From: Sodalis ligni
GTDB lineage: Bacteria; Pseudomonadota; Gammaproteobacteria; Enterobacterales; Enterobacteriaceae
Reading direction: 5' to 3'
Length of the DNA stretch: 64,000 nucleotides
NCBI RefSeq assembly: GCF_016865525.2
Contig: NZ_CP075169.1
Location: 620,337 to 684,336, forward strand
A model generated the notes under the pieces. The model searched no databases and had not been told where the DNA came from. It was given only the letters and a program-made list of their open reading frames with translations. Shown one piece after another: positions 1-64,000 of the stretch (positions within the stretch are counted from its first letter, which is position 1; each line of letters starts with the position of its first letter). The position numbers were made by a program, and so were the translations under genes.

Positions 1-3000
1 AATGAAAGTAATGATTCGCCCATTCCTAAAAACTTATTGCCATAGTCAATGTCAAAATAATCCCACTGCTATCATACCAAAACGGCATTCAATCTATTAT
101 TATAGCGTCGACAATAAAGATGAAAAACATTTAACCTCTGAGCGGTTAAACCGTCGTAAAAAAGAGTCACGTCAAGGCAGGTTACAGAAATAAAATAATT
201 TTAGATAACGGAGTCCGCAAATCCAAAAGTGATGTCGATGGCTTGAGAAAAATTGATATGGATTTAAAGCCTGCATTAGCGGTTTCCAATAGTTTTAAGT
301 ATTTTAATAAATACGAGTCGATTAAGACGTTCTTAAACGCTTATAAAAATAACTACCCTAATCTGTTTAAAGTGGCGGCTGATGAAATCAAAAGCGATAA
401 TCAAGAAAACCGGTTTGTCTCTCGACCCTGATAAAACCTATTTTCATCGGTTCACATCGGCGCAGAATGATCCCGCCTCGGTGACCGGGTGGCGCCATGA
501 TAGCACCACAGCCATAGAGTCAAGGACGTTGACTGAGTGCGTGCTGTACAACTTCTCTGCAGATGCTCGTGACAATATGGATGTTGTCGATCAGATGACG
601 GGTATTTATAACGCTTCAACCTTACCCACAGGATGCTTTGGCGGCGAGAATCAGGTGCCGATCAAACCTTCCACCGTAGCTAATCTTATCATAGAGATGG
701 ATTTTTTTAATTTATATATATATAAATTGAATAAATATTGGCAGACGGATATTCCGGAATATATCTTTTTAGCCCAATTTCTTTTAGAAATAAGCCAGCC
801 AACGCAATCTAATAAAAAGTATGCCGGCTTATTTCTACAGGCTTTTGGTCTTGTTCCCCAGAGGAAAGCCGCCATAAAAAAATATTTATTCGATATTAAT
901 GGTTTTAAGTCTACTGATATCATTATATTTAGTTTTGATGATTCTCAACATTACGGTATGTATGTACCAGGGAAGCCTGGGGGGATTTTTTACTTTCACA
1001 CGCTTGAAACCATGAAAACATGGTTTATAAAAAGTTGCATGGAAAAAGGGAGTCGTGAAATTATTGCCGGCCATTTTTCAATTGACACCAGGCAGGAAGG
1101 AATTCTTCTTGATGGAGTCAATAGCTGGCTTGATTTTTTGGAGAAGATGCCGATGCGATAAACTACTTGGATAGGATCTGGTGGAGACGTGATGAAATAA
1201 CGGATGATTTAGTTCGGTTTATCGTTATGCAACAGAAAAACAGGGCATTGAGCGACGCGGACAGTCTGATTAAATCCAATGCGGAGGTGCGAAGGGATAT
1301 GGCTATAAAATATTTTTCCATTATGAATATGCTTTTGCCTAATCCTGTTACTCCCTTTATTTCCTTGGGGCTGGACATTGACAAAATGGTCAATGGCGAT
1401 GATGAGCCAGAAAGAAAAGAGGCGGCACGCTTGGTGCTGGGCGATGGTATAAACGTGGCGCTAATCGCCATGGGAGGACTGCTGGAGGGAAGGATGTCCA
1501 TTGCTTATAATGAAGGCGCTGGGTTCCGGTTTGGGGGTATGCCGGTATCGGAGCAGCTGAAAAATGAAATGTATCATATTGATTCAGCCGGGTCTCAAAC
1601 ATCAGAGAAGGCTTTTTCGTTTGAAAAAAACTTGTTAAACTCAACCCGCGATGAAATAAATGATAAAATAACTTTTCATAAAAATGTCTTAACAAATCTT
1701 GATAAACTCGATATCAAAGGAGTGAATATATCAACTTCAGCATTATCCAAAATCAATAACTTCGGTATTTTTCATGATGCGGTGGGCGATCAGTACCTCA
1801 AGATTAAAAACACGGTTTATCAAGTAAAACCTGCCGGACATCCAGGCTATTATTTCCTTGGTGAAAAAATAATATTGGCATCATCTTTAATAAGAAATTA
1901 AATCGATATCGGTTAATTGACTTGGAAAAGCTGCGCCTAACTGATGCCATTCCTTGTAAGACAACAAGGTCAATCAGCATAGTGGGTAACCGCCTTTGCC
2001 TCCCGCAATTTTCCCCGCAGGTAAGGCGGATTTTAGCCAGGCACATAGAAATAAATCCCTTATATGATTATAACGAATCTGCAATTGTATATGATAGGGA
2101 TGGGAATTTTTTTAGAGATAGAGCTAATAATCAGAAATATATACTTTTCTCTAATAGATATTTTCCTGTTGAAGATATTGAGAATGGTTTTGTTATATAC
2201 AAACCAGGGGAGCATGGGCATGGGGATAAGCTGACTCGGGTTTATTTCAGTCTCGATAATAAACAGTCTTACCTGATTACTCGCATGGAACGCATTGGAG
2301 AAATATTCAGTCAGGCGCTTATCGAGCCTAATCTATTAAAGATGAGAAATACACGGCCCCTGAACGCTCATGAGAGGCAAGCGTTGGCAGACTTTCAATA
2401 CAAGAATATGCGACAAGTTAATGAGGCTTTGCATAAGCGCGTGTCTACCAGACATCGCCCGGTGGTTATTGACTCGGATGTTTTGCGACAAATAGAAAAT
2501 ATCCATTCCGCCTTGGCTAAGATGAAACCAGCGCAATGCACCGTAGTAAAATCGGCAGAATGCAAAAAGTGATTTTCTCAAACTTAAACCTAACGATGTG
2601 TTTATGGCTGAGAGCTTTATGCTGGCCGGTTTTAAAAACCAGTGGGGAAAGATATAAACTTGTATTGGGACTCTGAGGAAATACCGGTTGAATTTTCCGT
2701 ACAGCTTAAAACAGAGGATATCCTATCAATTTACATGTCGGGGATGTCTCGGACATTGCTATTCTGGTAAAGGATAAAACCTTTTCAGGACCACTGATAT
2801 ACAAGGGCTCAAGGTAAGTTTGAAGGAAATTTCTTCATATGATGTAAGGAAGTATATCTCGAGCCTCAATGAGATACGGTCACTTAATGTTGATATTTCC
2901 CATGATGGCATAGACAGTTTAAATAAAGAAGTGCATCTCATGCAGGGATTACTCAAGAATAAATATTCCAGCTTACATAATGCGCCTGAGTATATGGAAA

Positions 3001-3584
3001 AATATTCAAAACTGCTATACGGTCTGGCGGAAAAACAGATTTACTCTTCCGCCCTGGAAGAATACACCGAGGCCGGCAGCGATTTTATCAATGACTGGCT
3101 GCGGTTCGGCAGCCGGTCCAAGGATACGGCAATTTTATCAGCTGATGAAGAGGCGGCCGAGCTGCTGTCCGACTATGACAAAATGCATGATTTCAATGGT
3201 TACGCCTTTCGAGTAGCTGAATATCCCCGCGGCGTTTACGGCCAGGCGGTGCAGGAAGGGGACATTGTGGCGGATAAGGGGTTTATGTCTGCCTCCGCGT
3301 TGCCCGTTAACTGCGTGGGCTGGAAAGAGGGCTGGACCAGGCAGTTTTCCAAAACCAGGGGGGATCAGATAATCGTCATATTCGATAAAAATGTGCCTAA
3401 AAAAATCGCCGGCACCGGTTTCCTTATCGATCACATCCTGGTAAAACCACGTACTCCGCTGAACGTGGTCAGTATTACGCCGGCCGATGATCTCAAGGGC
3501 AACCCGGTCCTTATCGTTAGTGTCAGCCGCGCCAAAAGCGCCCGGCGCATTAAGGATATATTCACCGGCAAGGTAATAATCTGA
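1..3584 (+). pseudogene. Decayed DUF6543-type toxin gene with C-terminal ADP-ribosyltransferase domain; 5' end uncertain
   Basis: Successive open segments in different frames (about 150-431, 382-1161, 1167-1901, 1922-2572, about 2571-2660, then 2820-3584) read as one protein. The join points are short indels, mostly in homopolymers: A-run 390-393, T-run 1134-1139, A-run 1864-1869, A-run 2564-2568, G-run 2644-2647, then near 2719 and near 2805. Reconstructed text such as KTGLSLDPDKTYFHRF, FDINGFKSTDII and YVPGKPG matches what I recall of the dermonecrotic-toxin (DUF6543) core found in Pseudomonas and Sodalis-type bacteria. The last segment (254 codons) has an exoenzyme ADP-ribosyltransferase pattern: YTEAGSDFINDWLR, an Arg in YAFRV, then FMSAS. 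No confident start codon is visible; an open frame at 2-193 may be the N-terminus. The region is AT-richer than its neighbours, suggesting transfer. Whether any segment is still made is unknown. Confidence 0.82.
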
Positions 3585-3595
3585 TATTTACCGGA

Positions 3596-4267
3596 CTAGG
3601 GTTTTATCGGATAAGTAGAGATGATTTCCAGCATACCGTTTATGACAAACTGTACGCCCATACAGACCAGCAAAAATCCCATCACCCGGCAGACTGCCTC
3701 GATGCCGCTTTCTCCTATCAGGCGCATGATGGCGCCGGAACTGAGCAAACATCCCCACAAGATGAGGCTGATGCAAAGAAAAATAAGCACCGGTGCGACG
3801 GTAATGACCCAGGGTGAGAAATAAACCGAGTCTTTTACGGTGGAGACCGAACTGATAATCATGGCGATAGTGCCGGGGCCGGCGGTGCTGGGCATGGCCA
3901 GCGGGACGAAGGCAATGTTGGGGGCGGGGTGGTGGTGTATTCCGTCGCCGGGCTGCAACTGGTCATCGGACTCATCTTTCTGCTGCGGGAACAGCATGCG
4001 AAAACCGATAAAAGCGACGATAAGGCCGCCGGCTATGCGCAGGCCGGGTATAGAGATGCCGAAGGTATTCATCACCACCGTGCCGGCATAATACGCCGTC
4101 ATCATGATGATAAAGACATACACCGAGGCCATGAGCGATTGCCGTCTCCGCTCCTCCTGGCTCATGTGTTTGCCCAGGGCCAGAAATAATGCCACAGTGG
4201 TCAAAGGATTGGCCAGCGGCAGCAGCACCAGCAAGCCTAAGCCTATCGCTCTGAAGAGTTCGCCCAT
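3596..4267 (-). CDS. marC: MarC family inner-membrane protein (UPF0056)
   Basis: The 223-residue polytopic protein matches E. coli MarC almost throughout: [14 protein letters not shown] start, [25 protein letters not shown] and [17 protein letters not shown]. About six membrane segments are visible, with a hydrophilic loop near residues 95-112 that is His-rich here (GIHHHPAPN). The family was once linked to multidrug resistance because marC lies beside marRAB in E. coli; that role was later doubted and the substrate remains unknown. Here it lies downstream of fis, separated by a terminator, and not beside marRAB. The ATG at 4267 gives the usual length. YchE and YhgN are paralogues, but the identity here is closer to MarC. 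Confidence 0.93.
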
Positions 4268-4286
4268 AGTATTTTATTTCCTTATT

Positions 4287-4320
4287 AAAAAAGCGCTAAC
4301 GGTCTCCCGTTAACGCTTTT
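4287..4320 (-). terminator. Bidirectional rho-independent terminator after fis
   Basis: A long near-perfect inverted repeat, AAAAGCGCTAACGG and CCGTTAACGCTTTT around a four-base loop, sits between the end of fis and the start of marC. With A-runs on one side and T-runs on the other it can terminate in either direction. It isolates dusB-fis transcription from marC. Confidence 0.85.
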
Positions 4321-4345
4321 ATTATTAATAAGTTAAGTTACAGTA

Positions 4346-4642
4346 TCAATTCATACCGTACTTTTTCAATTTCTTACGCAGCGTGCCGCGGTTGATACCC
4401 ATCATCAGGGCCGCGCGGGTTTGATTACCGCGGGTATATTGCATGACCATGTCCAACAGTGGCTGTTCCACCTCAGCCAGCACCAGCTCATACAAATCAT
4501 TAACATCCTGACCATTTAATTGAGCAAAATAGTTCTTCAGTGCTTGTTTCACCGAGTCCCGCAGCGGTTTTTTTGTTACCTGATCCTGAGAGTTAACGGT
4601 GGAAACGGTCAGTACGTCAGAATTTTCGCGTTGTTCGAACAT
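4346..4642 (-). CDS. fis: DNA-binding protein Fis
   Basis: The product is the 98-residue nucleoid protein Fis, the full family length. It bends DNA, activates stable-RNA promoters and assists site-specific recombination. The C-terminal helix-turn-helix (residues about 74-95: [18 protein letters not shown]) is unchanged from E. coli, while the N-terminal beta-hairpin arm region (residues 1-30) shows the few substitutions. It follows dusB by 23 bases in the conserved dusB-fis operon, transcribed from the promoter upstream of dusB. Confidence 0.98.
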
Positions 4643-4665
4643 AGTTCTGTCAGCTCTTTTTTCAA

Positions 4666-5631
4666 TTACGCAAGATTTTCAAAATATGCCTCCAACGCCT
4701 CCAGCTGTTCGCCGGCATCCTCTATGGCGTTGAATGTGCGCCTAAACTGGTTGTCGGGGGCATGCTCCTGTAAGTACCAGGAAACGTGCTTTCGAGCAAT
4801 GCGGAATCCTTTGCCTGGACCATAAAAGTCGTGCAATTCCCGTATATGTTCTATCAGCAAACGCTTTACCTCGCCTAACGGCAGCGGCGGCAGCGTTTCC
4901 CCCGTATCCAGATAATGCTGGATTTCCCGGAAGATCCAGGGTCTTCCCTGAGCGGCGCGTCCTATCATCAGGGCGTCGGCCCCGGTGTAGTCCAATACCG
5001 CTCTGGCTTTATGCGGGTCAGTGATGTCGCCATTCGCGATAACCGGAATGGCGACAGACTGCTTAACTGCCCGAATACTGTCGTACTCCGCGTGACCGTT
5101 AAACAAACAGGCGCGGGTGCGGCCATGAATCGTGATGGCCTGTATACCACAATTTTCGGCCAATTGGGCAATTTCTACACAGTTACGGTGTTCCGGCGAC
5201 CAGCCCGTGCGTATTTTCAGCATGACCGGCACGTCTACCGACTTGACCACGGATAACAGGATCTGTTTCACCAGATCCGGAAACTGCAGCAAGGCGGAAC
5301 CCGCCATTTTCCGGTTCACTTTTTTAGCGGGACAACCCATGTTGATATCAATCAGCTGCGCGCCGTTCGCCACGTTAATGACGGCGGCAGCAGCCATATC
5401 CACAGGGCAGCACCCGGCAATCTGCACGGCCCGGATACCGGGCTCATCACTATGTACCATACGCAGACGCGACTTATCCGTGCGCCATACCTCAGGATTA
5501 GAGGAAAGCATCTCGGAAAACGTCAATCCGGCCCCCATTGCATGACAAAGCGCTCTGAATGGCCGATCTGTCACACCGGCCATCGGAGCGGCCATCAGGC
5601 AATTATCGAGCTGAAGCTGTCCAATACGCAT
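4666..5631 (-). CDS. dusB: tRNA-dihydrouridine synthase B
   Basis: This FMN enzyme reduces uridine to dihydrouridine in the tRNA D-loop (U17 in E. coli). The 321-residue protein from the ATG at 5631 equals the E. coli length; an in-frame ATG at 5661 would add ten residues that do not match the family, and would lie inside the transcribed leader close to the -10 element. Visible motifs are [14 protein letters not shown] near the N-terminus (FMN barrel), [13 protein letters not shown] with the catalytic Cys near residue 100, and [13 protein letters not shown]. It is the first gene of the dusB-fis operon. Confidence 0.97.
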
Positions 5632-5668
5632 AGACAAAGAGTGACCATACTGTGTCCGCAAGGGCGCG

Positions 5669-5698
5669 TATATTACGCATTTTTTTCGTCAGATGAAA
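5669..5698 (-). promoter_or_regulatory. dusB-fis promoter
   Basis: On the minus strand a -35 TTTCAT (5693-5698) is separated by 17 bases from a -10 TAATAT (5670-5675), followed by the GC-rich discriminator ACGCGCC. This resembles the E. coli fis promoter, whose GC-rich start region makes it subject to stringent control. The same control is likely here. Confidence 0.8.
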
Positions 5699-5881
5699 GG
5701 CCAAACTTTGAACAATCCTGTGCTATAGATCAATGAAAATGTTCATAGGATGGCCTGCGTGACTATTTTTTTATAAATTACAAAGGGTTATTCTCATAAA
5801 CACCTTTTGTGCGGTGGAAATTTTTTCACCAACAACTCATTTCTGCCGCGACGGAGGCTGGGGCCGGGCCCGGCCTTTGCC

Positions 5882-6769
5882 TCATTCGCGGCGGCGACCG
5901 GTTAACCGGCACCATTCCTCTTTCTCCGCCACGGGGTCCAGCAGGAAAGCGTCGGCATAGGCCGCCGCAACGCCCTCCGCCTGGCTGGCGAGAATGCCGG
6001 ACAAACCGATAAGACCGCCTTTTTTTTCCGGCAAGGCGCAGAGCAGCGGGGCCAGCTCACGCAGCGGCCCGGCCAGGATATTCGCCACCACCACATCGGC
6101 GCGCAGGTTGTCGGGCTTATCCTGGGATAAAAACAGGGTGAGGCGCTCTTCCACCCCGTTACGGCGGGCATTGTCCCGGCTTGCCTGAATGGCCTGCGGG
6201 TCGATATCGATACCGATGGCGCGGGCCGCGCCCAGTTTCAGCGCCGCGATGGCCAGGATACCGGAGCCGCAGCCGAAATCGATAAGGGTCTTGCCGGCGA
6301 GATCGAGCCCGTCCAGCCATTGCAGGCAGAGGGCGGTGGTAGGGTGGGTGCCGGTGCCGAAGGCGAGGCCGGGATCAAGCATGACGTTTACCGCGCCGGC
6401 GTCGGGCACCGGTCGCCAGCTCGGGCAAATCCATAGCCGGCGGCCGAATCGCATGGGATGGAAGTTATCCATCCATTCCCGCTCCCAATCTTTATCCTCA
6501 AGCTGTTCGATTTTGTGGGCAAAACCCTCTCCCAGCAGCGGATGGCCCGCCAAGGCCTCTATTAACGCCGCCATATCGGCGTCGGCGGCAAACAGGCCTA
6601 TGACATCGGTATCGCCCCATAAACGCGTCTCGCCCGGCAGCGGCTCGAAAACCGGGTTGTCGTGCGTATCCTGAAAGGTGACCGAGACCGCGCCGTATTC
6701 CATTAGCGCGTCGCTCAGGGTTTCCGCGTCGGCGCCGGTGGTATTGATCTTAAGTTGAATCCAGGGCAT
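5882..6769 (-). CDS. prmA: Ribosomal protein L11 methyltransferase
   Basis: PrmA trimethylates several amino groups of ribosomal protein L11 using S-adenosylmethionine. The start at 6769 ([11 protein letters not shown]) gives 295 residues, the usual size. A longer frame reaching 6889 adds 40 residues that read through repeated DNA and do not match the family. An N-terminal substrate-recognition domain precedes the Rossmann methyltransferase domain with [13 protein letters not shown] (near residues 165-177) and the motif [12 protein letters not shown]. It lies between panF and the dusB promoter, the standard panF-prmA-dusB order. Confidence 0.96.
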
Positions 6770-6830
6770 GGCTGCTCCGATAAAAAAGTGAATGGCCGGC
6801 CGGTTCCGCCTTGCCGCTACGTTTAAAAGG

Positions 6831-8276
6831 TCACAGACCGGCCGGTTCCGCCTGGCGGCCCGTTTCGCCGAACCTGTTGCCCGCCACAAAGGCCAGCAGG
6901 CTCAGCAGCAGCGAGGGCACAATGGGATGAAAACCGCCGGGTTGTATATCAAGCGTGGCCAGCACGGCGTAACAGACGCCGCCGCATATCATAGAACTTA
7001 GCGCACCGGCGGCGTTGGCGCGTTCCCAGTAAAGACCCAGCACCAGCGGCCAGAGAAATACCGCTTCAAGACCGCCGAACGCCAACAGGTTCAGCCAGAT
7101 GATCATTTCCGGCGGGCGCCAGGCGGCCAGCAGCAGCAGCAGGCCGAGAATAAGCGTTACCGTGCCGGACATTCTGGTGAGCAGGCGCTGGTTGCCGGCC
7201 TGATGCGGACGCAGGCTGAGGTAGAGATCCTTGACGATCGTCGCGGAGGATTGCAGCAGCTGCGCATTGATGGTTGACATAATGGCCGCCAGCGGCGCCG
7301 CCAGGAAGATGCCGGCCACAAACGGCGGCAGTACGGTGATCATCAGCGTCGGGATGACCTGATCGGGGATCTTCAGGTCGGGAAGGATCGCCCGTCCCAG
7401 CGCCCCCGCCAGATGCATGCCGAGCATCAATACGCCGATCACCAGAGTGCCGATGATAATACCGCGGTGCACCGCTTTGCTGTCCCGGTAGGAAATACAG
7501 CGTACCGCGGTATGGGGCAGGCCGATTACCCCGAAACAGACCAGGATCCAGAACGACGCCATAAACGGCGGCGACAGAATATGATCCACCCCGGTGGGGG
7601 CGGTGAGCGCCGGCTGGATTTGGTGCAGTTTGGTCACCGCCGCGGACAGGCCGCCGGCGGCGTGAATGACGCCGTACAGCAGAATAAACGTACCCAGCAG
7701 CATCACCAGCCCTTGAAAGGCATCGTTGAGCACGCTGGCGCGAAAGCCGCCGAAGGCGGTATAGAGCGCGATGGTCACGCCGAAAATCAGCAGACCGGTA
7801 TCATAGGGTATGCCGGCGGCAGTCTCCAGCAGGCGCGCGCCGCCGATAAACTGGACCGTCATGGCGCCGATAAACGCCACCAGCAGGCTTATGCTGGCCA
7901 GCCAGACCAGTAGCGGACTGTTATAACGGGCCAGCAGCGTATCGTTCAGGGTAACCGCGTTATAGCGCCGGGCCAGGATGGCGAATTTTTTTCCCAGCAC
8001 GCCCAGGGAGAGCCAGACGGTCGGCACCTGGATCATGGCCAGCAGCACCCAGCCGAGGCCGTATTTATAAGCGGCGCCCGGCCCGCCGATAAACGAGCTG
8101 GCGCTGATATAGGTGGCGGTAAGGGTCATCGCCAGCACGAAGCCGCCCATGGAGCGGTTGCCCAGGAAATATTCGTTGAGGAAGTCGCCTTTCCGGCGGC
8201 GGCGGTAGGCATAGACGGAGAGGATAAATACCAGCGCCAGATAAGCTATCAGGGGGATGACAACCTTAGTTTGCAT
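6831..8276 (-). CDS. panF: Sodium/pantothenate symporter
   Basis: PanF imports pantothenate, the coenzyme A precursor, with Na+. The 481-residue protein from the ATG at 8276 matches E. coli PanF (483) along its length, including [33 protein letters not shown] and the long run of 12-13 membrane segments typical of the solute:sodium symporter family. The frame is open further upstream, but that part overlaps yhdT in another frame and has no family match. The C-terminal tail (residues after GNRFG) is unlike E. coli and is encoded by a short duplicated sequence. It overlaps the end of yhdT, so the two are translationally coupled. Confidence 0.97.
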
Positions 8277-8508
8277 CGTTATCCTCCAGCGGTATATCGC
8301 GATAGATAAAGCGCACCATAAGGCAGCAGAGCAGCAGGAACAGCAACGGCACCCATAGGCAGGCCATTTCGAACCAGTGGGGTAAGCCGGTAATGCCCTG
8401 CTTATCGTCCGGCAGGTAGGCGGCCAGCAGCCAGGCAATCAGGTAAGCCACCGCCAGGCCGAACGCCCAGCGGGCTTCGCGGTGGGCCTGCGGAAATCGT
8501 TTATCCAT
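8266..8508 (-). CDS. yhdT: YhdT family inner-membrane protein
   Basis: The 80-residue protein has two membrane segments and closely follows E. coli YhdT: EARWAFGL near the N-terminus, GLPHWFEMACLWVPLLF in the middle and [12 protein letters not shown] at the end. Its function is unknown. It always lies just before panF, and here its last codons overlap the panF start, so it may assist pantothenate transporter expression or assembly (inference). The ATG at 8508 matches the family start better than the one at 8532. Confidence 0.93.
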   Translation of the reverse strand: MDKRFPQAHREARWAFGLAVAYLIAWLLAAYLPDDKQGITGLPHWFEMACLWVPLLFLLLCCLMVRFIYRDIPLEDNDAN

Positions 8509-8645
8509 GATGTTTATGCCGATAGAAGTCATAAAATAGGCCGGTAATAACCGGCCTGTTTCGCCTACATAGCGTCCTGCCCCGCCTCTTTAACTCCGGG
8601 ATCGTTTTTCAGCGAGGTAAGACATATAATCTATTGTTAATACTG

Positions 8646-9995
8646 TTATTTTTCCTGCAGGCCGAGTTTTTTCTCCAGATAATGGATATTGGTGCCGCCG
8701 TGCTGGAAGTTTTCGTCATTCATGATTCTGAGCTGCAAATCGATATTGGTCTTGATGCCGTCGATAATCAGCTCCGCCAGGGCATTTTTCATGCGCGCGA
8801 TAGCCACGTCGCGGTTTTCGCCGTAACAAATCAGCTTGCCGATCATGGAATCATAATAAGGCGGTACGGTATAGCCGCCGTAAATATGCGATTCCCAGCG
8901 GACGCCGAAACCGCCCGGCGCATGAAAACGGGTGATCTTGCCCGGGTTGGGCATAAAGGTGTTGGGGTCTTCGGCATTGATACGGCATTCCACCGCATGG
9001 CCGCGCACCACCACTTCTTCCTGCTTGATGGACAACGGCTGGCCGGCGGCCACCCGCAACTGCTCTTTGATGAGATCAATGCCGGTGATCATCTCGGTCA
9101 CCGGATGCTCCACCTGGATACGGGTGTTCATTTCAATAAAGAAAAACTCGCCGTTTTCATACAGGAACTCAAAGGTACCGGCGCCGCGGTAACCGATGTC
9201 CCGGCAGGCCTTGGAGCAGCGTTCGCCGATGTAACGGCGCATGGCTTCGGTAATGCCCGGCGCGGGCGCTTCTTCCACGACCTTCTGGTGGCGGCGCTGC
9301 ATGGAGCAGTCGCGCTCCGCCAGGTAAATGGCGTTGCCCTGGCCGTCCGCCAGCACCTGGACCTCGATATGCCGGGGATTTTCCAGGTACTTTTCCATAT
9401 AGACCATGTCGTTGCTGAACGCGGCCTTGGCTTCGGCGCGGGTCATGACGATGGAGGATTCCAGTTCATGGTCGCTGCGCACTACGCGCATGCCGCGACC
9501 GCCGCCGCCGCCGGAGGCTTTGATGATAACCGGATAACCGATGCGCTTGGCGATGGCGCGGTTTTTCTCCATATCATCCCCCACAGGCCCATCGGAGCCG
9601 GGCACACAGGGTACGCCGGCTTTTTTCATGGCGCTGATGGCGGAAACCTTATCACCCATTAATCGGATGGTTTCGGCGCGCGGTCCGATAAAGATAAATC
9701 CTGAACGTTCCACCTGTTCGGCGAAGTCGGCGTTTTCCGACAGAAAGCCATAACCGGGGTGAATGGCCACGGCGCCGGTGATTTCCGCCGCTGAAATAAT
9801 GGCCGGGATATTCAGATAGCTTTTTACGGAGGGGGGCGGCCCGATGCAAATGGTTTCATCCGCCAGCAGAACATGTTTAAGGTCGCGATCCACCGTGGAG
9901 TGTACCGCCACGGTTTTGATGCCTAATTCCTTGCATGCGCGCAAAATACGCAGCGCAATTTCACCACGATTGGCGATGACTATTTTATCTAGCAT
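8646..9995 (-). CDS. accC: Acetyl-CoA carboxylase, biotin carboxylase subunit
   Basis: AccC carboxylates the biotin of AccB with ATP and bicarbonate, the first half-reaction of malonyl-CoA formation for fatty acid synthesis. The 449 residues equal the E. coli length. ATP-grasp features are clear: the glycine-rich loop [11 protein letters not shown] near residue 159, [12 protein letters not shown], the [14 protein letters not shown] active-site segment near residue 288, and the biotin-binding region near RINAEDP. It follows accB by 11 bases. Confidence 0.99.
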
Positions 9996-10006
9996 GTGGC
10001 GCCTCG

Positions 10007-10477
10007 TTATTCGATGACGACCAGCGGCTCGTCAAATTCAACCGGTTGACCGTTATCCAGCAAAATGGCTTTAACAACGCCGGCCTTATCGGATTCGATC
10101 TGGTTCATCATTTTCATCGCTTCGACAATGCATAATGTGTCGCCGACATTGACCTTCTGGCCGACTTCCACAAAGGGTTTGGCGTCCGGGCTCGGCGTGC
10201 GATAGAAGGTGCCCACCATCGGCGAGCGTACCAGATGGCCGCTCATGGTGGCGGGTACGGCGGATTCCGCCGCGGGCGCGGCGGCGGGAGCAGGGGCAAT
10301 TGCCGGCGCCGCCTGCTGCTGCTGGGCGGGTATATACGCCTGTTGCATCATCGGATAGGCCTGCATCGCCGGGGCGCGGCTAATACGAACCGATTCTTCG
10401 CCTTCGGAGATTTCCAGCTCTGAAATGCCGGATTCTTCAACCAGTTCAATCAGTTTCTTGATCTTACGAATATCCAT
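10007..10477 (-). CDS. accB: Acetyl-CoA carboxylase, biotin carboxyl carrier protein
   Basis: AccB is the 156-residue biotin carrier of acetyl-CoA carboxylase. The N-terminal region ([16 protein letters not shown]) is followed by an Ala/Pro-rich flexible linker (about residues 50-78) and the biotinyl domain, where the lysine of [11 protein letters not shown] is the biotin site and the thumb region is PSPDAKPF. In E. coli AccB autoregulates the accBC operon. It lies 20 bases after aroQ and just before accC. Confidence 0.99.
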
Positions 10478-10497
10478 GAGTGGGTTCCATACACTAA

Positions 10498-10950
10498 TTA
10501 ATTGGATGCAGACAGCCGCTTAACCGCCGTCTGAAAAGCAAAATAATAACCGTCGGCGCCGAGGCCGCAGATAACGCCGACCGCAATATCGGAGAGATAG
10601 GAGTGATGGCGGAAAGGCTCACGCGCATGCACATTGGAAAGATGAATTTCAATAAACGGAATATCGACCGCCAGCAGCGCGTCCCGCAGGGCTACGCTTG
10701 TGTGGGTGAACGCCGCGGGATTGATGACGATGAAGTCGGTATTGCCACGGGCCTGATGGATACGTTCTATCAGGACATGCTCCGCATTGGATTGGAGATG
10801 GCTGAACGTAACGTCGTGCTCCTTGGCCAGCGTATCGAGATGGCTGACAATATCCGCAAGGGTGGTTCGTCCGTATTTATCCGGCTCCCGCGTCCCCAAC
10901 AAATTCAGATTGGGGCCGTTAAGAAGCAAAATGTGCAATTTATCCGCCAT
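10498..10950 (-). CDS. aroQ: 3-dehydroquinate dehydratase type II
   Basis: This enzyme converts 3-dehydroquinate to 3-dehydroshikimate in the shikimate pathway. The 150-residue protein has the type II signature: [20 protein letters not shown] with the catalytic Tyr near residue 25, [14 protein letters not shown], and [17 protein letters not shown] with the catalytic His. E. coli K-12 uses the unrelated type I AroD; many other enterobacteria carry aroQ directly upstream of accB, as here. Confidence 0.98.
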
Positions 10951-11061
10951 CGTGCCGCTATCTCCCGTTAATTGACGATACCCGGTAGAAAATAACCTTA
11001 TGGTATCAATTTGTCATCTTTTTGCTGCAAAATTCGCCGCAAATTGCCGGCCGCTTTATAC

Positions 11062-11067
11062 ATTATA
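11062..11067 (-). promoter_or_regulatory. Candidate -10 element upstream of aroQ-accBC
   Basis: A perfect TATAAT on the minus strand lies about 110 bases before aroQ, in the only sizeable gap upstream of the aroQ-accB-accC operon. No convincing -35 is visible at 16-18 bases, so this is a weak call. A short inverted repeat, GCGGC and GCCGC, lies just upstream at 11076-11090. Confidence 0.3.
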
Positions 11068-11191
11068 AAGATATCGCGGCTTTTAGCCGCTAAATGCTGG
11101 CGATATCCGCGAAGTTTACCTTGGCGCCTGCCGCAAAGTGGAGAGCAAGATAGCGCATTTTGAACGGGGATAGAAATAAAAACTTATTGTT

Positions 11192-11791
11192 TCATGACCA
11201 CCAATGGCGAAATTTTTTATAACGCAGAGCCAAAAGCACCGCCGCCCCTAGGGCATACATCAGGGGCAGCGGCGACAAAATTTTCACCGACCAAAGATAA
11301 TGAATCGGGGCGAGGATCGCCACCACATAGATCAGGTTGTGCAGCGTTTGCCACCGGCCTTTCAATTTGCGCTGGGCGCGCTGGGTTGAGGTGACCGCCA
11401 GCGCCAATAATATGAACCAGCTGACAATCCCCAGCGTCAGGTAGGGCCGGCTTACCAGTTCGCTGCCCAGCAGGCCGAGATTATCGATGCCCAGCTCCAG
11501 CAGCGCATAACTGAGCAAATGCAGGGTGACCCAGGCAAAGCACCACAGGCCCAGCATGCGGCGGCAGCGGATCAACAGCGGCTGGCGGCCGTAGCGGGCC
11601 AGCGGCGTCACCAGTAGAGAGGCCAGTAGCAGCTTAAGGGCTGTCCGCCCGGTGAAATGCTGGATATCCTTGGCCGGGTCGGCGCTGAAATCTCCTTGCA
11701 ATACCGCATAAACCAGCCAGACCAACGGCAGAAACGCCGCCAGGTGCAGCAGGATTTTGAGCCAGAAAATGTGCTTGAGGGTCAATCGCAC
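11192..11791 (-). CDS. msrQ: Protein-methionine-sulfoxide reductase heme-binding subunit MsrQ
   Basis: MsrQ (YedZ) is a six-helix, heme b membrane protein that passes electrons from the quinone pool to MsrP for repair of oxidised periplasmic methionines. The 199 residues match the family, including [30 protein letters not shown] and [21 protein letters not shown], with His ligands in the conserved helices. It begins at a GTG (11791) immediately after the msrP stop codon, consistent with translational coupling. Confidence 0.96.
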
Positions 11792-12793
11792 TTAAAAATT
11801 CTCCCGTAGATCCAGTCCGCGATAGAGTCCGGCCACCTGTCCGGCATAGCCGTTGAACAACAGGGTCGGCTGGCGCTTTACATCAAGGATGCCGCCGGAA
11901 CCTATCACCCGCTCCGTTGCCTGGGACCAGCGCGGGTGATCCACATGGGGGTTTACGTTGGCATAGAAGCCATACTCGTTCGGCGCCGCGAGATTCCAGG
12001 TGGTGGGCGGCTGGTCGTGGGTCAGCCGGATACTGACTATGGATTTTATGCCCTTGAACCCGTATTTCCAGGGAGTGATCAATCTGATGGGCGCGCCGTT
12101 TTGCGGCGGCAGGGTTTTGCCGTAGACGCCCACCGTCATCAGCGCCAGGGGGTGCATGGCTTCGTCAAGGCGCAGCCCCTCAACATAAGGATAGGCCAGG
12201 CCGCCCCCCAGCAGGCTATCTTTTTCGCCGGGCAACTGCGAGGGATCGTCCAGCGTCTGGAACGCCACGAAACGCGCCTGGCCGGTGGGTTCCGCCAGTT
12301 TAAGCAGCTTTCCAAGCTCAAAGCCTATCCAGGGCACTACCATTGACCAGCCTTCAACGCAGCGCATCCGGTAAATCCGCTCTTCCAGGGGGAAACGCCT
12401 GAGGATATCGTCCATATCCAGGGTGACGGGTTTCGCCACTTCGCCGTCGATGCGCACCTTCCAGCCGTCGGTTTTTAAGCCGCCGGCATTATGTGACGGG
12501 TCGGATTTGTCCATGCCGAATTCATAAAAGTTATTATAGCCGGTGACTTTTTCCTCCGGCGTTAACGGCAGCCCGGCGTGCCACTGCGCCGGCTGAGTGA
12601 AGGTCAGGGCTTTGCCGGGCGGAGCCTTGGGCGGCTCGTGCCGTTTTATCCAGGAGGCGATATCAGCCCGGGCCTGAAACGGTAGACTCAGCGCGGCCGC
12701 GGTGAGCCCCAAGGCTTTCAATACTTTCCTGCGCTGGAAAAAGGCTTCTTCAGCGGTGACATCGGCGTCGCGCAATGCACGGTAACGGTTCAT
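11792..12793 (-). CDS. msrP: Protein-methionine-sulfoxide reductase catalytic subunit MsrP
   Basis: MsrP (YedY) is a periplasmic molybdopterin enzyme that reduces methionine sulfoxide in envelope proteins. A twin-arginine signal ([10 protein letters not shown], ending near QARA) routes the folded, cofactor-loaded protein through Tat. The sulfite-oxidase-fold signature [14 protein letters not shown] contains the Cys ligand to molybdenum, and [10 protein letters not shown] is conserved. The ATG at 12793 fits the family; an ATG four codons earlier (12805) is possible. E. coli keeps msrPQ beside hprRS, whereas here they sit between csrD and aroQ. Confidence 0.96.
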
Positions 12794-13124
12794 GACGGGC
12801 TCCACAGGATCAAACCACAGGCTTTCACATTATTTATAAGTATGATGCATAAAAATCATTTTCATTCCCGCTACGCTTCAACGTGCTGTCAACTCCCCCT
12901 CGCTGACTGACGATTTTGGGGGATTTATAAACGTATTGGCTAAAAATATGTCATTTTAAACCAACTACCGATACACTTATTTTGATTTGCAACCGGCGGT
13001 AAAGGCGGCGACGGGGACGGACGTTGCGCCTTCCATCTTCCGGCTACGAGGGCGGCGACAGGTGACGTTGCGCTTTTCATACTCTGGTCGCAGATTAACC
13101 TCAGACTTTTATCGGGGCACAGGG
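12794..13124. other. Divergent msrP/csrD intergenic region
   Basis: This 331-base gap holds the promoters of msrP (minus) and csrD (plus), but no consensus pair stands out. An AT-rich stretch at 12848-12866 (ATAAAAATCATTTTCATT) loosely resembles a Fur box, with about 10 of the 12 core positions matching. The right half (12990-13124) is open in the csrD frame but has no family similarity, so I treat it as leader. Confidence 0.4.
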
Positions 13125-15014
13125 ATGCGATTGATAGTCAAACTCTCCGCAATGATGGCCTTATTGTGCTCGCTGGTGATGTTGTTGATGCTGTCGAGCA
13201 GCGCCTTAAGTTTTTTTTATCTTAATCAGCACCGCACCGATCGACAAATGGCGGCGCTGGCCTCGTCGCTGGATCAGGCGTTATTGACCGAGCCGCTGAC
13301 CGCTCTTGACCATTGGCTGCCTTATGCGCTGAAAAGCACCGGCGTCGGCGGGCTGGAAATCCGGCAGGGAGAGAAAGTCCTGTACCGTTTCCCGCTGTCC
13401 GCCGAACCCGTGGCGCCCCCTTATGGTTACCGCCAGCGCCGGCTTGCGCTGGCTCACCGCCCGGACCTGCTGGTGACCGCGTCCTATCGGGCGGCGCCCC
13501 TGAGCGAGGGCCGTACTCTTGAGGTTACGGCGCCGGTGAGTATTGCCATTGTGCTGGCGGTATTGTCTTTGCTGGCGGGATTCAACTGGCTGCGACGGCA
13601 AATCCAGCCCCAGGAGACCCTTGAGCACCGGGCCAAACGTATCATCCACGGCGAACGGGACAGCGTGCGGGAAAATGCCGGCGAGCCTCCTTCCCTGACC
13701 GGCAGCGCCATTGACCGTTTGCTGAGCGACCTGGCCCAGGCCCGCGAACAGCGCAGCCGGGTGGATATTCTTATCCGGGCTTTTGCCGCGCGGGATGCGA
13801 AAACCGGCCTGAGCAACCGGCTGTTTTTTGATAACCAGCTCGGGCTGCAATTGGAAGATAACCAGGAGATGGGCGCCCACGGCGTGGTCATGCTGCTGCG
13901 ATCCACCGATGCGGATATCATGGAAGACCGGTCCGGCAACCCGCAAGACAGCGGATTGCTGCACGCATTGATCAATCTTGTTTCAAGCTTTGTCATGCGC
14001 TATCCCAACGCCTTGCTGGCGCGCTATTTTCACGGCGATTTGGCGGTGCTGCTGCCCAACTGCTCCTTAAAAGAGGCGGAGTCCCTCGGGGCGCAAATCA
14101 TCGGCGGGCTAAATACCCTGACGGCGTTGCCGGTACGGCAGCGGGATGATTTCCTGAATATCGGCATCTATCGCTACCGCAAGGGACAAACGGCGGTTGA
14201 GGTCATGGAATCCGTGGAGCGGGCCACCCGTGAAGCCGTTTTGCAGGGGGGGAATACCTGGTCGGTTTACGATAGTCGGGTGCCCGAGTCGGTGCGCGGT
14301 AATGTAAAGTGGCGAACCCTGCTTGAACGCACATTATCAGAAGACGGGCCGCGGTTATTTGCCAGGGAGGCCTATACTCGCGAGGGCCGTCTCGATCATC
14401 TGGTGATGATTAACCGCATTATCGAGGGCGGACAGACTGTGACCGCCGCCGAGTTTTTGCCGATGCTGCAGCAATTGGGCCTGATTGAGCGCTACGATCG
14501 CCAGCAATTAAGCCGGATTATCCCCTTGCTGGCCCAATTGCCGGATCATGTGCTGGCTTTCAGCATCAGCATTGACTCGCTGCTGCGCCGCGGATTTCTG
14601 GTGTGGCTGCGCAATATGTTGATGCAATGCGAAAAATCCCGGCGCCAGCAAATTATGTTTGAACTTGTTGAGGCGGATCTGTGTCAACACTTGGTGTCGC
14701 TGCGTCCGGCGTTACGCTTGCTGACCGGGCTGGGCTGCCGTCTTGCCGTGGTGGAGGCGGGTTTGACCATCGTAAGCACCGCGTATATAACGGCGGTGCC
14801 CATCGCCATGATCAAGCTGCATCCCGGCCTGGTGAGGGATATCCACCGGCGATCGGAAAACCAGCTGTTTGTGCAAAGCCTGCCGGAAGCCTGTATCGGC
14901 ACGTCGACACACGTTTTTGCCGCCGGCGTCAGAACGCGGTCGGAATGGCAAACGTTAACGGATCATGCCGTGGCGGGGGCAAGGGACTTTTGCCCCGATT
15001 GCGTCGTTGGATGA
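13125..15014 (+). CDS. csrD: RNase E specificity factor CsrD
   Basis: CsrD targets the CsrB and CsrC small RNAs for RNase E cleavage and so activates the Csr (carbon storage) system. The 629-residue protein from the ATG at 13125 matches the family start (MRLIVKLSAMM). It has two membrane segments (near 5-28 and 130-150) around a periplasmic loop, then degenerate GGDEF (KTGLSNRLFFDNQL) and EAL domains (LKLHPGLVRDIHRR-like, TRSEWQTL) that are not expected to make or cleave cyclic di-GMP. The family end G-GDFFA...LD..VK is missing: the protein ends ARDFCPDCVVG, while the next frame encodes FAPIASLDELVKIFTP to a stop at 15039. A short indel near 14988-14991 probably replaced the last residues. 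Confidence 0.92.
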   Translation: MRLIVKLSAMMALLCSLVMLLMLSSSALSFFYLNQHRTDRQMAALASSLDQALLTEPLTALDHWLPYALKSTGVGGLEIRQGEKVLYRFPLSAEPVAPPYGYRQRRLALAHRPDLLVTASYRAAPLSEGRTLEVTAPVSIAIVLAVLSLLAGFNWLRRQIQPQETLEHRAKRIIHGERDSVRENAGEPPSLTGSAIDRLLSDLAQAREQRSRVDILIRAFAARDAKTGLSNRLFFDNQLGLQLEDNQEMGAHGVVMLLRSTDADIMEDRSGNPQDSGLLHALINLVSSFVMRYPNALLARYFHGDLAVLLPNCSLKEAESLGAQIIGGLNTLTALPVRQRDDFLNIGIYRYRKGQTAVEVMESVERATREAVLQGGNTWSVYDSRVPESVRGNVKWRTLLERTLSEDGPRLFAREAYTREGRLDHLVMINRIIEGGQTVTAAEFLPMLQQLGLIERYDRQQLSRIIPLLAQLPDHVLAFSISIDSLLRRGFLVWLRNMLMQCEKSRRQQIMFELVEADLCQHLVSLRPALRLLTGLGCRLAVVEAGLTIVSTAYITAVPIAMIKLHPGLVRDIHRRSENQLFVQSLPEACIGTSTHVFAAGVRTRSEWQTLTDHAVAGARDFCPDCVVG

Positions 15015-16399
<1,385 letters not shown>

Positions 16400-16408
16400 C
16401 CTGCCTCG

Positions 16409-16472
16409 AAAAGGGGGGAACCAGCCGGGTGAACGCTGAGATTACTCATCCTGGTCGGCGCCCCCCTTTTTT
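16409..16472 (+). terminator. Terminator-like hairpin between mreB and mreC
   Basis: AAAAGGGGGG (16409-16418) pairs with CCCCCCTTTT (16461-16470), followed by more T, and an inner ACCAG/CTGGT pairing extends the stem. It lies in the mreB-mreC gap, so it may act as an attenuator that lets much more mreB than mreC and mreD be made. Confidence 0.65.
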
Positions 16473-16493
16473 GTTGAGGAAAATGCATAGCTT

Positions 16494-17525
16494 ATGAAGC
16501 CGATTTTTAGCAGGGGACCCTCTCTGCAACTCCGTTTGTTCCTGGCTGTCATGGTTGCCATTGCGGTAATTGTCGCCGACAGTCGGCTCGGTTCGTTTGT
16601 CCAGATACGCGCCTATATGGACACCGCCGTCAGCCCGTTCTATTTTCTGGCCAACGGTCCGCGCAAGGTGTTGGATAATATCTCGCAGACTCTGGCGTCC
16701 CGGGATCAGCTGGAGCTGGAAAACCACGCGCTGCGCCAGGAACTGCTGCTGAAGAACAGCGAGCAGTTGCTGTTGGGGCAATACCGGCAGGAAAACGCCC
16801 GACTGCGCGAACTGCTCGGTTCGCCGCTGCGGCAGGATGAACAGAAAATGGTGACGCAGGTTATCTCCACCAGTACCGATCCCTACAGCGATCAGGTGGT
16901 GATTGACAAGGGTGTGGACAACGGCGTGTACGTGGGACAGCCGGTCATCAGCGATAAAGGCGTGGTGGGCCAGGTGGTTGCCGCCGGCAAACTCACCAGC
17001 CGGGTACTGCTGATTTGCGATGCCTCGCACGCACTGCCTATCCAGGTACTGCGCAACGATATCCGGGTTATCGTGGCCGGCAACGGCTGTACAGAGGATT
17101 TGCAGTTGGAGCACCTGCCGGGCAATACCGATATCCGGGTGGGCGATGTCTTGGTGACTTCAGGTCTCGGCGGTCGCTTCCCTGAAGGATATCCTGTGGC
17201 GGTGGTCTCCTCGGTTAAGGTGGACACCCAGCGGGCGTATACCGTGATTCAGGCCAGGCCCACCGCCCAGCTCCAGCGCTTGCGCTATCTATTGCTGTTG
17301 TGGGGCGCCGATCCCCGTGGGGAAGTGCCGTTGCCGCCCGCCGAAGTCCATCGGGTAGCCAATGAGCGGCTGATGCAAATGATGCCGCAGGTTTTGCCGT
17401 CCCAGGATATCATGGGACCCGCGGCGCCCGCGGCATCGTCAACTACGCCCGCGGCGCCGTCAAATACGCCGGCGTCCCGGACGGGCGGATCCGCGGCGGA
17501 TCCGTCGGCCGGGGATAACCAATGA
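16494..17525 (+). CDS. mreC: Rod shape-determining protein MreC
   Basis: MreC is the bitopic scaffold that links MreB filaments to periplasmic peptidoglycan synthases. The 343-residue protein has one N-terminal membrane helix (about residues 12-30), a coiled coil (about 65-105, with [16 protein letters not shown]) and the double beta-barrel domain with [19 protein letters not shown]. The end is a low-complexity Pro/Ala/Thr tail (about residues 300-343). Its stop overlaps the mreD start (ATGA). Confidence 0.97.
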
Positions 17526-18010
17526 ACCGTTATCGCCGCAACGGCAGCTGGGTCATTTGGCTTTCTTTCCTGATAGCAATCATTTTACAAATCATGCCTT
17601 GGCCGGATGAGCTCTATCTTTTCCGGCCCTCCTGGCTGAGCCTGGTGCTGATTTACTGGGTCATGGCCATTCCGCACCGGGTGAATGTCGGCACCGGTTT
17701 CCTGCTCGGTCTGGTGATGGACCTGGTGCTGGGCTCCATTCTCGGCGTCAGGGCCCTGGCGTTAAGCATCCTGGCCTATCTAGTGGCGTTCAAATTCCAA
17801 CTATTCAGGAATATGGCCTTATGGCAGCAATCACTCATCGTGGTGGTGCTGTCATTAAGCATGCACGTCATTGTATTTTGGGCCGAATTCCTGGTGATAA
17901 ATATTTCGTTCCGGCCGGAAATCTTTTGGAGCAGCGTGGTGGACGGCGTGCTGTGGCCCTGGCTGTTTTTGCTGATGCGTAAAGTCCGTCGCCAATTTTC
18001 CGTGCAATGA
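17522..18010 (+). CDS. mreD: Rod shape-determining protein MreD
   Basis: MreD is the five-to-six-helix membrane partner of MreC in the elongasome. The 162-residue protein keeps the family pattern: [19 protein letters not shown], then [22 protein letters not shown]. It starts by ATGA overlap with mreC, so translation is probably coupled. Confidence 0.97.
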
Positions 18011-18018
18011 GGACGATA

Positions 18019-18594
18019 ATGACCCCTATATACCTCGCGTCCGGTTCGCCGCGCCGTAAAGAGCTGCTCACCCTGCTGGGTGTGCCGTTCGAGGTGCTGC
18101 GTGCGCCGATTGTCGAGCAACGGCAACCGCTGGAGCTTCCACGGGACTACGTGCGGCGGCTGGCGCTGGAGAAAGCGCTGGCTGGGGTGGCCATAGCGCC
18201 GGAATCGCGGCCGGTATTGGGGGCGGATACGATCGTGGTGCTTGACGACCGCATTTTGGAAAAACCCTTGGACAGGGATGATGCCGCCATGATGCTGACC
18301 GCTTTATCCGGCAGGAGCCATCGGGTGATGACGGCCGTGGCCCTGGCGGACGCGCAACGCCGGCTTTGCCATGACGTCGTGACCGAGGTCACTTTCCGCC
18401 AGTTGTCGGAACAGGATATTCATCGCTATATTGCAACAGGTGAACCGATGGATAAAGCCGGTGCCTACGGTATACAGGGATTGGGTGGAGCATTTGTCAG
18501 AGCAATCAATGGCAGCTATCACGGCGTCGTGGGATTACCGCTGGTGGAAACCTCTGAGCTGCTATGCCAATTCACGGCTCTAGAATGGCGCTAA
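18019..18594 (+). CDS. yhdE: Maf-type dTTP/UTP pyrophosphatase
   Basis: YhdE is a Maf-family nucleotide pyrophosphatase that hydrolyses dTTP and UTP, a house-cleaning and septation-linked activity. The Maf motif [14 protein letters not shown] is at the N-terminus and [18 protein letters not shown] and [12 protein letters not shown] follow. The ATG at 18019 is preceded by AGGA at good spacing and matches the family start. An ATG at 18007, overlapping the mreD stop, would add four residues. Confidence 0.96.
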
Positions 18595-18612
18595 ACAAGG
18601 TACGAGGATAAC

Positions 18613-20082
18613 ATGGCAGCTGAATTACTGGTCAATATCACGCCCTCCGAAACGCGGGTCGCCTATATCGACGGCGGCATTCTGCAGGAAATTCATATCG
18701 AACGTGAAGCGCGGCGCGGTATTGTCGGTAATATTTACAAGGGCCGCGTCAGCCGGGTCCTGCCGGGCATGCAGGCGGCCTTTGTGGATATCGGACTGGA
18801 AAAAGCGGCGTTTCTGCACGCGTCCGATATTATGCCGCACACTGAATGCGTGGCCGGTGAAGAGCAAAAAAATTTCCACGTGCGTGATATCGCCGAACTG
18901 GTCAGGCAGGGCCAGGATATTATGGTCCAGGTGGTGAAGGATCCCCTGGGCACCAAAGGCGCGCGCCTGACCACCGATATCACCCTGCCGTCCCGCTACC
19001 TGGTATTTATGCCCGGCGCGGCCCACGTGGGGGTGTCGCAACGCATCGACAGCGAAGAAGAGCGCGAGCGCCTGAAGCGTACCGTGGCGGGGTATTGCGA
19101 CGAACAGGGCGGTTTTATTATCCGTACGGCCGCCGAGGGTATCGGCGAAGAGGAACTGTCCCAGGATGCGGCCTTTCTCAAACGCCTGTGGACCAAGGTC
19201 ATGGAGCGCAAGCGCCGCGGCCAAAGCAAATACATGCTTTACGGCGAATTGGCGCTGGCGCAGCGCATCCTGCGTGATTTTGCCGGCGCGGCCCTGGACC
19301 GTATCCGGGTGGATTCCCGGCTGACCTTCGATTTGCTGCTGGAGTTTACCGCGGAATATATCCCGGAAATGACCCATAAGCTCGAACACTACAACGGCAA
19401 GCAGCCTATTTTTGATTTATATGATGTGGAAAACGAAATCCAGCGCTCCCTGGAGCGTAAAGTCGAGCTGAAATCCGGCGGTTATCTGATTATCGATCAG
19501 ACCGAAGCCATGACCACCATCGATATCAATACCGGCGCTTTTGTCGGCCACCGGAATCTCGACGAAACCATTTTCAATACCAATATCGAGGCGACCCAGG
19601 CCATTGCGCGCCAGCTGCGATTGCGCAATCTGGGGGGAATCATCATTATTGATTTCATCGATATGAATAACGAAGAGCACCGGCGGCGGGTGCTGCACTC
19701 CCTGGAGCAGGCGTTAAGCAAGGACCGGGTGAAAACCGGTATCAACGGCTTCTCGCAGCTGGGCCTGGTGGAGATGACCCGTAAGCGTACCCGTGAAAGT
19801 ATTGAACATGTGCTTTGCAGCGAGTGTCCTACCTGTCATGGGCGCGGTACGGTGAAAACCATCGAAACCGTCTGTTATGAAATCATGCGGGAGATTGTGC
19901 GGGTTCACCATGCCTATGACTCCGATCGGTTTTTGGTCTACGCTTCCCCGGCGGTGGGGGACGCGTTAAAAAGCGATGAGTCCCATGCGCTGGCGGAAGT
20001 GGAAATCTTCGTCGGTAAACAGGTCAAGGTTCAGATTGAGCCGCTTTACAGTCAGGAACAGTTTGATGTAGTGATGATGTAG
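18613..20082 (+). CDS. rng: Ribonuclease G
   Basis: RNase G matures the 5' end of 16S rRNA and degrades some mRNAs. The 489 residues equal E. coli Rng. An S1 RNA-binding domain (about residues 39-128, with GRVSRVLPGMQAAFVDIGLEKAAFLH) precedes the catalytic DNase I-like domain (TTIDINTGAFVG and IIIDFIDM, carrying the two catalytic Asp) and the zinc-link CPTCHGRG near residue 405. The C-terminal degradosome scaffold of RNase E is absent, as expected for Rng. It is in the mreBCD-yhdE-rng-yhdP-tldD transcription order. Confidence 0.99.
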   Translation: MAAELLVNITPSETRVAYIDGGILQEIHIEREARRGIVGNIYKGRVSRVLPGMQAAFVDIGLEKAAFLHASDIMPHTECVAGEEQKNFHVRDIAELVRQGQDIMVQVVKDPLGTKGARLTTDITLPSRYLVFMPGAAHVGVSQRIDSEEERERLKRTVAGYCDEQGGFIIRTAAEGIGEEELSQDAAFLKRLWTKVMERKRRGQSKYMLYGELALAQRILRDFAGAALDRIRVDSRLTFDLLLEFTAEYIPEMTHKLEHYNGKQPIFDLYDVENEIQRSLERKVELKSGGYLIIDQTEAMTTIDINTGAFVGHRNLDETIFNTNIEATQAIARQLRLRNLGGIIIIDFIDMNNEEHRRRVLHSLEQALSKDRVKTGINGFSQLGLVEMTRKRTRESIEHVLCSECPTCHGRGTVKTIETVCYEIMREIVRVHHAYDSDRFLVYASPAVGDALKSDESHALAEVEIFVGKQVKVQIEPLYSQEQFDVVMM

Positions 20083-20172
20083 GCCTGCCTTCATTAAAGT
20101 CGATTGCGGGGCCGGGTATAAAAATAACACGCTTTTCGTGGGCGGAGAGCGACGGGAAGCAAGGAGAAAGGC

Positions 20173-23100
20173 GTGAAGCGACTGCCGGGGATATTGCTGG
20201 CCCTATGTGCAACCCTGATTGTCCTGATGGCGTTAGCGGTTAGCGGGTTACGTCTGACGCTGCCCTATCTGGATACTTTCCGACCGCAAATCATTGGGCG
20301 GCTCAACGCCGTTTACGGCGCCAATATCCAGGCGCGCGAAATGCACGGCAGCTGGCAGTCATTTGGCCCAACCCTGGATATCGGCGGTATCGAGTCCGTC
20401 ACCGAAGACGAGAAACTGCACATCCAGCGGGTCACGGTGGCGCTGGACGTCTGGCAGTCCCTGCTGCACTGGCGCTGGCAATTCCGCGATGTCACCTTCT
20501 ACCGGCTGCGGCTGGATCTCAATTCAACCCTGCTTGGCCGCGATCATCAAGGCAGCCCGATAAAATCCGATCAGCTTTCCGACCTGTTTTTACGCCAGTT
20601 CGACCATTTTACCCTGCGCGACAGCGAGCTCTCCTTCCTCACGCCTTCAGGAGAACGCAGCACCTTATCGGTGCCGCAGCTTACCTGGCTCAATAGCCCT
20701 CAGCGGCATCGTGCGGAGGGCCTTATCAGCCTGTCCAACGTCGAGGTGCATCAGGGGGCCATCCAGCTGCGCATGGACCTCAACGATGAAAAAGGCCTGC
20801 TGGACAACGGTAAAGTCTATCTTCGCGCGGATAATATCGATCTCAAACCCTGGTTCAGCCAATGGCTGCGCGACCAGACCGGGCTGAAAAGCGCCGACTT
20901 CAGCCTGGCCGCCTGGCTGGACCTCGATCATGGGGATATCACCGGCGGCGATGTCTTTTTCAGCCAGGGCACCGCCCAATGGCAGGACGGGAGCGACCAG
21001 CACCGGCTTGATGTCTCGAAGCTGGCCATGCACCTGAGCCAGCAGGGCGATGGCTGGCAATTGGATATGCCGGCGCTTAACATTGCCACCGATGGCGATA
21101 CCTGGGCTCCCGGCGCATTATCACTGTTTTGGCTGCCGGAGAAAAATCGGCTATTCGCGCCGGATCAGGCCGGAGAAATCCGGGTGCGCGCCAAAAACCT
21201 GATGCTGGAAAGGTTCAGTCCGCTGCTGCCGCTGGTGTCGTTTATTACCCCCGCGTTACGGGCGCGCTGGCAGGACCTGCAGCCCAAGGGCACCCTGTCG
21301 TCCCTGGCGCTGGATGTTCCCCTTAAAAATCCGGAGCAAATCCGTTTTCAGGGAAGCTGGCACGATGTGGCCTGGCGGCAATGGCAGTTGTTGCCCGGCG
21401 CCGATCGCGTGGCCGGTTCGGTGGCCGGCACCCTGGCGGACGGTGAGCTTAGCGTGGCGCTGGATAACAGTACCCTGCCTTATCAGAATATGTTCCGCGC
21501 GCCTCTGGCAGTGCAAAAAGCGCGGGTTACGCTTAATTGGCAGAATAATGAACAAGGCTTGGCCTTGTGGGGCAAAAATCTCGACGTACGCGCCGATGCG
21601 CTGTGGATGACCGGCGATTTTTATTTCCACCAGCCCATCAATGGCGAGCCCTGGCTGAATGTCCTGTCCGGCATCCGGCTTTACGACGCGGCCCAGGCCT
21701 GGCGTTATTTCCCCGAGCCCCTGATGGGCACTCATCTGGTGGATTACCTCACCGGCGCGCTGAAAGGCGGGCAGGTGGACAATGCCACGCTGGTCTTCGC
21801 CGGCGATCCCAAGCAGTTTCCTTTCAAACATAACGACGGCCAGTTCGAGGTATATGTGCCGCTGCGCCATGCCGACTACGAGTTTGAGCCCGGCTGGCCG
21901 CATTTGCCGGACCTGGCCATTGATCTTGATTTCCTAAACGACGGCCTGTTCATGCACGCGCCCCTGGCGCAGCTGGGGGATGCCGCCGGCCACGACGTCG
22001 TGGCGGCGATTCCAGATTATTCCAAAGAGCTGTTGTTGATTGATGCGAGTATCAACGGCTCGGGCAAGGCGGTGGGAGACTATTTCCACCAGACGCCGCT
22101 GAAGGAATCCCTCGGTGCGGCACTGGACGAGCTGCAAATAGGCGGAAATGTTAGTGGGGACTTACATCTCGATATTCCTTTGACGGGCCAGCCTGTTACC
22201 GCATCGGGCAACGTGAATTTAAACAACAATACCCTGTTGATAAAACCCCTGGGTATGACCATGACCGGCATGAACGGCCAATTCCGCTATCGCAACGGCA
22301 ATCTGGACAGCGAGGGCATGAAGGCGCAGTGGCTCGGACAGCCCATCAATATCGGTTTTAATACCCAAGAGCTGCCGGAGCACTATGCTATCAACGTCGG
22401 TTTGCAAAGCGTGCTGGCTATGGACCGCCTGAGCGGCATTCCGGCGCCGTTCCGTCAGGCGCTGTCCGGCCAGGCGGACTGGCAAAGCACCATCGCGGTG
22501 ACGCTGCCGGTACACGGCAAGCCCACCTACGCTATAGGCGTAACCGGCGATCTTAAAAATGTAAGCAGTCACTTACCTCCTCCGCTGAATAAACAGAGCG
22601 GAGTACCGTTCCAACTGGCGGTAAAAGCCCTCGGTACCCTCTCCGGTTTTACCCTGAGCGGCAGCGCCGGCAAGAATACGTTTAATACCGAATGGCTTTT
22701 AACCAAACAGGTCACCTTGAAAAGGGGGGCCTGGGCGGTAGCGGGCGGCAAAGTACCGCCGTTGCCCGCCGATGACAGCCTGACCCTGAATTTGCCTTCC
22801 CTGGACGGCGAGCAGTGGCTGGCGCTGATGACGCCGCAATCGCGCTCGGAGGGTAAGGCGGTGGTCAGCCGGTTCCGTTTCCCCGATGCGCTGACGCTGA
22901 ATACGCCGTTGTTGACCCTGGGGGGACAGCAGTGGCACGACCTGGCGCTGACCCGGGCCAATATCCCCGGCGGCAGCGCCGTCGTGGCGCGCGGGAAGGA
23001 AATCAACGGTAAGCTGACGCTCCCGGATAGGGGGCCCTGGCAAGCGGATATCCAGTATCTTTATTACAATCCGCTTTGGCCCAAGACGCAGGCACCGGCC

Positions 23101-23994
23101 GCCGGCAAGGATCAGAATGCCCTGCTAGGCGGTGACGATACCGCGCCCTCATTCAGCGATTGGCCGTCCATCGCATTGCGCTGCCAGGAATGCTGGATAA
23201 TGGGACAAAACCTGGGACGGGTGAAGGCGGATATCGTGCCCCGCGAAAATTCCCTCGAGGTCGCCAACGGCGAGGTGGATACCGGCAAGTCCCGGCTGAC
23301 CCTCGCCGGCGCCTGGTCAAGGCACGGCGCGCAGAACCAGACCGATGTGAAAGGCAAGCTCAGCGGCAAGGATATCGGCGAGGCCAATGACTATCTCGGC
23401 ATCGATACGCCGCTGCGTAACGCGCCGTTTGATGTGGATTACGATCTGCACTGGCAGTCCGCCCCGTGGAGCGTGGATATCCCCACCCTGAACGGCGTTT
23501 TGCATGCTAATCTGGGCAAAGGCAAGATTGACGATATCAGCAGCGGCCGGGCCGGACGATTATTGCGGCTGGTGAGTTTTGATGCCTTGCTGCGTAAACT
23601 GCAATTTGATTTCAGCGATACCTTCGGTAAAGGCTTCTATTTCGACTCCATCAAAGGCACCGCCTGGCTTAAATCGGGCGTACTGCACACCAACGATTTG
23701 CTGGTGGACGGACTGGAGGCGGATATCGCCATGTCCGGCGATGTGAATTTCAATCAGCAGCAAATCAATATGGAAGCCGTGGTGGCCCCTGAAATTTCCG
23801 CCACAGTCGGGGTGGCCACCGCTTTTGCCATTAACCCGGTGGTTGGGGCGGCGGTCTTTGCCGCCAGTAAGGTCCTGGCGCCGCTGTGGAATAAAATTTC
23901 GGTTATTCGCTATCACATCAGCGGCAATCTGGACCAGCCGAAAATCCAGGAAGTATTGCGCCAGCCTCGCCAGCCCGCCGTTAAAGCCAAATAG
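20173..23994 (+). CDS. yhdP: AsmA-family envelope lipid transport protein YhdP
   Basis: YhdP is a very large AsmA-like protein anchored in the inner membrane that, with TamB and YdbH, moves phospholipids to the outer membrane. The 1273 residues match the E. coli protein (1266) end to end. One N-terminal helix (residues about 5-27) is followed by a long repeat-beta (DUF3971) periplasmic part, and the AsmA-like C-terminus with EAVVAPEISATVGVATAFAI. It starts at a GTG (20173) behind AAGGAG. The frame is intact over 3.8 kb, which argues against general homopolymer error in this sequence. Confidence 0.97.
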   Translation: MKRLPGILLALCATLIVLMALAVSGLRLTLPYLDTFRPQIIGRLNAVYGANIQAREMHGSWQSFGPTLDIGGIESVTEDEKLHIQRVTVALDVWQSLLHWRWQFRDVTFYRLRLDLNSTLLGRDHQGSPIKSDQLSDLFLRQFDHFTLRDSELSFLTPSGERSTLSVPQLTWLNSPQRHRAEGLISLSNVEVHQGAIQLRMDLNDEKGLLDNGKVYLRADNIDLKPWFSQWLRDQTGLKSADFSLAAWLDLDHGDITGGDVFFSQGTAQWQDGSDQHRLDVSKLAMHLSQQGDGWQLDMPALNIATDGDTWAPGALSLFWLPEKNRLFAPDQAGEIRVRAKNLMLERFSPLLPLVSFITPALRARWQDLQPKGTLSSLALDVPLKNPEQIRFQGSWHDVAWRQWQLLPGADRVAGSVAGTLADGELSVALDNSTLPYQNMFRAPLAVQKARVTLNWQNNEQGLALWGKNLDVRADALWMTGDFYFHQPINGEPWLNVLSGIRLYDAAQAWRYFPEPLMGTHLVDYLTGALKGGQVDNATLVFAGDPKQFPFKHNDGQFEVYVPLRHADYEFEPGWPHLPDLAIDLDFLNDGLFMHAPLAQLGDAAGHDVVAAIPDYSKELLLIDASINGSGKAVGDYFHQTPLKESLGAALDELQIGGNVSGDLHLDIPLTGQPVTASGNVNLNNNTLLIKPLGMTMTGMNGQFRYRNGNLDSEGMKAQWLGQPINIGFNTQELPEHYAINVGLQSVLAMDRLSGIPAPFRQALSGQADWQSTIAVTLPVHGKPTYAIGVTGDLKNVSSHLPPPLNKQSGVPFQLAVKALGTLSGFTLSGSAGKNTFNTEWLLTKQVTLKRGAWAVAGGKVPPLPADDSLTLNLPSLDGEQWLALMTPQSRSEGKAVVSRFRFPDALTLNTPLLTLGGQQWHDLALTRANIPGGSAVVARGKEINGKLTLPDRGPWQADIQYLYYNPLWPKTQAPAAGKDQNALLGGDDTAPSFSDWPSIALRCQECWIMGQNLGRVKADIVPRENSLEVANGEVDTGKSRLTLAGAWSRHGAQNQTDVKGKLSGKDIGEANDYLGIDTPLRNAPFDVDYDLHWQSAPWSVDIPTLNGVLHANLGKGKIDDISSGRAGRLLRLVSFDALLRKLQFDFSDTFGKGFYFDSIKGTAWLKSGVLHTNDLLVDGLEADIAMSGDVNFNQQQINMEAVVAPEISATVGVATAFAINPVVGAAVFAASKVLAPLWNKISVIRYHISGNLDQPKIQEVLRQPRQPAVKAK

Positions 23995-24176
23995 GCCGCG
24001 TGCCCGCCATCGAAATCCATTGGTGATATTGCGCCGGCCCGCAGATGATTGAATTCGTTTTACCCATTTGACGTCGGCGGGGAATTGCCGCAGTCTATAT
24101 CTAATAGCATGCATGGCATGTAGCAAAGCGTTCCAGCCGTTGCTGGCCATTCCATCAAATACAAGAGTGAAAACCT

Positions 24177-25622
24177 ATGAGTCTGGCATTTGTCAGTGAG
24201 CAATTACTCGCGGCCAACAACCTGAGTCACAACGATCTTTTTACCCTTTTGGGGCAAATGACCGAGCGTCGCCTGGATTACGCCGATCTCTACTTCCAGT
24301 CCAGCTATCATGAAGCCTGGATGATTGAAGACGGCATCATCAAGGACGGCTCTTACAATATCGATCAAGGTGTGGGCGTTCGGGCGGTAAGCGGCGAAAA
24401 AACCGGTTTCGCCTATGCCGACCAATTGACGCTGAATGCCCTTGAACTGAGCGTCAATGCGGCGCGCAGCATTGTCAAAGAGCAGGGTAACGGCCGGGTG
24501 CATACCCTGGGGGAAATCCCTTATAAAAAGCTCTACCCGTTGCTGGACCCTCTGAACAGTTTGCCGCGGGAAGAAAAAATCGCCTTATTGCACCGGGTAG
24601 ACAAAGTTGCCCGCGCCGCCGACGCGCGGGTGCGGGAAGTCAACGCCAGCCTGTCCGGGGTATATGAGCAGGTCTTGGTCGCCGCCAGCGACGGCACCCT
24701 GGCGGCGGATGTGCGCCCCCTGGTGCGGTTGTCCATCAGCGTACAGGTGGAGCAGGACGGTAAACGCGAGCGCGGATCCAGCGGCGGCGGCGGCCGTTTC
24801 GGTTATGACTTTTTCCTGGCGGACGATGGCGGCGATGTGCGTGCGGACAATTGGGCGCGGGAAGCGGTGCGCGTCGCGCTGGTGAATCTGTCCGCCGTCT
24901 CGGCGCCCGCCGGCGCCATGCCGGTGGTGCTGGGCGCGGGTTGGCCCGGCGTATTGCTCCACGAAGCGGTGGGTCATGGCCTGGAAGGGGATTTTAACCG
25001 TCGCGGCAGTTCGGTATTCAGCGGCCAAATGGGCAAGCTGGTGGCTTCTCCGCTGTGTACCGTGGTGGATGACGGCACGCTGGCCGGTTTGCGCGGTTCG
25101 TTGGCCATCGACGACGAAGGGGTGCCGGGCCAGTATAATATGCTGATTGAAAACGGAATTCTTAAAGGCTATATGCAGGATAAATTGAACGCGCGGCTGA
25201 TGGGCGTTCCTCCTACCGGTAACGGCCGGCGCGAGTCTTATGCCCATCTGCCGATGCCCCGTATGACCAATACCTATATGCTGGCCGGCCAGTCAACGCC
25301 CGAGGATATTATCGCCAGCGTTGAATATGGGCTGTATGCGCCGAATTTCGGCGGCGGCCAGGTGGATATCACCTCGGGCAAATTTGTTTTTTCTACGTCG
25401 GAAGCCTATCTGATCGAAAAGGGTAAGGTCACCAGCGCGGTGAAAGGGGCGACGCTTATCGGTTCCGGCATCGAGGCGATGCGGCAGATTTCCATGGTGG
25501 GCAACGATCTGGCGTTGGATAAAGGGGTCGGCGTGTGCGGTAAGGAAGGACAGAGCGTGCCGGTGGGCGTTGGCCAGCCGACGCTGAAGCTGGATAAGCT
25601 TACCGTGGGCGGCACCGCTTGA
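24177..25622 (+). CDS. tldD: Metalloprotease TldD
   Basis: TldD is the catalytic half of the TldD/TldE (PmbA) heterodimer, a zinc protease that degrades unfolded peptides, matures microcin B17 and acts on the CcdA antitoxin. The 481-residue protein carries the zinc motif [12 protein letters not shown] near residue 263. It is followed by the C-terminal beta-barrel typical of the family. Its partner pmbA lies only 7.5 kb away at 33163, closer than in E. coli. Confidence 0.98.
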
Positions 25623-25795
25623 GGTTTGGCCCGGGGCAGCGGGCCGGGGCTGCTTTGTGTGCTCCGGCGGCCATTGGCACGGTATACCTTTAACCGGCTC
25701 GTTGCACGATCGGCGATCGCGGGCCTACCGAGCCATGGGGCGCTCTCCCTTTAACACGTTCATTTCAAGCTCGGTGGCGGCGGACCTCTCCCTAT

Positions 25796-26722
25796 TTAAG
25801 TATTACTATCCTGACGGAACGCCTGATAGACCGTGGCGACGTTTTTAAAGTAGTCCTGCAGATAGTTAATGCACACCTGCACCTTCAGCGGCAGTGTGTC
25901 CTTTTGGGTATAAACCGCATATACCGGGCGCGGATCGGAAAGATAGTGGTTGAACAGGATCTCGACGTCGCCGCGCTTGATTTCATCCAGCACCCACATG
26001 ATAGGCACATAGGCAATGCCGGCGCCGGCGGTGAGCCAGCGGACCAGGGTCTGGGAATCGTTGGTGGCGAAACGGCCCTGGGGCGCCAGATGGAGGGTAA
26101 TGCCTTCCGGCGCGATGAGCTCAAATTCACTGTCCGGCCGGACGTCGTACTCCAGCCAGGAAAAATTCGCCATATCACCGGGCTTCTCCGGAGCGCCATG
26201 GGCGGCAAGATAGCTCTTGGCGGCGCATACCACCATCGGCATGGCGCCGAGCCGTTTTGAAAACAGGCCGGAATCTTGCAACGCCCCGACCCGAATCACC
26301 AGGTCGAGCCCGTAGGCAATAATATCCGGCGCCGGGATGCCGGTCACCAGATTAACCGACAAGCCGGGATACTCTTTGAGCATCTCGGCGGTCATGGTGG
26401 CCAGAACGTTATGCGCCATGGTGGATGAACTGCCGATGCGCAGCGTGCCGATGGGGGTGTTATTAAAGGCGTAAAGCTGCTCATGCACTTCGTTAAACTC
26501 AATCAGCATGCGGCGGCATCCCTGGTAATAAATTTTGCCGGCCTCCGTCAGGCCGATGCTGCGGGTGCTGCGATTCATCAATTTGACCTGCAGCTCGCTT
26601 TCCAGCTTGGCCACGATCTGGCTGACGGACGACACGCTCATTTGCAGCTGTCTGGCCGCTGCGGTGAAGGAACCGCCTTCCACCACTTTGGCAAACACCC
26701 GCATCCGATTAAGTCTTTCCAT
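25796..26722 (-). CDS. aaeR: LysR-type regulator AaeR
   Basis: AaeR is the aromatic-acid-responsive LysR regulator of the divergent aaeXAB efflux operon. The 308 residues align with E. coli AaeR throughout: winged helix in residues 1-60 (FTAAARQLQMSVSSVSQIVAKLE) and a ligand domain with NLVTGIPAPDIIAYGLDLVIRVG and RWLTAGAGIAYVP. It is divergent from aaeX, with the operator region and an ERIC element between them. Confidence 0.96.
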   Translation of the reverse strand: MERLNRMRVFAKVVEGGSFTAAARQLQMSVSSVSQIVAKLESELQVKLMNRSTRSIGLTEAGKIYYQGCRRMLIEFNEVHEQLYAFNNTPIGTLRIGSSSTMAHNVLATMTAEMLKEYPGLSVNLVTGIPAPDIIAYGLDLVIRVGALQDSGLFSKRLGAMPMVVCAAKSYLAAHGAPEKPGDMANFSWLEYDVRPDSEFELIAPEGITLHLAPQGRFATNDSQTLVRWLTAGAGIAYVPIMWVLDEIKRGDVEILFNHYLSDPRPVYAVYTQKDTLPLKVQVCINYLQDYFKNVATVYQAFRQDSNT

Positions 26723-26737
26723 TATTTACTCTGAGTT

Positions 26738-26759
26738 AAAAGTGATTTAGATCACATAA
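26738..26759 (-). promoter_or_regulatory. Putative CRP site in the aaeR-aaeX intergenic region
   Basis: TGTGATCTAAATCACT on the minus strand sits in a 22-base window that matches 18 positions of the CRP consensus by eye. It lies 16 bases before the aaeR start and about 430 bases before aaeX, so it may control aaeR, aaeXAB or both. Confidence 0.6.
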
Positions 26760-26931
26760 AGTTGAAAATCCTATACATCCGGGACTATTATATACCTATC
26801 GGTTCACCAGATCGCACAGTGGCATCCCTGCAAATTCCTTACTTTTATTGCCTTTTAATAAACAGTTACATTTGGGATGCGATGTTGCCCATCTGTCTAA
26901 CCCTATTATGTCTATCTAAAATATCCATCAG

Positions 26932-27057
26932 TATACCCGTCATACTTCCAGTTGCAGGTATGTTGGCTTCCTCGCTCACCCCAGTCACTTACTTAAGTAA
27001 GCTCCTGGGGATTCGCTGCGTCGCCGCCTTTCTGCAACTTGAATTATTTAGGGTATA
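26932..27057. repeat. ERIC element (126 bp)
   Basis: The sequence carries the hallmark ERIC core, AGTCACTTACTTAAGTAAGC followed by TCCTGGGGATTC, with TATACCC and GGGTATA ends, so the whole element is an imperfect palindrome. It fills much of the 463-base aaeR-aaeX gap; apart from the CRP site, the remainder (26760-26931 and 27058-27185) shows no feature I can name. It is nearly identical to the copy at 32816-32942. Confidence 0.93.
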
Positions 27058-27185
27058 AACTTCCCGCTTTTGACTAACCTTGTGTAGTACGGGTGAAAAA
27101 TTCCCGTGGGCCGGGTTAATCCGCATGAGAGGTCAACATTGATCCGGTCTGCCGGAGAGGGTTGAAGGAAAGTTAAGGAAAAGTA

Positions 27186-27389
27186 ATGAGTTTGCTCCCG
27201 GTTATGGTGATATTCGGCCTGTCGTTTCCGCCGGTATTTTTTGAATTGCTGGTGTCCATGGCGCTGTTTTTCCTGCTGCGCCTGTTACTACAGCCGACGG
27301 GTATCTATGATTTTGTCTGGCATCCCGCCCTGTTTAATACCGCCTTGTACTGCTGCACGTACTACTTGATTTCTTGTCTTTTCGTCTGA
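27186..27389 (+). CDS. aaeX: AaeX small membrane protein
   Basis: AaeX is a 67-residue two-helix membrane protein of unknown function, always first in the aaeXAB efflux operon. The text [22 protein letters not shown] and the end YYLISCLFV follow the E. coli protein. The ATG at 27186 is preceded by AAGGAAAAG. The aaeA start follows seven bases later. Confidence 0.95.
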
Positions 27390-27396
27390 GGCCGCT

Positions 27397-28329
27397 GTGA
27401 AAACTGTTCTAACAAAAATAATCAGAGTCGCGATTACCCTGCTGTTGGTCCTGATCGCCGCTATCGCTATTTTCCGAGCTTGGGTGTTTTATACCGAATC
27501 CCCCTGGACCAGAGACGCTAAATTCACCGCCGATGTGGTAGCCATTGCACCGGATGTCAGCGGCCTGCTCACCGACGTTCGGGTGAGCGACAATCAGCTG
27601 GTGCAGCAAGGACAAGTGTTGTTTGTGGTGGATCAGCCGCGCTATCAGCAGGCATTGGATGAGGCGCAGGCCGATGTGGATTATTATCAGGCGCTGGCGA
27701 ATGAAAAACGCCGCGAGGCGGGACGGCGGGTACGGTTGGGCACCAATGCCATGTCGCAGGAATTGATCGATCAGGCCAATAACGATTTCATCACCGTAAG
27801 CCATCAGCTCGCCAAGGCGGTGGCGGCCCGCGATCTGGCGAAAATCGATTTGGATCGCACCATTATCCGCGCGCCGGCGGAAGGGTGGGTAACCAATCTC
27901 AGTGTTCATGCCGGTGAATTCATTACCCGCGGCACGGTGTCGGTGGCCCTGGTGAAACGAAATTCGTTTTATCTGCTGGCCTATTTGGAGGAAACCAAGC
28001 TGGAGAGGGTGCGTCCCGGCTATCGGGCGGAAATCACGCCGCTGGGCAGCAATGTGGTGTTTTACGGTACGGTCGACAGCATTGCCGCCGGGGTGACCAA
28101 TACGAATGCGGTAGCGGACAAAAAAGGGTTGGCCACGGTGGATTCCAATTTGGAATGGGTCCGTCTGGCGCAGCGGGTGCCGGTGAAAATCCGGCTCGAT
28201 GAGCAGCAGGGCGACCTCTATCCCACCGGCACTACCGCGACGGTGGTGATTACCGGCAGCAAGGATCGCCAGCCCGCCAGGTTATCGCCGATGATGCAAT
28301 TGATACGTCGTCTACGGGAATTCGGCTAA
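27397..28329 (+). CDS. aaeA: p-Hydroxybenzoic acid efflux membrane fusion protein AaeA
   Basis: AaeA is the periplasmic adaptor of the AaeAB aromatic carboxylic acid exporter. The 310-residue protein has an N-terminal anchor helix (residues about 8-30), the split lipoyl domain ([23 protein letters not shown] and [19 protein letters not shown]) and a helical hairpin between. It begins at a GTG (27397). The operon is induced by aromatic acids through AaeR in E. coli. Confidence 0.97.
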
Positions 28330-28349
28330 GCGTAAGGTAATCAATTATT

Positions 28350-30308
28350 ATGCTTTATCCTATTTTCATACGCTGCCGTTTCGCGATTAAATTGACCTTC
28401 GCCGTACTGCTGGCGCTGTTTGTCGGTTTCCATTTTCAAATGGAGACGCCGCGCTGGTCGGCGCTGACCGCGGCCATCGTCGCGGGCGGGCCGGCCTTTG
28501 CCGCCGGCGGCGAGCCATTTGCCGGCGCCATTAAGTATCGCGGCATGCTGCGTATCATCGGTACCTTTATCGGCTGTATCGGCGCCCTGGTGATTATCAC
28601 CACCACCATCCGGGCGCCGGTGGTCATGCTGTTGCTGAGCTGTATTTGGGCGGGCTTCTGTACCTGGTACTCTTCGCTGGTCAAAGTGCAAAACTCTTAT
28701 GCGCTGGCGCTTTCCGGCTACACCGCGCTGATTATCATTGTCGGCATCCAGACGGCGCCCCTGACGGCGCCGCAATATGCCATCGAACGCTGCAGCGAGA
28801 TAGTCCTGGGCATCCTTTGCGCCATTCTGGCGGACGTGCTGTTTTCTCCCCGCTCCATCAAGCAGGATATCGATCGGGCGGTGGATCGGCTTTTGCTGGA
28901 TCAATATCACTTGCTGATGTTGTGTCTTAATAACGCGCCGAAAGAAGATATTGATAAATCCTGGGGCGATTTGGTTAAGCGGACCACCGCCCTGGATGGC
29001 ATGCGCAGTAATCTGATGATGGAATCTTCCCATTGGACCCGCTGCAACCGTCGCCTGAGGGCCATGAATACCCTGTCCCTGACGCTGATTACCCAGGCCT
29101 GCGAAACCTACCTGATTTTGCAAACCCATCCTGAGTTCGTTAATACCCAATTGCTGCTGTTGTTCAACGAGCCGGTGGTCACGGTAGCGGATATCCATAA
29201 GCGGATGAAGCTGATGCGCCAGGTGATCGCCGATACCCCGGCCAGACGGACTCCCCATACGCTTTATACCTGGGTGGGCACCGCCACGCGTTTTCTGCTG
29301 TTGATTAAAGGGGTTAAAAACAATACCCGTATCAGTAAAATCGAAGAGCAGGTCCTGGAGGATCAGGTGATTGTCGCCGCCCCGTCGGCGGAGCACCATC
29401 ATGCCTTAATCAACGGCCTTCGAACCGGAGTGGCCACCGCGCTGGGCTTCCTGTTCTGGCTGTGGACCGGTTGGACCTCCGGCAGCGGCGCGGTGATAAT
29501 GATTACCGTCATTACCGCCCTGGCGATGCGGGCGCCCAATCCGATGATGGTATGTAAAGATCTGCTCTACGGCATGACGGCGGCGCTGCCCGTCGGCGCT
29601 GTCTTCTATATGTACATCATGCCGGCGACCCAGCAAAGCCTGCTGCTGCTGTTCATTTCCCTGGGCATTTTGACGTTTATTGTCGGTTTCGCGGTGCAAA
29701 AACAGATATTGGGATCCATTGGCCTGATGGCTGGTACGCTCACGATTATCGGCCTGACCAATCCCATGTCGTTTTCCATCAACGGTTTCCTCGACGGCGC
29801 CATGGGTCAAATCATCGGCTGCGCGTTGGCGACGCTGGTGGTGATGTTGATTCGGGACAGTTCCAAAGCCCGCATCGGCCGGGTGCTGCTGAACCGGTTT
29901 GTGTTTGGCGCGGTATCGGCATTGTCCACCAATAAGGCCCGGCGCAGAGAAAATCATCTGCCGGCGTTATATCAGCAACTGTTCCAGTTGCTGACGCTGT
30001 TTCCCAGCGATATCGCCAAGTATCGCCTGGCGTTGATGTTGATCATCTCCCACCAGCGCCTGCGTACGGTGGATATCCCGGTGAATGCGGATTTATCGGC
30101 GTATCACCGCCGGATCCGCGCCACCGCCGACCGGGTGATCAATGCCCGCAATGAAATTCGCCGCGGCGAGCATTTCAACCGACTGTTGGAAGAGATGGGT
30201 ATCTATCGGCAAAAGCTGCTGGATTATGACGCGCCCGCCGCCGTCATCGAACCGGTGGAGCGCTTAACCGATACGCTATTACGTTACCGGCATGCACTAA
30301 GCGGTTAA
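28350..30308 (+). CDS. aaeB: p-Hydroxybenzoic acid efflux pump subunit AaeB
   Basis: AaeB is the inner-membrane pump component of the FUSC (aromatic acid exporter) family. The 652 residues show two hydrophobic blocks (about residues 10-165 and 360-500), each followed by a long cytosolic region, the family layout. Opening text [36 protein letters not shown] agrees with E. coli in position and character. It follows aaeA by 20 bases as the last gene of the operon. Confidence 0.97.
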
Positions 30309-30366
30309 ACGCCGCTCCCTATCTCCGTCGTGCAACTATACTTACTCCAAAAGATGGGAGGATATC

Positions 30367-31824
30367 ATGCACGAAAATTCATCTATTCAGGATCATATCC
30401 TGTTTAACACCGGCTACCTGGTTAACGGCGAGTGGCATCGTGGCAAAGAGACGTTTGACGTGCTTAATCCGGCCACCGGGGAGGTGATTGCCAACGTGGC
30501 CAAAAGCGGCAAAACCGAAACCGAGGCCGCCATCGCCGCGGCCGCCGCCGCTTTTCCCGCCTGGCGGGCCAAGACCGCTAAAGAACGCTCTGAAATCCTG
30601 TATCGCTGGTACAATTTAATCATGGAAAACCAGCCGTATCTGGCAAAACTGATGACCGCCGAACAGGGTAAACCGGTAAAAGAGGCCGCGGGCGAAGTGG
30701 CTTATGCCGCCAGCTTTATCCAGTGGTTCGCCGAGCAGGCCAAACGCGCCAACGGCGAGATTATCCCCCCCGCCAAGGCGCATTCCCGCATCCTCGCCAC
30801 GCGCGAGCCGGTAGGGGTGGTTGCGGCCATCACGCCGTGGAATTTCCCCCTGGCCATGTTGACCCGCAAGCTGGGTCCGGCCTTGGCGGCCGGCTGTACC
30901 GCCCTGATCAAACCCGCCAATAATACCCCGCTTTCGGCATTTGCCCTCTTGGCGCTGGCGCACCAGGCCGGTGTGCCAAAAGGGGTGGTAAACGGCGTGG
31001 CGGGTGATACCGCTGCCATCAGCGATGCCATCATGGCCAGCTCCGACGTCCGTAAGATAACCTTCACCGGTTCTACGGCGGTGGGGAAGACCCTGATGCG
31101 CCACGCTGCCGACACCATGAAAAAAATCTCCCTGGAACTGGGGGGCAACGCGCCCTATATCGTATTTGATGATGCGGATATCGACGCCGCGGTGGCAGGG
31201 GCCGTTGCCAATAAATTCCGCAACGCGGGCCAGGTATGCGTCAGCGTGAACCGCTTCTATATCCAGGCGGGGGTGAATGATGAATTTGTCCGCCGTCTGG
31301 CGGAGGAAGTGGCGAAACTCAAGGTAGGCAACGGCATGGATGACGGCGTGGTAGTCGGGCCGCTTATCAACCAGGCCGGTGTGGATAAGGTTCAAGAGCA
31401 TGTCAGGGATGCGCTGGCCAAAGGGGGGCGCGCGGTGATCGGCGGCCAGCCCCATGCCCTCGGAGGTAATTTCTATCAGCCGACGGTCATCGCCGAGGCC
31501 AATGAGCAGATGACGCTGGCCCATGAGGAAACCTTCGGCCCCTTGGCGGCCTGCTTCCGCTTCGATACCGAAGAGGAGGTGATAGCAAGGGCCAACAATA
31601 CTCCTTTCGGCCTGGCGGCGTATTTTTATACCCAGAACCTGCAGCGGGTCTTTCGCGTTTCGGCGATGCTGGAAAGCGGCATGGTGGGGGTGAACGAATG
31701 CGCGGTGTCTACTGAGCTTGGGCCGTTCGGCGGCGTTAAGGAATCGGGACTGGGCCGGGAAGGTTCGGTATTGGGCCTGGATGAATATCTGGAAGTGAAA
31801 ACGCTGCATATCGGCGGCCTGTGA
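30367..31824 (+). CDS. NAD(P)-dependent succinate-semialdehyde dehydrogenase-like protein
   Basis: This 485-residue aldehyde dehydrogenase is of the GabD/Sad type, oxidising succinate semialdehyde or a similar omega-oxo acid to the carboxylate. The fold is complete: NAD-binding TPWNFPLAMLTRK, FTGSTAVGK, the general base in LELGGNAP and the catalytic Cys in NAGQVCVSVNR, then FGGVKESGLGREGS near the end. E. coli has no such gene between aaeB and yhcO, so it is an addition, perhaps serving clearance of aldehydes linked to aromatic acids (inference). A GGGAGGA ribosome site precedes the ATG. Confidence 0.9.
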   Translation: MHENSSIQDHILFNTGYLVNGEWHRGKETFDVLNPATGEVIANVAKSGKTETEAAIAAAAAAFPAWRAKTAKERSEILYRWYNLIMENQPYLAKLMTAEQGKPVKEAAGEVAYAASFIQWFAEQAKRANGEIIPPAKAHSRILATREPVGVVAAITPWNFPLAMLTRKLGPALAAGCTALIKPANNTPLSAFALLALAHQAGVPKGVVNGVAGDTAAISDAIMASSDVRKITFTGSTAVGKTLMRHAADTMKKISLELGGNAPYIVFDDADIDAAVAGAVANKFRNAGQVCVSVNRFYIQAGVNDEFVRRLAEEVAKLKVGNGMDDGVVVGPLINQAGVDKVQEHVRDALAKGGRAVIGGQPHALGGNFYQPTVIAEANEQMTLAHEETFGPLAACFRFDTEEEVIARANNTPFGLAAYFYTQNLQRVFRVSAMLESGMVGVNECAVSTELGPFGGVKESGLGREGSVLGLDEYLEVKTLHIGGL

Positions 31825-31915
31825 CAGCTTTTTTGGCCACACCCGCCGCGGGCGCGGTATGGCATGCTCCCTGGATGACGGGTATATTGATAAAACGTGG
31901 TGCGGAGAACGCTAG

Positions 31916-32185
31916 ATGGAGAAAGTATCCTTTGATTTCAGCCAGATACCTGATCTACCGGCTTTTTACCGTGACTTTGGCCGTCAGTTCGCGCTGTCGG
32001 AACCCCGGGATAGCAACCTTGACGAATTATGGCAAACCGTCACCCGCCGTTTGCCCTTACCGGTGGAAATCGAATTTCTCCATCTGAACGGGGCGAAAAA
32101 ACGCCGCTTCGGCGCGTTGATACTGTTGTTTGATGAAGCGGAGGAGGAGCTGGAAGGACGGCTGCACTTCAACGTGCGGGGATAG
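31916..32185 (+). CDS. yhcO: Barstar-family protein YhcO
   Basis: The 89-residue protein belongs to the barstar fold family, named for the inhibitor of the RNase barnase. It matches E. coli YhcO in length and place (beside aaeBAX) and in the FDFSQIPDLPAFYRDF start. No barnase-like gene is adjacent, so its target is unknown; the E. coli protein is likewise uncharacterised. Confidence 0.92.
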   Translation: MEKVSFDFSQIPDLPAFYRDFGRQFALSEPRDSNLDELWQTVTRRLPLPVEIEFLHLNGAKKRRFGALILLFDEAEEELEGRLHFNVRG

Positions 32186-32197
32186 TACGCGCGACGG

Positions 32198-32746
32198 TTA
32201 ATCCGCCGCGGCAACTGACCTCAGGTACTGGAAAATCAAGCGGGCGGTCTTCCCCGGTTTGCCGGCCGCCAGTTCTTTTTGCGCGTTGCGTACCAGCGAG
32301 CGCAACTGCTGCCTGTCCGCCTCGGGATAGACGGCCATCACTTCCGCCACGCCGTCATCTCCCTGTTCAATGAGATGATCCCGCAGCGTTTCCAGCTTAT
32401 GGAACAGTGTTATCTGCTGGTTATGCCGGTTTTTCAGCTTGTCCAGCGCCTGATGGATGGGTTCCACATCCCGGGCGCGCAGCATTTTGCCAATCAGCTG
32501 GATCTGGCGGCGGCGGCCCTCTTTTTTGATCCGCTGCGCCAGCTCTATGGCCGCCAGCAGATCGTCGTCGAGGGGGATTTTTTCCAGTCCGTTTTTGCCC
32601 AGTTCCACCAGTTCAACCCCGAGCTTTTTCAGCGCTTCGGCGTCGCGTTTGATTTCGCTTTTGCTGACCCAAATGATTTCGTCTTCATCTTCATCGGGTT
32701 GCGCGTCTGGCTGTTCGTCGAGCCAGTCGTCCGGTTGTTTGCTCAT
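32198..32746 (-). CDS. yjgA: Ribosome-associated protein YjgA (DarP)
   Basis: YjgA/DarP binds late 50S precursors and assists assembly of the peptidyl transferase centre. The acidic N-terminus is followed by the invariant block [17 protein letters not shown], then [14 protein letters not shown] and [11 protein letters not shown]. The ATG at 32746 ([11 protein letters not shown]) matches the family; an upstream start at 32773 does not. It is divergent from pmbA, its usual neighbour, with an ERIC element between. Confidence 0.96.
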
Positions 32747-32815
32747 TATGCGGTTCCTCAAAAAGAGGCTCATCCTAACAGGTTGCAGAGGATCTTCAAT
32801 GCCCTTATTTTACGC

Positions 32816-32942
32816 TATACCCTAAATAATTCGAGTTGCAGGTGCGTTGGCCCTCCTCGCTCACCCCAGTCACTTACTCAAGTAAGCTCCTGGGGATTCG
32901 CTGCGTTGCCGCCTTCCTGCAACTTGAATTATTTGGGGTATA
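32816..32942. repeat. ERIC element (127 bp)
   Basis: This second ERIC copy shows the same TATACCC/GGGTATA ends and the CACTTACTCAAGTAAGCTCC core. It lies in the 416-base yjgA-pmbA divergent gap, close to where both promoters must be. The remainder of the gap (32943-33162) shows no motif I can name. It differs from the copy at 26932 at few positions, which suggests recent spread or gene conversion. Confidence 0.93.
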
Positions 32943-33162
32943 TACACCATCATACCCTTAATGGAGCGTGGTGCTTTTGCTTTTGTTTACAGTTGTTCCG
33001 GCAACCACTGCTGTCGCATACCGTGCCAAATGCTTTGCGTACTGATAGACTTATCGTTAATAGATGACCTTGGCTTCAGGCCGGTGGATATCACAATCCG
33101 ACTCTGTTCGTCCTGCGGTAGCGTCACCCTCTTGCGGATAACCTTATAAACCTGGCGGATCA

Positions 33163-34503
33163 ATGAAATTAGTCACTCAAGTTGCAGAACAGCGAAAATT
33201 ATTGGAAAACGCGGTTGCGCAAGCGCTGGAGCTGGCTGGCGCCGGTTCGGACGCGGCGGAAGTCGCGGTGACCAAAACCACCGGCATCGGCGTCAGTACG
33301 CGTTATGGCGAGGTGGAAAACGTCGAATTCAACAGTGACGGGGCTTTGGGCATCACCGTTTACTACCAGCAGCGCAAAGGCAGCGCTTCTTCCACCGATT
33401 TGAGTCCGGACGCTATTGCGCGCACCGTCGGCGCCGCGCTGGATATCGCCCGTTATACCTCTCCCGACCCGTTCGCCGGGCCGGCGGATAAAGAATTATT
33501 GGCCTTCGATGCCCCGGAACTGGATCTGTTCCATCCCGCCGAGCTTGATGCGGAACGCGGCGCGGAGCTGGCGGCGCGGGCTGAGATGATCGCCCTGAAG
33601 GCCGATAAGCGTATTACCAATACCGAAGGCGGCAACTTTAATAGCCATTACAGCACTAAAGTTTACGGCAATAGCCACGGTATGCTCAGCAGCTATAACA
33701 GCAGCCGCCATTCCATCTCCAGCAGCGTTATTGCGGAAAGCGGCGGGAATATGGAACGCAACTATGCCTATACCATCAGCCGGGTGTTTGAGGATCTGCG
33801 CTCGCCGGAGTGGGTGGGTGAAGAGAGCGCGCGTCGCACCCTGGAACACCTCAATCCCCGTAAGCTGGATACCATGCAGGCGCCGGTACTGTTCGCCGCC
33901 GAGGTGGCGACCGGGCTGTTCGGCCATCTGGTGGGCGCTATCAGCGGCGGCAGCGTCTATCGTAAAGCCACGTTTTTGCTTAACGATCTGGGTAAACCCG
34001 TTTTGCCCGATTGGATGACCATTGAAGAGTATCCTCATTTGTCGAGAGGCCTGGCTTCTTCCCCCTTTGACAGTGAGGGCGTCCGTACCGAGGATCGCAC
34101 CATCGTTAAAGACGGCGTTTTGCAGACCTGGCTATTAAGCAGTTATTCGGCGCGCAAGCTGGGTATGAAGACCACGGGCCATGCGGGGGGGATACATAAC
34201 TGGCGCATCGCCGGCCGGGGTCTTGATTTCGCGGGGCTTCTAAAACAAATGGATCGGGGCCTGGTGGTCACCGAGCTGATGGGACAAGGGGTCAGTGCCA
34301 TAACCGGCGATTACTCCCGTGGTGCGGCCGGTTTTTGGGTCGAACACGGTGAAATTCAGTATCCGGTAAGCGAGATAACCATTGCCGGAAATTTGCGGGA
34401 CATGCTGCGCAATATTGTAACCGTAGGGGATGATATCGAGACGCGAAGCAATATACAGTGTGGCTCGATATTATTACCGATGATGAAAATCGCTGGTCAA
34501 TAA
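33163..34503 (+). CDS. pmbA: Metalloprotease-like protein PmbA (TldE)
   Basis: PmbA/TldE is the non-catalytic partner of TldD. The 446 residues follow E. coli PmbA, including [34 protein letters not shown] and GHAGGIHNW. It lacks the HExxxH zinc motif seen in TldD, as expected. Together they process small peptides such as pro-microcins. It lies beside yjgA and upstream of cybC. Confidence 0.97.
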
Positions 34504-34516
34504 AAGGTCATCAATA

Positions 34517-34906
34517 ATGAAAATAAAAGCAGTAGCAATGTTGTCGTTAACCCTTCTCATGTTAAGTCCGCTGGCGGCGCAGGCCCGCGATCTCGGCGAC
34601 GACATGGACGCCTTGGCGGCCAATTACAGCGCGGTAATGAAAACCGACGATCCGGCCACTCTTCAGCATGCGCTGAACGGCATGCACGATGCGGCGCTGG
34701 ATGCGCGCAACGGCACCCCGCCCAAGCTTAAAGGACAGCCGGCCGACAGCGCGCAGATGAAAGACTTTCGTCAAGGCATCACGGATCTCATCGGCCAGAT
34801 AGAGCAGGCGCAGGCCCTGGCGCAAAAGGGCGATATCAAGCAAGCCAAGGCAGTGGCGGCGCAATTCAAACAAACCGAAAAAGTCAATCACGCCAAATTC
34901 CGCTAA
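34517..34906 (+). CDS. cybC: Soluble cytochrome b562
   Basis: This 129-residue periplasmic four-helix-bundle cytochrome binds heme b non-covalently. A Sec signal peptide ends near LAAQARD. In the mature part the axial ligands are present: Met in DLGDDMDAL (position 7) and His in VNHAKFR near the C-terminus. ATPPKLE-like text appears as GTPPKLKGQ. Its electron partners are unknown. The gene is a pseudogene in E. coli K-12 but intact here, 13 bases after pmbA. Confidence 0.93.
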   Translation: MKIKAVAMLSLTLLMLSPLAAQARDLGDDMDALAANYSAVMKTDDPATLQHALNGMHDAALDARNGTPPKLKGQPADSAQMKDFRQGITDLIGQIEQAQALAQKGDIKQAKAVAAQFKQTEKVNHAKFR

Positions 34907-35044
34907 ACACCCTTCATGATGGCCATTGCTCCCGCGCCCGGCGCAGGGCGGCAATGGCCGTACCCGCCGCCATCCTGTCCCGGCAAAGCAGCGTCGGGCC
35001 AGCATCTTTTATTATCCGCCGTCGATGCCTCGTTGCCGCAGCGT

Positions 35045-38000
35045 TTATATCCCCTGCCAGGCCAGCATAAACAGCAACATCCTGACGGGTTCCTGCGAGG
35101 GATGTTCACAGGAACGGTGGTTAAGCTGTGCATGCAAATGCAGCAATAAATGGCTGAACCTGTCCGCGTCGTTCAGGATCATTTTGACTCGAGCCAGGGC
35201 CTTGGTGCGGAATAATTGTCTGGCCAGCTTCTTATCGGATAAAAAGGCCACATGCTGAACGTTTGCCGCTTCGGATAAACTCACCAGGCTGTTGATTTCA
35301 TCGCTGCTCATGTTTCCCGACTGTAGTCGGGCCATTAGCAACGGGAAATCGTCTTTAAACACCGGATTCACCAAGGTCTCTTCCTCCGTGACGCTTCCTT
35401 TGCCCACCGAACGGCTGATGGAGGCGATATTTTCCCCGGAGGGAATTTCCTTGCAGCCGTAGCGGCAATAATGCGCCAGATAATGGTTATGAGGCCCCTT
35501 CGACTGGCGATACCGGACATTGAACCATAGCCGCTTCAGCGGATCGGATTTCAGGGCTACCGTGGCAATGGCAAAGGAATCAAAGGAAGCTCCCCAAACC
35601 CGGCCGTAATCGTCTCCGGTATGGTTCTCCAGCAAGGCCAACGTTTTTTTCAGGTTGCTAATGAAAAGCGACCAGGCGCGGTGCTGTATATTTTGGCCTG
35701 CGCCGATTATTTGCAGCGCGGAATAGAACAGGGTCCGCAGCCGCGGCTGCTCTTTTGAGGACAGCAATTCCCGTACCAAAGCGTCACACAGGGAAAGTCC
35801 TTTACGAATAGCATTTGCCTGCGGCGCATAACGCGGACTCAGCGCGATCTCCGCTTCCCCTAAGCCATAAAAAATGATTTTTTTCAAACCGGAATGCGCC
35901 AGGCTTTTTTCAGCGGCCAGGGCCAGCCGACAGGATTTATCATTGGGCAATCTGAAACCTTGCCGATAGCTAAGGCGTGAATCAATTCCGTGTTCCAACA
36001 TCACCGCTGATAGTGTTTTTTGGTAAGAAGCCAGTACCTGATCTCTGCCGGGAATATAAAAGAATTTTTTCTTCTTGTTATCAAACCTTATTTTTAACTC
36101 AATATTTTTATCGCCCCGCAATAGAAAAACGTTCTCGCCAGGCCCAGCGGATATTTCAAAATAATGGTTTTATTGTTAAATAGTCTACGCCATCAGCATC
36201 CTTGGCGATACCCAGGCTATTTACCGGTGTTAAATCGCCGGTTCTTTTGCAAAGCTCATTTAAATTTTCCATAAGCTTTTCATAAAGCCTGATGGAAATA
36301 TCGCTGTATACCGCCATGGAAATCGCCGACCGCGCGTGATATTCACGGCCGGTTAAGCGTCCGAACTGCCAATGGTTTTTCTCATTATGGCATACCGGGT
36401 AACCGGCATTGTCCTCATGGTGAATATCAAAAACTTCGTGGGCTTTCAGCCGGCTATAGAAACGCAGCGGCATGATCTTGCCAAACAGGCGGACGGCCTG
36501 GAGATTTTCCCGCCTCTGTCCGCTTGCCGGCGGCAGAGTGATGCTGAAATGCATGTCAATCCTACCGTTAGGCCATGTGCGCAGGGTGCGGACATAACCG
36601 GAGGGCATCACTGATAATGCCGTTAAAACCCGCTCTAAACCCCCATTGACGTGCTGGGCGCCCTGCATTGCTTGCATATCATAGTTCATTAGGGTCCGAA
36701 ATAACGACAGCGCTATTTTCGGCCCGGCTGAAAAATGAATAACACCTTCATCATCAAAGGGCAGTATTTCGCCGGCGGCGGAAAACAATAACGATAACGC
36801 CAGCCGAGACGGATCGGGAACAGGTGAATAGAACGAACCAGAAACAGGCGATTGAAGCGCCGTCTGACGCGCAGGCGGGTGATACGGACCGTCGCCTTCC
36901 AGCGGCTCAAGGGCGGTGAATGGCGCGATGGGCAAGGCATAGAGTTGGTTGAGCCAGAGAACGGAATCGCCATATCCGTTCTGCGGCCGGGCTTGCCGAA
37001 CGTCAGGTAAATAAGCGGCATCGGCCCATGCCCGCTCCAGCTGCCGTTCGCTCACTATCTCATACAGCAGTCCGGAGGCTTTTTCTTTGTTTTGCCAAAT
37101 ATGTTCTGGATAATCCGCGATGTTTTCCAACCAACGCTCTACTCCCCACCGTCCGAAGATCACATCGCTGCCCTTACTGTCCCGCAAGGCAAAGTGCTTC
37201 AGGAGTTCTTGCCGTGCGAAGCTGTCCCTGCTTTGCCCGACGACCCACTCCCTCATGGCCGCACCGTTTTCAAAGCGGCGAAAGGGCTGTTGGGCCCGGG
37301 GCAGATAGAGCAGCACATCCGGCGCCCCCGGCGCTTCTATCACCGCCAGATCGGTAGCGAGACAGCCGTTGATATCAAAAAGAGAGATATTTAAACGATG
37401 GCGGCCGTCCTCCCCAAGCCCCAGGGCTTGCATGTATATGCCAATATCCCCCGGGCTGGGCTGTTCCCGGTGGTGGCTTAGCCCGTTTACGATATGGATT
37501 AGATTCGCCAGGGCATGGAATTCTTGGTTGACGCGCCGGTAATGGTGCAGGGCATGCTGGTAAACCGCCGTCAGCTTCAGAGAGTCCAGCAGCGGATCCA
37601 GGTCCGATGGCTTGAAGGGCAATAGATCGCCGCGCCGGGTACCTGTTACGCTTGCGTTGCCGCGATACACGCCATAATCATCATCCAGGGCCGCCAGGTC
37701 TTCCGCCTCGCCGGTAAAATATTTTTTGATGGCAAATTCCGTGAGGGTCAGAGAACCTTTCGGCCTGTCCTCAAGACCCTGGCTGACGGGAGAATCAGGC
37801 GTGGACCGGGAAGGATCATTTTGATGCAAAAAACAGTGGTCCGGATTGAGTGAGACGCCAAAGCGCCGGCTGATGGCCTCGGCCAACTGCTGCGCCACAA
37901 TGTTGGTTATGGCGGGATAACTGTCCCGCAGGTAATGCCGTAACTGAACATAAGGCGCCGCCCAAAATGGGCCGCGGAACATCGTGTTTTGGGTGGTCGT

Positions 38001-39175
38001 CTCCGGTGGTAACAAGGTCTCTGATGACAGGTTCAATTTTGTCGCCAACAACGCTTTTAGCGTAACCGTCTCCGGGTAGGCCAAGGCTTCGGACGGTAGC
38101 GTTGCCGCGACCTCGGTAATGGCGTTTATCGGCGGCGGCGCCAAAACAGCGGCAGACCTGCCGGGCGCGGCGCCGCTGACGGCGGGGAAGGGCATCGCCA
38201 CGGCCATCAAACCCTGTGCGAGCACCTGCAATGCGCGGCGGACTGGGGCAATAACCGTGGAGAATAAAGCTGCGGACAACGAAGAGGCGGCAGATCCGGC
38301 AAGAGCCTGGCGATCATGGCGCCGATCCGTTCCCGGCCCGGTTGCCGTGGCGGGTACGTGCGGCTTTTTTATGCCGTAATAGGCTTCCGCGATGCGCTCC
38401 CGCTGAATTTGCCGGCGACGGCTGTCACAGGCCCAGAGCCGCGCCAGCCTGCGACCCTCCCTTTGTTCCCTTTTTTCCGCCGGATTCAGGATTGTCCGGC
38501 CAAAGGGATCTGCCGCGGGCTTAGGGCTCTCCGTGGCGGTTGCGCATAAGAGATGCCAGTATCGGCAGATGCGGGTAAAAGCTGCGCCAGGGCCACGGGC
38601 AGTTTTAAACCGGCGCGGCGGGGAGCCGGTACAGAATGCCCGGCAAGATAATATTCGCCCAACAGCGCCAGCACGCCCAGTACCAGATAATCGCCTTCCG
38701 TTGGCGTGTTAAACCCGGCCGGAAAGGAAGATTATCGAGCCCCACCCGATCCTCGATATGATTCTTGATAAAATTTGCCAAGAGCATCAATTTTTCGCTT
38801 TGGGGTAAAATGGTCAGGGCGAAAAGGGAATCCTCTATCAGCACGCTGCCGATATTTTCTTCACTGCGCCAGAGGCGATAAAATGAATGAGCGGCTGCCA
38901 GCAGGAAAAGGAATGCCCAGGCCGGTTTTATACAAGAGCGAGAGGGATAAACGATCCGCTTCATAGGAAGTGACTATTTTAATCAAATGAAACAGCGTTC
39001 GTTTAAGATCTTCCGTGAACGGAACATTTTCTGTCGGTAATTCCTCCGGTAGGTCGTAATATATTTCGCTATCATCGTCTGTTTCATAATTCGGATCTTC
39101 ACAATCAAAGAATTCGATTTCAGAATCATTGTTGTAAATATTATAATAATCTTTAAAGCCTTCGGTGATCTGCAT
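35045..39175 (-). pseudogene. Second decayed DUF6543-type toxin/effector gene, multiple frameshifts
   Basis: Reading leftward from an ATG at 39175 with a strong AAGGGGA ribosome site, one protein of roughly 1,370 residues can be followed through several frames: 39175-38861, about 38920-38690, about 38710-38540, about 38560-36156 and 36163-35045. The last shift is clear: in the A-run 36158-36161 (T-run on the coding strand) one extra base turns PLFEISAGPGENVF into PLF-stop. The central 700 residues carry FDINGCLATDL and VLLYLPRAQQPF, matching the toxin core of the 1-3584 gene. The final 358 residues match nothing I know. The opening is very acidic (YETDDDSEIYYD). The gene is presumably inactive, though the 700-codon central frame is long enough that a partial product cannot be excluded. 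Confidence 0.82.
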
Positions 39176-39943
39176 TAATTTCCCCTTGTGGATTTATTAT
39201 GGGTATTGGCGTGATATCCTTCTGACGGTATTTTTCCGAATCGCTGAGCAAGAGAAGTTAACCCATAATAAAAATCGGCACGCCGGGTTTACGGCATAAA
39301 AGTGGTAAATAACTCTTTATAGGCAATAAATAAAAGACGAAAATCGCTTGATGTTAATATGGAATGTTGATGAGATAAAGTTAATGGACTAATTATATGA
39401 GCAGTATTACTGCCATTTCATACCGGCAATGGGACGAAAATGTTCGTTATCGGAGCTGATCATATGATATGAACCTCCTATGCGTCATAGCTTGGCCGCA
39501 CCTGGGGCCGTCCGCAATTGCGATATCCACCGGGCTTGAAAGGCCATCATGGGTGCCGGCAGGTGCCTGGATTAGCATGATATTCCTGCATTAAAGAGGG
39601 TGATTTGACGAGGAGTATGACATTTGGGGCGAATGAATATCAAAATTTACCATATATTAAACTTATATTTTAAAAATGAAGTATTATTTTATTAATTCAT
39701 CATAAACTGCATTTTCATGCTGGTTAACGAGGCTACGTGAGTTAAAAGCGCTTTGCGGTCGAATTAAGCGGGTCAGATCACTTTCGTGAACGTTATTTCC
39801 GTTTCAAACTGGAAAAATAGCGGCTACAAACCCGGCGATATTAACGCTAGGGTAAATCATCAATAGCCTCACCATTGGGTGGCGCTGCAACTTGAAATCT
39901 ATTGGGCATATTCATTTCGCTAAGGACGATATGGGAGTACACA
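39176..39943. other. 768-base AT-rich gap before the SFCGS/deacetylase operon
   Basis: No gene is supported here. The region must hold the toxin promoter (minus) and the operon promoter (plus). It contains a perfect 12-base inverted repeat, TTTATTATGGGT at 39193-39204 and ACCCATAATAAA at 39261-39272. Near 39881-39909 the sequence CTGCAACTTGAAATCTATTGGGCATA resembles the right end of an ERIC element and may be a remnant. A tiny frame at 39617-39673 has a purine-rich leader too close to its ATG to be convincing. Confidence 0.5.
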
Positions 39944-40294
39944 GTGGTGGATAAAGCCGTACCCGCGACCGGGGGAAAGAATGAACTGGAACCGTTGTCC
40001 GCGGCGCTGATCGAAAAAGTGTTGGCGGGCATCATGGAGATGATGAAAACGAGAAATATTCAGGTCAATACCGTGCAGGAACAAATGCTGCATTCCCATG
40101 TCCGGGCAATGGTTCTGCGGTCCCTTACCGGTGAGCCGTTACCCGAGGTGGATGAAAGCCTGTTTGACGAAATCTCTCCGGATTCCATGTTAATGGCAAA
40201 AAAAGTGGTAAATGAATTAGGCAATTTACCGGTGGAAGAGGCCTATTTATTATCGGTTCATTTTGAAGTGGCGAAAGACAATACCGCTAAATAA
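39944..40294 (+). CDS. Small PRD-domain protein, first gene of the SFCGS operon
   Basis: The 116-residue protein corresponds to a short stand-alone PTS-regulation-domain family (which I recall as TIGR03582, EF_0829-like). PRD helices appear as LIEKVLAGIMEMM, EQMLHSHVRAMVLRSLTG and NLPVEEAYLLSVHFEVAK, with His residues in conserved-looking positions (HSHV and VHFE). GTG at 39944 is favoured by GGGAG at 39933-39937; the ATG-less frame upstream to 39902 is not family-like. With no DNA-binding domain it probably senses PTS phosphorylation and talks to the multidomain regulator at the operon end (inference). Confidence 0.8.
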   Translation: MVDKAVPATGGKNELEPLSAALIEKVLAGIMEMMKTRNIQVNTVQEQMLHSHVRAMVLRSLTGEPLPEVDESLFDEISPDSMLMAKKVVNELGNLPVEEAYLLSVHFEVAKDNTAK

Positions 40295-40310
40295 AGTTGG
40301 AGGACATTTT

Positions 40311-40676
40311 ATGGGTCAGGTAACAGTGGTCATCGGCGATCGTTTGGGTAAAGGCCAGAAAGTGGCCCAGGGCATTGAGCAGGCCGGCGGCAAAGCGATT
40401 GTCGTGCCCGGCATGGCCGCGGATATGAAGCTAGGGGACGTCATGCAAAAAGAGCAGGCGGATTTCGGCATCTCTTTTTGCGGCAGCGGCGGCGCCGGAG
40501 CCATTACCGCGCAGAATAAATACGGTTATAAAGCGAAATACGGCATGAGGTCCATTGAAGAGGGCGTCACTGCTATTCAGGAAGGATGCAAAGTGCTGGG
40601 TTTCGGTTTTATGGATAAGGAAGAGTTGGGGAAAAAGCTGATTGAAACCTGGCTTAAAAAATACGGCGCCGCCTGA
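40311..40676 (+). CDS. Glycine-rich SFCGS family protein (DUF2620)
   Basis: The 121-residue protein carries the family-naming motif SFCGSGGAGAITAQNKYGYK in its middle, with a single Cys in a glycine-rich loop. The N-terminal VTVVIGDRLGKGQKVAQGIEQAGGK resembles the phosphoryl-binding or nucleotide-type beta-loop-alpha start of EIIB-like proteins, but I see no established homology. GGAGG at about 40298-40302 precedes the ATG. The gene overlaps the next start (TGATG). As I recall, this family is found only in operons with DUF4310-4312; its role is unknown, perhaps a soluble transporter component. Confidence 0.85.
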   Translation: MGQVTVVIGDRLGKGQKVAQGIEQAGGKAIVVPGMAADMKLGDVMQKEQADFGISFCGSGGAGAITAQNKYGYKAKYGMRSIEEGVTAIQEGCKVLGFGFMDKEELGKKLIETWLKKYGAA

Positions 40677-40972
40677 TGGAAGAGCAGTCGGTCATTAAAG
40701 TCAGGGTGGCGGGCAAAGGCGAAACCAAGAACGGTGCGCTGGCCGCCGCGTTAAGCCAGGTTCAGCCGTCGGTAATGAAATCCACCGGCGCCGTTTTGCT
40801 GCGTATCGAACCCATGCAGGTGGACGTGGTGAGCGCGGAAGAAATCCGCACGGTGGAAAAATTTCTTTTTTTCTTTCTGCCCAGGGAAAAGAGGAGCTAC
40901 AGCGTGGTGTTGGATATTACGGTCAGCATCATCATGATCGATCCCGAAAAAATCCCTTTTTCTCAGCGTTAA
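40676..40972 (+). CDS. DUF4312 family protein
   Basis: A 98-residue soluble protein, beta-rich by appearance (IKVRVAGKGETKNGALAAALSQV then VVLDITVSIIMID). It fits the DUF4312 family always found between the SFCGS protein and the DUF4311 membrane protein. Start and stop overlap with its upstream neighbour (TGATG), implying matched production of the two. It contains no Cys or His, so it is unlikely to carry a phosphoryl group itself; a structural or coupling subunit is my guess. Confidence 0.8.
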   Translation: MEEQSVIKVRVAGKGETKNGALAAALSQVQPSVMKSTGAVLLRIEPMQVDVVSAEEIRTVEKFLFFFLPREKRSYSVVLDITVSIIMIDPEKIPFSQR

Positions 40973-41002
40973 TCAGGTGGGTTAATACAAAAGGATAATC
41001 CG

Positions 41003-41779
41003 ATGTTTCTCATCATTTTAATCAAGTCTCTTATTATCGGCGGGCTGGTGGGATTTGGCGTGGGCGCCGGAGCGGCCCGTATGTTCCATGCTCCCACCAT
41101 TCAGGGCATGGGGGCGTTTCGTACCTTGGGAGAGCTGAATTCGTGCGAAGGGGATCCTGCATCCCATTTTTCCTTCGGCCTGGGATTTTTCTTTAACGCC
41201 TGGGCGTCTTCGGTGGCGGCCGGGTCTTTTACCCAGGATGTGGATCATCGCATTATCCCGCACTGGGGCGCGGCGGTGCTGATGATAAAAAACCGCCGGC
41301 TAGACCAGACCATGCACGATCCGCGGCGTATGGCCATTGCCTGCGGCATCATCGGCATGGTGGTGGTGGCGTTTCTTAACTCCACGGCTTCCGCCGTTCC
41401 GGCCGCGCTGCAGGTGACGGCGGTGAAGGTGCTGGTGCCTGCCGCCAATATTCTGGTGAACACCGTGATGCCGGTTATTTTCTGGCTGGCGGCCATTGAT
41501 GCCGGCAAACGTTCGGGTTTTTGGGCGACGATTTTCGGCGGCCTGGCGCAATTGATCATGGGCAACGCCGTGCCGGGACTGGTGCTGGGGATTCTGATCG
41601 GCAAAGGGGTGGAAGAGGGCGGCTGGAACAAGATTACCGGCATCATGATGACGGCCATCGTGGCGCTGTTTGTCCTGAGCGGATTTTTCCGCGGTTTCGA
41701 TATGAAAATGCTGCAGTCTTTCAGCCTGGGCGTTCCCGGCTGGCTGGACGCTATCCATAACCAGCTGAGCGGTAAATAA
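41003..41779 (+). CDS. DUF4311 family membrane protein, probable transporter subunit
   Basis: The 258-residue protein has about six to seven hydrophobic segments and begins with a membrane helix (FLIILIKSLIIGGLVGFGVGAGAARMF). A polar conserved-looking stretch, GELNSCEGDPASHFSFGLGFFFNAWASS, follows the first helix and could line a substrate site. GNAVPGLVLGILIGKG is near the C-terminus. It fits the DUF4311 family and pairs with DUF4310 next door; together they look like the membrane part of a transporter, comparable in arrangement to EIIC plus EIID of mannose-type PTS, though I see no sequence proof. Confidence 0.82.
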   Translation: MFLIILIKSLIIGGLVGFGVGAGAARMFHAPTIQGMGAFRTLGELNSCEGDPASHFSFGLGFFFNAWASSVAAGSFTQDVDHRIIPHWGAAVLMIKNRRLDQTMHDPRRMAIACGIIGMVVVAFLNSTASAVPAALQVTAVKVLVPAANILVNTVMPVIFWLAAIDAGKRSGFWATIFGGLAQLIMGNAVPGLVLGILIGKGVEEGGWNKITGIMMTAIVALFVLSGFFRGFDMKMLQSFSLGVPGWLDAIHNQLSGK

Positions 41780-41798
41780 CCTCGAGGGGATCCTGAAA

Positions 41799-42443
41799 AT
41801 GGAACAAGAAAAACGCGGTTTTTGGTATGCCGACTGGTCTTTCCCGATCTTTGTCGGGGTACTGTCCGCCGGCATTTTCGCCGGTACCCATATGTATTAT
41901 CTCTACGGCATCGGGGCGTTCAATGAAGTGGCGTTTGTCTCCATGCTGCGCACCGGCATAGATACCGGGGTATACGGCGCGGTGGCGGCCTTTGGCGCCA
42001 GCTTTCTGTTTGCCCGCATTATCGAAGGTTCGCTGGTGGGAATCCTGGATATCGGCGGCGCGCTACAGACCGGCGTAGGACTTGGGGTACCGGCGCTGCT
42101 GCTGGGGGCCGGCATTAAATATCCGCTGCAGAATTTCGCCGCGTCGCTGGCCACCGGCCTGGTGCTGGGGATAGTTATCGGCTGCCTGATTATCCTGGCG
42201 CGCAAGTTCACCATCAACCAGAGCAATTCCACTTATGGGGCGGATGTCATGATGGGCGCGGGTAACGCCTCCGGCCGTTTTCTCGGCCCGCTGATCATCC
42301 TGTCCGCCATCACGGCGTCGATCCCTATCGGTTTGGGTTCTCTGCTGGGGGCGCTGCTGTTTTATCTCTGGAATAAGCCCATAACCGGCGGCGCCATTCT
42401 GGGCGCGATGATACTCGGGGCAATCTTCCCCATAGCGCTGTAA
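41799..42443 (+). CDS. DUF4310 family membrane protein, probable transporter subunit
   Basis: The 214-residue protein starts with a short soluble WYADWSF stretch and then has about six membrane segments. Glycine-rich motifs DIGGALQTGVGLGVPALLLGAG and DVMMGAGNASGRFLGP are notable; the latter echoes GVGAGAARMF of the DUF4311 partner, so the two may descend from one ancestor. It follows DUF4311 by 19 bases. Confidence 0.82.
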   Translation: MEQEKRGFWYADWSFPIFVGVLSAGIFAGTHMYYLYGIGAFNEVAFVSMLRTGIDTGVYGAVAAFGASFLFARIIEGSLVGILDIGGALQTGVGLGVPALLLGAGIKYPLQNFAASLATGLVLGIVIGCLIILARKFTINQSNSTYGADVMMGAGNASGRFLGPLIILSAITASIPIGLGSLLGALLFYLWNKPITGGAILGAMILGAIFPIAL

Positions 42444-42479
42444 CCACGTATATCAGGTGCGTTATACGGAGAATGGCAA

Positions 42480-43619
42480 ATGTATGATCTCATTATAAGA
42501 CGGGCAAAAAAGAGTGACGGCAGCCTGACGGACATTGCCGTCCGTAACGGCAGGATAGCGGTTGTCGGGGAGGTGGACGAGCACGCCTCCGCCGCACAAA
42601 CGCTCGACTTGCAGGGAGCGGTTTTCGCCAGCGCCGGCTGGATTGATGCCCATGTCCATTGTTACGCCAAATCGCCGGTTTATCACGATGAGCCGGATTT
42701 GGTAGGGGTTGCCGGCGGGGTCACCACCGTGATTGACGCCGGCAGCACCGGCGCCGATGACGTGGACGATTTCTACCGGCTCACCCGGGCGGCCGAGACT
42801 CAGGTGTACGCGTTTTTGAATATTGCCCGTACCGGCATCGTCACGCAGGATGAACTGGCGGACATGACGCGAATCGATCCGGTTGCCGTCCGTGAGGCGC
42901 TGCAAAACCATCCCGGTTTTATTATCGGTCTCAAGGCGCGCATCAGCAGCAGCGTGGTGGGAAGCAACGGCATCAAGCCCCTGGCGCGCGCCAAGGAGAT
43001 GCAGCGGGAAACGCCTTCGCTGCCGCTGATGGTGCACATCGGCAATAACCCGCCGAGCCTGGATGAAATCGCGGATCTGCTCACTTCCGGCGACATCATT
43101 ACCCACTGTTTCAACGGCAAACCCAACCGGATTTTATCCGCCAAAGGCGAACTGCGCTCCTCGATAAAACGCGCGCTGGGGCGTGGTGTGCGCCTGGACG
43201 TCGGACATGGCACCGCCAGCTTCAGCTTCGCCGTCGCCGAACAGGCGATCAAACAGGGCATTTTGCCCTATACCATCAGTTCCGATATTTATTGCCGAAA
43301 CCGCATCAACGGCCCGGTGCATAGCCTGGCGGCGGTCATGTCGAAATTTTTTACCCTCGGCATGAACCTTGAAGAGGTTATCCAATGTGTCACCGCACAC
43401 GCCGCCGAGGTATTGCGTTTACCGTCTAAAGGACGCCTGGCCGTGGGCGCCGATGCGGATTTGACGTTGTTCGATATCCGTACCGAACCTCAGGTTCTGG
43501 TGGATTCCGAAGGACTGTCCATTACCGGCGAACGTCATCTGGCGCCGCTGGCGGCCGTGGTGGCGGGTAAGGTCCTGTTAACCGATGAAGGGAAATCAAA
43601 AAATGTCTTCAATCTATGA
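42480..43619 (+). CDS. Amidohydrolase/deacetylase family metallohydrolase
   Basis: A 379-residue amidohydrolase-superfamily enzyme. Metal-site features in order are DAHVHCY (HxH) near residue 58, GLKAR with the Lys that is normally carboxylated near residue 152, MVHIG, THCFNG, DVGHGTASF and SSDI. It closes with KGRLAVGADADLTLFD typical of dihydroorotase/deacetylase relatives. In this operon the logical reaction is removal of an N-acyl group from an amino-sugar acid. Its 3' end overlaps the next gene. Confidence 0.87.
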   Translation: MYDLIIRRAKKSDGSLTDIAVRNGRIAVVGEVDEHASAAQTLDLQGAVFASAGWIDAHVHCYAKSPVYHDEPDLVGVAGGVTTVIDAGSTGADDVDDFYRLTRAAETQVYAFLNIARTGIVTQDELADMTRIDPVAVREALQNHPGFIIGLKARISSSVVGSNGIKPLARAKEMQRETPSLPLMVHIGNNPPSLDEIADLLTSGDIITHCFNGKPNRILSAKGELRSSIKRALGRGVRLDVGHGTASFSFAVAEQAIKQGILPYTISSDIYCRNRINGPVHSLAAVMSKFFTLGMNLEEVIQCVTAHAAEVLRLPSKGRLAVGADADLTLFDIRTEPQVLVDSEGLSITGERHLAPLAAVVAGKVLLTDEGKSKNVFNL

Positions 43620-44721
43620 GCAGTATCAGCTGAAGCAGGTAATAAACGCCTCCGGACGCATGACGATTCTGGGCGTGTCCACCCCGGCCGCGGACGTGGC
43701 TGAGGCGGTTAATTACGGTTTGAACCACTTTTTTGAAATGAAGGATCTGGTGAATAAAACCGGGGCCTATATCGCCGGCCTGCTGAAGGTGGAAAGCGCG
43801 GTGGTGGTTTCCTGCGCCTCCGCCGGCATCGCTCAATCCGTTGCCGCGGTGATTGTCAAAGACGATGCCTGGCTGTTGGAAAACCCGTATGAAACGGCAT
43901 CCGGCGTGGCCCGGGATATTGTGTTGCCAAAAGGCCACAACGTGAATTTCGGCGCGCCGGTCTCCACCATGGTGGCCCTGGGAGGCGGTAAGGTCGTGGA
44001 AGCCGGCTATGCCAACGAATGTTCCGCCGCCCAGCTGGCGGCCTGCATTACGCCGCGCACCGCCGCCATTCTCTACATCAAGTCCCACCATTCGGTGCAA
44101 AAAAGCATGCTGTCGGTGGCACAGGCCGCCGCCGTCGCCCGTGAACACCATGTGCCCCTCATTGTCGACGCCGCCGCCGAAGAAGATCTGACGGTCTATT
44201 ACCAACAGGGGGCGGACCTGGTGATTTACAGCGGCGCGAAGGCCATTGAAGGCCCCACCAGCGGTTTGGTCCTGGGTAAAAAACAGTTCGTGGAGTGGGT
44301 AAAGCTGCAGTCCGGCGGTATCGGCCGCGCGATGAAAGTGGGCAAGGAGGGCATTCTCGGCCTGACCCAGGCGATAGAGAGCTATACCCGGCTGCCGAAG
44401 ACCACCGGACGGCAAATGGTGGATAAAATGGCGCCGTTTATCAGCAGTCTGAACGCGCTGCGCGGCATATCGGCACGCGTGGTATGGGATAGCGCCGGAC
44501 GGGATATCGCCCGCACGGAAATCACCTTTGATGAAGCCGCGCTCGGCTGGAAAACCAAGGATATCGTCGACGCGCTGAAAAACGGCGACATCGCCATTTA
44601 TTTTCGGGGCTATCGCGCCAATGAAGGCAAGATTGAAGTGGATGTGCGCAGCGTGACGCCGCCGCAGCTGGAGACCATTGCCGCCTGTATCGAAAATCTG
44701 TTTAAAGGAGCCGAGGCATGA
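43603..44721 (+). CDS. DgaE-family pyridoxal phosphate-dependent ammonia-lyase
   Basis: A 372-residue fold-type I PLP enzyme of the DgaE/MJ0158-like group. The presumed Schiff-base Lys is in VIYSGAKAIEGPTSG near residue 214, and LIVDAAAEEDL supplies the cofactor Asp. Salmonella DgaE, with DgaF, converts D-glucosaminate-6-phosphate to 2-keto-3-deoxygluconate-6-phosphate plus ammonia. ATG at 43603 has AAGGGA upstream; an in-frame ATG at 43585 lies inside the preceding gene. It overlaps the deacetylase gene and the aldolase gene (ATGA), so the three are tightly coupled. Confidence 0.87.
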   Translation: MSSIYEQYQLKQVINASGRMTILGVSTPAADVAEAVNYGLNHFFEMKDLVNKTGAYIAGLLKVESAVVVSCASAGIAQSVAAVIVKDDAWLLENPYETASGVARDIVLPKGHNVNFGAPVSTMVALGGGKVVEAGYANECSAAQLAACITPRTAAILYIKSHHSVQKSMLSVAQAAAVAREHHVPLIVDAAAEEDLTVYYQQGADLVIYSGAKAIEGPTSGLVLGKKQFVEWVKLQSGGIGRAMKVGKEGILGLTQAIESYTRLPKTTGRQMVDKMAPFISSLNALRGISARVVWDSAGRDIARTEITFDEAALGWKTKDIVDALKNGDIAIYFRGYRANEGKIEVDVRSVTPPQLETIAACIENLFKGAEA

Positions 44722-45458
44722 AACTTACGCCGAATTTTTACCGCGATCGCGTATGTTTGAACGTGCTGGCGGGATCCAAAGATAACGCCCGCGCTATCCA
44801 TGCCGCCGCCGAGGGCCATGTGCTGGTGGGCGTGCTGTCTAAAAATTATGCCGATGTTCCGTCCGCCGTGGCGGATATGCGCGATTACGCTGCGCTGATC
44901 GACAATGCGCTGTCGGTGGGATTGGGAGCGGGGGACCCGCGCCAATCGCTGATGGTCAGCCTGATTTCCCGGCAGGTCCAGCCGCAGCATGTAAATCAGG
45001 TGTTTACCGGCGTCGGCGCCAGCCGCGCCCTGCTGGGCCAAAGCGAGAGCGTGGTGAACGGCCTGGTTTCCCCCACCGGTAAAGCGGGCTGGGTGAAGAT
45101 TTCCACCGGGCCCCTCAGCTCGGCGGCGCCCGACGCCATAGTGCCCATAGAAACCGCCATCGCGCTGTTGAAAGACATGGGCGGCAGTTCGGTGAAGTAT
45201 TTCCCCATGGGAGGATTGAAAACCCGGGAAGAATTTGCGGCGGTGGCCCGCGCCTGCGCCGAACATGATTTTGCCCTGGAGCCTACCGGCGGTATCGATT
45301 TGGCGAATTTTGAACCGATTTTGACCATCGCGCTGGAAGCCGGCGTCGGCAAAATCATCCCCCATATCTACAGCTCGATTATCGACCAAACCAGCGGGCT
45401 GACTCGTCCGGTGGACGTCAAGGCCCTGCTGGCGATGGTGAAAAAGCTGCTGGGCTGA
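44718..45458 (+). CDS. KDGP aldolase family protein (DgaF-like)
   Basis: A 246-residue TIM-barrel aldolase of the DgaF-type family. It would cleave 2-keto-3-deoxy-6-phosphogluconate to pyruvate and glyceraldehyde-3-phosphate, completing the ammonia-lyase step upstream. Likely active-site text is GGSSVKYFPMGG with the Schiff-base Lys near residue 157, and LEPTGGIDLANFE. It is not the common Eda family. The ATG overlaps the dgaE-like stop codon. Confidence 0.87.
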   Translation: MKLTPNFYRDRVCLNVLAGSKDNARAIHAAAEGHVLVGVLSKNYADVPSAVADMRDYAALIDNALSVGLGAGDPRQSLMVSLISRQVQPQHVNQVFTGVGASRALLGQSESVVNGLVSPTGKAGWVKISTGPLSSAAPDAIVPIETAIALLKDMGGSSVKYFPMGGLKTREEFAAVARACAEHDFALEPTGGIDLANFEPILTIALEAGVGKIIPHIYSSIIDQTSGLTRPVDVKALLAMVKKLLG

Positions 45459-45514
45459 ACGTCCGCTCGCGGAATCCCCGTTTATCCGACACGCCGTGAG
45501 AGATAAGGAAAAAT

Positions 45515-46711
45515 ATGAAAAGTAATTACGGGTTTATGATTTCCGGCTTAACCGCCGCGATGCTGGCCGTAGCCGCCACGCCGCTGTACGCCGCCCCAAA
45601 AGCCCCGGCCGCGCGTTATGCTTACGTCGGTACCTATAATCCGAACGGCGAGGGCGTTTACCGTTTTGATTTCAACGGCAAAACCGGGGCGCTCACCAAC
45701 CGGACGCTGGTAAGCCAGTTGCCTAACCAGGCGCAAATGGTGGCGGCTCGCGACGGCCAGACGCTGTATATCGGCAACGAAATCGACAATTACAACGGCG
45801 GCAAGCACGGCGCGGTGGCGGCTTACCATATCAATTCCCAGGATGGCAGCCTGAGCCTTATCAATCAGGTGGACTCCCAGGGCGCCGGCCCGGTCTTTCT
45901 TTCGCTGACGCCCAAGGGCGACCATCTTCTGGTGGCAAACTATATCAGCGGCGTGGTGGCGTCATTCCCCATCGACGCCGGCGGTAAAATAGGTGAGACC
46001 GGCTCAAGCCAGCAGGATTCCGGTCCGGCCGGAGCGGGAAAACCGGCGGCGGCGGCGGAGGGCAGCTTTGCCGTCAGCGATCATAATGGTCCCCATGCCC
46101 ATATGGTCGCGGCCGATCCCAGCGGCAAATTCGCTTTCTCCACCGATTTGGGACTGGACCGGATTTATCTGTGGAAACTGAACGATGCTACCGGGGCGCT
46201 GGAAGCCAACGATCCGCCCTTTATCAACGCGTCATCGGCCGGCGCCGGTCCGCGCCATTTCGTATTCCATCCCAACGGCAAGGTCGTCTTCCTGATTAAC
46301 GAAGAGGCCTCGGTGCTCACCAGCTATCGCTTCGACAGTGCGAAGGGCACCCTGACGCAGTTGCACAGCCTCTCTTCGTTGCCGGCGAATTTCAAAGGCA
46401 CCAATTTCGCCGCTGGCATCGTGTTGAGTAAAGACGGCCGCCATCTTTATGTGGCCAATCGCCTGCATAACAGCATCGCGCAAATCAACGTCACCGGCGA
46501 GGGCGCCATGGCCTGGGGCGGCGAGATCTGGACGCGCGGAGATTACCCGCGCACACTGACGATGTCGCCGGACGGCAGATATATTTTCGCAATGAATCAG
46601 CGAAGCGATAACATCACCCGGTTCCGGGTGGCCGGCGGCAGCGGCAAATTAGCGTTTGTTGACGATTACATTCCGGTGGGCAGCCCATCGCAGATGGTGA
46701 TTGCCCCTTGA
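45515..46711 (+). CDS. Exported lactonase-family beta-propeller protein
   Basis: A 398-residue seven-bladed beta-propeller of the YbhE/Pgl lactonase type. Unlike cytosolic 6-phosphogluconolactonase it has a Sec signal peptide (MKSNYGFMISGLTAAMLAVA, cleaved near LYAAPK), so it works in the periplasm. Typical propeller text includes YAYVGTYNPNGEGVYRF, NEIDNYNGG, GPHAHMVAADPSGKF and GPRHFVFHPNGK. Sixty bases after the aldolase gene and with its own AAGGA site, it probably belongs to the same operon and could open a sugar-acid lactone before uptake. Confidence 0.85.
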   Translation: MKSNYGFMISGLTAAMLAVAATPLYAAPKAPAARYAYVGTYNPNGEGVYRFDFNGKTGALTNRTLVSQLPNQAQMVAARDGQTLYIGNEIDNYNGGKHGAVAAYHINSQDGSLSLINQVDSQGAGPVFLSLTPKGDHLLVANYISGVVASFPIDAGGKIGETGSSQQDSGPAGAGKPAAAAEGSFAVSDHNGPHAHMVAADPSGKFAFSTDLGLDRIYLWKLNDATGALEANDPPFINASSAGAGPRHFVFHPNGKVVFLINEEASVLTSYRFDSAKGTLTQLHSLSSLPANFKGTNFAAGIVLSKDGRHLYVANRLHNSIAQINVTGEGAMAWGGEIWTRGDYPRTLTMSPDGRYIFAMNQRSDNITRFRVAGGSGKLAFVDDYIPVGSPSQMVIAP

Positions 46712-46856
46712 AAAGAGAATTCCTTGCACAGAGTATTCCCTAACCAGCGATACGCCGGGCTGACGGCGTAAGTAGGTACAGCGGCACGGGATAACAGGAT
46801 GCCGTCCCGGACCGAATCGAAAGCGCTGTTTGCCGGCAATAATGATTGGAAGGATA

Positions 46857-48776
46857 ATGGTGAGATTTCCCTATCAACGATTGGCCCACTTGTTTGACGC
46901 GCTGCAGCTCGAAACGCTGCCGCAGGACGAGCTGGCAAAACGCCTGGCAGTCTCAACACGCACCGTGCGGGCGGATATTATTGCTTTAAACGAAATTATC
47001 GCGCAGTACGGGGCCGCCTTTGTGTATAACCGCGGCAGCGGCTATCAATTGAAAGTAGATGACCCGTCGCTATTCTCCACCCTGCAACAGACGGTAAGCC
47101 ATCGCGTCAATCTGACGCCGCGCACTGCCGCGGATCGGGTGGATTATCTGTTGATCCGCTTTTTGACCTCCGCGTTCTCGTTAAAGCTGGAGGATCTGGC
47201 GGATGAATGGTTTGTCAGCCGTGGAACGCTGCAAAATGATATGGCCGAGGTGCGTGAGCATCTGGCGCGCTATAACCTGAATATCGAAACCAAACCGCGC
47301 TACGGCATGAAACTGTTCGGCGCCGAGCTGTCTATCCGGGCCTGTTTGACCGACCTCTTGTTCCAGCTCGATGCCGGGGATCACGCCAATCCGCTGCTGA
47401 AAACCGAAAGCCTGGATCGCGGGACCTATGAAAAGCTTACCCGTTTTATGCATCAACTGCTGGCGCAATCGTCCATCCGCCTCACCGATGAAAGCGAGCG
47501 TTATCTGAATTTTTATTGCGCCGTGGCCATCAAGCGCATCGCCGGCGGTTTTCCCCTGACGGAGTTTGAGGCGGAAGAGGGCGATCCGGCGGTGAAACAG
47601 ATATCGGTGCGGCTGATGGCAGAGCTGAAATCCCTGGCGGGCAAAGAGATCCCGGCGGCGGAAGAGGCTTACCTCAGGGTGAATATCGCCGCGCGGCGGG
47701 TGCAGAATATCCTGCCCACTGATATTAACGCTGACGACGACGAGTCGCTGGTGGACTATATCCTGTCCTATATCAATACCCACTATAACTACGATTTACG
47801 TGGCGATAAGCAGTTGTGTACCGATCTGCTTACTCACATCAAGACCATGATTACCAGGGTAAAATATCAGATTAATATCCCCAATCCGCTGTTGGCCAAT
47901 ATCAAGCAGCATTATCCCATGGCCTATGATGTCACCCTGGCGGCGGTGAACAGCTGGGGCAAATATACGCCGTATGTGATAAGCGAAAATGAAATCGGCT
48001 TCCTGGTGCTGCATATCGGCGTGGGTCTGGAGCGCCATTATGATATCGGCTATCAGCGCCATCCCCAGGTGCTGCTGGTGTGCGATAGCGGTAACTCTAC
48101 GGTGCGTATGATTCAGGCGCTGCTGAGCCGCAAATACCCGCAAATCAGCGTGACCCGGGTCATTTCATTGCGGGAATACGAGAGATTGCCGGCGTTGGAG
48201 GAGGATTTTGTGATTTCCACCGTTCGGCTGGAGGAAAAGAATAAGCCGGTGATGGTACTGGCGCCGTTTCCCAGTGATTACCAGCTTGAGCAACTGGGTA
48301 AACTGGTGCTGGTGGATCGTACCCGGCCTTATATGCTGGAAAAGTTTTTCCATGAAAATTATTTTATGATCGTTGATAAGCCCATGGATCAACAGGATCT
48401 GTTCAAGCGGGTGTGCGGGCAATTGAAACGCGATGGGTTGGTGGGTAAAGATTTTTATCCGTCGGTGGTTGAGCGGGAAGCCATTGTCAGCACGCTGCTG
48501 GGGGACGGTATCGCATTGCCCCATTCGCTGGGATTGCTGGCGAAAAAAACGGTGATTTATACCATATTGGCGCCCCAGGGTATTCCGTGGGGCGATGGCG
48601 AAACCGCCTACGTGGTTTTTTTGCTGGCCATTAACAAGACTGATTATGAAGAGGCGATGGCGATTTACGAGCTGTTCGTGAATTTTGTCCGTGCGCGCGC
48701 CATGCCCAGGCTGCGGGAGAGCCGTGATTTCGCCGGCTTCAAGGCGGTGGCCATTGATAGCCTGAGCCGGGCTTAA
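46857..48776 (+). CDS. PRD/PTS-domain transcriptional regulator (HTH-PRD-PRD-EIIB-EIIA)
   Basis: A 639-residue activator or antiterminator-like regulator. Domains in order are winged HTHs near residues 15-60 and 105-140 (KRLAVSTRTVRADIIALN; WFVSRGTLQNDM), PRD1 about 195-285, PRD2 about 300-390 (His in THIKTM and LHIGVGLER), an EIIB-like domain with Cys409 in LLVCDSGNSTVRM, and a fructose-type EIIA domain with His556 in GIALPHSLG. HPr- and EII-dependent phosphorylation should switch it with substrate supply. It follows the lactonase gene by 145 bases and ends exactly at the npr stop codon. The ATG at 46857 and the GTG next to it are both possible. Confidence 0.92.
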   Translation: MVRFPYQRLAHLFDALQLETLPQDELAKRLAVSTRTVRADIIALNEIIAQYGAAFVYNRGSGYQLKVDDPSLFSTLQQTVSHRVNLTPRTAADRVDYLLIRFLTSAFSLKLEDLADEWFVSRGTLQNDMAEVREHLARYNLNIETKPRYGMKLFGAELSIRACLTDLLFQLDAGDHANPLLKTESLDRGTYEKLTRFMHQLLAQSSIRLTDESERYLNFYCAVAIKRIAGGFPLTEFEAEEGDPAVKQISVRLMAELKSLAGKEIPAAEEAYLRVNIAARRVQNILPTDINADDDESLVDYILSYINTHYNYDLRGDKQLCTDLLTHIKTMITRVKYQINIPNPLLANIKQHYPMAYDVTLAAVNSWGKYTPYVISENEIGFLVLHIGVGLERHYDIGYQRHPQVLLVCDSGNSTVRMIQALLSRKYPQISVTRVISLREYERLPALEEDFVISTVRLEEKNKPVMVLAPFPSDYQLEQLGKLVLVDRTRPYMLEKFFHENYFMIVDKPMDQQDLFKRVCGQLKRDGLVGKDFYPSVVEREAIVSTLLGDGIALPHSLGLLAKKTVIYTILAPQGIPWGDGETAYVVFLLAINKTDYEEAMAIYELFVNFVRARAMPRLRESRDFAGFKAVAIDSLSRA

Positions 48777-49049
48777 TCAGTCTTCGTTAAAGCCGGCGTT
48801 GAAGAGTTCAATGATAGCCGCCAGCGCCCGTTCTTCATCAGGGCCGGTGGCTTCGATTTCAATCAGCCCGCCCTTGGCGGAATCCAGCATCAGCAGCGCG
48901 ATAACGCTGCTGGCTTCCGCTTCGGTCCCGAAGTCGTTGCGCAGCAGCACCTCGGCGTCAAAGCTTTGCACCAGATCGAATAATTTCATGGCTGGCCGGG
49001 CATGCATGCCGAGACGATTCTTGATTTCCACCGTTTGCTTGACTGTCAT
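48777..49049 (-). CDS. npr: Phosphocarrier protein NPr
   Basis: NPr (PtsO) is the HPr-like carrier of the nitrogen PTS, passing phosphate from PtsP to EIIA-Ntr. The 90-residue protein has the active His in [10 protein letters not shown] (position 16) and the [10 protein letters not shown] end. The ATG at 49049 overlaps the rapZ stop (TCATGA). Its stop codon abuts, with no gap, the stop codon of the convergent PRD regulator. Confidence 0.98.
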
Positions 49050-49897
49050 GAGCGTTTTTCCAGGGTTCGGTGTCTGGATTGGACATTTTTGCCGCGGGAG
49101 CGGAAATAATCCGCCAACTGCTCGGCAACATACACTGAACGGTGTTTGCCGCCGGTACAGCCAATGGCCACCGTTAAATAGCTGCGGTTGTTGGTCTCCA
49201 GCATCGGCAGCCACAGTTCGAGATAACTTCGGGTTTGGTAAATGAAATTATGGACTTCGGTGTGCCGGTCGAGAAAGGCCGCCACCGGTTTATCCAGACC
49301 GGTCATCGGCCGCAGTTTCGGATCCCAGTGCGGGTTGGGCAGGAATCGTACGTCAAAAACATAGTCCGCATCGATGGGCAGGCCGTGTTTGTAGCCGAAG
49401 GACTCGAACACCATGGTCAATTCGCGCTCGCGTTTGCCCAGCAGCCGGGTGCGGAGCATTTCCGCCAGTTCATGCACCGACATTTCCGAGGTGTCGATAA
49501 TCAAATCGGCCCTGGAGCGCAGCGGTTCCAGCAGTTCGTTCTCCTGATCGATGGCGCTTTCCAGCGACAGGTTCTTGCTCGACAGCGGGTGCAGGCGCCG
49601 GGTATCGCTATAACGGCGGATCAGGGTGCTGCGCTCGGCGTCGAGAAACAGCAGCTGCGGCGAAAAGCTTTGCGGCAGGTTATCCATTGCATGCTCGAAA
49701 ATTTCCGGCGTTTCGGGCATGTTGCGCACGTCAATACTGACCGCGGCGGAAATATTGCGATCCGCCAGGGTGGCGGCCAGCTGCGGCAGCAATACCACAG
49801 GCAGGTTATCGACGCAATAAAACCCCATATCTTCCAGCGCGCGTAGCGCCACTGACTTCCCTGAACCGGATCGACCGCTGACAATCATCAGCACCAT
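49046..49897 (-). CDS. rapZ: RNase adapter protein RapZ
   Basis: RapZ binds GlcN6P and guides RNase E to the small RNA GlmZ, so tuning GlmS and amino-sugar synthesis. The 283-residue protein has the Walker [17 protein letters not shown] at residue 8, the Walker B-like [10 protein letters not shown] region, and the C-terminal RNA-binding domain with [14 protein letters not shown] and Lys/Arg-rich SRHRTLEKR. It lies between ptsN and npr as in E. coli. Confidence 0.99.
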
Positions 49898-49995
49898 GAC
49901 GACTCCCCTCTGGCATTAACATCGACGCATTGGCGAAGAGGCCGCTATTTCCGCCAATCAAACCCCGCGGGTCGGTAAGCGTAGGATACTGCGCG

Positions 49996-50475
49996 TTAAG
50001 ACCCGGCTTCTGTTTCCGTCATGATTTCATAAAGTTCTTCGTCGCTTTGAGCGGCGCGTAGCCGGCGGCAGACCGTTTTATCAGCCAGACGCTTGGCTAC
50101 CAACGATAGCGTATGCAGGTGCGTTTTGCATTGTTCCGCCGGCACCAGCAGGGCAAAAAGCAAATCCACCGGTTGATTATCGATGGCATCGAAGGCGATG
50201 GGCTGCTCCAGGCGGATAAATACCCCCACCGCCCGCAGCGTGTCCTCTTCCAGTTTGCCGTGGGGGATCGCGATTCCATTACCGATACCGGTACTGCCCA
50301 TGCGTTCACGGGTTAATACGGCGTCAAATACCACCTGCGGCGCCAGGTTAAGCTGTTTGGCCGCCAGTTCGCTGATTATTTCCAGCGCGCGTTTTTTGCT
50401 CTGGCACTGAATGGAGCCGCGGGTGCATTCAAGGCTTAACACCGTATTGATTTGCATTGCTGTATCGTTAGTCAT
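49996..50475 (-). CDS. ptsN: Nitrogen regulatory EIIA-Ntr protein
   Basis: EIIA-Ntr is the output protein of the nitrogen PTS; it regulates K+ transport (TrkA, KdpD) and other targets according to its phosphorylation. The 159 residues contain the phospho-His in GIGNGIAIPHGKL near residue 72. It is downstream of rpoN-hpf, with a 160-base gap carrying repeat-like DNA. Confidence 0.98.
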   Translation of the reverse strand: MTNDTAMQINTVLSLECTRGSIQCQSKKRALEIISELAAKQLNLAPQVVFDAVLTRERMGSTGIGNGIAIPHGKLEEDTLRAVGVFIRLEQPIAFDAIDNQPVDLLFALLVPAEQCKTHLHTLSLVAKRLADKTVCRRLRAAQSDEELYEIMTETEAGS

Positions 50476-50523
50476 TTCGTTTCACTTAGGCGCTGATTCA
50501 CCTTTAAGACTCATCGGCCCATT

Positions 50524-50635
50524 ATACCCGTCATCTTGCGAGTCGCGGGTGTGTTGGCTTAGTTGCTCGGCTCATCCATGAGCCTCGCCATTACGAGCCG
50601 ATGCGAGGTCAGGCTGCGACAATGGCTACAGTGAA
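50524..50635. repeat. ERIC-like or palindromic intergenic remnant between hpf and ptsN
   Basis: TATACCCGTCATCTTGCGAGTCGCGGGTGTGTTGGC begins in the same way as the ERIC ends, but the ERIC core is absent. Instead a short palindrome, GGCTCATCCATGAGCC, follows at about 50569-50584. It may be a different repeat family sharing ERIC-like ends, or a replaced ERIC. Confidence 0.5.
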
Positions 50636-50923
50636 TTAAAACTGTTTCAGTTTATCTTTATGCTTGTTAAGTTGACGCGCCAGCTTATCTATCAGCAGAT
50701 CGATGGCGGCATACATATCATCCGCTTCCGAAGTCGCGTGCAGCTCGCCGCCATTGACATGTATCGTCGCTTCAGCGATCTTCTGCACCTTTTCGACTTT
50801 TAGAACAATATATACCTGATTGATTCGGTCGAAGTACTGTTCAAGCTTGGAAAATTTCGCAGTAACGAAATCGCGTAACGCATCGGTGATATCAACACGC
50901 TGTCCGGTAATATTCAGCTGCAT
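50636..50923 (-). CDS. hpf: Ribosome hibernation promoting factor Hpf
   Basis: Hpf binds the 30S decoding centre and helps make 100S hibernating ribosomes in stationary phase. The 95-residue short-form protein has the family start MQLNITGQRVDITDALRDFV and the Lys-rich end HKDKLKQF. ATG at 50923 fits; a start at 50950 would overlap rpoN and is not family-like. It follows rpoN closely. Confidence 0.98.
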   Translation of the reverse strand: MQLNITGQRVDITDALRDFVTAKFSKLEQYFDRINQVYIVLKVEKVQKIAEATIHVNGGELHATSEADDMYAAIDLLIDKLARQLNKHKDKLKQF

Positions 50924-50946
50924 AGTGTCTTCCTTCTCTGTGGAGG

Positions 50947-52383
50947 TCAAACCAATTGTTTTCGCTGGTTCGACGGCGGGATGGATAAGGACTCACGATA
51001 TTTTGCCACGGTACGCCGTGCTACCATAATACCCTGATCGGAAAGCAGGGTAGTCAGCTTGCTGTCGCTGAGCGGCTTCGCCGGGTTTTCTGCGGCGATC
51101 AGTTTTTTCACCAGCGCGCGAATGGCCGTTGAGGAAGCTTCGCCGCCCCCTTCGGTATTGACGTGACTGGAGAAAAAATATTTAAGTTCGTAGATACCGC
51201 GCGGGCTGTGCAGATATTTTTGCGTGGTAACGCGAGATATGGTTGATTCATGCATATCCACCGCCTGGGCGATATCCGCCAGCACCATGGGACGCATAAA
51301 CTCTTCCCCCTGTTCGAAAAATGCCTGCTGCTGCTCTACGATGCAGCGGGTGACTTTCAACAGGGTGTCATTACGGCTTTCAAGACTTTTAATCAGCCAG
51401 CGGGCTTCCTGCAGGTGGCTGCGGATAAACTGCCCGTCCGCATCGTTTCGGGTGGTGTTGCCCAGCGCCGCGTATTGCTGATTGATTTTAAGGTTGGGAA
51501 TGCTGTCGGTATTGAGTTCCACCGTCCAGCGGTTATGCACTTTGCGCACCAGGACATCGGGTATCACATACTGCGATTCGGTGGTATTGATGGATTGGCC
51601 CGGGCGGGGATCCAGGGATTGAATCAGCGCCATCGCCGATTTCAACACCTCTTCTTTCAGCCGCGTCGACCTCAGCAGGGTACGGAAATCGTGGCTGGCC
51701 AGCAAATCCAGGTAATCGGTGACGATAAGCCTGGCTTCCGCCAGATACGGAAAGTCCTTTGACAGCTGCGAGAGCTGAATGAGCAGGCAATCACGTAAAT
51801 CCCGCGCCGCCACACCCACCGGATCGAATCGCTGGACTCGTTTCAGCACCGCTTCCACTTCATCCATGGTCACGCTCTCTACGCCGATGCTTTCCAGGAT
51901 ATCTTCCAGCGGCACGGTGAGATAACCGGTCTCATCCACCGCATCCACGATGGAGGTGGCGATAGCGATGTCGGTGTCGGAAAAAGGCGTCAGCTCCACT
52001 TGCCACATCAGATAATCCTGCAGCGTCTGAATGGTCTCGCCCTGGTAAATCGGCAGCTCCTCGTCGCGATAATCCGTACCGGTGCCGGACGGGGTGCCCG
52101 CTGAATACATTTCGTCCCAGGTAGCGTCCAGCGGCAGTTCTTCCGGCATATCCTTTTGCTCCATCGCCTCGCGGGTATCGAGGGATTCGGAGTCGGGAGC
52201 GTCGTGCGGCGTGTCTATTTCTTCATGAACGTCCGATTGTTCGAGTAAAGGATTGCTTTCCAGCGCAGTCTGTATTTCCTGCTGGAGTTCAAGCGTGGAC
52301 AATTGCAACAGACGTATCGCCTGCTGTAACTGCGGAGTCATGGCCAGTTGCTGACTAAACCTGAGTTGCAAACCTTGCTTCAT
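50947..52383 (-). CDS. rpoN: RNA polymerase sigma-54 factor
   Basis: RpoN directs transcription of nitrogen and other enhancer-dependent genes. The 478 residues show the Gln/Leu-rich region I ([22 protein letters not shown]), an acidic region II, the core-binding region, the HTH ([17 protein letters not shown]) and the RpoN box [11 protein letters not shown] near the C-terminus. It sits between lptB and hpf as in other enterobacteria. Confidence 0.99.
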
Positions 52384-52431
52384 ATGATGCGTTAATTAAC
52401 CTCATGGCCCTTCATTCTTCAGGACACCTTA

Positions 52432-53157
52432 TCAGAGGCGGAACTCTTCGCCCAGATAAACACGTTTCACCTGCTCGTCCTGGAGGATTTCAGCCGGGGA
52501 CCCGTGCGCGATGAGTTTACCCTGACTGACTATATAAGCACGCTCGCACACGTCCAGCGTCTCGCGCACATTATGATCGGTAATCAACACCCCGAGCCCG
52601 CTGTCGCGCAAATGTTCGATGATTTTTTTGATATCGATAACGGAAATCGGATCCACACCGGCAAAAGGTTCATCAAGCAAAATGAATTTAGGGTTGGCGG
52701 CCAGGGCGCGGGCGATTTCCACCCGGCGCCGCTCGCCGCCGGAAAGAGATTGTCCCATATGATCGCGCAGATGGGCGATATGGAACTCCTCCATCAGGGC
52801 ATTGGCCCGGTCCTCGCGCTGGGCGCCGCTCAGGTCCTTCCTGATTTGCAGCACCGCCATCAGATTATCATAGACGCTGAGGCGGCGGAAAATGGAGGCC
52901 TCCTGCGGCAGATAGCCGATACCCCGGCGCGCGCGGGTATGCAGCGGCAGGATACTGATGTCGTCGTCGTCAATAACGATGCGGCCGGCGTCGCGCTGAA
53001 TGATGCCCACAACCATATAAAACGTGGTGGTTTTGCCCGCACCGTTGGGTCCCAGCAATCCGACAATTTCGCCTGAACTGACCTTGAGGCTGACGTTTTC
53101 CACCACATGGCGGCCTTTGTAAGCTTTAGCCAGGTTTTCCGCGATTAATGTTGCCAT
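52432..53157 (-). CDS. lptB: LPS export ABC transporter ATP-binding protein LptB
   Basis: LptB powers lipopolysaccharide extraction from the inner membrane with LptF and LptG. The 241 residues have Walker [13 protein letters not shown], the signature [16 protein letters not shown] and Walker [13 protein letters not shown]. It follows lptA by 17 bases. Confidence 0.99.
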
Positions 53158-53174
53158 AGGAGCTGTTAACCTTG

Positions 53175-53774
53175 TTAATTAGCGGCGGGTTTAACCGCCG
53201 GAGCGGCCTTCTTGGCCGGTGCGGCTTTAGCAGCCGGTGCGCCCGGCGCGGCCGGGGTTTTATCCTGCAACTGGGACGGCACCAGCACGGTTGTCACCCG
53301 TTTGCCTTTGTCGCTGAAGGCCTCCATCTGCTGCTGTTTCACCAGATAGGTAATACGATCGCCTTTGACGTTGCTGTCCAGCTGTTCGATGTAAGCGTCA
53401 CCGGTAAGAATGACATAGTCGTTGGCCAATTCGTAGCGCACCTTCTGCGCATGGCCCTTCACCGGTTTACCGCTGTCCTGCATCTGGTAGAAGGTAACCG
53501 GATTTCCGTAGCCTTCCACCACTTCCTTGCCCTGCACGCCGTTGGGACGGGTAATGACGACCTTATCCGCCCTGATATCGATGGAGCCTTGTTTTACCAC
53601 CACCGTGCCGGTCAGCGTCACGGTATTGGTGAGCATATCAACCGCCTGCTGCGCGGAGTCAACATTGATCGGCTGGTCGGTATCGCCGGTCAGCGCCATG
53701 GCCTTGGCGCTGAGCAGTAACAGCGCGCCGGCGGCGATGATGTTATGGATTTTGCTGCTGGTTCTGAATTTCAT
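53175..53774 (-). CDS. lptA: LPS transport periplasmic protein LptA
   Basis: LptA forms the periplasmic bridge that carries LPS to the outer membrane. A signal peptide ends near AKAMALTG; the mature beta-jellyroll includes [11 protein letters not shown] and [14 protein letters not shown]. The C-terminal tail is an Ala/Pro/Lys repeat region that is longer than in E. coli. The ATG at 53774 matches the family and overlaps the lptC end by 32 bases, the same overlap type as in E. coli. Confidence 0.97.
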
Positions 53775-54321
53775 AAGAGGTCTTGACCTTTTCAATCAAC
53801 TGGGCAGTCTTGCTTCGCAGATTTCCGCGCATCTTTGTGCCTACAGAGTTAAAGCCGACGCCATATAAGGTGACTACGTCATCAGAAGACACATCCTGCG
53901 TCACCAGATTCACTACCGCGTTATCGGTTCTGATGTGCTGCAGCTGTGATGTGTCGGTCAGGCTGTCTACCTGAACATGGCCATATAAATAAAGCATTTT
54001 ATCACCGGTCAGCTTGGCCTGATCGGCTTTGACTGTCCAGGTCGCGACCTTGTTTTCATCGTACATCGTCGCCACCGGTCGGGTAAACCATGTGATTTGT
54101 TCCACGGCATATTGTTTTACATGATCGGATATCAGCCGGTAGTTCAGGCTCCCCAAGGGGTTATAGACCGTAGTGACGGTATGCTCGCTCTGATAGGTCG
54201 GCTCGCCGGTATCCGTCACCGCCGGGGCCGTCGCGTTGTCGTTATCCGCCAGGTTCCAGCCGATGAGCACCAATACCACGATAACCAGCAGCAGGGTAAC
54301 CCAATATTTTGTCTTACTCAT
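53743..54321 (-). CDS. lptC: LPS export protein LptC
   Basis: LptC is the bitopic protein that passes LPS from LptBFG to LptA. The 192 residues have one N-terminal membrane helix (about 6-25) and the periplasmic jellyroll with RLISDHVKQYAVEQITWFTRPV. It overlaps kdsC upstream (ATGA) and lptA downstream. Confidence 0.97.
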   Translation of the reverse strand: MSKTKYWVTLLLVIVVLVLIGWNLADNDNATAPAVTDTGEPTYQSEHTVTTVYNPLGSLNYRLISDHVKQYAVEQITWFTRPVATMYDENKVATWTVKADQAKLTGDKMLYLYGHVQVDSLTDTSQLQHIRTDNAVVNLVTQDVSSDDVVTLYGVGFNSVGTKMRGNLRSKTAQLIEKVKTSYEIQNQQQNP

Positions 54322-54881
54322 ACCGACTGCCCTTTGGCATCCTCAAGCTTCCCCTGCGCCAGCAACAACAGATCACAGACTTCCCGCACCGCGCCGCGGC
54401 CGCCGCGGATATGCGTCACGTAATCGGCCTTGGGCGATAACAGCGGATGGGCATCCGCTACGGCAATAGCCAGGCCAACCCGCGCCATCACCGGCCAATC
54501 AATCAGGTCATCGCCGACGTAAGCCACCTGCTCCTCTGTTAAAGAGAGTTTATCCAACAGGGCTACAAAGGCCAAAAGCTTATCCGATTGCCCCTGATAA
54601 AGATGGACGATGCCCAGGGTTTTACAACGATCCTCCACCAATTTGGCGGAGCGGCCGGTAATAATAGCGACCTCGATGCCGGATGTCAGCAAGCTTCGGA
54701 TACCGTAGCCGTCGCGCACGTTGAATGCTTTCAGTTCTTCGCCCTGGTTGCCTTGGTAGATCAGGCCGTCGGACAATACGCCGTCGACGTCGCAAATCAG
54801 CAGCCGGATATCCCGGGCGCGCCGTAAAACGGATTCTTCAACCGGTCCGTAGCATGTATCAATACGGGGGGTATCATGCAT
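54318..54881 (-). CDS. kdsC: KDO-8-phosphate phosphatase KdsC
   Basis: KdsC dephosphorylates 3-deoxy-D-manno-octulosonate-8-phosphate in the Kdo pathway for LPS. The 187-residue HAD phosphatase has LLICDVDGVLSDG (nucleophile Asp), AIITGRSA and VGDDLIDWPVM. It lies between kdsD and lptC. Confidence 0.98.
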   Translation of the reverse strand: MHDTPRIDTCYGPVEESVLRRARDIRLLICDVDGVLSDGLIYQGNQGEELKAFNVRDGYGIRSLLTSGIEVAIITGRSAKLVEDRCKTLGIVHLYQGQSDKLLAFVALLDKLSLTEEQVAYVGDDLIDWPVMARVGLAIAVADAHPLLSPKADYVTHIRGGRGAVREVCDLLLLAQGKLEDAKGQSV

Positions 54882-54899
54882 GGCGCAGTTCCTTCCTTG

Positions 54900-55886
54900 T
54901 TAAATGACGCCGGCGCGTAGCATATCATGCATATGCACCACGCCCAGCAGACGGTTTTGTTCCGCCACCAGCACCGAAGTGATATGCCGCGATTGCATAA
55001 GATTAAGCGCTTCCACCGCCAGGATGTTAGGGGTGACGCGGATACCGCCCGCCGTCATCAGGTCGGCGATGCGTGCCTTATTGAGATCCACGCCCATATC
55101 GAATACCCGCCGCAGATCGCCGTCGGTAAAAATACCTTCGATATTACCTTTCTCATCACATATAACGGTCATACCGAGATTTTTACGTGTCATTTCCAAC
55201 AGAGCGTCCCGCAGCGACGCGTCGCGGGGGGTAATGGGGATTTCATCGCCATTGTGCATGATATCGGCCACCCGCAGCAGCAATTTGCGGCCCAGCGAGC
55301 CGCCGGGATGGGAGAGGGCGAAATCTTCTGAGGTGAAGCCGCGGGCCTGAAGCAGCGCCACCGCCAGGGCGTCCCCCATGACCAGCGCGGCGGTGGTGCT
55401 GGCGGTGGGCGCCAGGCCGAGAGGGCAGGCTTCCAGGGGAACATGGACGCAAATATGGATATCCGCGGCTTTGGCCATGGCGCTTTCCGGCTTGCCAGTC
55501 ATGCAGATCAGCGGAATGCTTAAGCGTTTCAACACTGGGATCAGCGCCAGGATCTCATTGGCTTCGCCGGAGTTCGACAGGGCAATAACGATATCCTGGG
55601 CTGCAACCATGCCCAAATCGCCGTGGCTGGCTTCGCCGGGGTGGACAAAAAACGCCGGCGTGCCGGTGCTGGCGAAAGTGGCCGCCATCTTGCGACCGAT
55701 GTGGCCGGATTTGCCCATGCCCATCACCACGACCTTGCCGCTGCAAAAAAATATTTTTTCACAGGCGCGGCGGAAATCGTCGTTGATATATTGATCCAGC
55801 TGCGCTAGACCGGCCCGCTCTACGGCGAGAACCTGCTTACCGGCTGCCGGAAAGTCAAAGTCCGGCGCTAATGATAAATGTGACAT
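54900..55886 (-). CDS. kdsD: Arabinose-5-phosphate isomerase KdsD
   Basis: KdsD interconverts ribulose-5-phosphate and arabinose-5-phosphate, the first step to Kdo. The 328-residue protein combines an SIS domain (VVMGMGKSGHIGRKMAATFAS) with a C-terminal pair of CBS domains (TPRDASLRDALLEM and LMQSRHITSVLV). The ATG at 55886 fits the family; the frame continues upstream over yrbG without similarity. Confidence 0.98.
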   Translation of the reverse strand: MSHLSLAPDFDFPAAGKQVLAVERAGLAQLDQYINDDFRRACEKIFFCSGKVVVMGMGKSGHIGRKMAATFASTGTPAFFVHPGEASHGDLGMVAAQDIVIALSNSGEANEILALIPVLKRLSIPLICMTGKPESAMAKAADIHICVHVPLEACPLGLAPTASTTAALVMGDALAVALLQARGFTSEDFALSHPGGSLGRKLLLRVADIMHNGDEIPITPRDASLRDALLEMTRKNLGMTVICDEKGNIEGIFTDGDLRRVFDMGVDLNKARIADLMTAGGIRVTPNILAVEALNLMQSRHITSVLVAEQNRLLGVVHMHDMLRAGVI

Positions 55887-55920
55887 AAATTCATCCTGAT
55901 GGCCCGGCGGTGTATCCGGG

Positions 55921-56877
55921 CTAAATAAACAGCACCGTAAGATAGGCGGCGAAGGCACCTAACAGCAGACCGCCCATCATTGAATTGATCCTGTGGTGTT
56001 TGCGTAAACAGAACGCCGCCAATACTATGCTGGCCGCCAGCATGACCCAATAATCCCGCCGGACCGCCAGCGGGTCCAGCGGCCCGGGGGAGAGCAGGGC
56101 GGGGACGCACAGCACCAGGAGGCTATTGACGATATTGGAGCCAATGAGATTTCCCAGGGCAATATCGTTTTCTCCTTTCAGCGCGCCGGCAATCACCGTT
56201 GCAAGCTCCGGCAGGCTGGTGCCGACGGCCACGACCGTCAGGCCGATGACCAGCTCTCCCACCCCCAGCTGCCGCGCCAGTACGCCGGCGTTATCAATAA
56301 CCATATGCGCCGAGACGGGCATGATGATAAACGCCAGCGCCAGCCACAGCGCCGCTACGGTGTTGCCGCCGCCCCGCGGCAGCTCCGCCATCTGCTGGCG
56401 GGTCAGGCTGTCGTCCGGCGAACGCAGTGCCGGCCGGGACATGTTCACTACGGCGGCAATATAACCGATGCCCGCCAGTAACAGTATCATACAATCCCGG
56501 CGGCTCAGGATGTTATCCGCCAGCAACATACCGAACAATGCCGTGGCAAACAGCAGCAACGGCAGCTCCCGCCGCAGGATATCCGAGTGGAACGCTATCG
56601 GCCTGAAAAGGGCCGCGCCCCCGGCGATAAGCAGGATATTGGTGATATTGGAGCCGATGATATTTCCTATCGCCAGGTCGTTTTCATGATTCAGGGCGGC
56701 GGTAACCGAAATCATCAATTCCGGCAGGGAGGTACCCAACGACACCACGGTGCAGCCGATAAGCCATGGCGCGATCCCCAGCGAACGACTCAGGACGGCA
56801 GCACTGTAAACCAATCTATCCGCGCCATAAACGAGTAGAATAAGGCCGATAATAAGTAATGACGTGGTCAAAAACAT
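55921..56877 (-). CDS. yrbG: YrbG family calcium/sodium antiporter-like protein
   Basis: A 318-residue member of the cation/Ca2+ exchanger superfamily. The two inverted alpha repeats are visible, each with a GTSLPEL motif (near residues 48 and 215), and about ten membrane segments. The transported ion in enterobacteria is not established. It heads the minus-strand kdsD-kdsC-lpt-rpoN run and is divergent from mlaF. Confidence 0.93.
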   Translation of the reverse strand: MFLTTSLLIIGLILLVYGADRLVYSAAVLSRSLGIAPWLIGCTVVSLGTSLPELMISVTAALNHENDLAIGNIIGSNITNILLIAGGAALFRPIAFHSDILRRELPLLLFATALFGMLLADNILSRRDCMILLLAGIGYIAAVVNMSRPALRSPDDSLTRQQMAELPRGGGNTVAALWLALAFIIMPVSAHMVIDNAGVLARQLGVGELVIGLTVVAVGTSLPELATVIAGALKGENDIALGNLIGSNIVNSLLVLCVPALLSPGPLDPLAVRRDYWVMLAASIVLAAFCLRKHHRINSMMGGLLLGAFAAYLTVLFI

Positions 56878-56976
56878 GTAAAATCCTTGATTTGACTATA
56901 ATCCTGGCCTGCCGGCGGCCGCTTCCTCCCCGCGGCGGGATAAATAAGTGCATCTCATCTATGGCGTTGTCTGATT

Positions 56977-57004
56977 TTGACCGCCAGGAGACAAAAAGTA
57001 AAAT
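56977..57004 (+). promoter_or_regulatory. Candidate mlaFEDCB promoter
   Basis: TTGACC (56977-56982) and TAAAAT (56999-57004) are separated by 16 bases in the yrbG-mlaF divergent gap, about 120 bases upstream of mlaF. A hairpin, CCTATC and GATAGG, lies just downstream. No start site data support the call beyond consensus similarity. Confidence 0.45.
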
Positions 57005-57127
57005 CCGGCCGCCGATCCTATCTTAACGCCGATAGGTAAGTTTATGTAAAAGTTCGATGATTTGGCGCTATTCATTTAATATCGTAGGTTAGAGCTCTTA
57101 GTGAGAACGTATAGGCAGTGAAATAAT

Positions 57128-57937
57128 ATGAATCAAAAGGCACCTCTGGTGGACATCCGCGGATTGAGTTTCCGCCGCGGCAATCGCCCGATATTCGATA
57201 ACATCACCTTGCATGTCCCTAGAGGGAAAATCACTGCCATCATGGGGCCATCGGGCATCGGCAAAACCACCCTGCTGCGTCTGATAGGCGGTCAATTGGC
57301 CCCCGACAGTGGCGAAATCTGGTTCGATGGTGATAATATCCCGGCCTTGTCGCGGCGGCGGCTGTATGACGTGCGCAAGAAAATCAGCATGTTATTCCAG
57401 TCCGGCGCGCTGTTCACGGATATCAACGTGTTCGAGAACGTGGCGTTTCCCCTGCGGCAACATACCCGGTTGCCGGAGCCGGTACTGCGCACCACGGTGA
57501 TGATGAAGCTTGAGGCGGTGGGGCTGCGCGGCGCCGCTTCCCTGATGCCGTCGGAGCTCTCCGGCGGCATGGCCAGGCGGGCGGCGCTGGCGCGGGCCAT
57601 CGCTCTCGATCCGGAACTTATCATGTTCGACGAGCCTTTTGTCGGGCAGGATCCCATTACCATGGGGGTCCTGGTGAAGCTCATTGATGAATTGAACCAC
57701 GCGCTGGGGGTCACCTGCATCGTGGTTTCCCATGACGTGCCGGAGGTGCTGAGTATCGCTGACTATGCTTATATCGTGGCTGAACAGCACGTCGTGGCGG
57801 AAGGGACGCCGGAGCAGCTGCGCACTAACGATGATGCCAGGGTGCGCCAATTTTTGGACGGCATTGCCGACGGGCCGGTTCCCTTCAATTATCCCGCCGC
57901 GGATTATAAAACCCAGCTTTTAGGTTCAGGGAGTTGA
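57128..57937 (+). CDS. mlaF: Phospholipid ABC transporter ATP-binding protein MlaF
   Basis: MlaF is the ATPase of the MlaFEDB complex that moves phospholipids between the inner membrane and MlaC to keep outer-membrane asymmetry. The 269 residues have Walker [15 protein letters not shown], signature [15 protein letters not shown] and Walker [13 protein letters not shown]. First gene of the mla operon. Confidence 0.98.
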
Positions 57938-57944
57938 CCGGGCC

Positions 57945-58727
57945 ATGCTAACGCAAGCATTAGCGTCCATCGGACGCCGGGGCATTGATGTCTGCCTTGC
58001 CTTCGGGCGGGCCGGCCTGCTGCTGTTTAACGCGCTGGTGGGTAAACCCGACTTTCGCCAACAGTGGCCGCTGCTTATCAAGCAGTTGTATAGCGTCGGG
58101 GTGCAGTCCCTGATGATTATTATCGTTTCCGGGCTGTTTATCGGCATGGTGCTGGGGTTGCAGGGTTATATCATCCTGACCACCTACAGCGCCGAGTCCA
58201 GCCTGGGCATGTTGGTGGCGTTATCGCTGCTGCGCGAACTGGGGCCGGTGGTCACCGCGCTGCTGTTCGCCGGCCGTGCCGGCTCGGCGCTCACCGCCGA
58301 GATTGGCTTAATGAAGGCCACCGAACAGTTATCCAGCCTTGAAATGATGGCGGTGGATCCCCTGCGTCGCATTGTGGCTCCGCGGTTTTGGGCCGGGGTC
58401 ATCAGCATGCCGCTGCTGACGGCGATTTTTGTCGCGGTGGGTATCTGGGGCGGCGGGGTGGTAGGCGTGGATTGGAAAGGTATCGATAGCGGCTATTTCT
58501 GGTCCGCTATGCAGGGCGCGGTGGACTGGCGTCAGGATTTGGTGAATTGCCTGATCAAAGGCGTGGTTTTCGCCATCACCGTGACCTGGATTGCGTTGTT
58601 CAACGGTTATGATGCGATTCCCACCTCCGAGGGCATCAGCCGGGCAACCACCAGAACCGTGGTTCATGCGTCCCTGGCGGTGTTGGGACTGGATTTCGTG
58701 CTGACAGCACTGATGTTTGGGAAGTGA
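57945..58727 (+). CDS. mlaE: Phospholipid ABC transporter permease MlaE
   Basis: MlaE is the permease of the Mla system. The 260 residues show five to six membrane helices and the family segments [20 protein letters not shown] and [26 protein letters not shown]. It follows mlaF by seven bases. Confidence 0.98.
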
Positions 58728-58731
58728 GTTA

Positions 58732-59328
58732 ATGCAAACGAAAAAAAGCGAAATATGGGTCGGCGTGTTTATGATTATCGCTTTATGCGCCATCGTCTTT
58801 CTCTGCCTGCAGGTGGCGAATATCCGCTCCTTTGGGAATACCGCCACTTATCGTATTTCCGCCTCGTTCGATAATATCGGCGGACTGAAGGTTCGCTCGC
58901 CGGTGAAGGTGGGCGGCGTGGTGATCGGCCGGGTGGCGGACATTACCCTCGATCCTAAAACCTATGCCCCCAAGGTGGCGATGGATATCGAATCCACTTA
59001 CAACCACATCCCGGATACCAGTTCACTGGCGATCCGGACCTCGGGCCTGCTGGGAGAGCAATACCTGGCGCTCAACATCGGCTTTGAAGATCCCGATATG
59101 GGCACCTCCATCCTCAAGGACGGCGGCACCATTCAGGACACCAAGTCGGCACTGGTGCTGGAAGACTTGATCGGCCAGTTCCTGTACAAGAGCGGCGGCG
59201 ACAACAAGTCGGCGCCGGACGGCGGCAAAAATCCTGCGGATGGAACGAACAGCGCGCCGGCCGCCGGCGGTGCCTCCGCTCCCGCGGCATCCGGCAACGG
59301 CGCCCAGCCCGCCGCGACGAATCACTGA
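58732..59328 (+). CDS. mlaD: Phospholipid ABC transporter substrate-binding protein MlaD
   Basis: MlaD is a membrane-anchored MCE-domain protein forming a hexameric ring on MlaE. ATG at 58732 gives 198 residues: one helix (about 8-28), the MCE domain with ASFDNIGGLKVRSPVKVGGV, and an Ala/Pro-rich disordered tail (about residues 155-198). Confidence 0.97.
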   Translation: MQTKKSEIWVGVFMIIALCAIVFLCLQVANIRSFGNTATYRISASFDNIGGLKVRSPVKVGGVVIGRVADITLDPKTYAPKVAMDIESTYNHIPDTSSLAIRTSGLLGEQYLALNIGFEDPDMGTSILKDGGTIQDTKSALVLEDLIGQFLYKSGGDNKSAPDGGKNPADGTNSAPAAGGASAPAASGNGAQPAATNH

Positions 59329-59341
59329 GAGGAAATGACCT

Positions 59342-59980
59342 ATGTTTAAGCGTTTGATAATGATAGCCCTGCTGGTGGTGATAGCGCCTTTGGCACAGGC
59401 GGTGGACCAGACCAACCCCTATGCCTTGATGAATGAAGCGGCGGGAAAAACCTTTACGCGCCTGAAAAACGAGCAGAGCCAGATCCGGCAGAACCCCGAT
59501 TATCTGCGCACCATCGTGCGGGACGAACTGCTGCCCTATGTCCAGATAAAATACGCCGGCGCCCTGGTGCTGGGCTCCTATTACCGCGATGCGACCCCGG
59601 CCCAGCGCGATGCCTATTTCAAGGCATTCCAAAGCTATCTGGAGCAGGCTTACGGACAGGCCCTGGCCATGTACCGCAACCAAACCTTCCAGGTTGAGCC
59701 GGAAAAACCGCTGGGTGACGCCACTATTATCGCCATACGGGTGACCATTGTGGATCAGGGCGGCCGGCCGCCGGTCCGGCTTGATTTTCAATGGCGCAAG
59801 AACAGCCAGACGGGCAACTGGCAGGCCTACGATATGATAGCCGAAGGCGTGAGCATGATTACCACGAAGCAAAACGAGTGGGCTTCCACCCTGCGCCAGA
59901 AAGGCATCGACGGCCTGACACAGCAGCTACAGGCAGCCGCCGGCCAGCCCATTACGCTGGATAAGCAAAACAATGGCTGA
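59342..59980 (+). CDS. mlaC: Phospholipid-binding protein MlaC
   Basis: MlaC ferries phospholipid across the periplasm between MlaA-OmpC and MlaFEDB. The 212-residue protein has a signal peptide ending near LAQAVDQ, then the Tgt2 fold ([20 protein letters not shown] and [18 protein letters not shown]). It overlaps mlaB by eight bases. Confidence 0.98.
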
Positions 59981-60281
59981 GTCCCTGAGCTGGCAAGCCG
60001 ACGGCGACACCCTGCTGTTGCGGGGCGAGCTGGATCGCGACACGCTGCTCTCCTTCTGGACGCAGCGGGATAGTCTCTTGCCGGGTATCCGCTTTCTGGA
60101 TGTTTCAATGCTGGATCGCGTGGATTCCGCCGGCGTGGCCATGATGCTGCATTTATGCGCGTCGCAGGCTAAACAAGGCGGAGCGTTGGCATTAACCGGC
60201 GTCACGGAAAAACTGCGCACGCTGATTACCCTCTACAAGCTGCAAGATATTCTTCCTTCCGTAGATGATAAGCTGGCTTGA
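59973..60281 (+). CDS. mlaB: STAS-domain protein MlaB
   Basis: MlaB binds MlaF and stabilises the transporter. The 102-residue single STAS domain shows [16 protein letters not shown] and [18 protein letters not shown]. It ends the mlaFEDCB set. Confidence 0.97.
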
Positions 60282-60282
60282 G

Positions 60283-60417
60283 CTTATTGACAAAGTGTTC
60301 GGTCGGGACAGGCCGCCCGGTCGTAAACACGCCGTGAACCCATCCCTGGGGGCTCGATCCGCGCCGTCCCTGGCGCGGACGGTTTACTCTTCTGGCAGCC
60401 TGTCCCACCTTATTGAC
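60283..60417. repeat. Palindromic element flanked by a 9-base direct repeat
   Basis: Between mlaB and ibaG the sequences GGGACAGGC (60305-60313) and GCCTGTCCC (60398-60406) form an outer inverted repeat around nested palindromes, such as CGCGCC...GGCGCG and GTAAAC...GTTTAC. The 9-mer CTTATTGAC occurs on both sides (60283-60291 and 60409-60417) and could be a target-site duplication. I read it as a small mobile repeat (MITE-like). The rest of the 332-base gap (60418-60613) has a minus-strand open frame I do not trust. Confidence 0.6.
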
Positions 60418-60613
60418 TCCGAGTACGTTTGTCAGCAGCCACAGCCGGCGTAAGCCGGCTTCATACCCCTGATAATAACCCTCTGTCCTCCAAGATGTTT
60501 TTGTTCGGCCGTGCTTAAAGGCCAAAGGATTATCGTTATGCCTGTTTCCGATGGCGACGTATTCATCTAAGATAGCGGCTTGTTTCCCGACCCATGACAG
60601 TGATTTGACCATT

Positions 60614-62180
<1,567 letters not shown>

Positions 62181-62196
62181 GCGGTAATTCTGAAAC

Positions 62197-62215
62197 GGGC
62201 CGCCGGCGGCGGCCC
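62197..62215. terminator. GC-rich hairpin at the end of murA
   Basis: GGGCCGCC and GGCGGCCC around a three-base loop form a strong stem 16 bases after the murA stop, between murA and the convergent repeat-protein gene. The T-run is short (CTTCC), so termination may be weak or not intrinsic. Confidence 0.5.
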
Positions 62216-62224
62216 TTCCACAGG

Positions 62225-62233
62225 TTATCCACA
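62225..62233 (+). promoter_or_regulatory. Consensus DnaA box
   Basis: TTATCCACA is a perfect high-affinity DnaA site, alone in the short gap between murA and the convergent repeat gene. A single 9-mer can occur by chance in a genome, so the function is unproven. Confidence 0.4.
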
Positions 62234-62247
62234 AGTCAATCACAGGG

Positions 62248-64000
62248 TTATACCGCGACACCGTTTTGCTGGGTTCCCGAAACCGGGCGATCATTGCCGT
62301 ACTGAGATAAAACAAACTGCTTTATCACTTTGTTCAATACCGGAGTGGACGTAATGCCGTAACGTGCCGCTATGACCCGGTAGTTCCCACCGGAACGGAT
62401 ATCCGCCATGGCCCGATCTAAATAGCATTCTTCTAATGCAACACGTGCGATTGGAGAGATGATACCGAATCGCTCGGCGAGCGTTTGGCAATTTTCACCG
62501 GCAAGCACCCCGTTGCCGGCGACGGCATTAACGCAATCTGACTGCAGCACATCAAGGCTGGCCATGAGTTGGATGCCGTATTTCCTGGCAATGTCACGCC
62601 AATGGCCGCCGGCCTGGATGTCCTTCTGTATATCCCCGCCTTTGATCAGTTTATTTTCAAGCGTTGCCACCGCCTTTGGCTGAGTAATCCGATATTTTTC
62701 CCGAATTTTACCGGCATTAAGGCTGCCTTCCATTTTGGAATCGAGAATAAAATCAATAGTGGATAATTCCAGCTGGAGCCGTGCGGCTTCGGTTTTGAGA
62801 CCCAGCCTTACGGCGATGCTATGGCAATCATTCTCCCACTTGATATCCCGCGTCCCCCTGGTGCTCACTACGTGATTTTCCAAAGCGACGCGCACCTCAT
62901 CAGTAAAAATGCCATATTTGGCGGCAATCTGATGGCAAGTCAGGCGCAGGTTGCCTTTTCGCGTAATCAGACTCTGTAAAGAGCATTTTTCCAAGGCGAC
63001 ACGGGCATTTGGATGAGATATGCCATGCCTGGTGGCTAACACTTGACAGTTATTACCATGACGGGCGTAAGCCCCGGCCAGGCCTTCTACGGCATGGCTT
63101 TCTAATACGCCACGGGCGATATGGCTGGTTATTCCGTAATGTTTGGCCACGATATCGCAGTGCTTACCCAACTGAACTTCCGCTTTGGCAACACCGTTTA
63201 TGGCATAGCTTTCGAGCAGCGTGCGTCCTTCAGGCGTAGCGATACCGTAGAGTCTGGCCAGTTCATCACAGTTATTACCGATGTGCGCCATTTCCCAAAG
63301 TCGGGTACGAATCGAAAAGTTCTCAATTTCGTTTCTCATCGCAGGGGTACATATGCCATATTTCTCGGCCAGCATAAGGCAATTACCGCCGGACCCTGCT
63401 TCTATTCCCAGGACGCCTCCTAACGCATAATACTCTAGATATTCTCGCCCGGTGGCGGTAATGATCTCATATCGTTGCGCCAGGATTACGCAGTTCTCGC
63501 CTCTTTGCGCCTTGATGCCGATGCAGTGTCTGACCATATAGGTTTCAAGCTGCATGCGTCCTGAAGGGGTAAAAACGCCATATCGCTCGGCAATATCCCC
63601 ACAGGTGTCCGTTTCATTGATTAGAGGCCGGTATGCCTCGGTAAAAATATACTGCTCAAGCAGCGCAATACTCCCTTCTTCGCCGATACCGAATTTAACG
63701 GCGACGTTACGGGCATTTTTTCCCGCCCATCCTCCTTCGCCCGCCAAGGTGTTAACAATCAACCGTTCGAGTTCCTGTAGGGACGACGGGCTGGTAATGG
63801 CATACCTCGCTGCAACATCCCTCAAGCTGCTCTCGGCGGTAATTTGGTCAATCAGCAAACGGCAAAAGGCCGTTTTATCCTCGATAGCCCGCAGCTGAGA
63901 TGCCAGGGAAGGGGTGCTTTCATAGTGAAGCCTCGCCTCGGCGGCATAGAGTGCCATGGCGATAGGCCGATCCTCTGGATTCATCTCGTAAATATGCCCG
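62248..64000 (-). CDS. Protein of fourteen 37-residue helix-type repeats, 5' end open at the window edge
   Basis: From an ATG at 63984 the protein has 578 residues, but the frame stays open to the edge, so the true start may lie beyond. After a 52-residue lead, about fourteen repeats run to the end. The repeat pattern is N-C-x-x-[LIV]-A-x-[RK]-[YH]-G-I-x-[ST]-P-x-x-R-x-x-L-E, then a second helix to residue 37, as in NCDELARLYGIATPEGRTLLE. Each unit looks like two helices joined by a GI turn. I recognise no family. Superficial likeness to helix-turn-helix motifs and to TALE/Bat repeats is noted only as analogy. The frame is intact, unlike the toxin genes. The gene lies beside murA in convergent orientation. 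Function unknown; an effector or protein/nucleic acid binding scaffold are options. Confidence 0.75.
   Translation of the reverse strand, partial: GHIYEMNPEDRPIAMALYAAEARLHYESTPSLASQLRAIEDKTAFCRLLIDQITAESSLRDVAARYAITSPSSLQELERLIVNTLAGEGGWAGKNARNVAVKFGIGEEGSIALLEQYIFTEAYRPLINETDTCGDIAERYGVFTPSGRMQLETYMVRHCIGIKAQRGENCVILAQRYEIITATGREYLEYYALGGVLGIEAGSGGNCLMLAEKYGICTPAMRNEIENFSIRTRLWEMAHIGNNCDELARLYGIATPEGRTLLESYAINGVAKAEVQLGKHCDIVAKHYGITSHIARGVLESHAVEGLAGAYARHGNNCQVLATRHGISHPNARVALEKCSLQSLITRKGNLRLTCHQIAAKYGIFTDEVRVALENHVVSTRGTRDIKWENDCHSIAVRLGLKTEAARLQLELSTIDFILDSKMEGSLNAGKIREKYRITQPKAVATLENKLIKGGDIQKDIQAGGHWRDIARKYGIQLMASLDVLQSDCVNAVAGNGVLAGENCQTLAERFGIISPIARVALEECYLDRAMADIRSGGNYRVIAARYGITSTPVLNKVIKQFVLSQYGNDRPVSGTQQNGVAV

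Follow-up and report, generated by a model that had tools for sequence, protein, structure and literature searches.

What does a ten-gene operon of Sodalis ligni take up and break down, given that it joins four families of unknown function (SFCGS, DUF4312, DUF4311 and DUF4310) to enzymes of sugar-acid catabolism? The locus lies in a 64,000-nucleotide stretch of the genome (the window), and an earlier note made from the sequence had described it as an intact operon linked by overlapping starts and stops. Both points were borne out. All ten reading frames are intact and on the + strand (positions 39944-48776; Table 1), and the overlaps measure 1 base for SFCGS/DUF4312, 17 for the amidohydrolase and DgaE genes, provided that the ATG at 43603 is taken as the DgaE start codon, and 4 for DgaE and the aldolase. 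The family assignments were likewise upheld in Pfam and NCBIfam. Scans for tRNAs and Rfam families found none, and sigma-54-like sites were rarer than chance (57 observed, 83 expected). We conclude that the operon is real and intact.

Table 1. Genes of the S. ligni operon, with positions in the window and supporting matches.
Gene product	Position	Strand	Evidence
Stand-alone PRD protein (EF_0829/AHA_3910 family)	39944..40294	+	TIGR03582, 126 bits (cut-off 69); Pfam PRD, 21.3 bits, below cut-off 23
SFCGS protein	40311..40676	+	TIGR model, 223 bits (cut-off 141); predicted RpiB fold, Cys57 in GISFCGSGGAGA, no His in the S. ligni copy
DUF4312 small protein	40676..40972	+	PF14189/TIGR03578, 115 bits (cut-off 90)
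DUF4311 multi-helix membrane protein, presumed import module	41003..41779	+	PF14188/TIGR03580, 495 bits (cut-off 301)
DUF4310, the other membrane protein presumed for import	41799..42443	+	PF14187/TIGR03579, 388 bits (cut-off 215); own alignment
EF_0837-type amidohydrolase, putative N-acetyl sugar-acid deacetylase	42480..43619	+	TIGR03583, 553 bits (cut-off 432); PDB 8wzy, 2ics, 2ogj
DgaE-type PLP ammonia-lyase	43603..44721	+	TIGR01437, 579 bits (cut-off 385); PDB 7lc0
DgaF-type KDG-6-P aldolase	44718..45458	+	NF047796, 378 bits (cut-off 300); TIGR03581, 388 bits (cut-off 222); PDB 3m0z, 3lm7
Lactonase (7-bladed propeller family), optional, presumably exported	45515..46711	+	PF10282
Regulator, which we take to be MtlR-type: HTH, Mga, PRDs, EIIB-like motif, EIIA	46830..48776	+	PF08279, PF05043, PF00874 (2 stretches), PF00359

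The pathway had also been called likely undescribed, but the gene set is already catalogued in NCBIfam. Models TIGR03577 to TIGR03583 (EF_0829-EF_0839/AHA_3910-3917) and TIGR01437 cover the same eight genes, and all eight core structural genes of S. ligni score above the model cut-offs. The seven models named for Enterococcus EF_0829-EF_0839 are "hypothetical equivalogs" with no substrate given, and TIGR01437 names just the DgaE family. A literature search found no tested function or biochemical assay for the genes or proteins of this operon. In the portions of two E. faecalis studies consulted, EF0839 and EF2975 are suggested as possible players in the breakdown of amino or other sugars, with a possible fitness gain in nutrient medium (PMC7701990), and a promoter fragment of one or the other was recovered in a urine-induction screen (PMC2912369).

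The neighbourhood survey for which the earlier note had called placed the nine core genes together in 81 of the 84 loci compared, the remaining three being interrupted by contig ends. With a lactonase gene in 31 of the 81 complete loci, the core of the original ten-gene set stands and the lactonase falls outside it. Only two of the 84 loci have a gap of at least 600 bases between core genes, namely that of Enterococcus and L036, where the gap holds a 440-residue frame on the opposite strand; elsewhere the intergenic gaps are so small that the core has no room for a kinase gene. A 218-amino-acid SFCGS-DUF4312 frame in L037, considered as a gene fusion, appears to be a frameshift. DUF4311 was found in 96 of 198 sampled species of the host's family (about half), and many lactic acid bacteria are named among the best 120 of 1269 DUF4310 matches. 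An E. coli control genome gave a DUF4311 match below the cut-off, and a distant blastn search of an E. coli collection gave none.

The enzymes, as had been proposed, fit together as three steps in the breakdown of an N-acyl amino-sugar acid, carried out by a deacetylase, a Dga-type lyase and a Dga-type aldolase. The presumed metal-site residues of the amidohydrolase are retained; EF0837 and Atu3266 reportedly deacetylate acetyl-(R)-mandelate. The aldolase exceeds the cut-off of the DgaF equivalog model NF047796, and KDG-6-P, or a compound much like it, is therefore the expected intermediate. For the lyase, a docked model described in the parts of PMC9529869 consulted places Arg301, Arg332 and Arg346 by the substrate phosphate and Arg226 near the carboxylate. 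In an alignment with PDB 7lc0, the counterparts of the first three are arginine in the S. ligni lyase and in all 80 distinct copies checked. The Arg226 counterpart is lysine in S. ligni and in 44 of the 80 copies, and that of His162 is alanine in both Bartonella copies. The phosphate-site arginines, taken together with the lack of room for a kinase in the core outside Enterococcus, suggest that uptake probably phosphorylates the substrate.

Our preferred reading, to which we give roughly an even chance, is that the operon serves the catabolism of a 2-amino-2-deoxy aldonic acid with an N-acyl group, N-acetyl-D-glucosaminate (GlcNAc1A) being the likeliest, with PTS-coupled import and a KDG-6-P route. 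Sequence and structure comparison establishes the gene content, the families, the conserved residues, the predicted SFCGS fold, the PTS-type sites in the regulators and an HPr-Enzyme I (HPr-EI) gene in Bartonella; which substrate is used, in what order the steps run, and how transport, phosphorylation and sensing work are what we infer. Where a lactonase is present, it would open a lactone in the periplasm. SFCGS, DUF4312, DUF4311 and DUF4310, with the PRD protein, would import the acid and, by coupling to the PTS, probably place a phosphate on its C6. The amidohydrolase would remove acetate and the lyase would eliminate ammonia, leaving KDG-6-P, which the aldolase would convert to pyruvate and glyceraldehyde-3-phosphate, while the regulator would sense the PTS phosphorylation state. 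If so, the operon would let these bacteria use N-acetylglucosaminate, and the four families of unknown function would acquire roles.

As for the origin of the substrate, the lactonase N terminus, judged by eye, resembles a signal peptide; the enzyme is presumably exported, as would be expected if the lactone comes from beyond the cytoplasm. That part of the earlier substrate reading, like the N-acyl amino-sugar acid route itself, is retained; its origin in oxidised chitin is unsupported. LPMO_10 has no match in the host genome, and DUF4311 was present in 21 of 36 LPMO_10-positive genomes and in 75 of the 162 others (Fisher p=0.20), in a sample whose reduced genomes add shared absence. Without G843, where the match is weak, and G767, where the copy is broken, the counts were 21 of 36 and 73 of 162 (p=0.20). 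For two Aeromonas species, the sections of PMC11653859 consulted report LPMO, KdgK and KdgA homologues, with OngB and OngC distant or absent and other deacetylases or deaminases possible. Since DUF4311 occurs in other Aeromonas species, the operon is a candidate for the missing deacetylase and deaminase.

N-acetylglucosaminate breakdown as such is already known through a different, unphosphorylated route: according to the text of PMC9537276 available to us, deacetylation followed by deamination of GlcNAc1A is proven in another organism. This Ong pathway of marine bacteria, as far as the excerpts of PMC9537276 and PMC12017989 describe it, shares with the S. ligni operon the inferred logic of deacetylation, deamination and KDG-6-P. 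It differs in having a D-aminoacylase-like (subtype V) deacetylase in place of the EF_0837-type amidohydrolase, and a KdgK and an SSS symporter in the cluster, neither of which is among the ten genes here. The PDB matches of our amidohydrolase at E <= 1e-10 include neither 1M7J nor 3GIP, the D-aminoacylases to which the excerpt of PMC12017989 refers. The S. ligni operon might nevertheless work in the same way: the DUF module would be a secondary transporter, the unphosphorylated acid would be the substrate of both deacetylase and lyase, and KDG would be phosphorylated ahead of the aldolase by a KDG kinase whose gene lies elsewhere. We regard this as possible but distinctly less probable than the phosphorylating route. 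The Ong enzymes work prior to phosphorylation (PMC9537276, in the part consulted), the triad in the Enterococcus cluster is followed by a PfkB gene that resembles KDG kinase (under the models' cut-offs), and genes 2 to 5 have no Enzyme II homology, giving no hit to a PTS family at E values up to 1 and reaching the cut-off only for the SFCGS, DUF4312, DUF4311 and DUF4310 models. On the other hand, the invariant phosphate-site arginines of the lyase, the PTS-type regulator and PRD protein, and the HPr-EI gene in the Bartonella operons speak against an unphosphorylated route.

These PTS signals, overlooked in the earlier note along with the RpiB fold of SFCGS, are new here: the regulator and the stand-alone PRD protein retain PTS phosphorylation sites. 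Each of two histidines of the PRD protein is conserved in 92 of 92 aligned copies. In the regulator, the EIIA histidine is kept in 79 of 80 copies, the EIIB-like cysteine in 77 and the PRD2 histidine pair in all 80; the Enterococcus regulator lacks the aligned EIIA histidine. On two Bartonella plasmids an HPr-Enzyme I fusion gene lies directly behind the regulator, and it could serve the regulators alone. The Dga system of Salmonella (DgaABCD-E-F) has the same types of lyase and aldolase, and its PTS proteins DgaABCD belong to the mannose family according to a title cited in the consulted part of PMC9529869. The S. ligni operon differs in having four DUF-type proteins and a deacetylase beside the lyase, and no mannose-family EIIABCD genes.

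The same enzymology could also serve a different sugar-acid derivative with an N-acyl or O-acyl group, for instance an epimer or, in Enterococcus, a muramic-acid-type product. The lyase scored 370.5 bits against the D-glucosaminate-6-P lyase equivalog NF047797, below its cut-off of 600, and its Arg226 counterpart is variable; the Enterococcus cluster, moreover, contains a MupG-family gene and a separate EIIC of the lactose/cellobiose family. We consider this unlikely, however, because the aldolase score leads us to expect KDG-6-P or a close analogue, and the other loci screened for them held no relatives of this MupG or this EIIC.

For the SFCGS protein, the predicted structure has the RpiB sugar-phosphate-isomerase fold with a cysteine motif, a second new feature. 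Its Cys57 aligns with a cysteine of E. coli RpiB that we presume to be catalytic. In RpiB a histidine serves in ring opening; the S. ligni SFCGS contains no histidine at all and so lacks its counterpart. RpiB/LacAB isomerases share the predicted fold and the cysteine loop; at 121 residues, the S. ligni SFCGS is shorter than E. coli RpiB (149). No EIIB appeared among the 50 VIA matches listed for SFCGS, and a PDB sequence search with its alignment returned one match at chance level (E 0.88). Fold and cysteine motif would suit a working sugar-phosphate isomerase of the pathway rather than an importer part, but we think this improbable: besides the missing histidine, the three-enzyme route requires no isomerase, SFCGS is placed immediately 5' of DUF4312 and the membrane genes at every one of 85 loci, and DUF2620 adjoins YhfT in all six yhf-type clusters.

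A PTS-coupled importer of a kind not recognised before is a plausible hypothesis; if correct, it would constitute a new type of sugar-phosphorylating permease. A more specific version, which we hold to be rather doubtful, is that SFCGS, DUF4312, DUF4311, DUF4310 and the PRD protein form an importer class of their own, in which a histidine-phosphorylated PRD protein or the EIIA of the regulator would stand in for EIIA and the RpiB-fold protein with its invariant cysteine for EIIB; YhfY, YhfU and YhfT of the yhf operon in E. coli would then represent another branch of this machinery. DUF4312 of S. ligni has no histidine or cysteine, and none is invariant over 96 copies. The yhf operon likewise has a PRD protein (YhfY), a small Cys-loop protein (YhfU, DUF2620), an adjoining YhfT, presumably a membrane protein, a putative aminotransferase (YhfS) and a putative hydrolase (Php), which we take to belong to the amidohydrolase superfamily. 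Its enzymes are different, and in profile comparisons YhfT resembles neither DUF4311 nor DUF4310. SFCGS and YhfU matched weakly in hhalign (probability 3.4, E 0.013); the connection between them depends on weak Pfam matches in both directions (E 0.011 and 0.028) and on weak LacAB_rpiB matches given by two of four YhfU proteins scanned (E 0.065 and 0.061). The YhfU alignment matched two RpiB structures and one ribose/galactose isomerase in PDB (E 0.59-0.78), among unrelated ones.

The AF2 model of DUF4311 is helical (pLDDT 69.9), with no reliable fold match. The idea that DUF4311 or DUF4310 is homologous to YhfT, or that the two are homologous to one another, was rejected, as hhalign gave no match; an N-terminal motif shared in one alignment was probably forced by the aligner. 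Joint folding of DUF4311 and DUF4310 by way of fused proteins was given up because the mixed alignments were misaligned; the fused proteins, in which the two families are joined, are four database entries (P0042, P0078, P0097 and P0102).

Pfam and NCBIfam models assigned the ten complete genes of the operon, in order, as a PRD protein, SFCGS, DUF4312, DUF4311, DUF4310, an EF_0837-type amidohydrolase, a DgaE-type PLP lyase, a KDGP aldolase, a lactonase, and a regulator. Successive genes are separated by 16, -1, 30, 19, 36, -20, -4, 56, and 118 bases. The value of -20 is counted from 43600; the lyase ATG is at 43603, and the overlap is 17 bases. The overlapping starts and stops described in the earlier note were confirmed for SFCGS/DUF4312, amidohydrolase/lyase, and lyase/aldolase. 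The same models place HTH, Mga, PRD, and EIIA domains in the regulator, and by our reading it also has an EIIB-like cysteine motif.

Locations of the operon, its surroundings, and features in other loci
Feature	Location	Strand	Remark
Operon	window 39944-48776	+	ten genes
Open frames	window 35045-39175	-	directly upstream of the operon; no name assignable by eye
npr (HPr-like), rapZ, ptsN, hpf, rpoN	window 48777-52383	-	adjoining the operon; presumed by eye to be a nitrogen-PTS/sigma-54 cluster
440-residue frame, Yersinia aldovae	L036:14669-15991	-	between aldolase and regulator genes
SFCGS/DUF4312	L037:9213-9866		reads as a single frame; possible frameshift
Aldolase gene, Enterococcus	L082:15501 onward		in the DNA; missing from the plasmid collection's gene table
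yhf operon, E. coli	L086:6936-14345		
Third PQQ membrane dehydrogenase match, host	G000:C1:2399988-2402341		L110, L111; two overlapping pieces in different frames

The operon is real and well conserved. A scan of genome contigs confirmed 488 DUF4311 relatives, and the best 80 of these plus four plasmid loci made up a sample of 84 loci, skewed to near relatives. All nine core genes were present in 81 of 84, and contig ends cut the remaining three. The lactonase was present in 31 of the 81 complete loci; in 17 of these it matched a crude export-signal pattern, and many others look similar by eye when false upstream starts are disregarded. The host genome (6.44 Mb, a single contig) carries the window, and the DUF4311 of Sodalis sp. 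dw_96 is 99% identical to that of the host. Within the host's family, DUF4311 was matched in 96 of 198 whole genomes, a figure that counts a single weak match and a single broken copy; in a sample of the phylum, it was found in 12 of 398 genomes, all 12 in that family. There was no DUF4311 in 385 whole genomes from the class of G008, taken as Alphaproteobacteria because that genome has GcrA, which also matched Sulfolobus among the controls. The known alphaproteobacterial exceptions are two Bartonella plasmids and Microvirga sp. W0021 (P0032). Many lactic acid bacteria are named among the best 120 of 1,269 DUF4310 matches. Possible frameshifts or decay were seen in L063 (a drop in DUF4310 similarity and a short lyase frame), L070 (a short lyase frame), and genome G767 (a broken DUF4311). 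The gene set has been catalogued earlier, and literature searches gave no tested function.

The lyase matches Salmonella D-glucosaminate-6-phosphate ammonia-lyase (DGL; PDB 7lc0). According to excerpts of PMC9529869, His163 donates the proton at C3, and a docked model places Arg301, Arg332, and Arg346 by the substrate phosphate and Arg226 near the carboxylate. Lyase frames of at least 300 residues occur in 79 of the 84 loci, giving, with the window and after removal of a second listing of the window's gene (L107), 80 distinct copies. All 80 keep counterparts of the three phosphate-site arginines, of His163, and of the PLP lysine. The counterpart of His162 is kept in 78 (Ala in both Bartonella copies); at the position of Arg226, 44 copies carry Lys and the other 36 Arg. 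The lyase scored below the curated DGL cutoff (370 versus 600 bits), while the aldolase exceeded that for DgaF (378 versus 300 bits). For two Enterococcus aldolases, EF0839 and EF2975, excerpts of PMC7701990 suggest a possible role in breakdown of amino or other sugars and a possible fitness gain in nutrient medium; a urine screen recovered a promoter fragment from one or other of the two genes (excerpts of PMC2912369).

Structures of close relatives of the amidohydrolase have been solved (8wzy and 2ics), and the presumed metal-site residues of the amidohydrolase are present in 83 of 83 copies, except for one His present in 82. EF0837 and Atu3266 reportedly deacetylate acetyl-(R)-mandelate; this compound and N-acetyl-D-glucosaminate are both alpha-acyl acids of R configuration. 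Taken together, the deacetylation, deamination, and aldol cleavage steps would lead all the way to pyruvate and glyceraldehyde-3-phosphate. We consider the proposed substrate class, N-acylated sugar acids, likely and N-acetyl-D-glucosaminate itself moderately likely. The suggestion of an oxidised-chitin source was not borne out: the host genome has no LPMO_10 match, and among 198 genomes LPMO was not significantly associated with DUF4311 (21/36 versus 75/162; P = 0.20). The host does have membrane PQQ dehydrogenase matches of the glucose/quinate type, two of them full length, and two further adjacent matches of part length; a possible source is therefore an N-acetyl sugar oxidised in the periplasm, yielding a lactone that the lactonase would then open.

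Breakdown of N-acetylglucosaminate has been proven in Pseudoalteromonas, where, according to excerpts of PMC9537276, the route uses other proteins and free intermediates up to KDG; a structure of its deacetylase appears in PMC12017989. Excerpts of PMC11653859 describe two Aeromonas species with LPMO, KdgK, and KdgA homologues and distant or absent OngB/OngC, leaving other deacetylases and deaminases as a possibility. Other Aeromonas species carry DUF4311, and six of the NCBIfam models bear Aeromonas locus names; the operon, as seen in species other than those two, is therefore a candidate to fill this gap.

The transport module is the interesting part of the operon. We propose, as a testable idea, that uptake is coupled to the PTS. 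Four observations count for this. First, Pfam and NCBIfam found no kinase family among the ten window genes, and no kinase is annotated in the Bartonella and Klebsiella operons; among the 84 loci, core genes are separated by 600 bases or more in just two, Enterococcus and L036. (The L036 gap contains the 440-residue frame on the opposite strand, in a place where relatives may have the lactonase.) Second, the lyase and the aldolase are nevertheless members of phosphate-using families. Third, PTS-type sites are conserved: of 80 regulator copies, 79 keep the EIIA histidine (Enterococcus does not), 77 the EIIB-like cysteine (L033, L054, and L066 do not), and all 80 both PRD2 histidines, and in the stand-alone PRD protein, two histidines are kept in 92 of 92. 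Fourth, a 671-residue HPr-Enzyme I fusion directly follows the operon on the two Bartonella plasmids (L083 and L084), whose near-identical operons are best read as one event. Against PTS-coupled uptake, genes 2 to 5 have no Enzyme II domain, the window DUF4312 lacks His and Cys, and the Enterococcus cluster also encodes an EIIC of the lactose/cellobiose family and a member of the MupG family, besides a KDG-kinase-like gene (below cutoff). The Bartonella fusion might feed the regulators only, and no relative of it was found in the other 82 loci as fetched, although the hosts of these, mostly enterobacteria, would normally possess an EI and an HPr of their own. These Bartonella plasmids are bat derived, and their core operon and fusion adjoin type VI secretion genes.

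The predicted DUF4311 model, from 45 sequences, is all helical, of middling confidence (pLDDT 69.9), and gave no reliable structural match. In E. coli, the yhf operon is organised along parallel lines, with a PRD protein, the RpiB-loop protein YhfU, and YhfT, and the two operons may share a principle.
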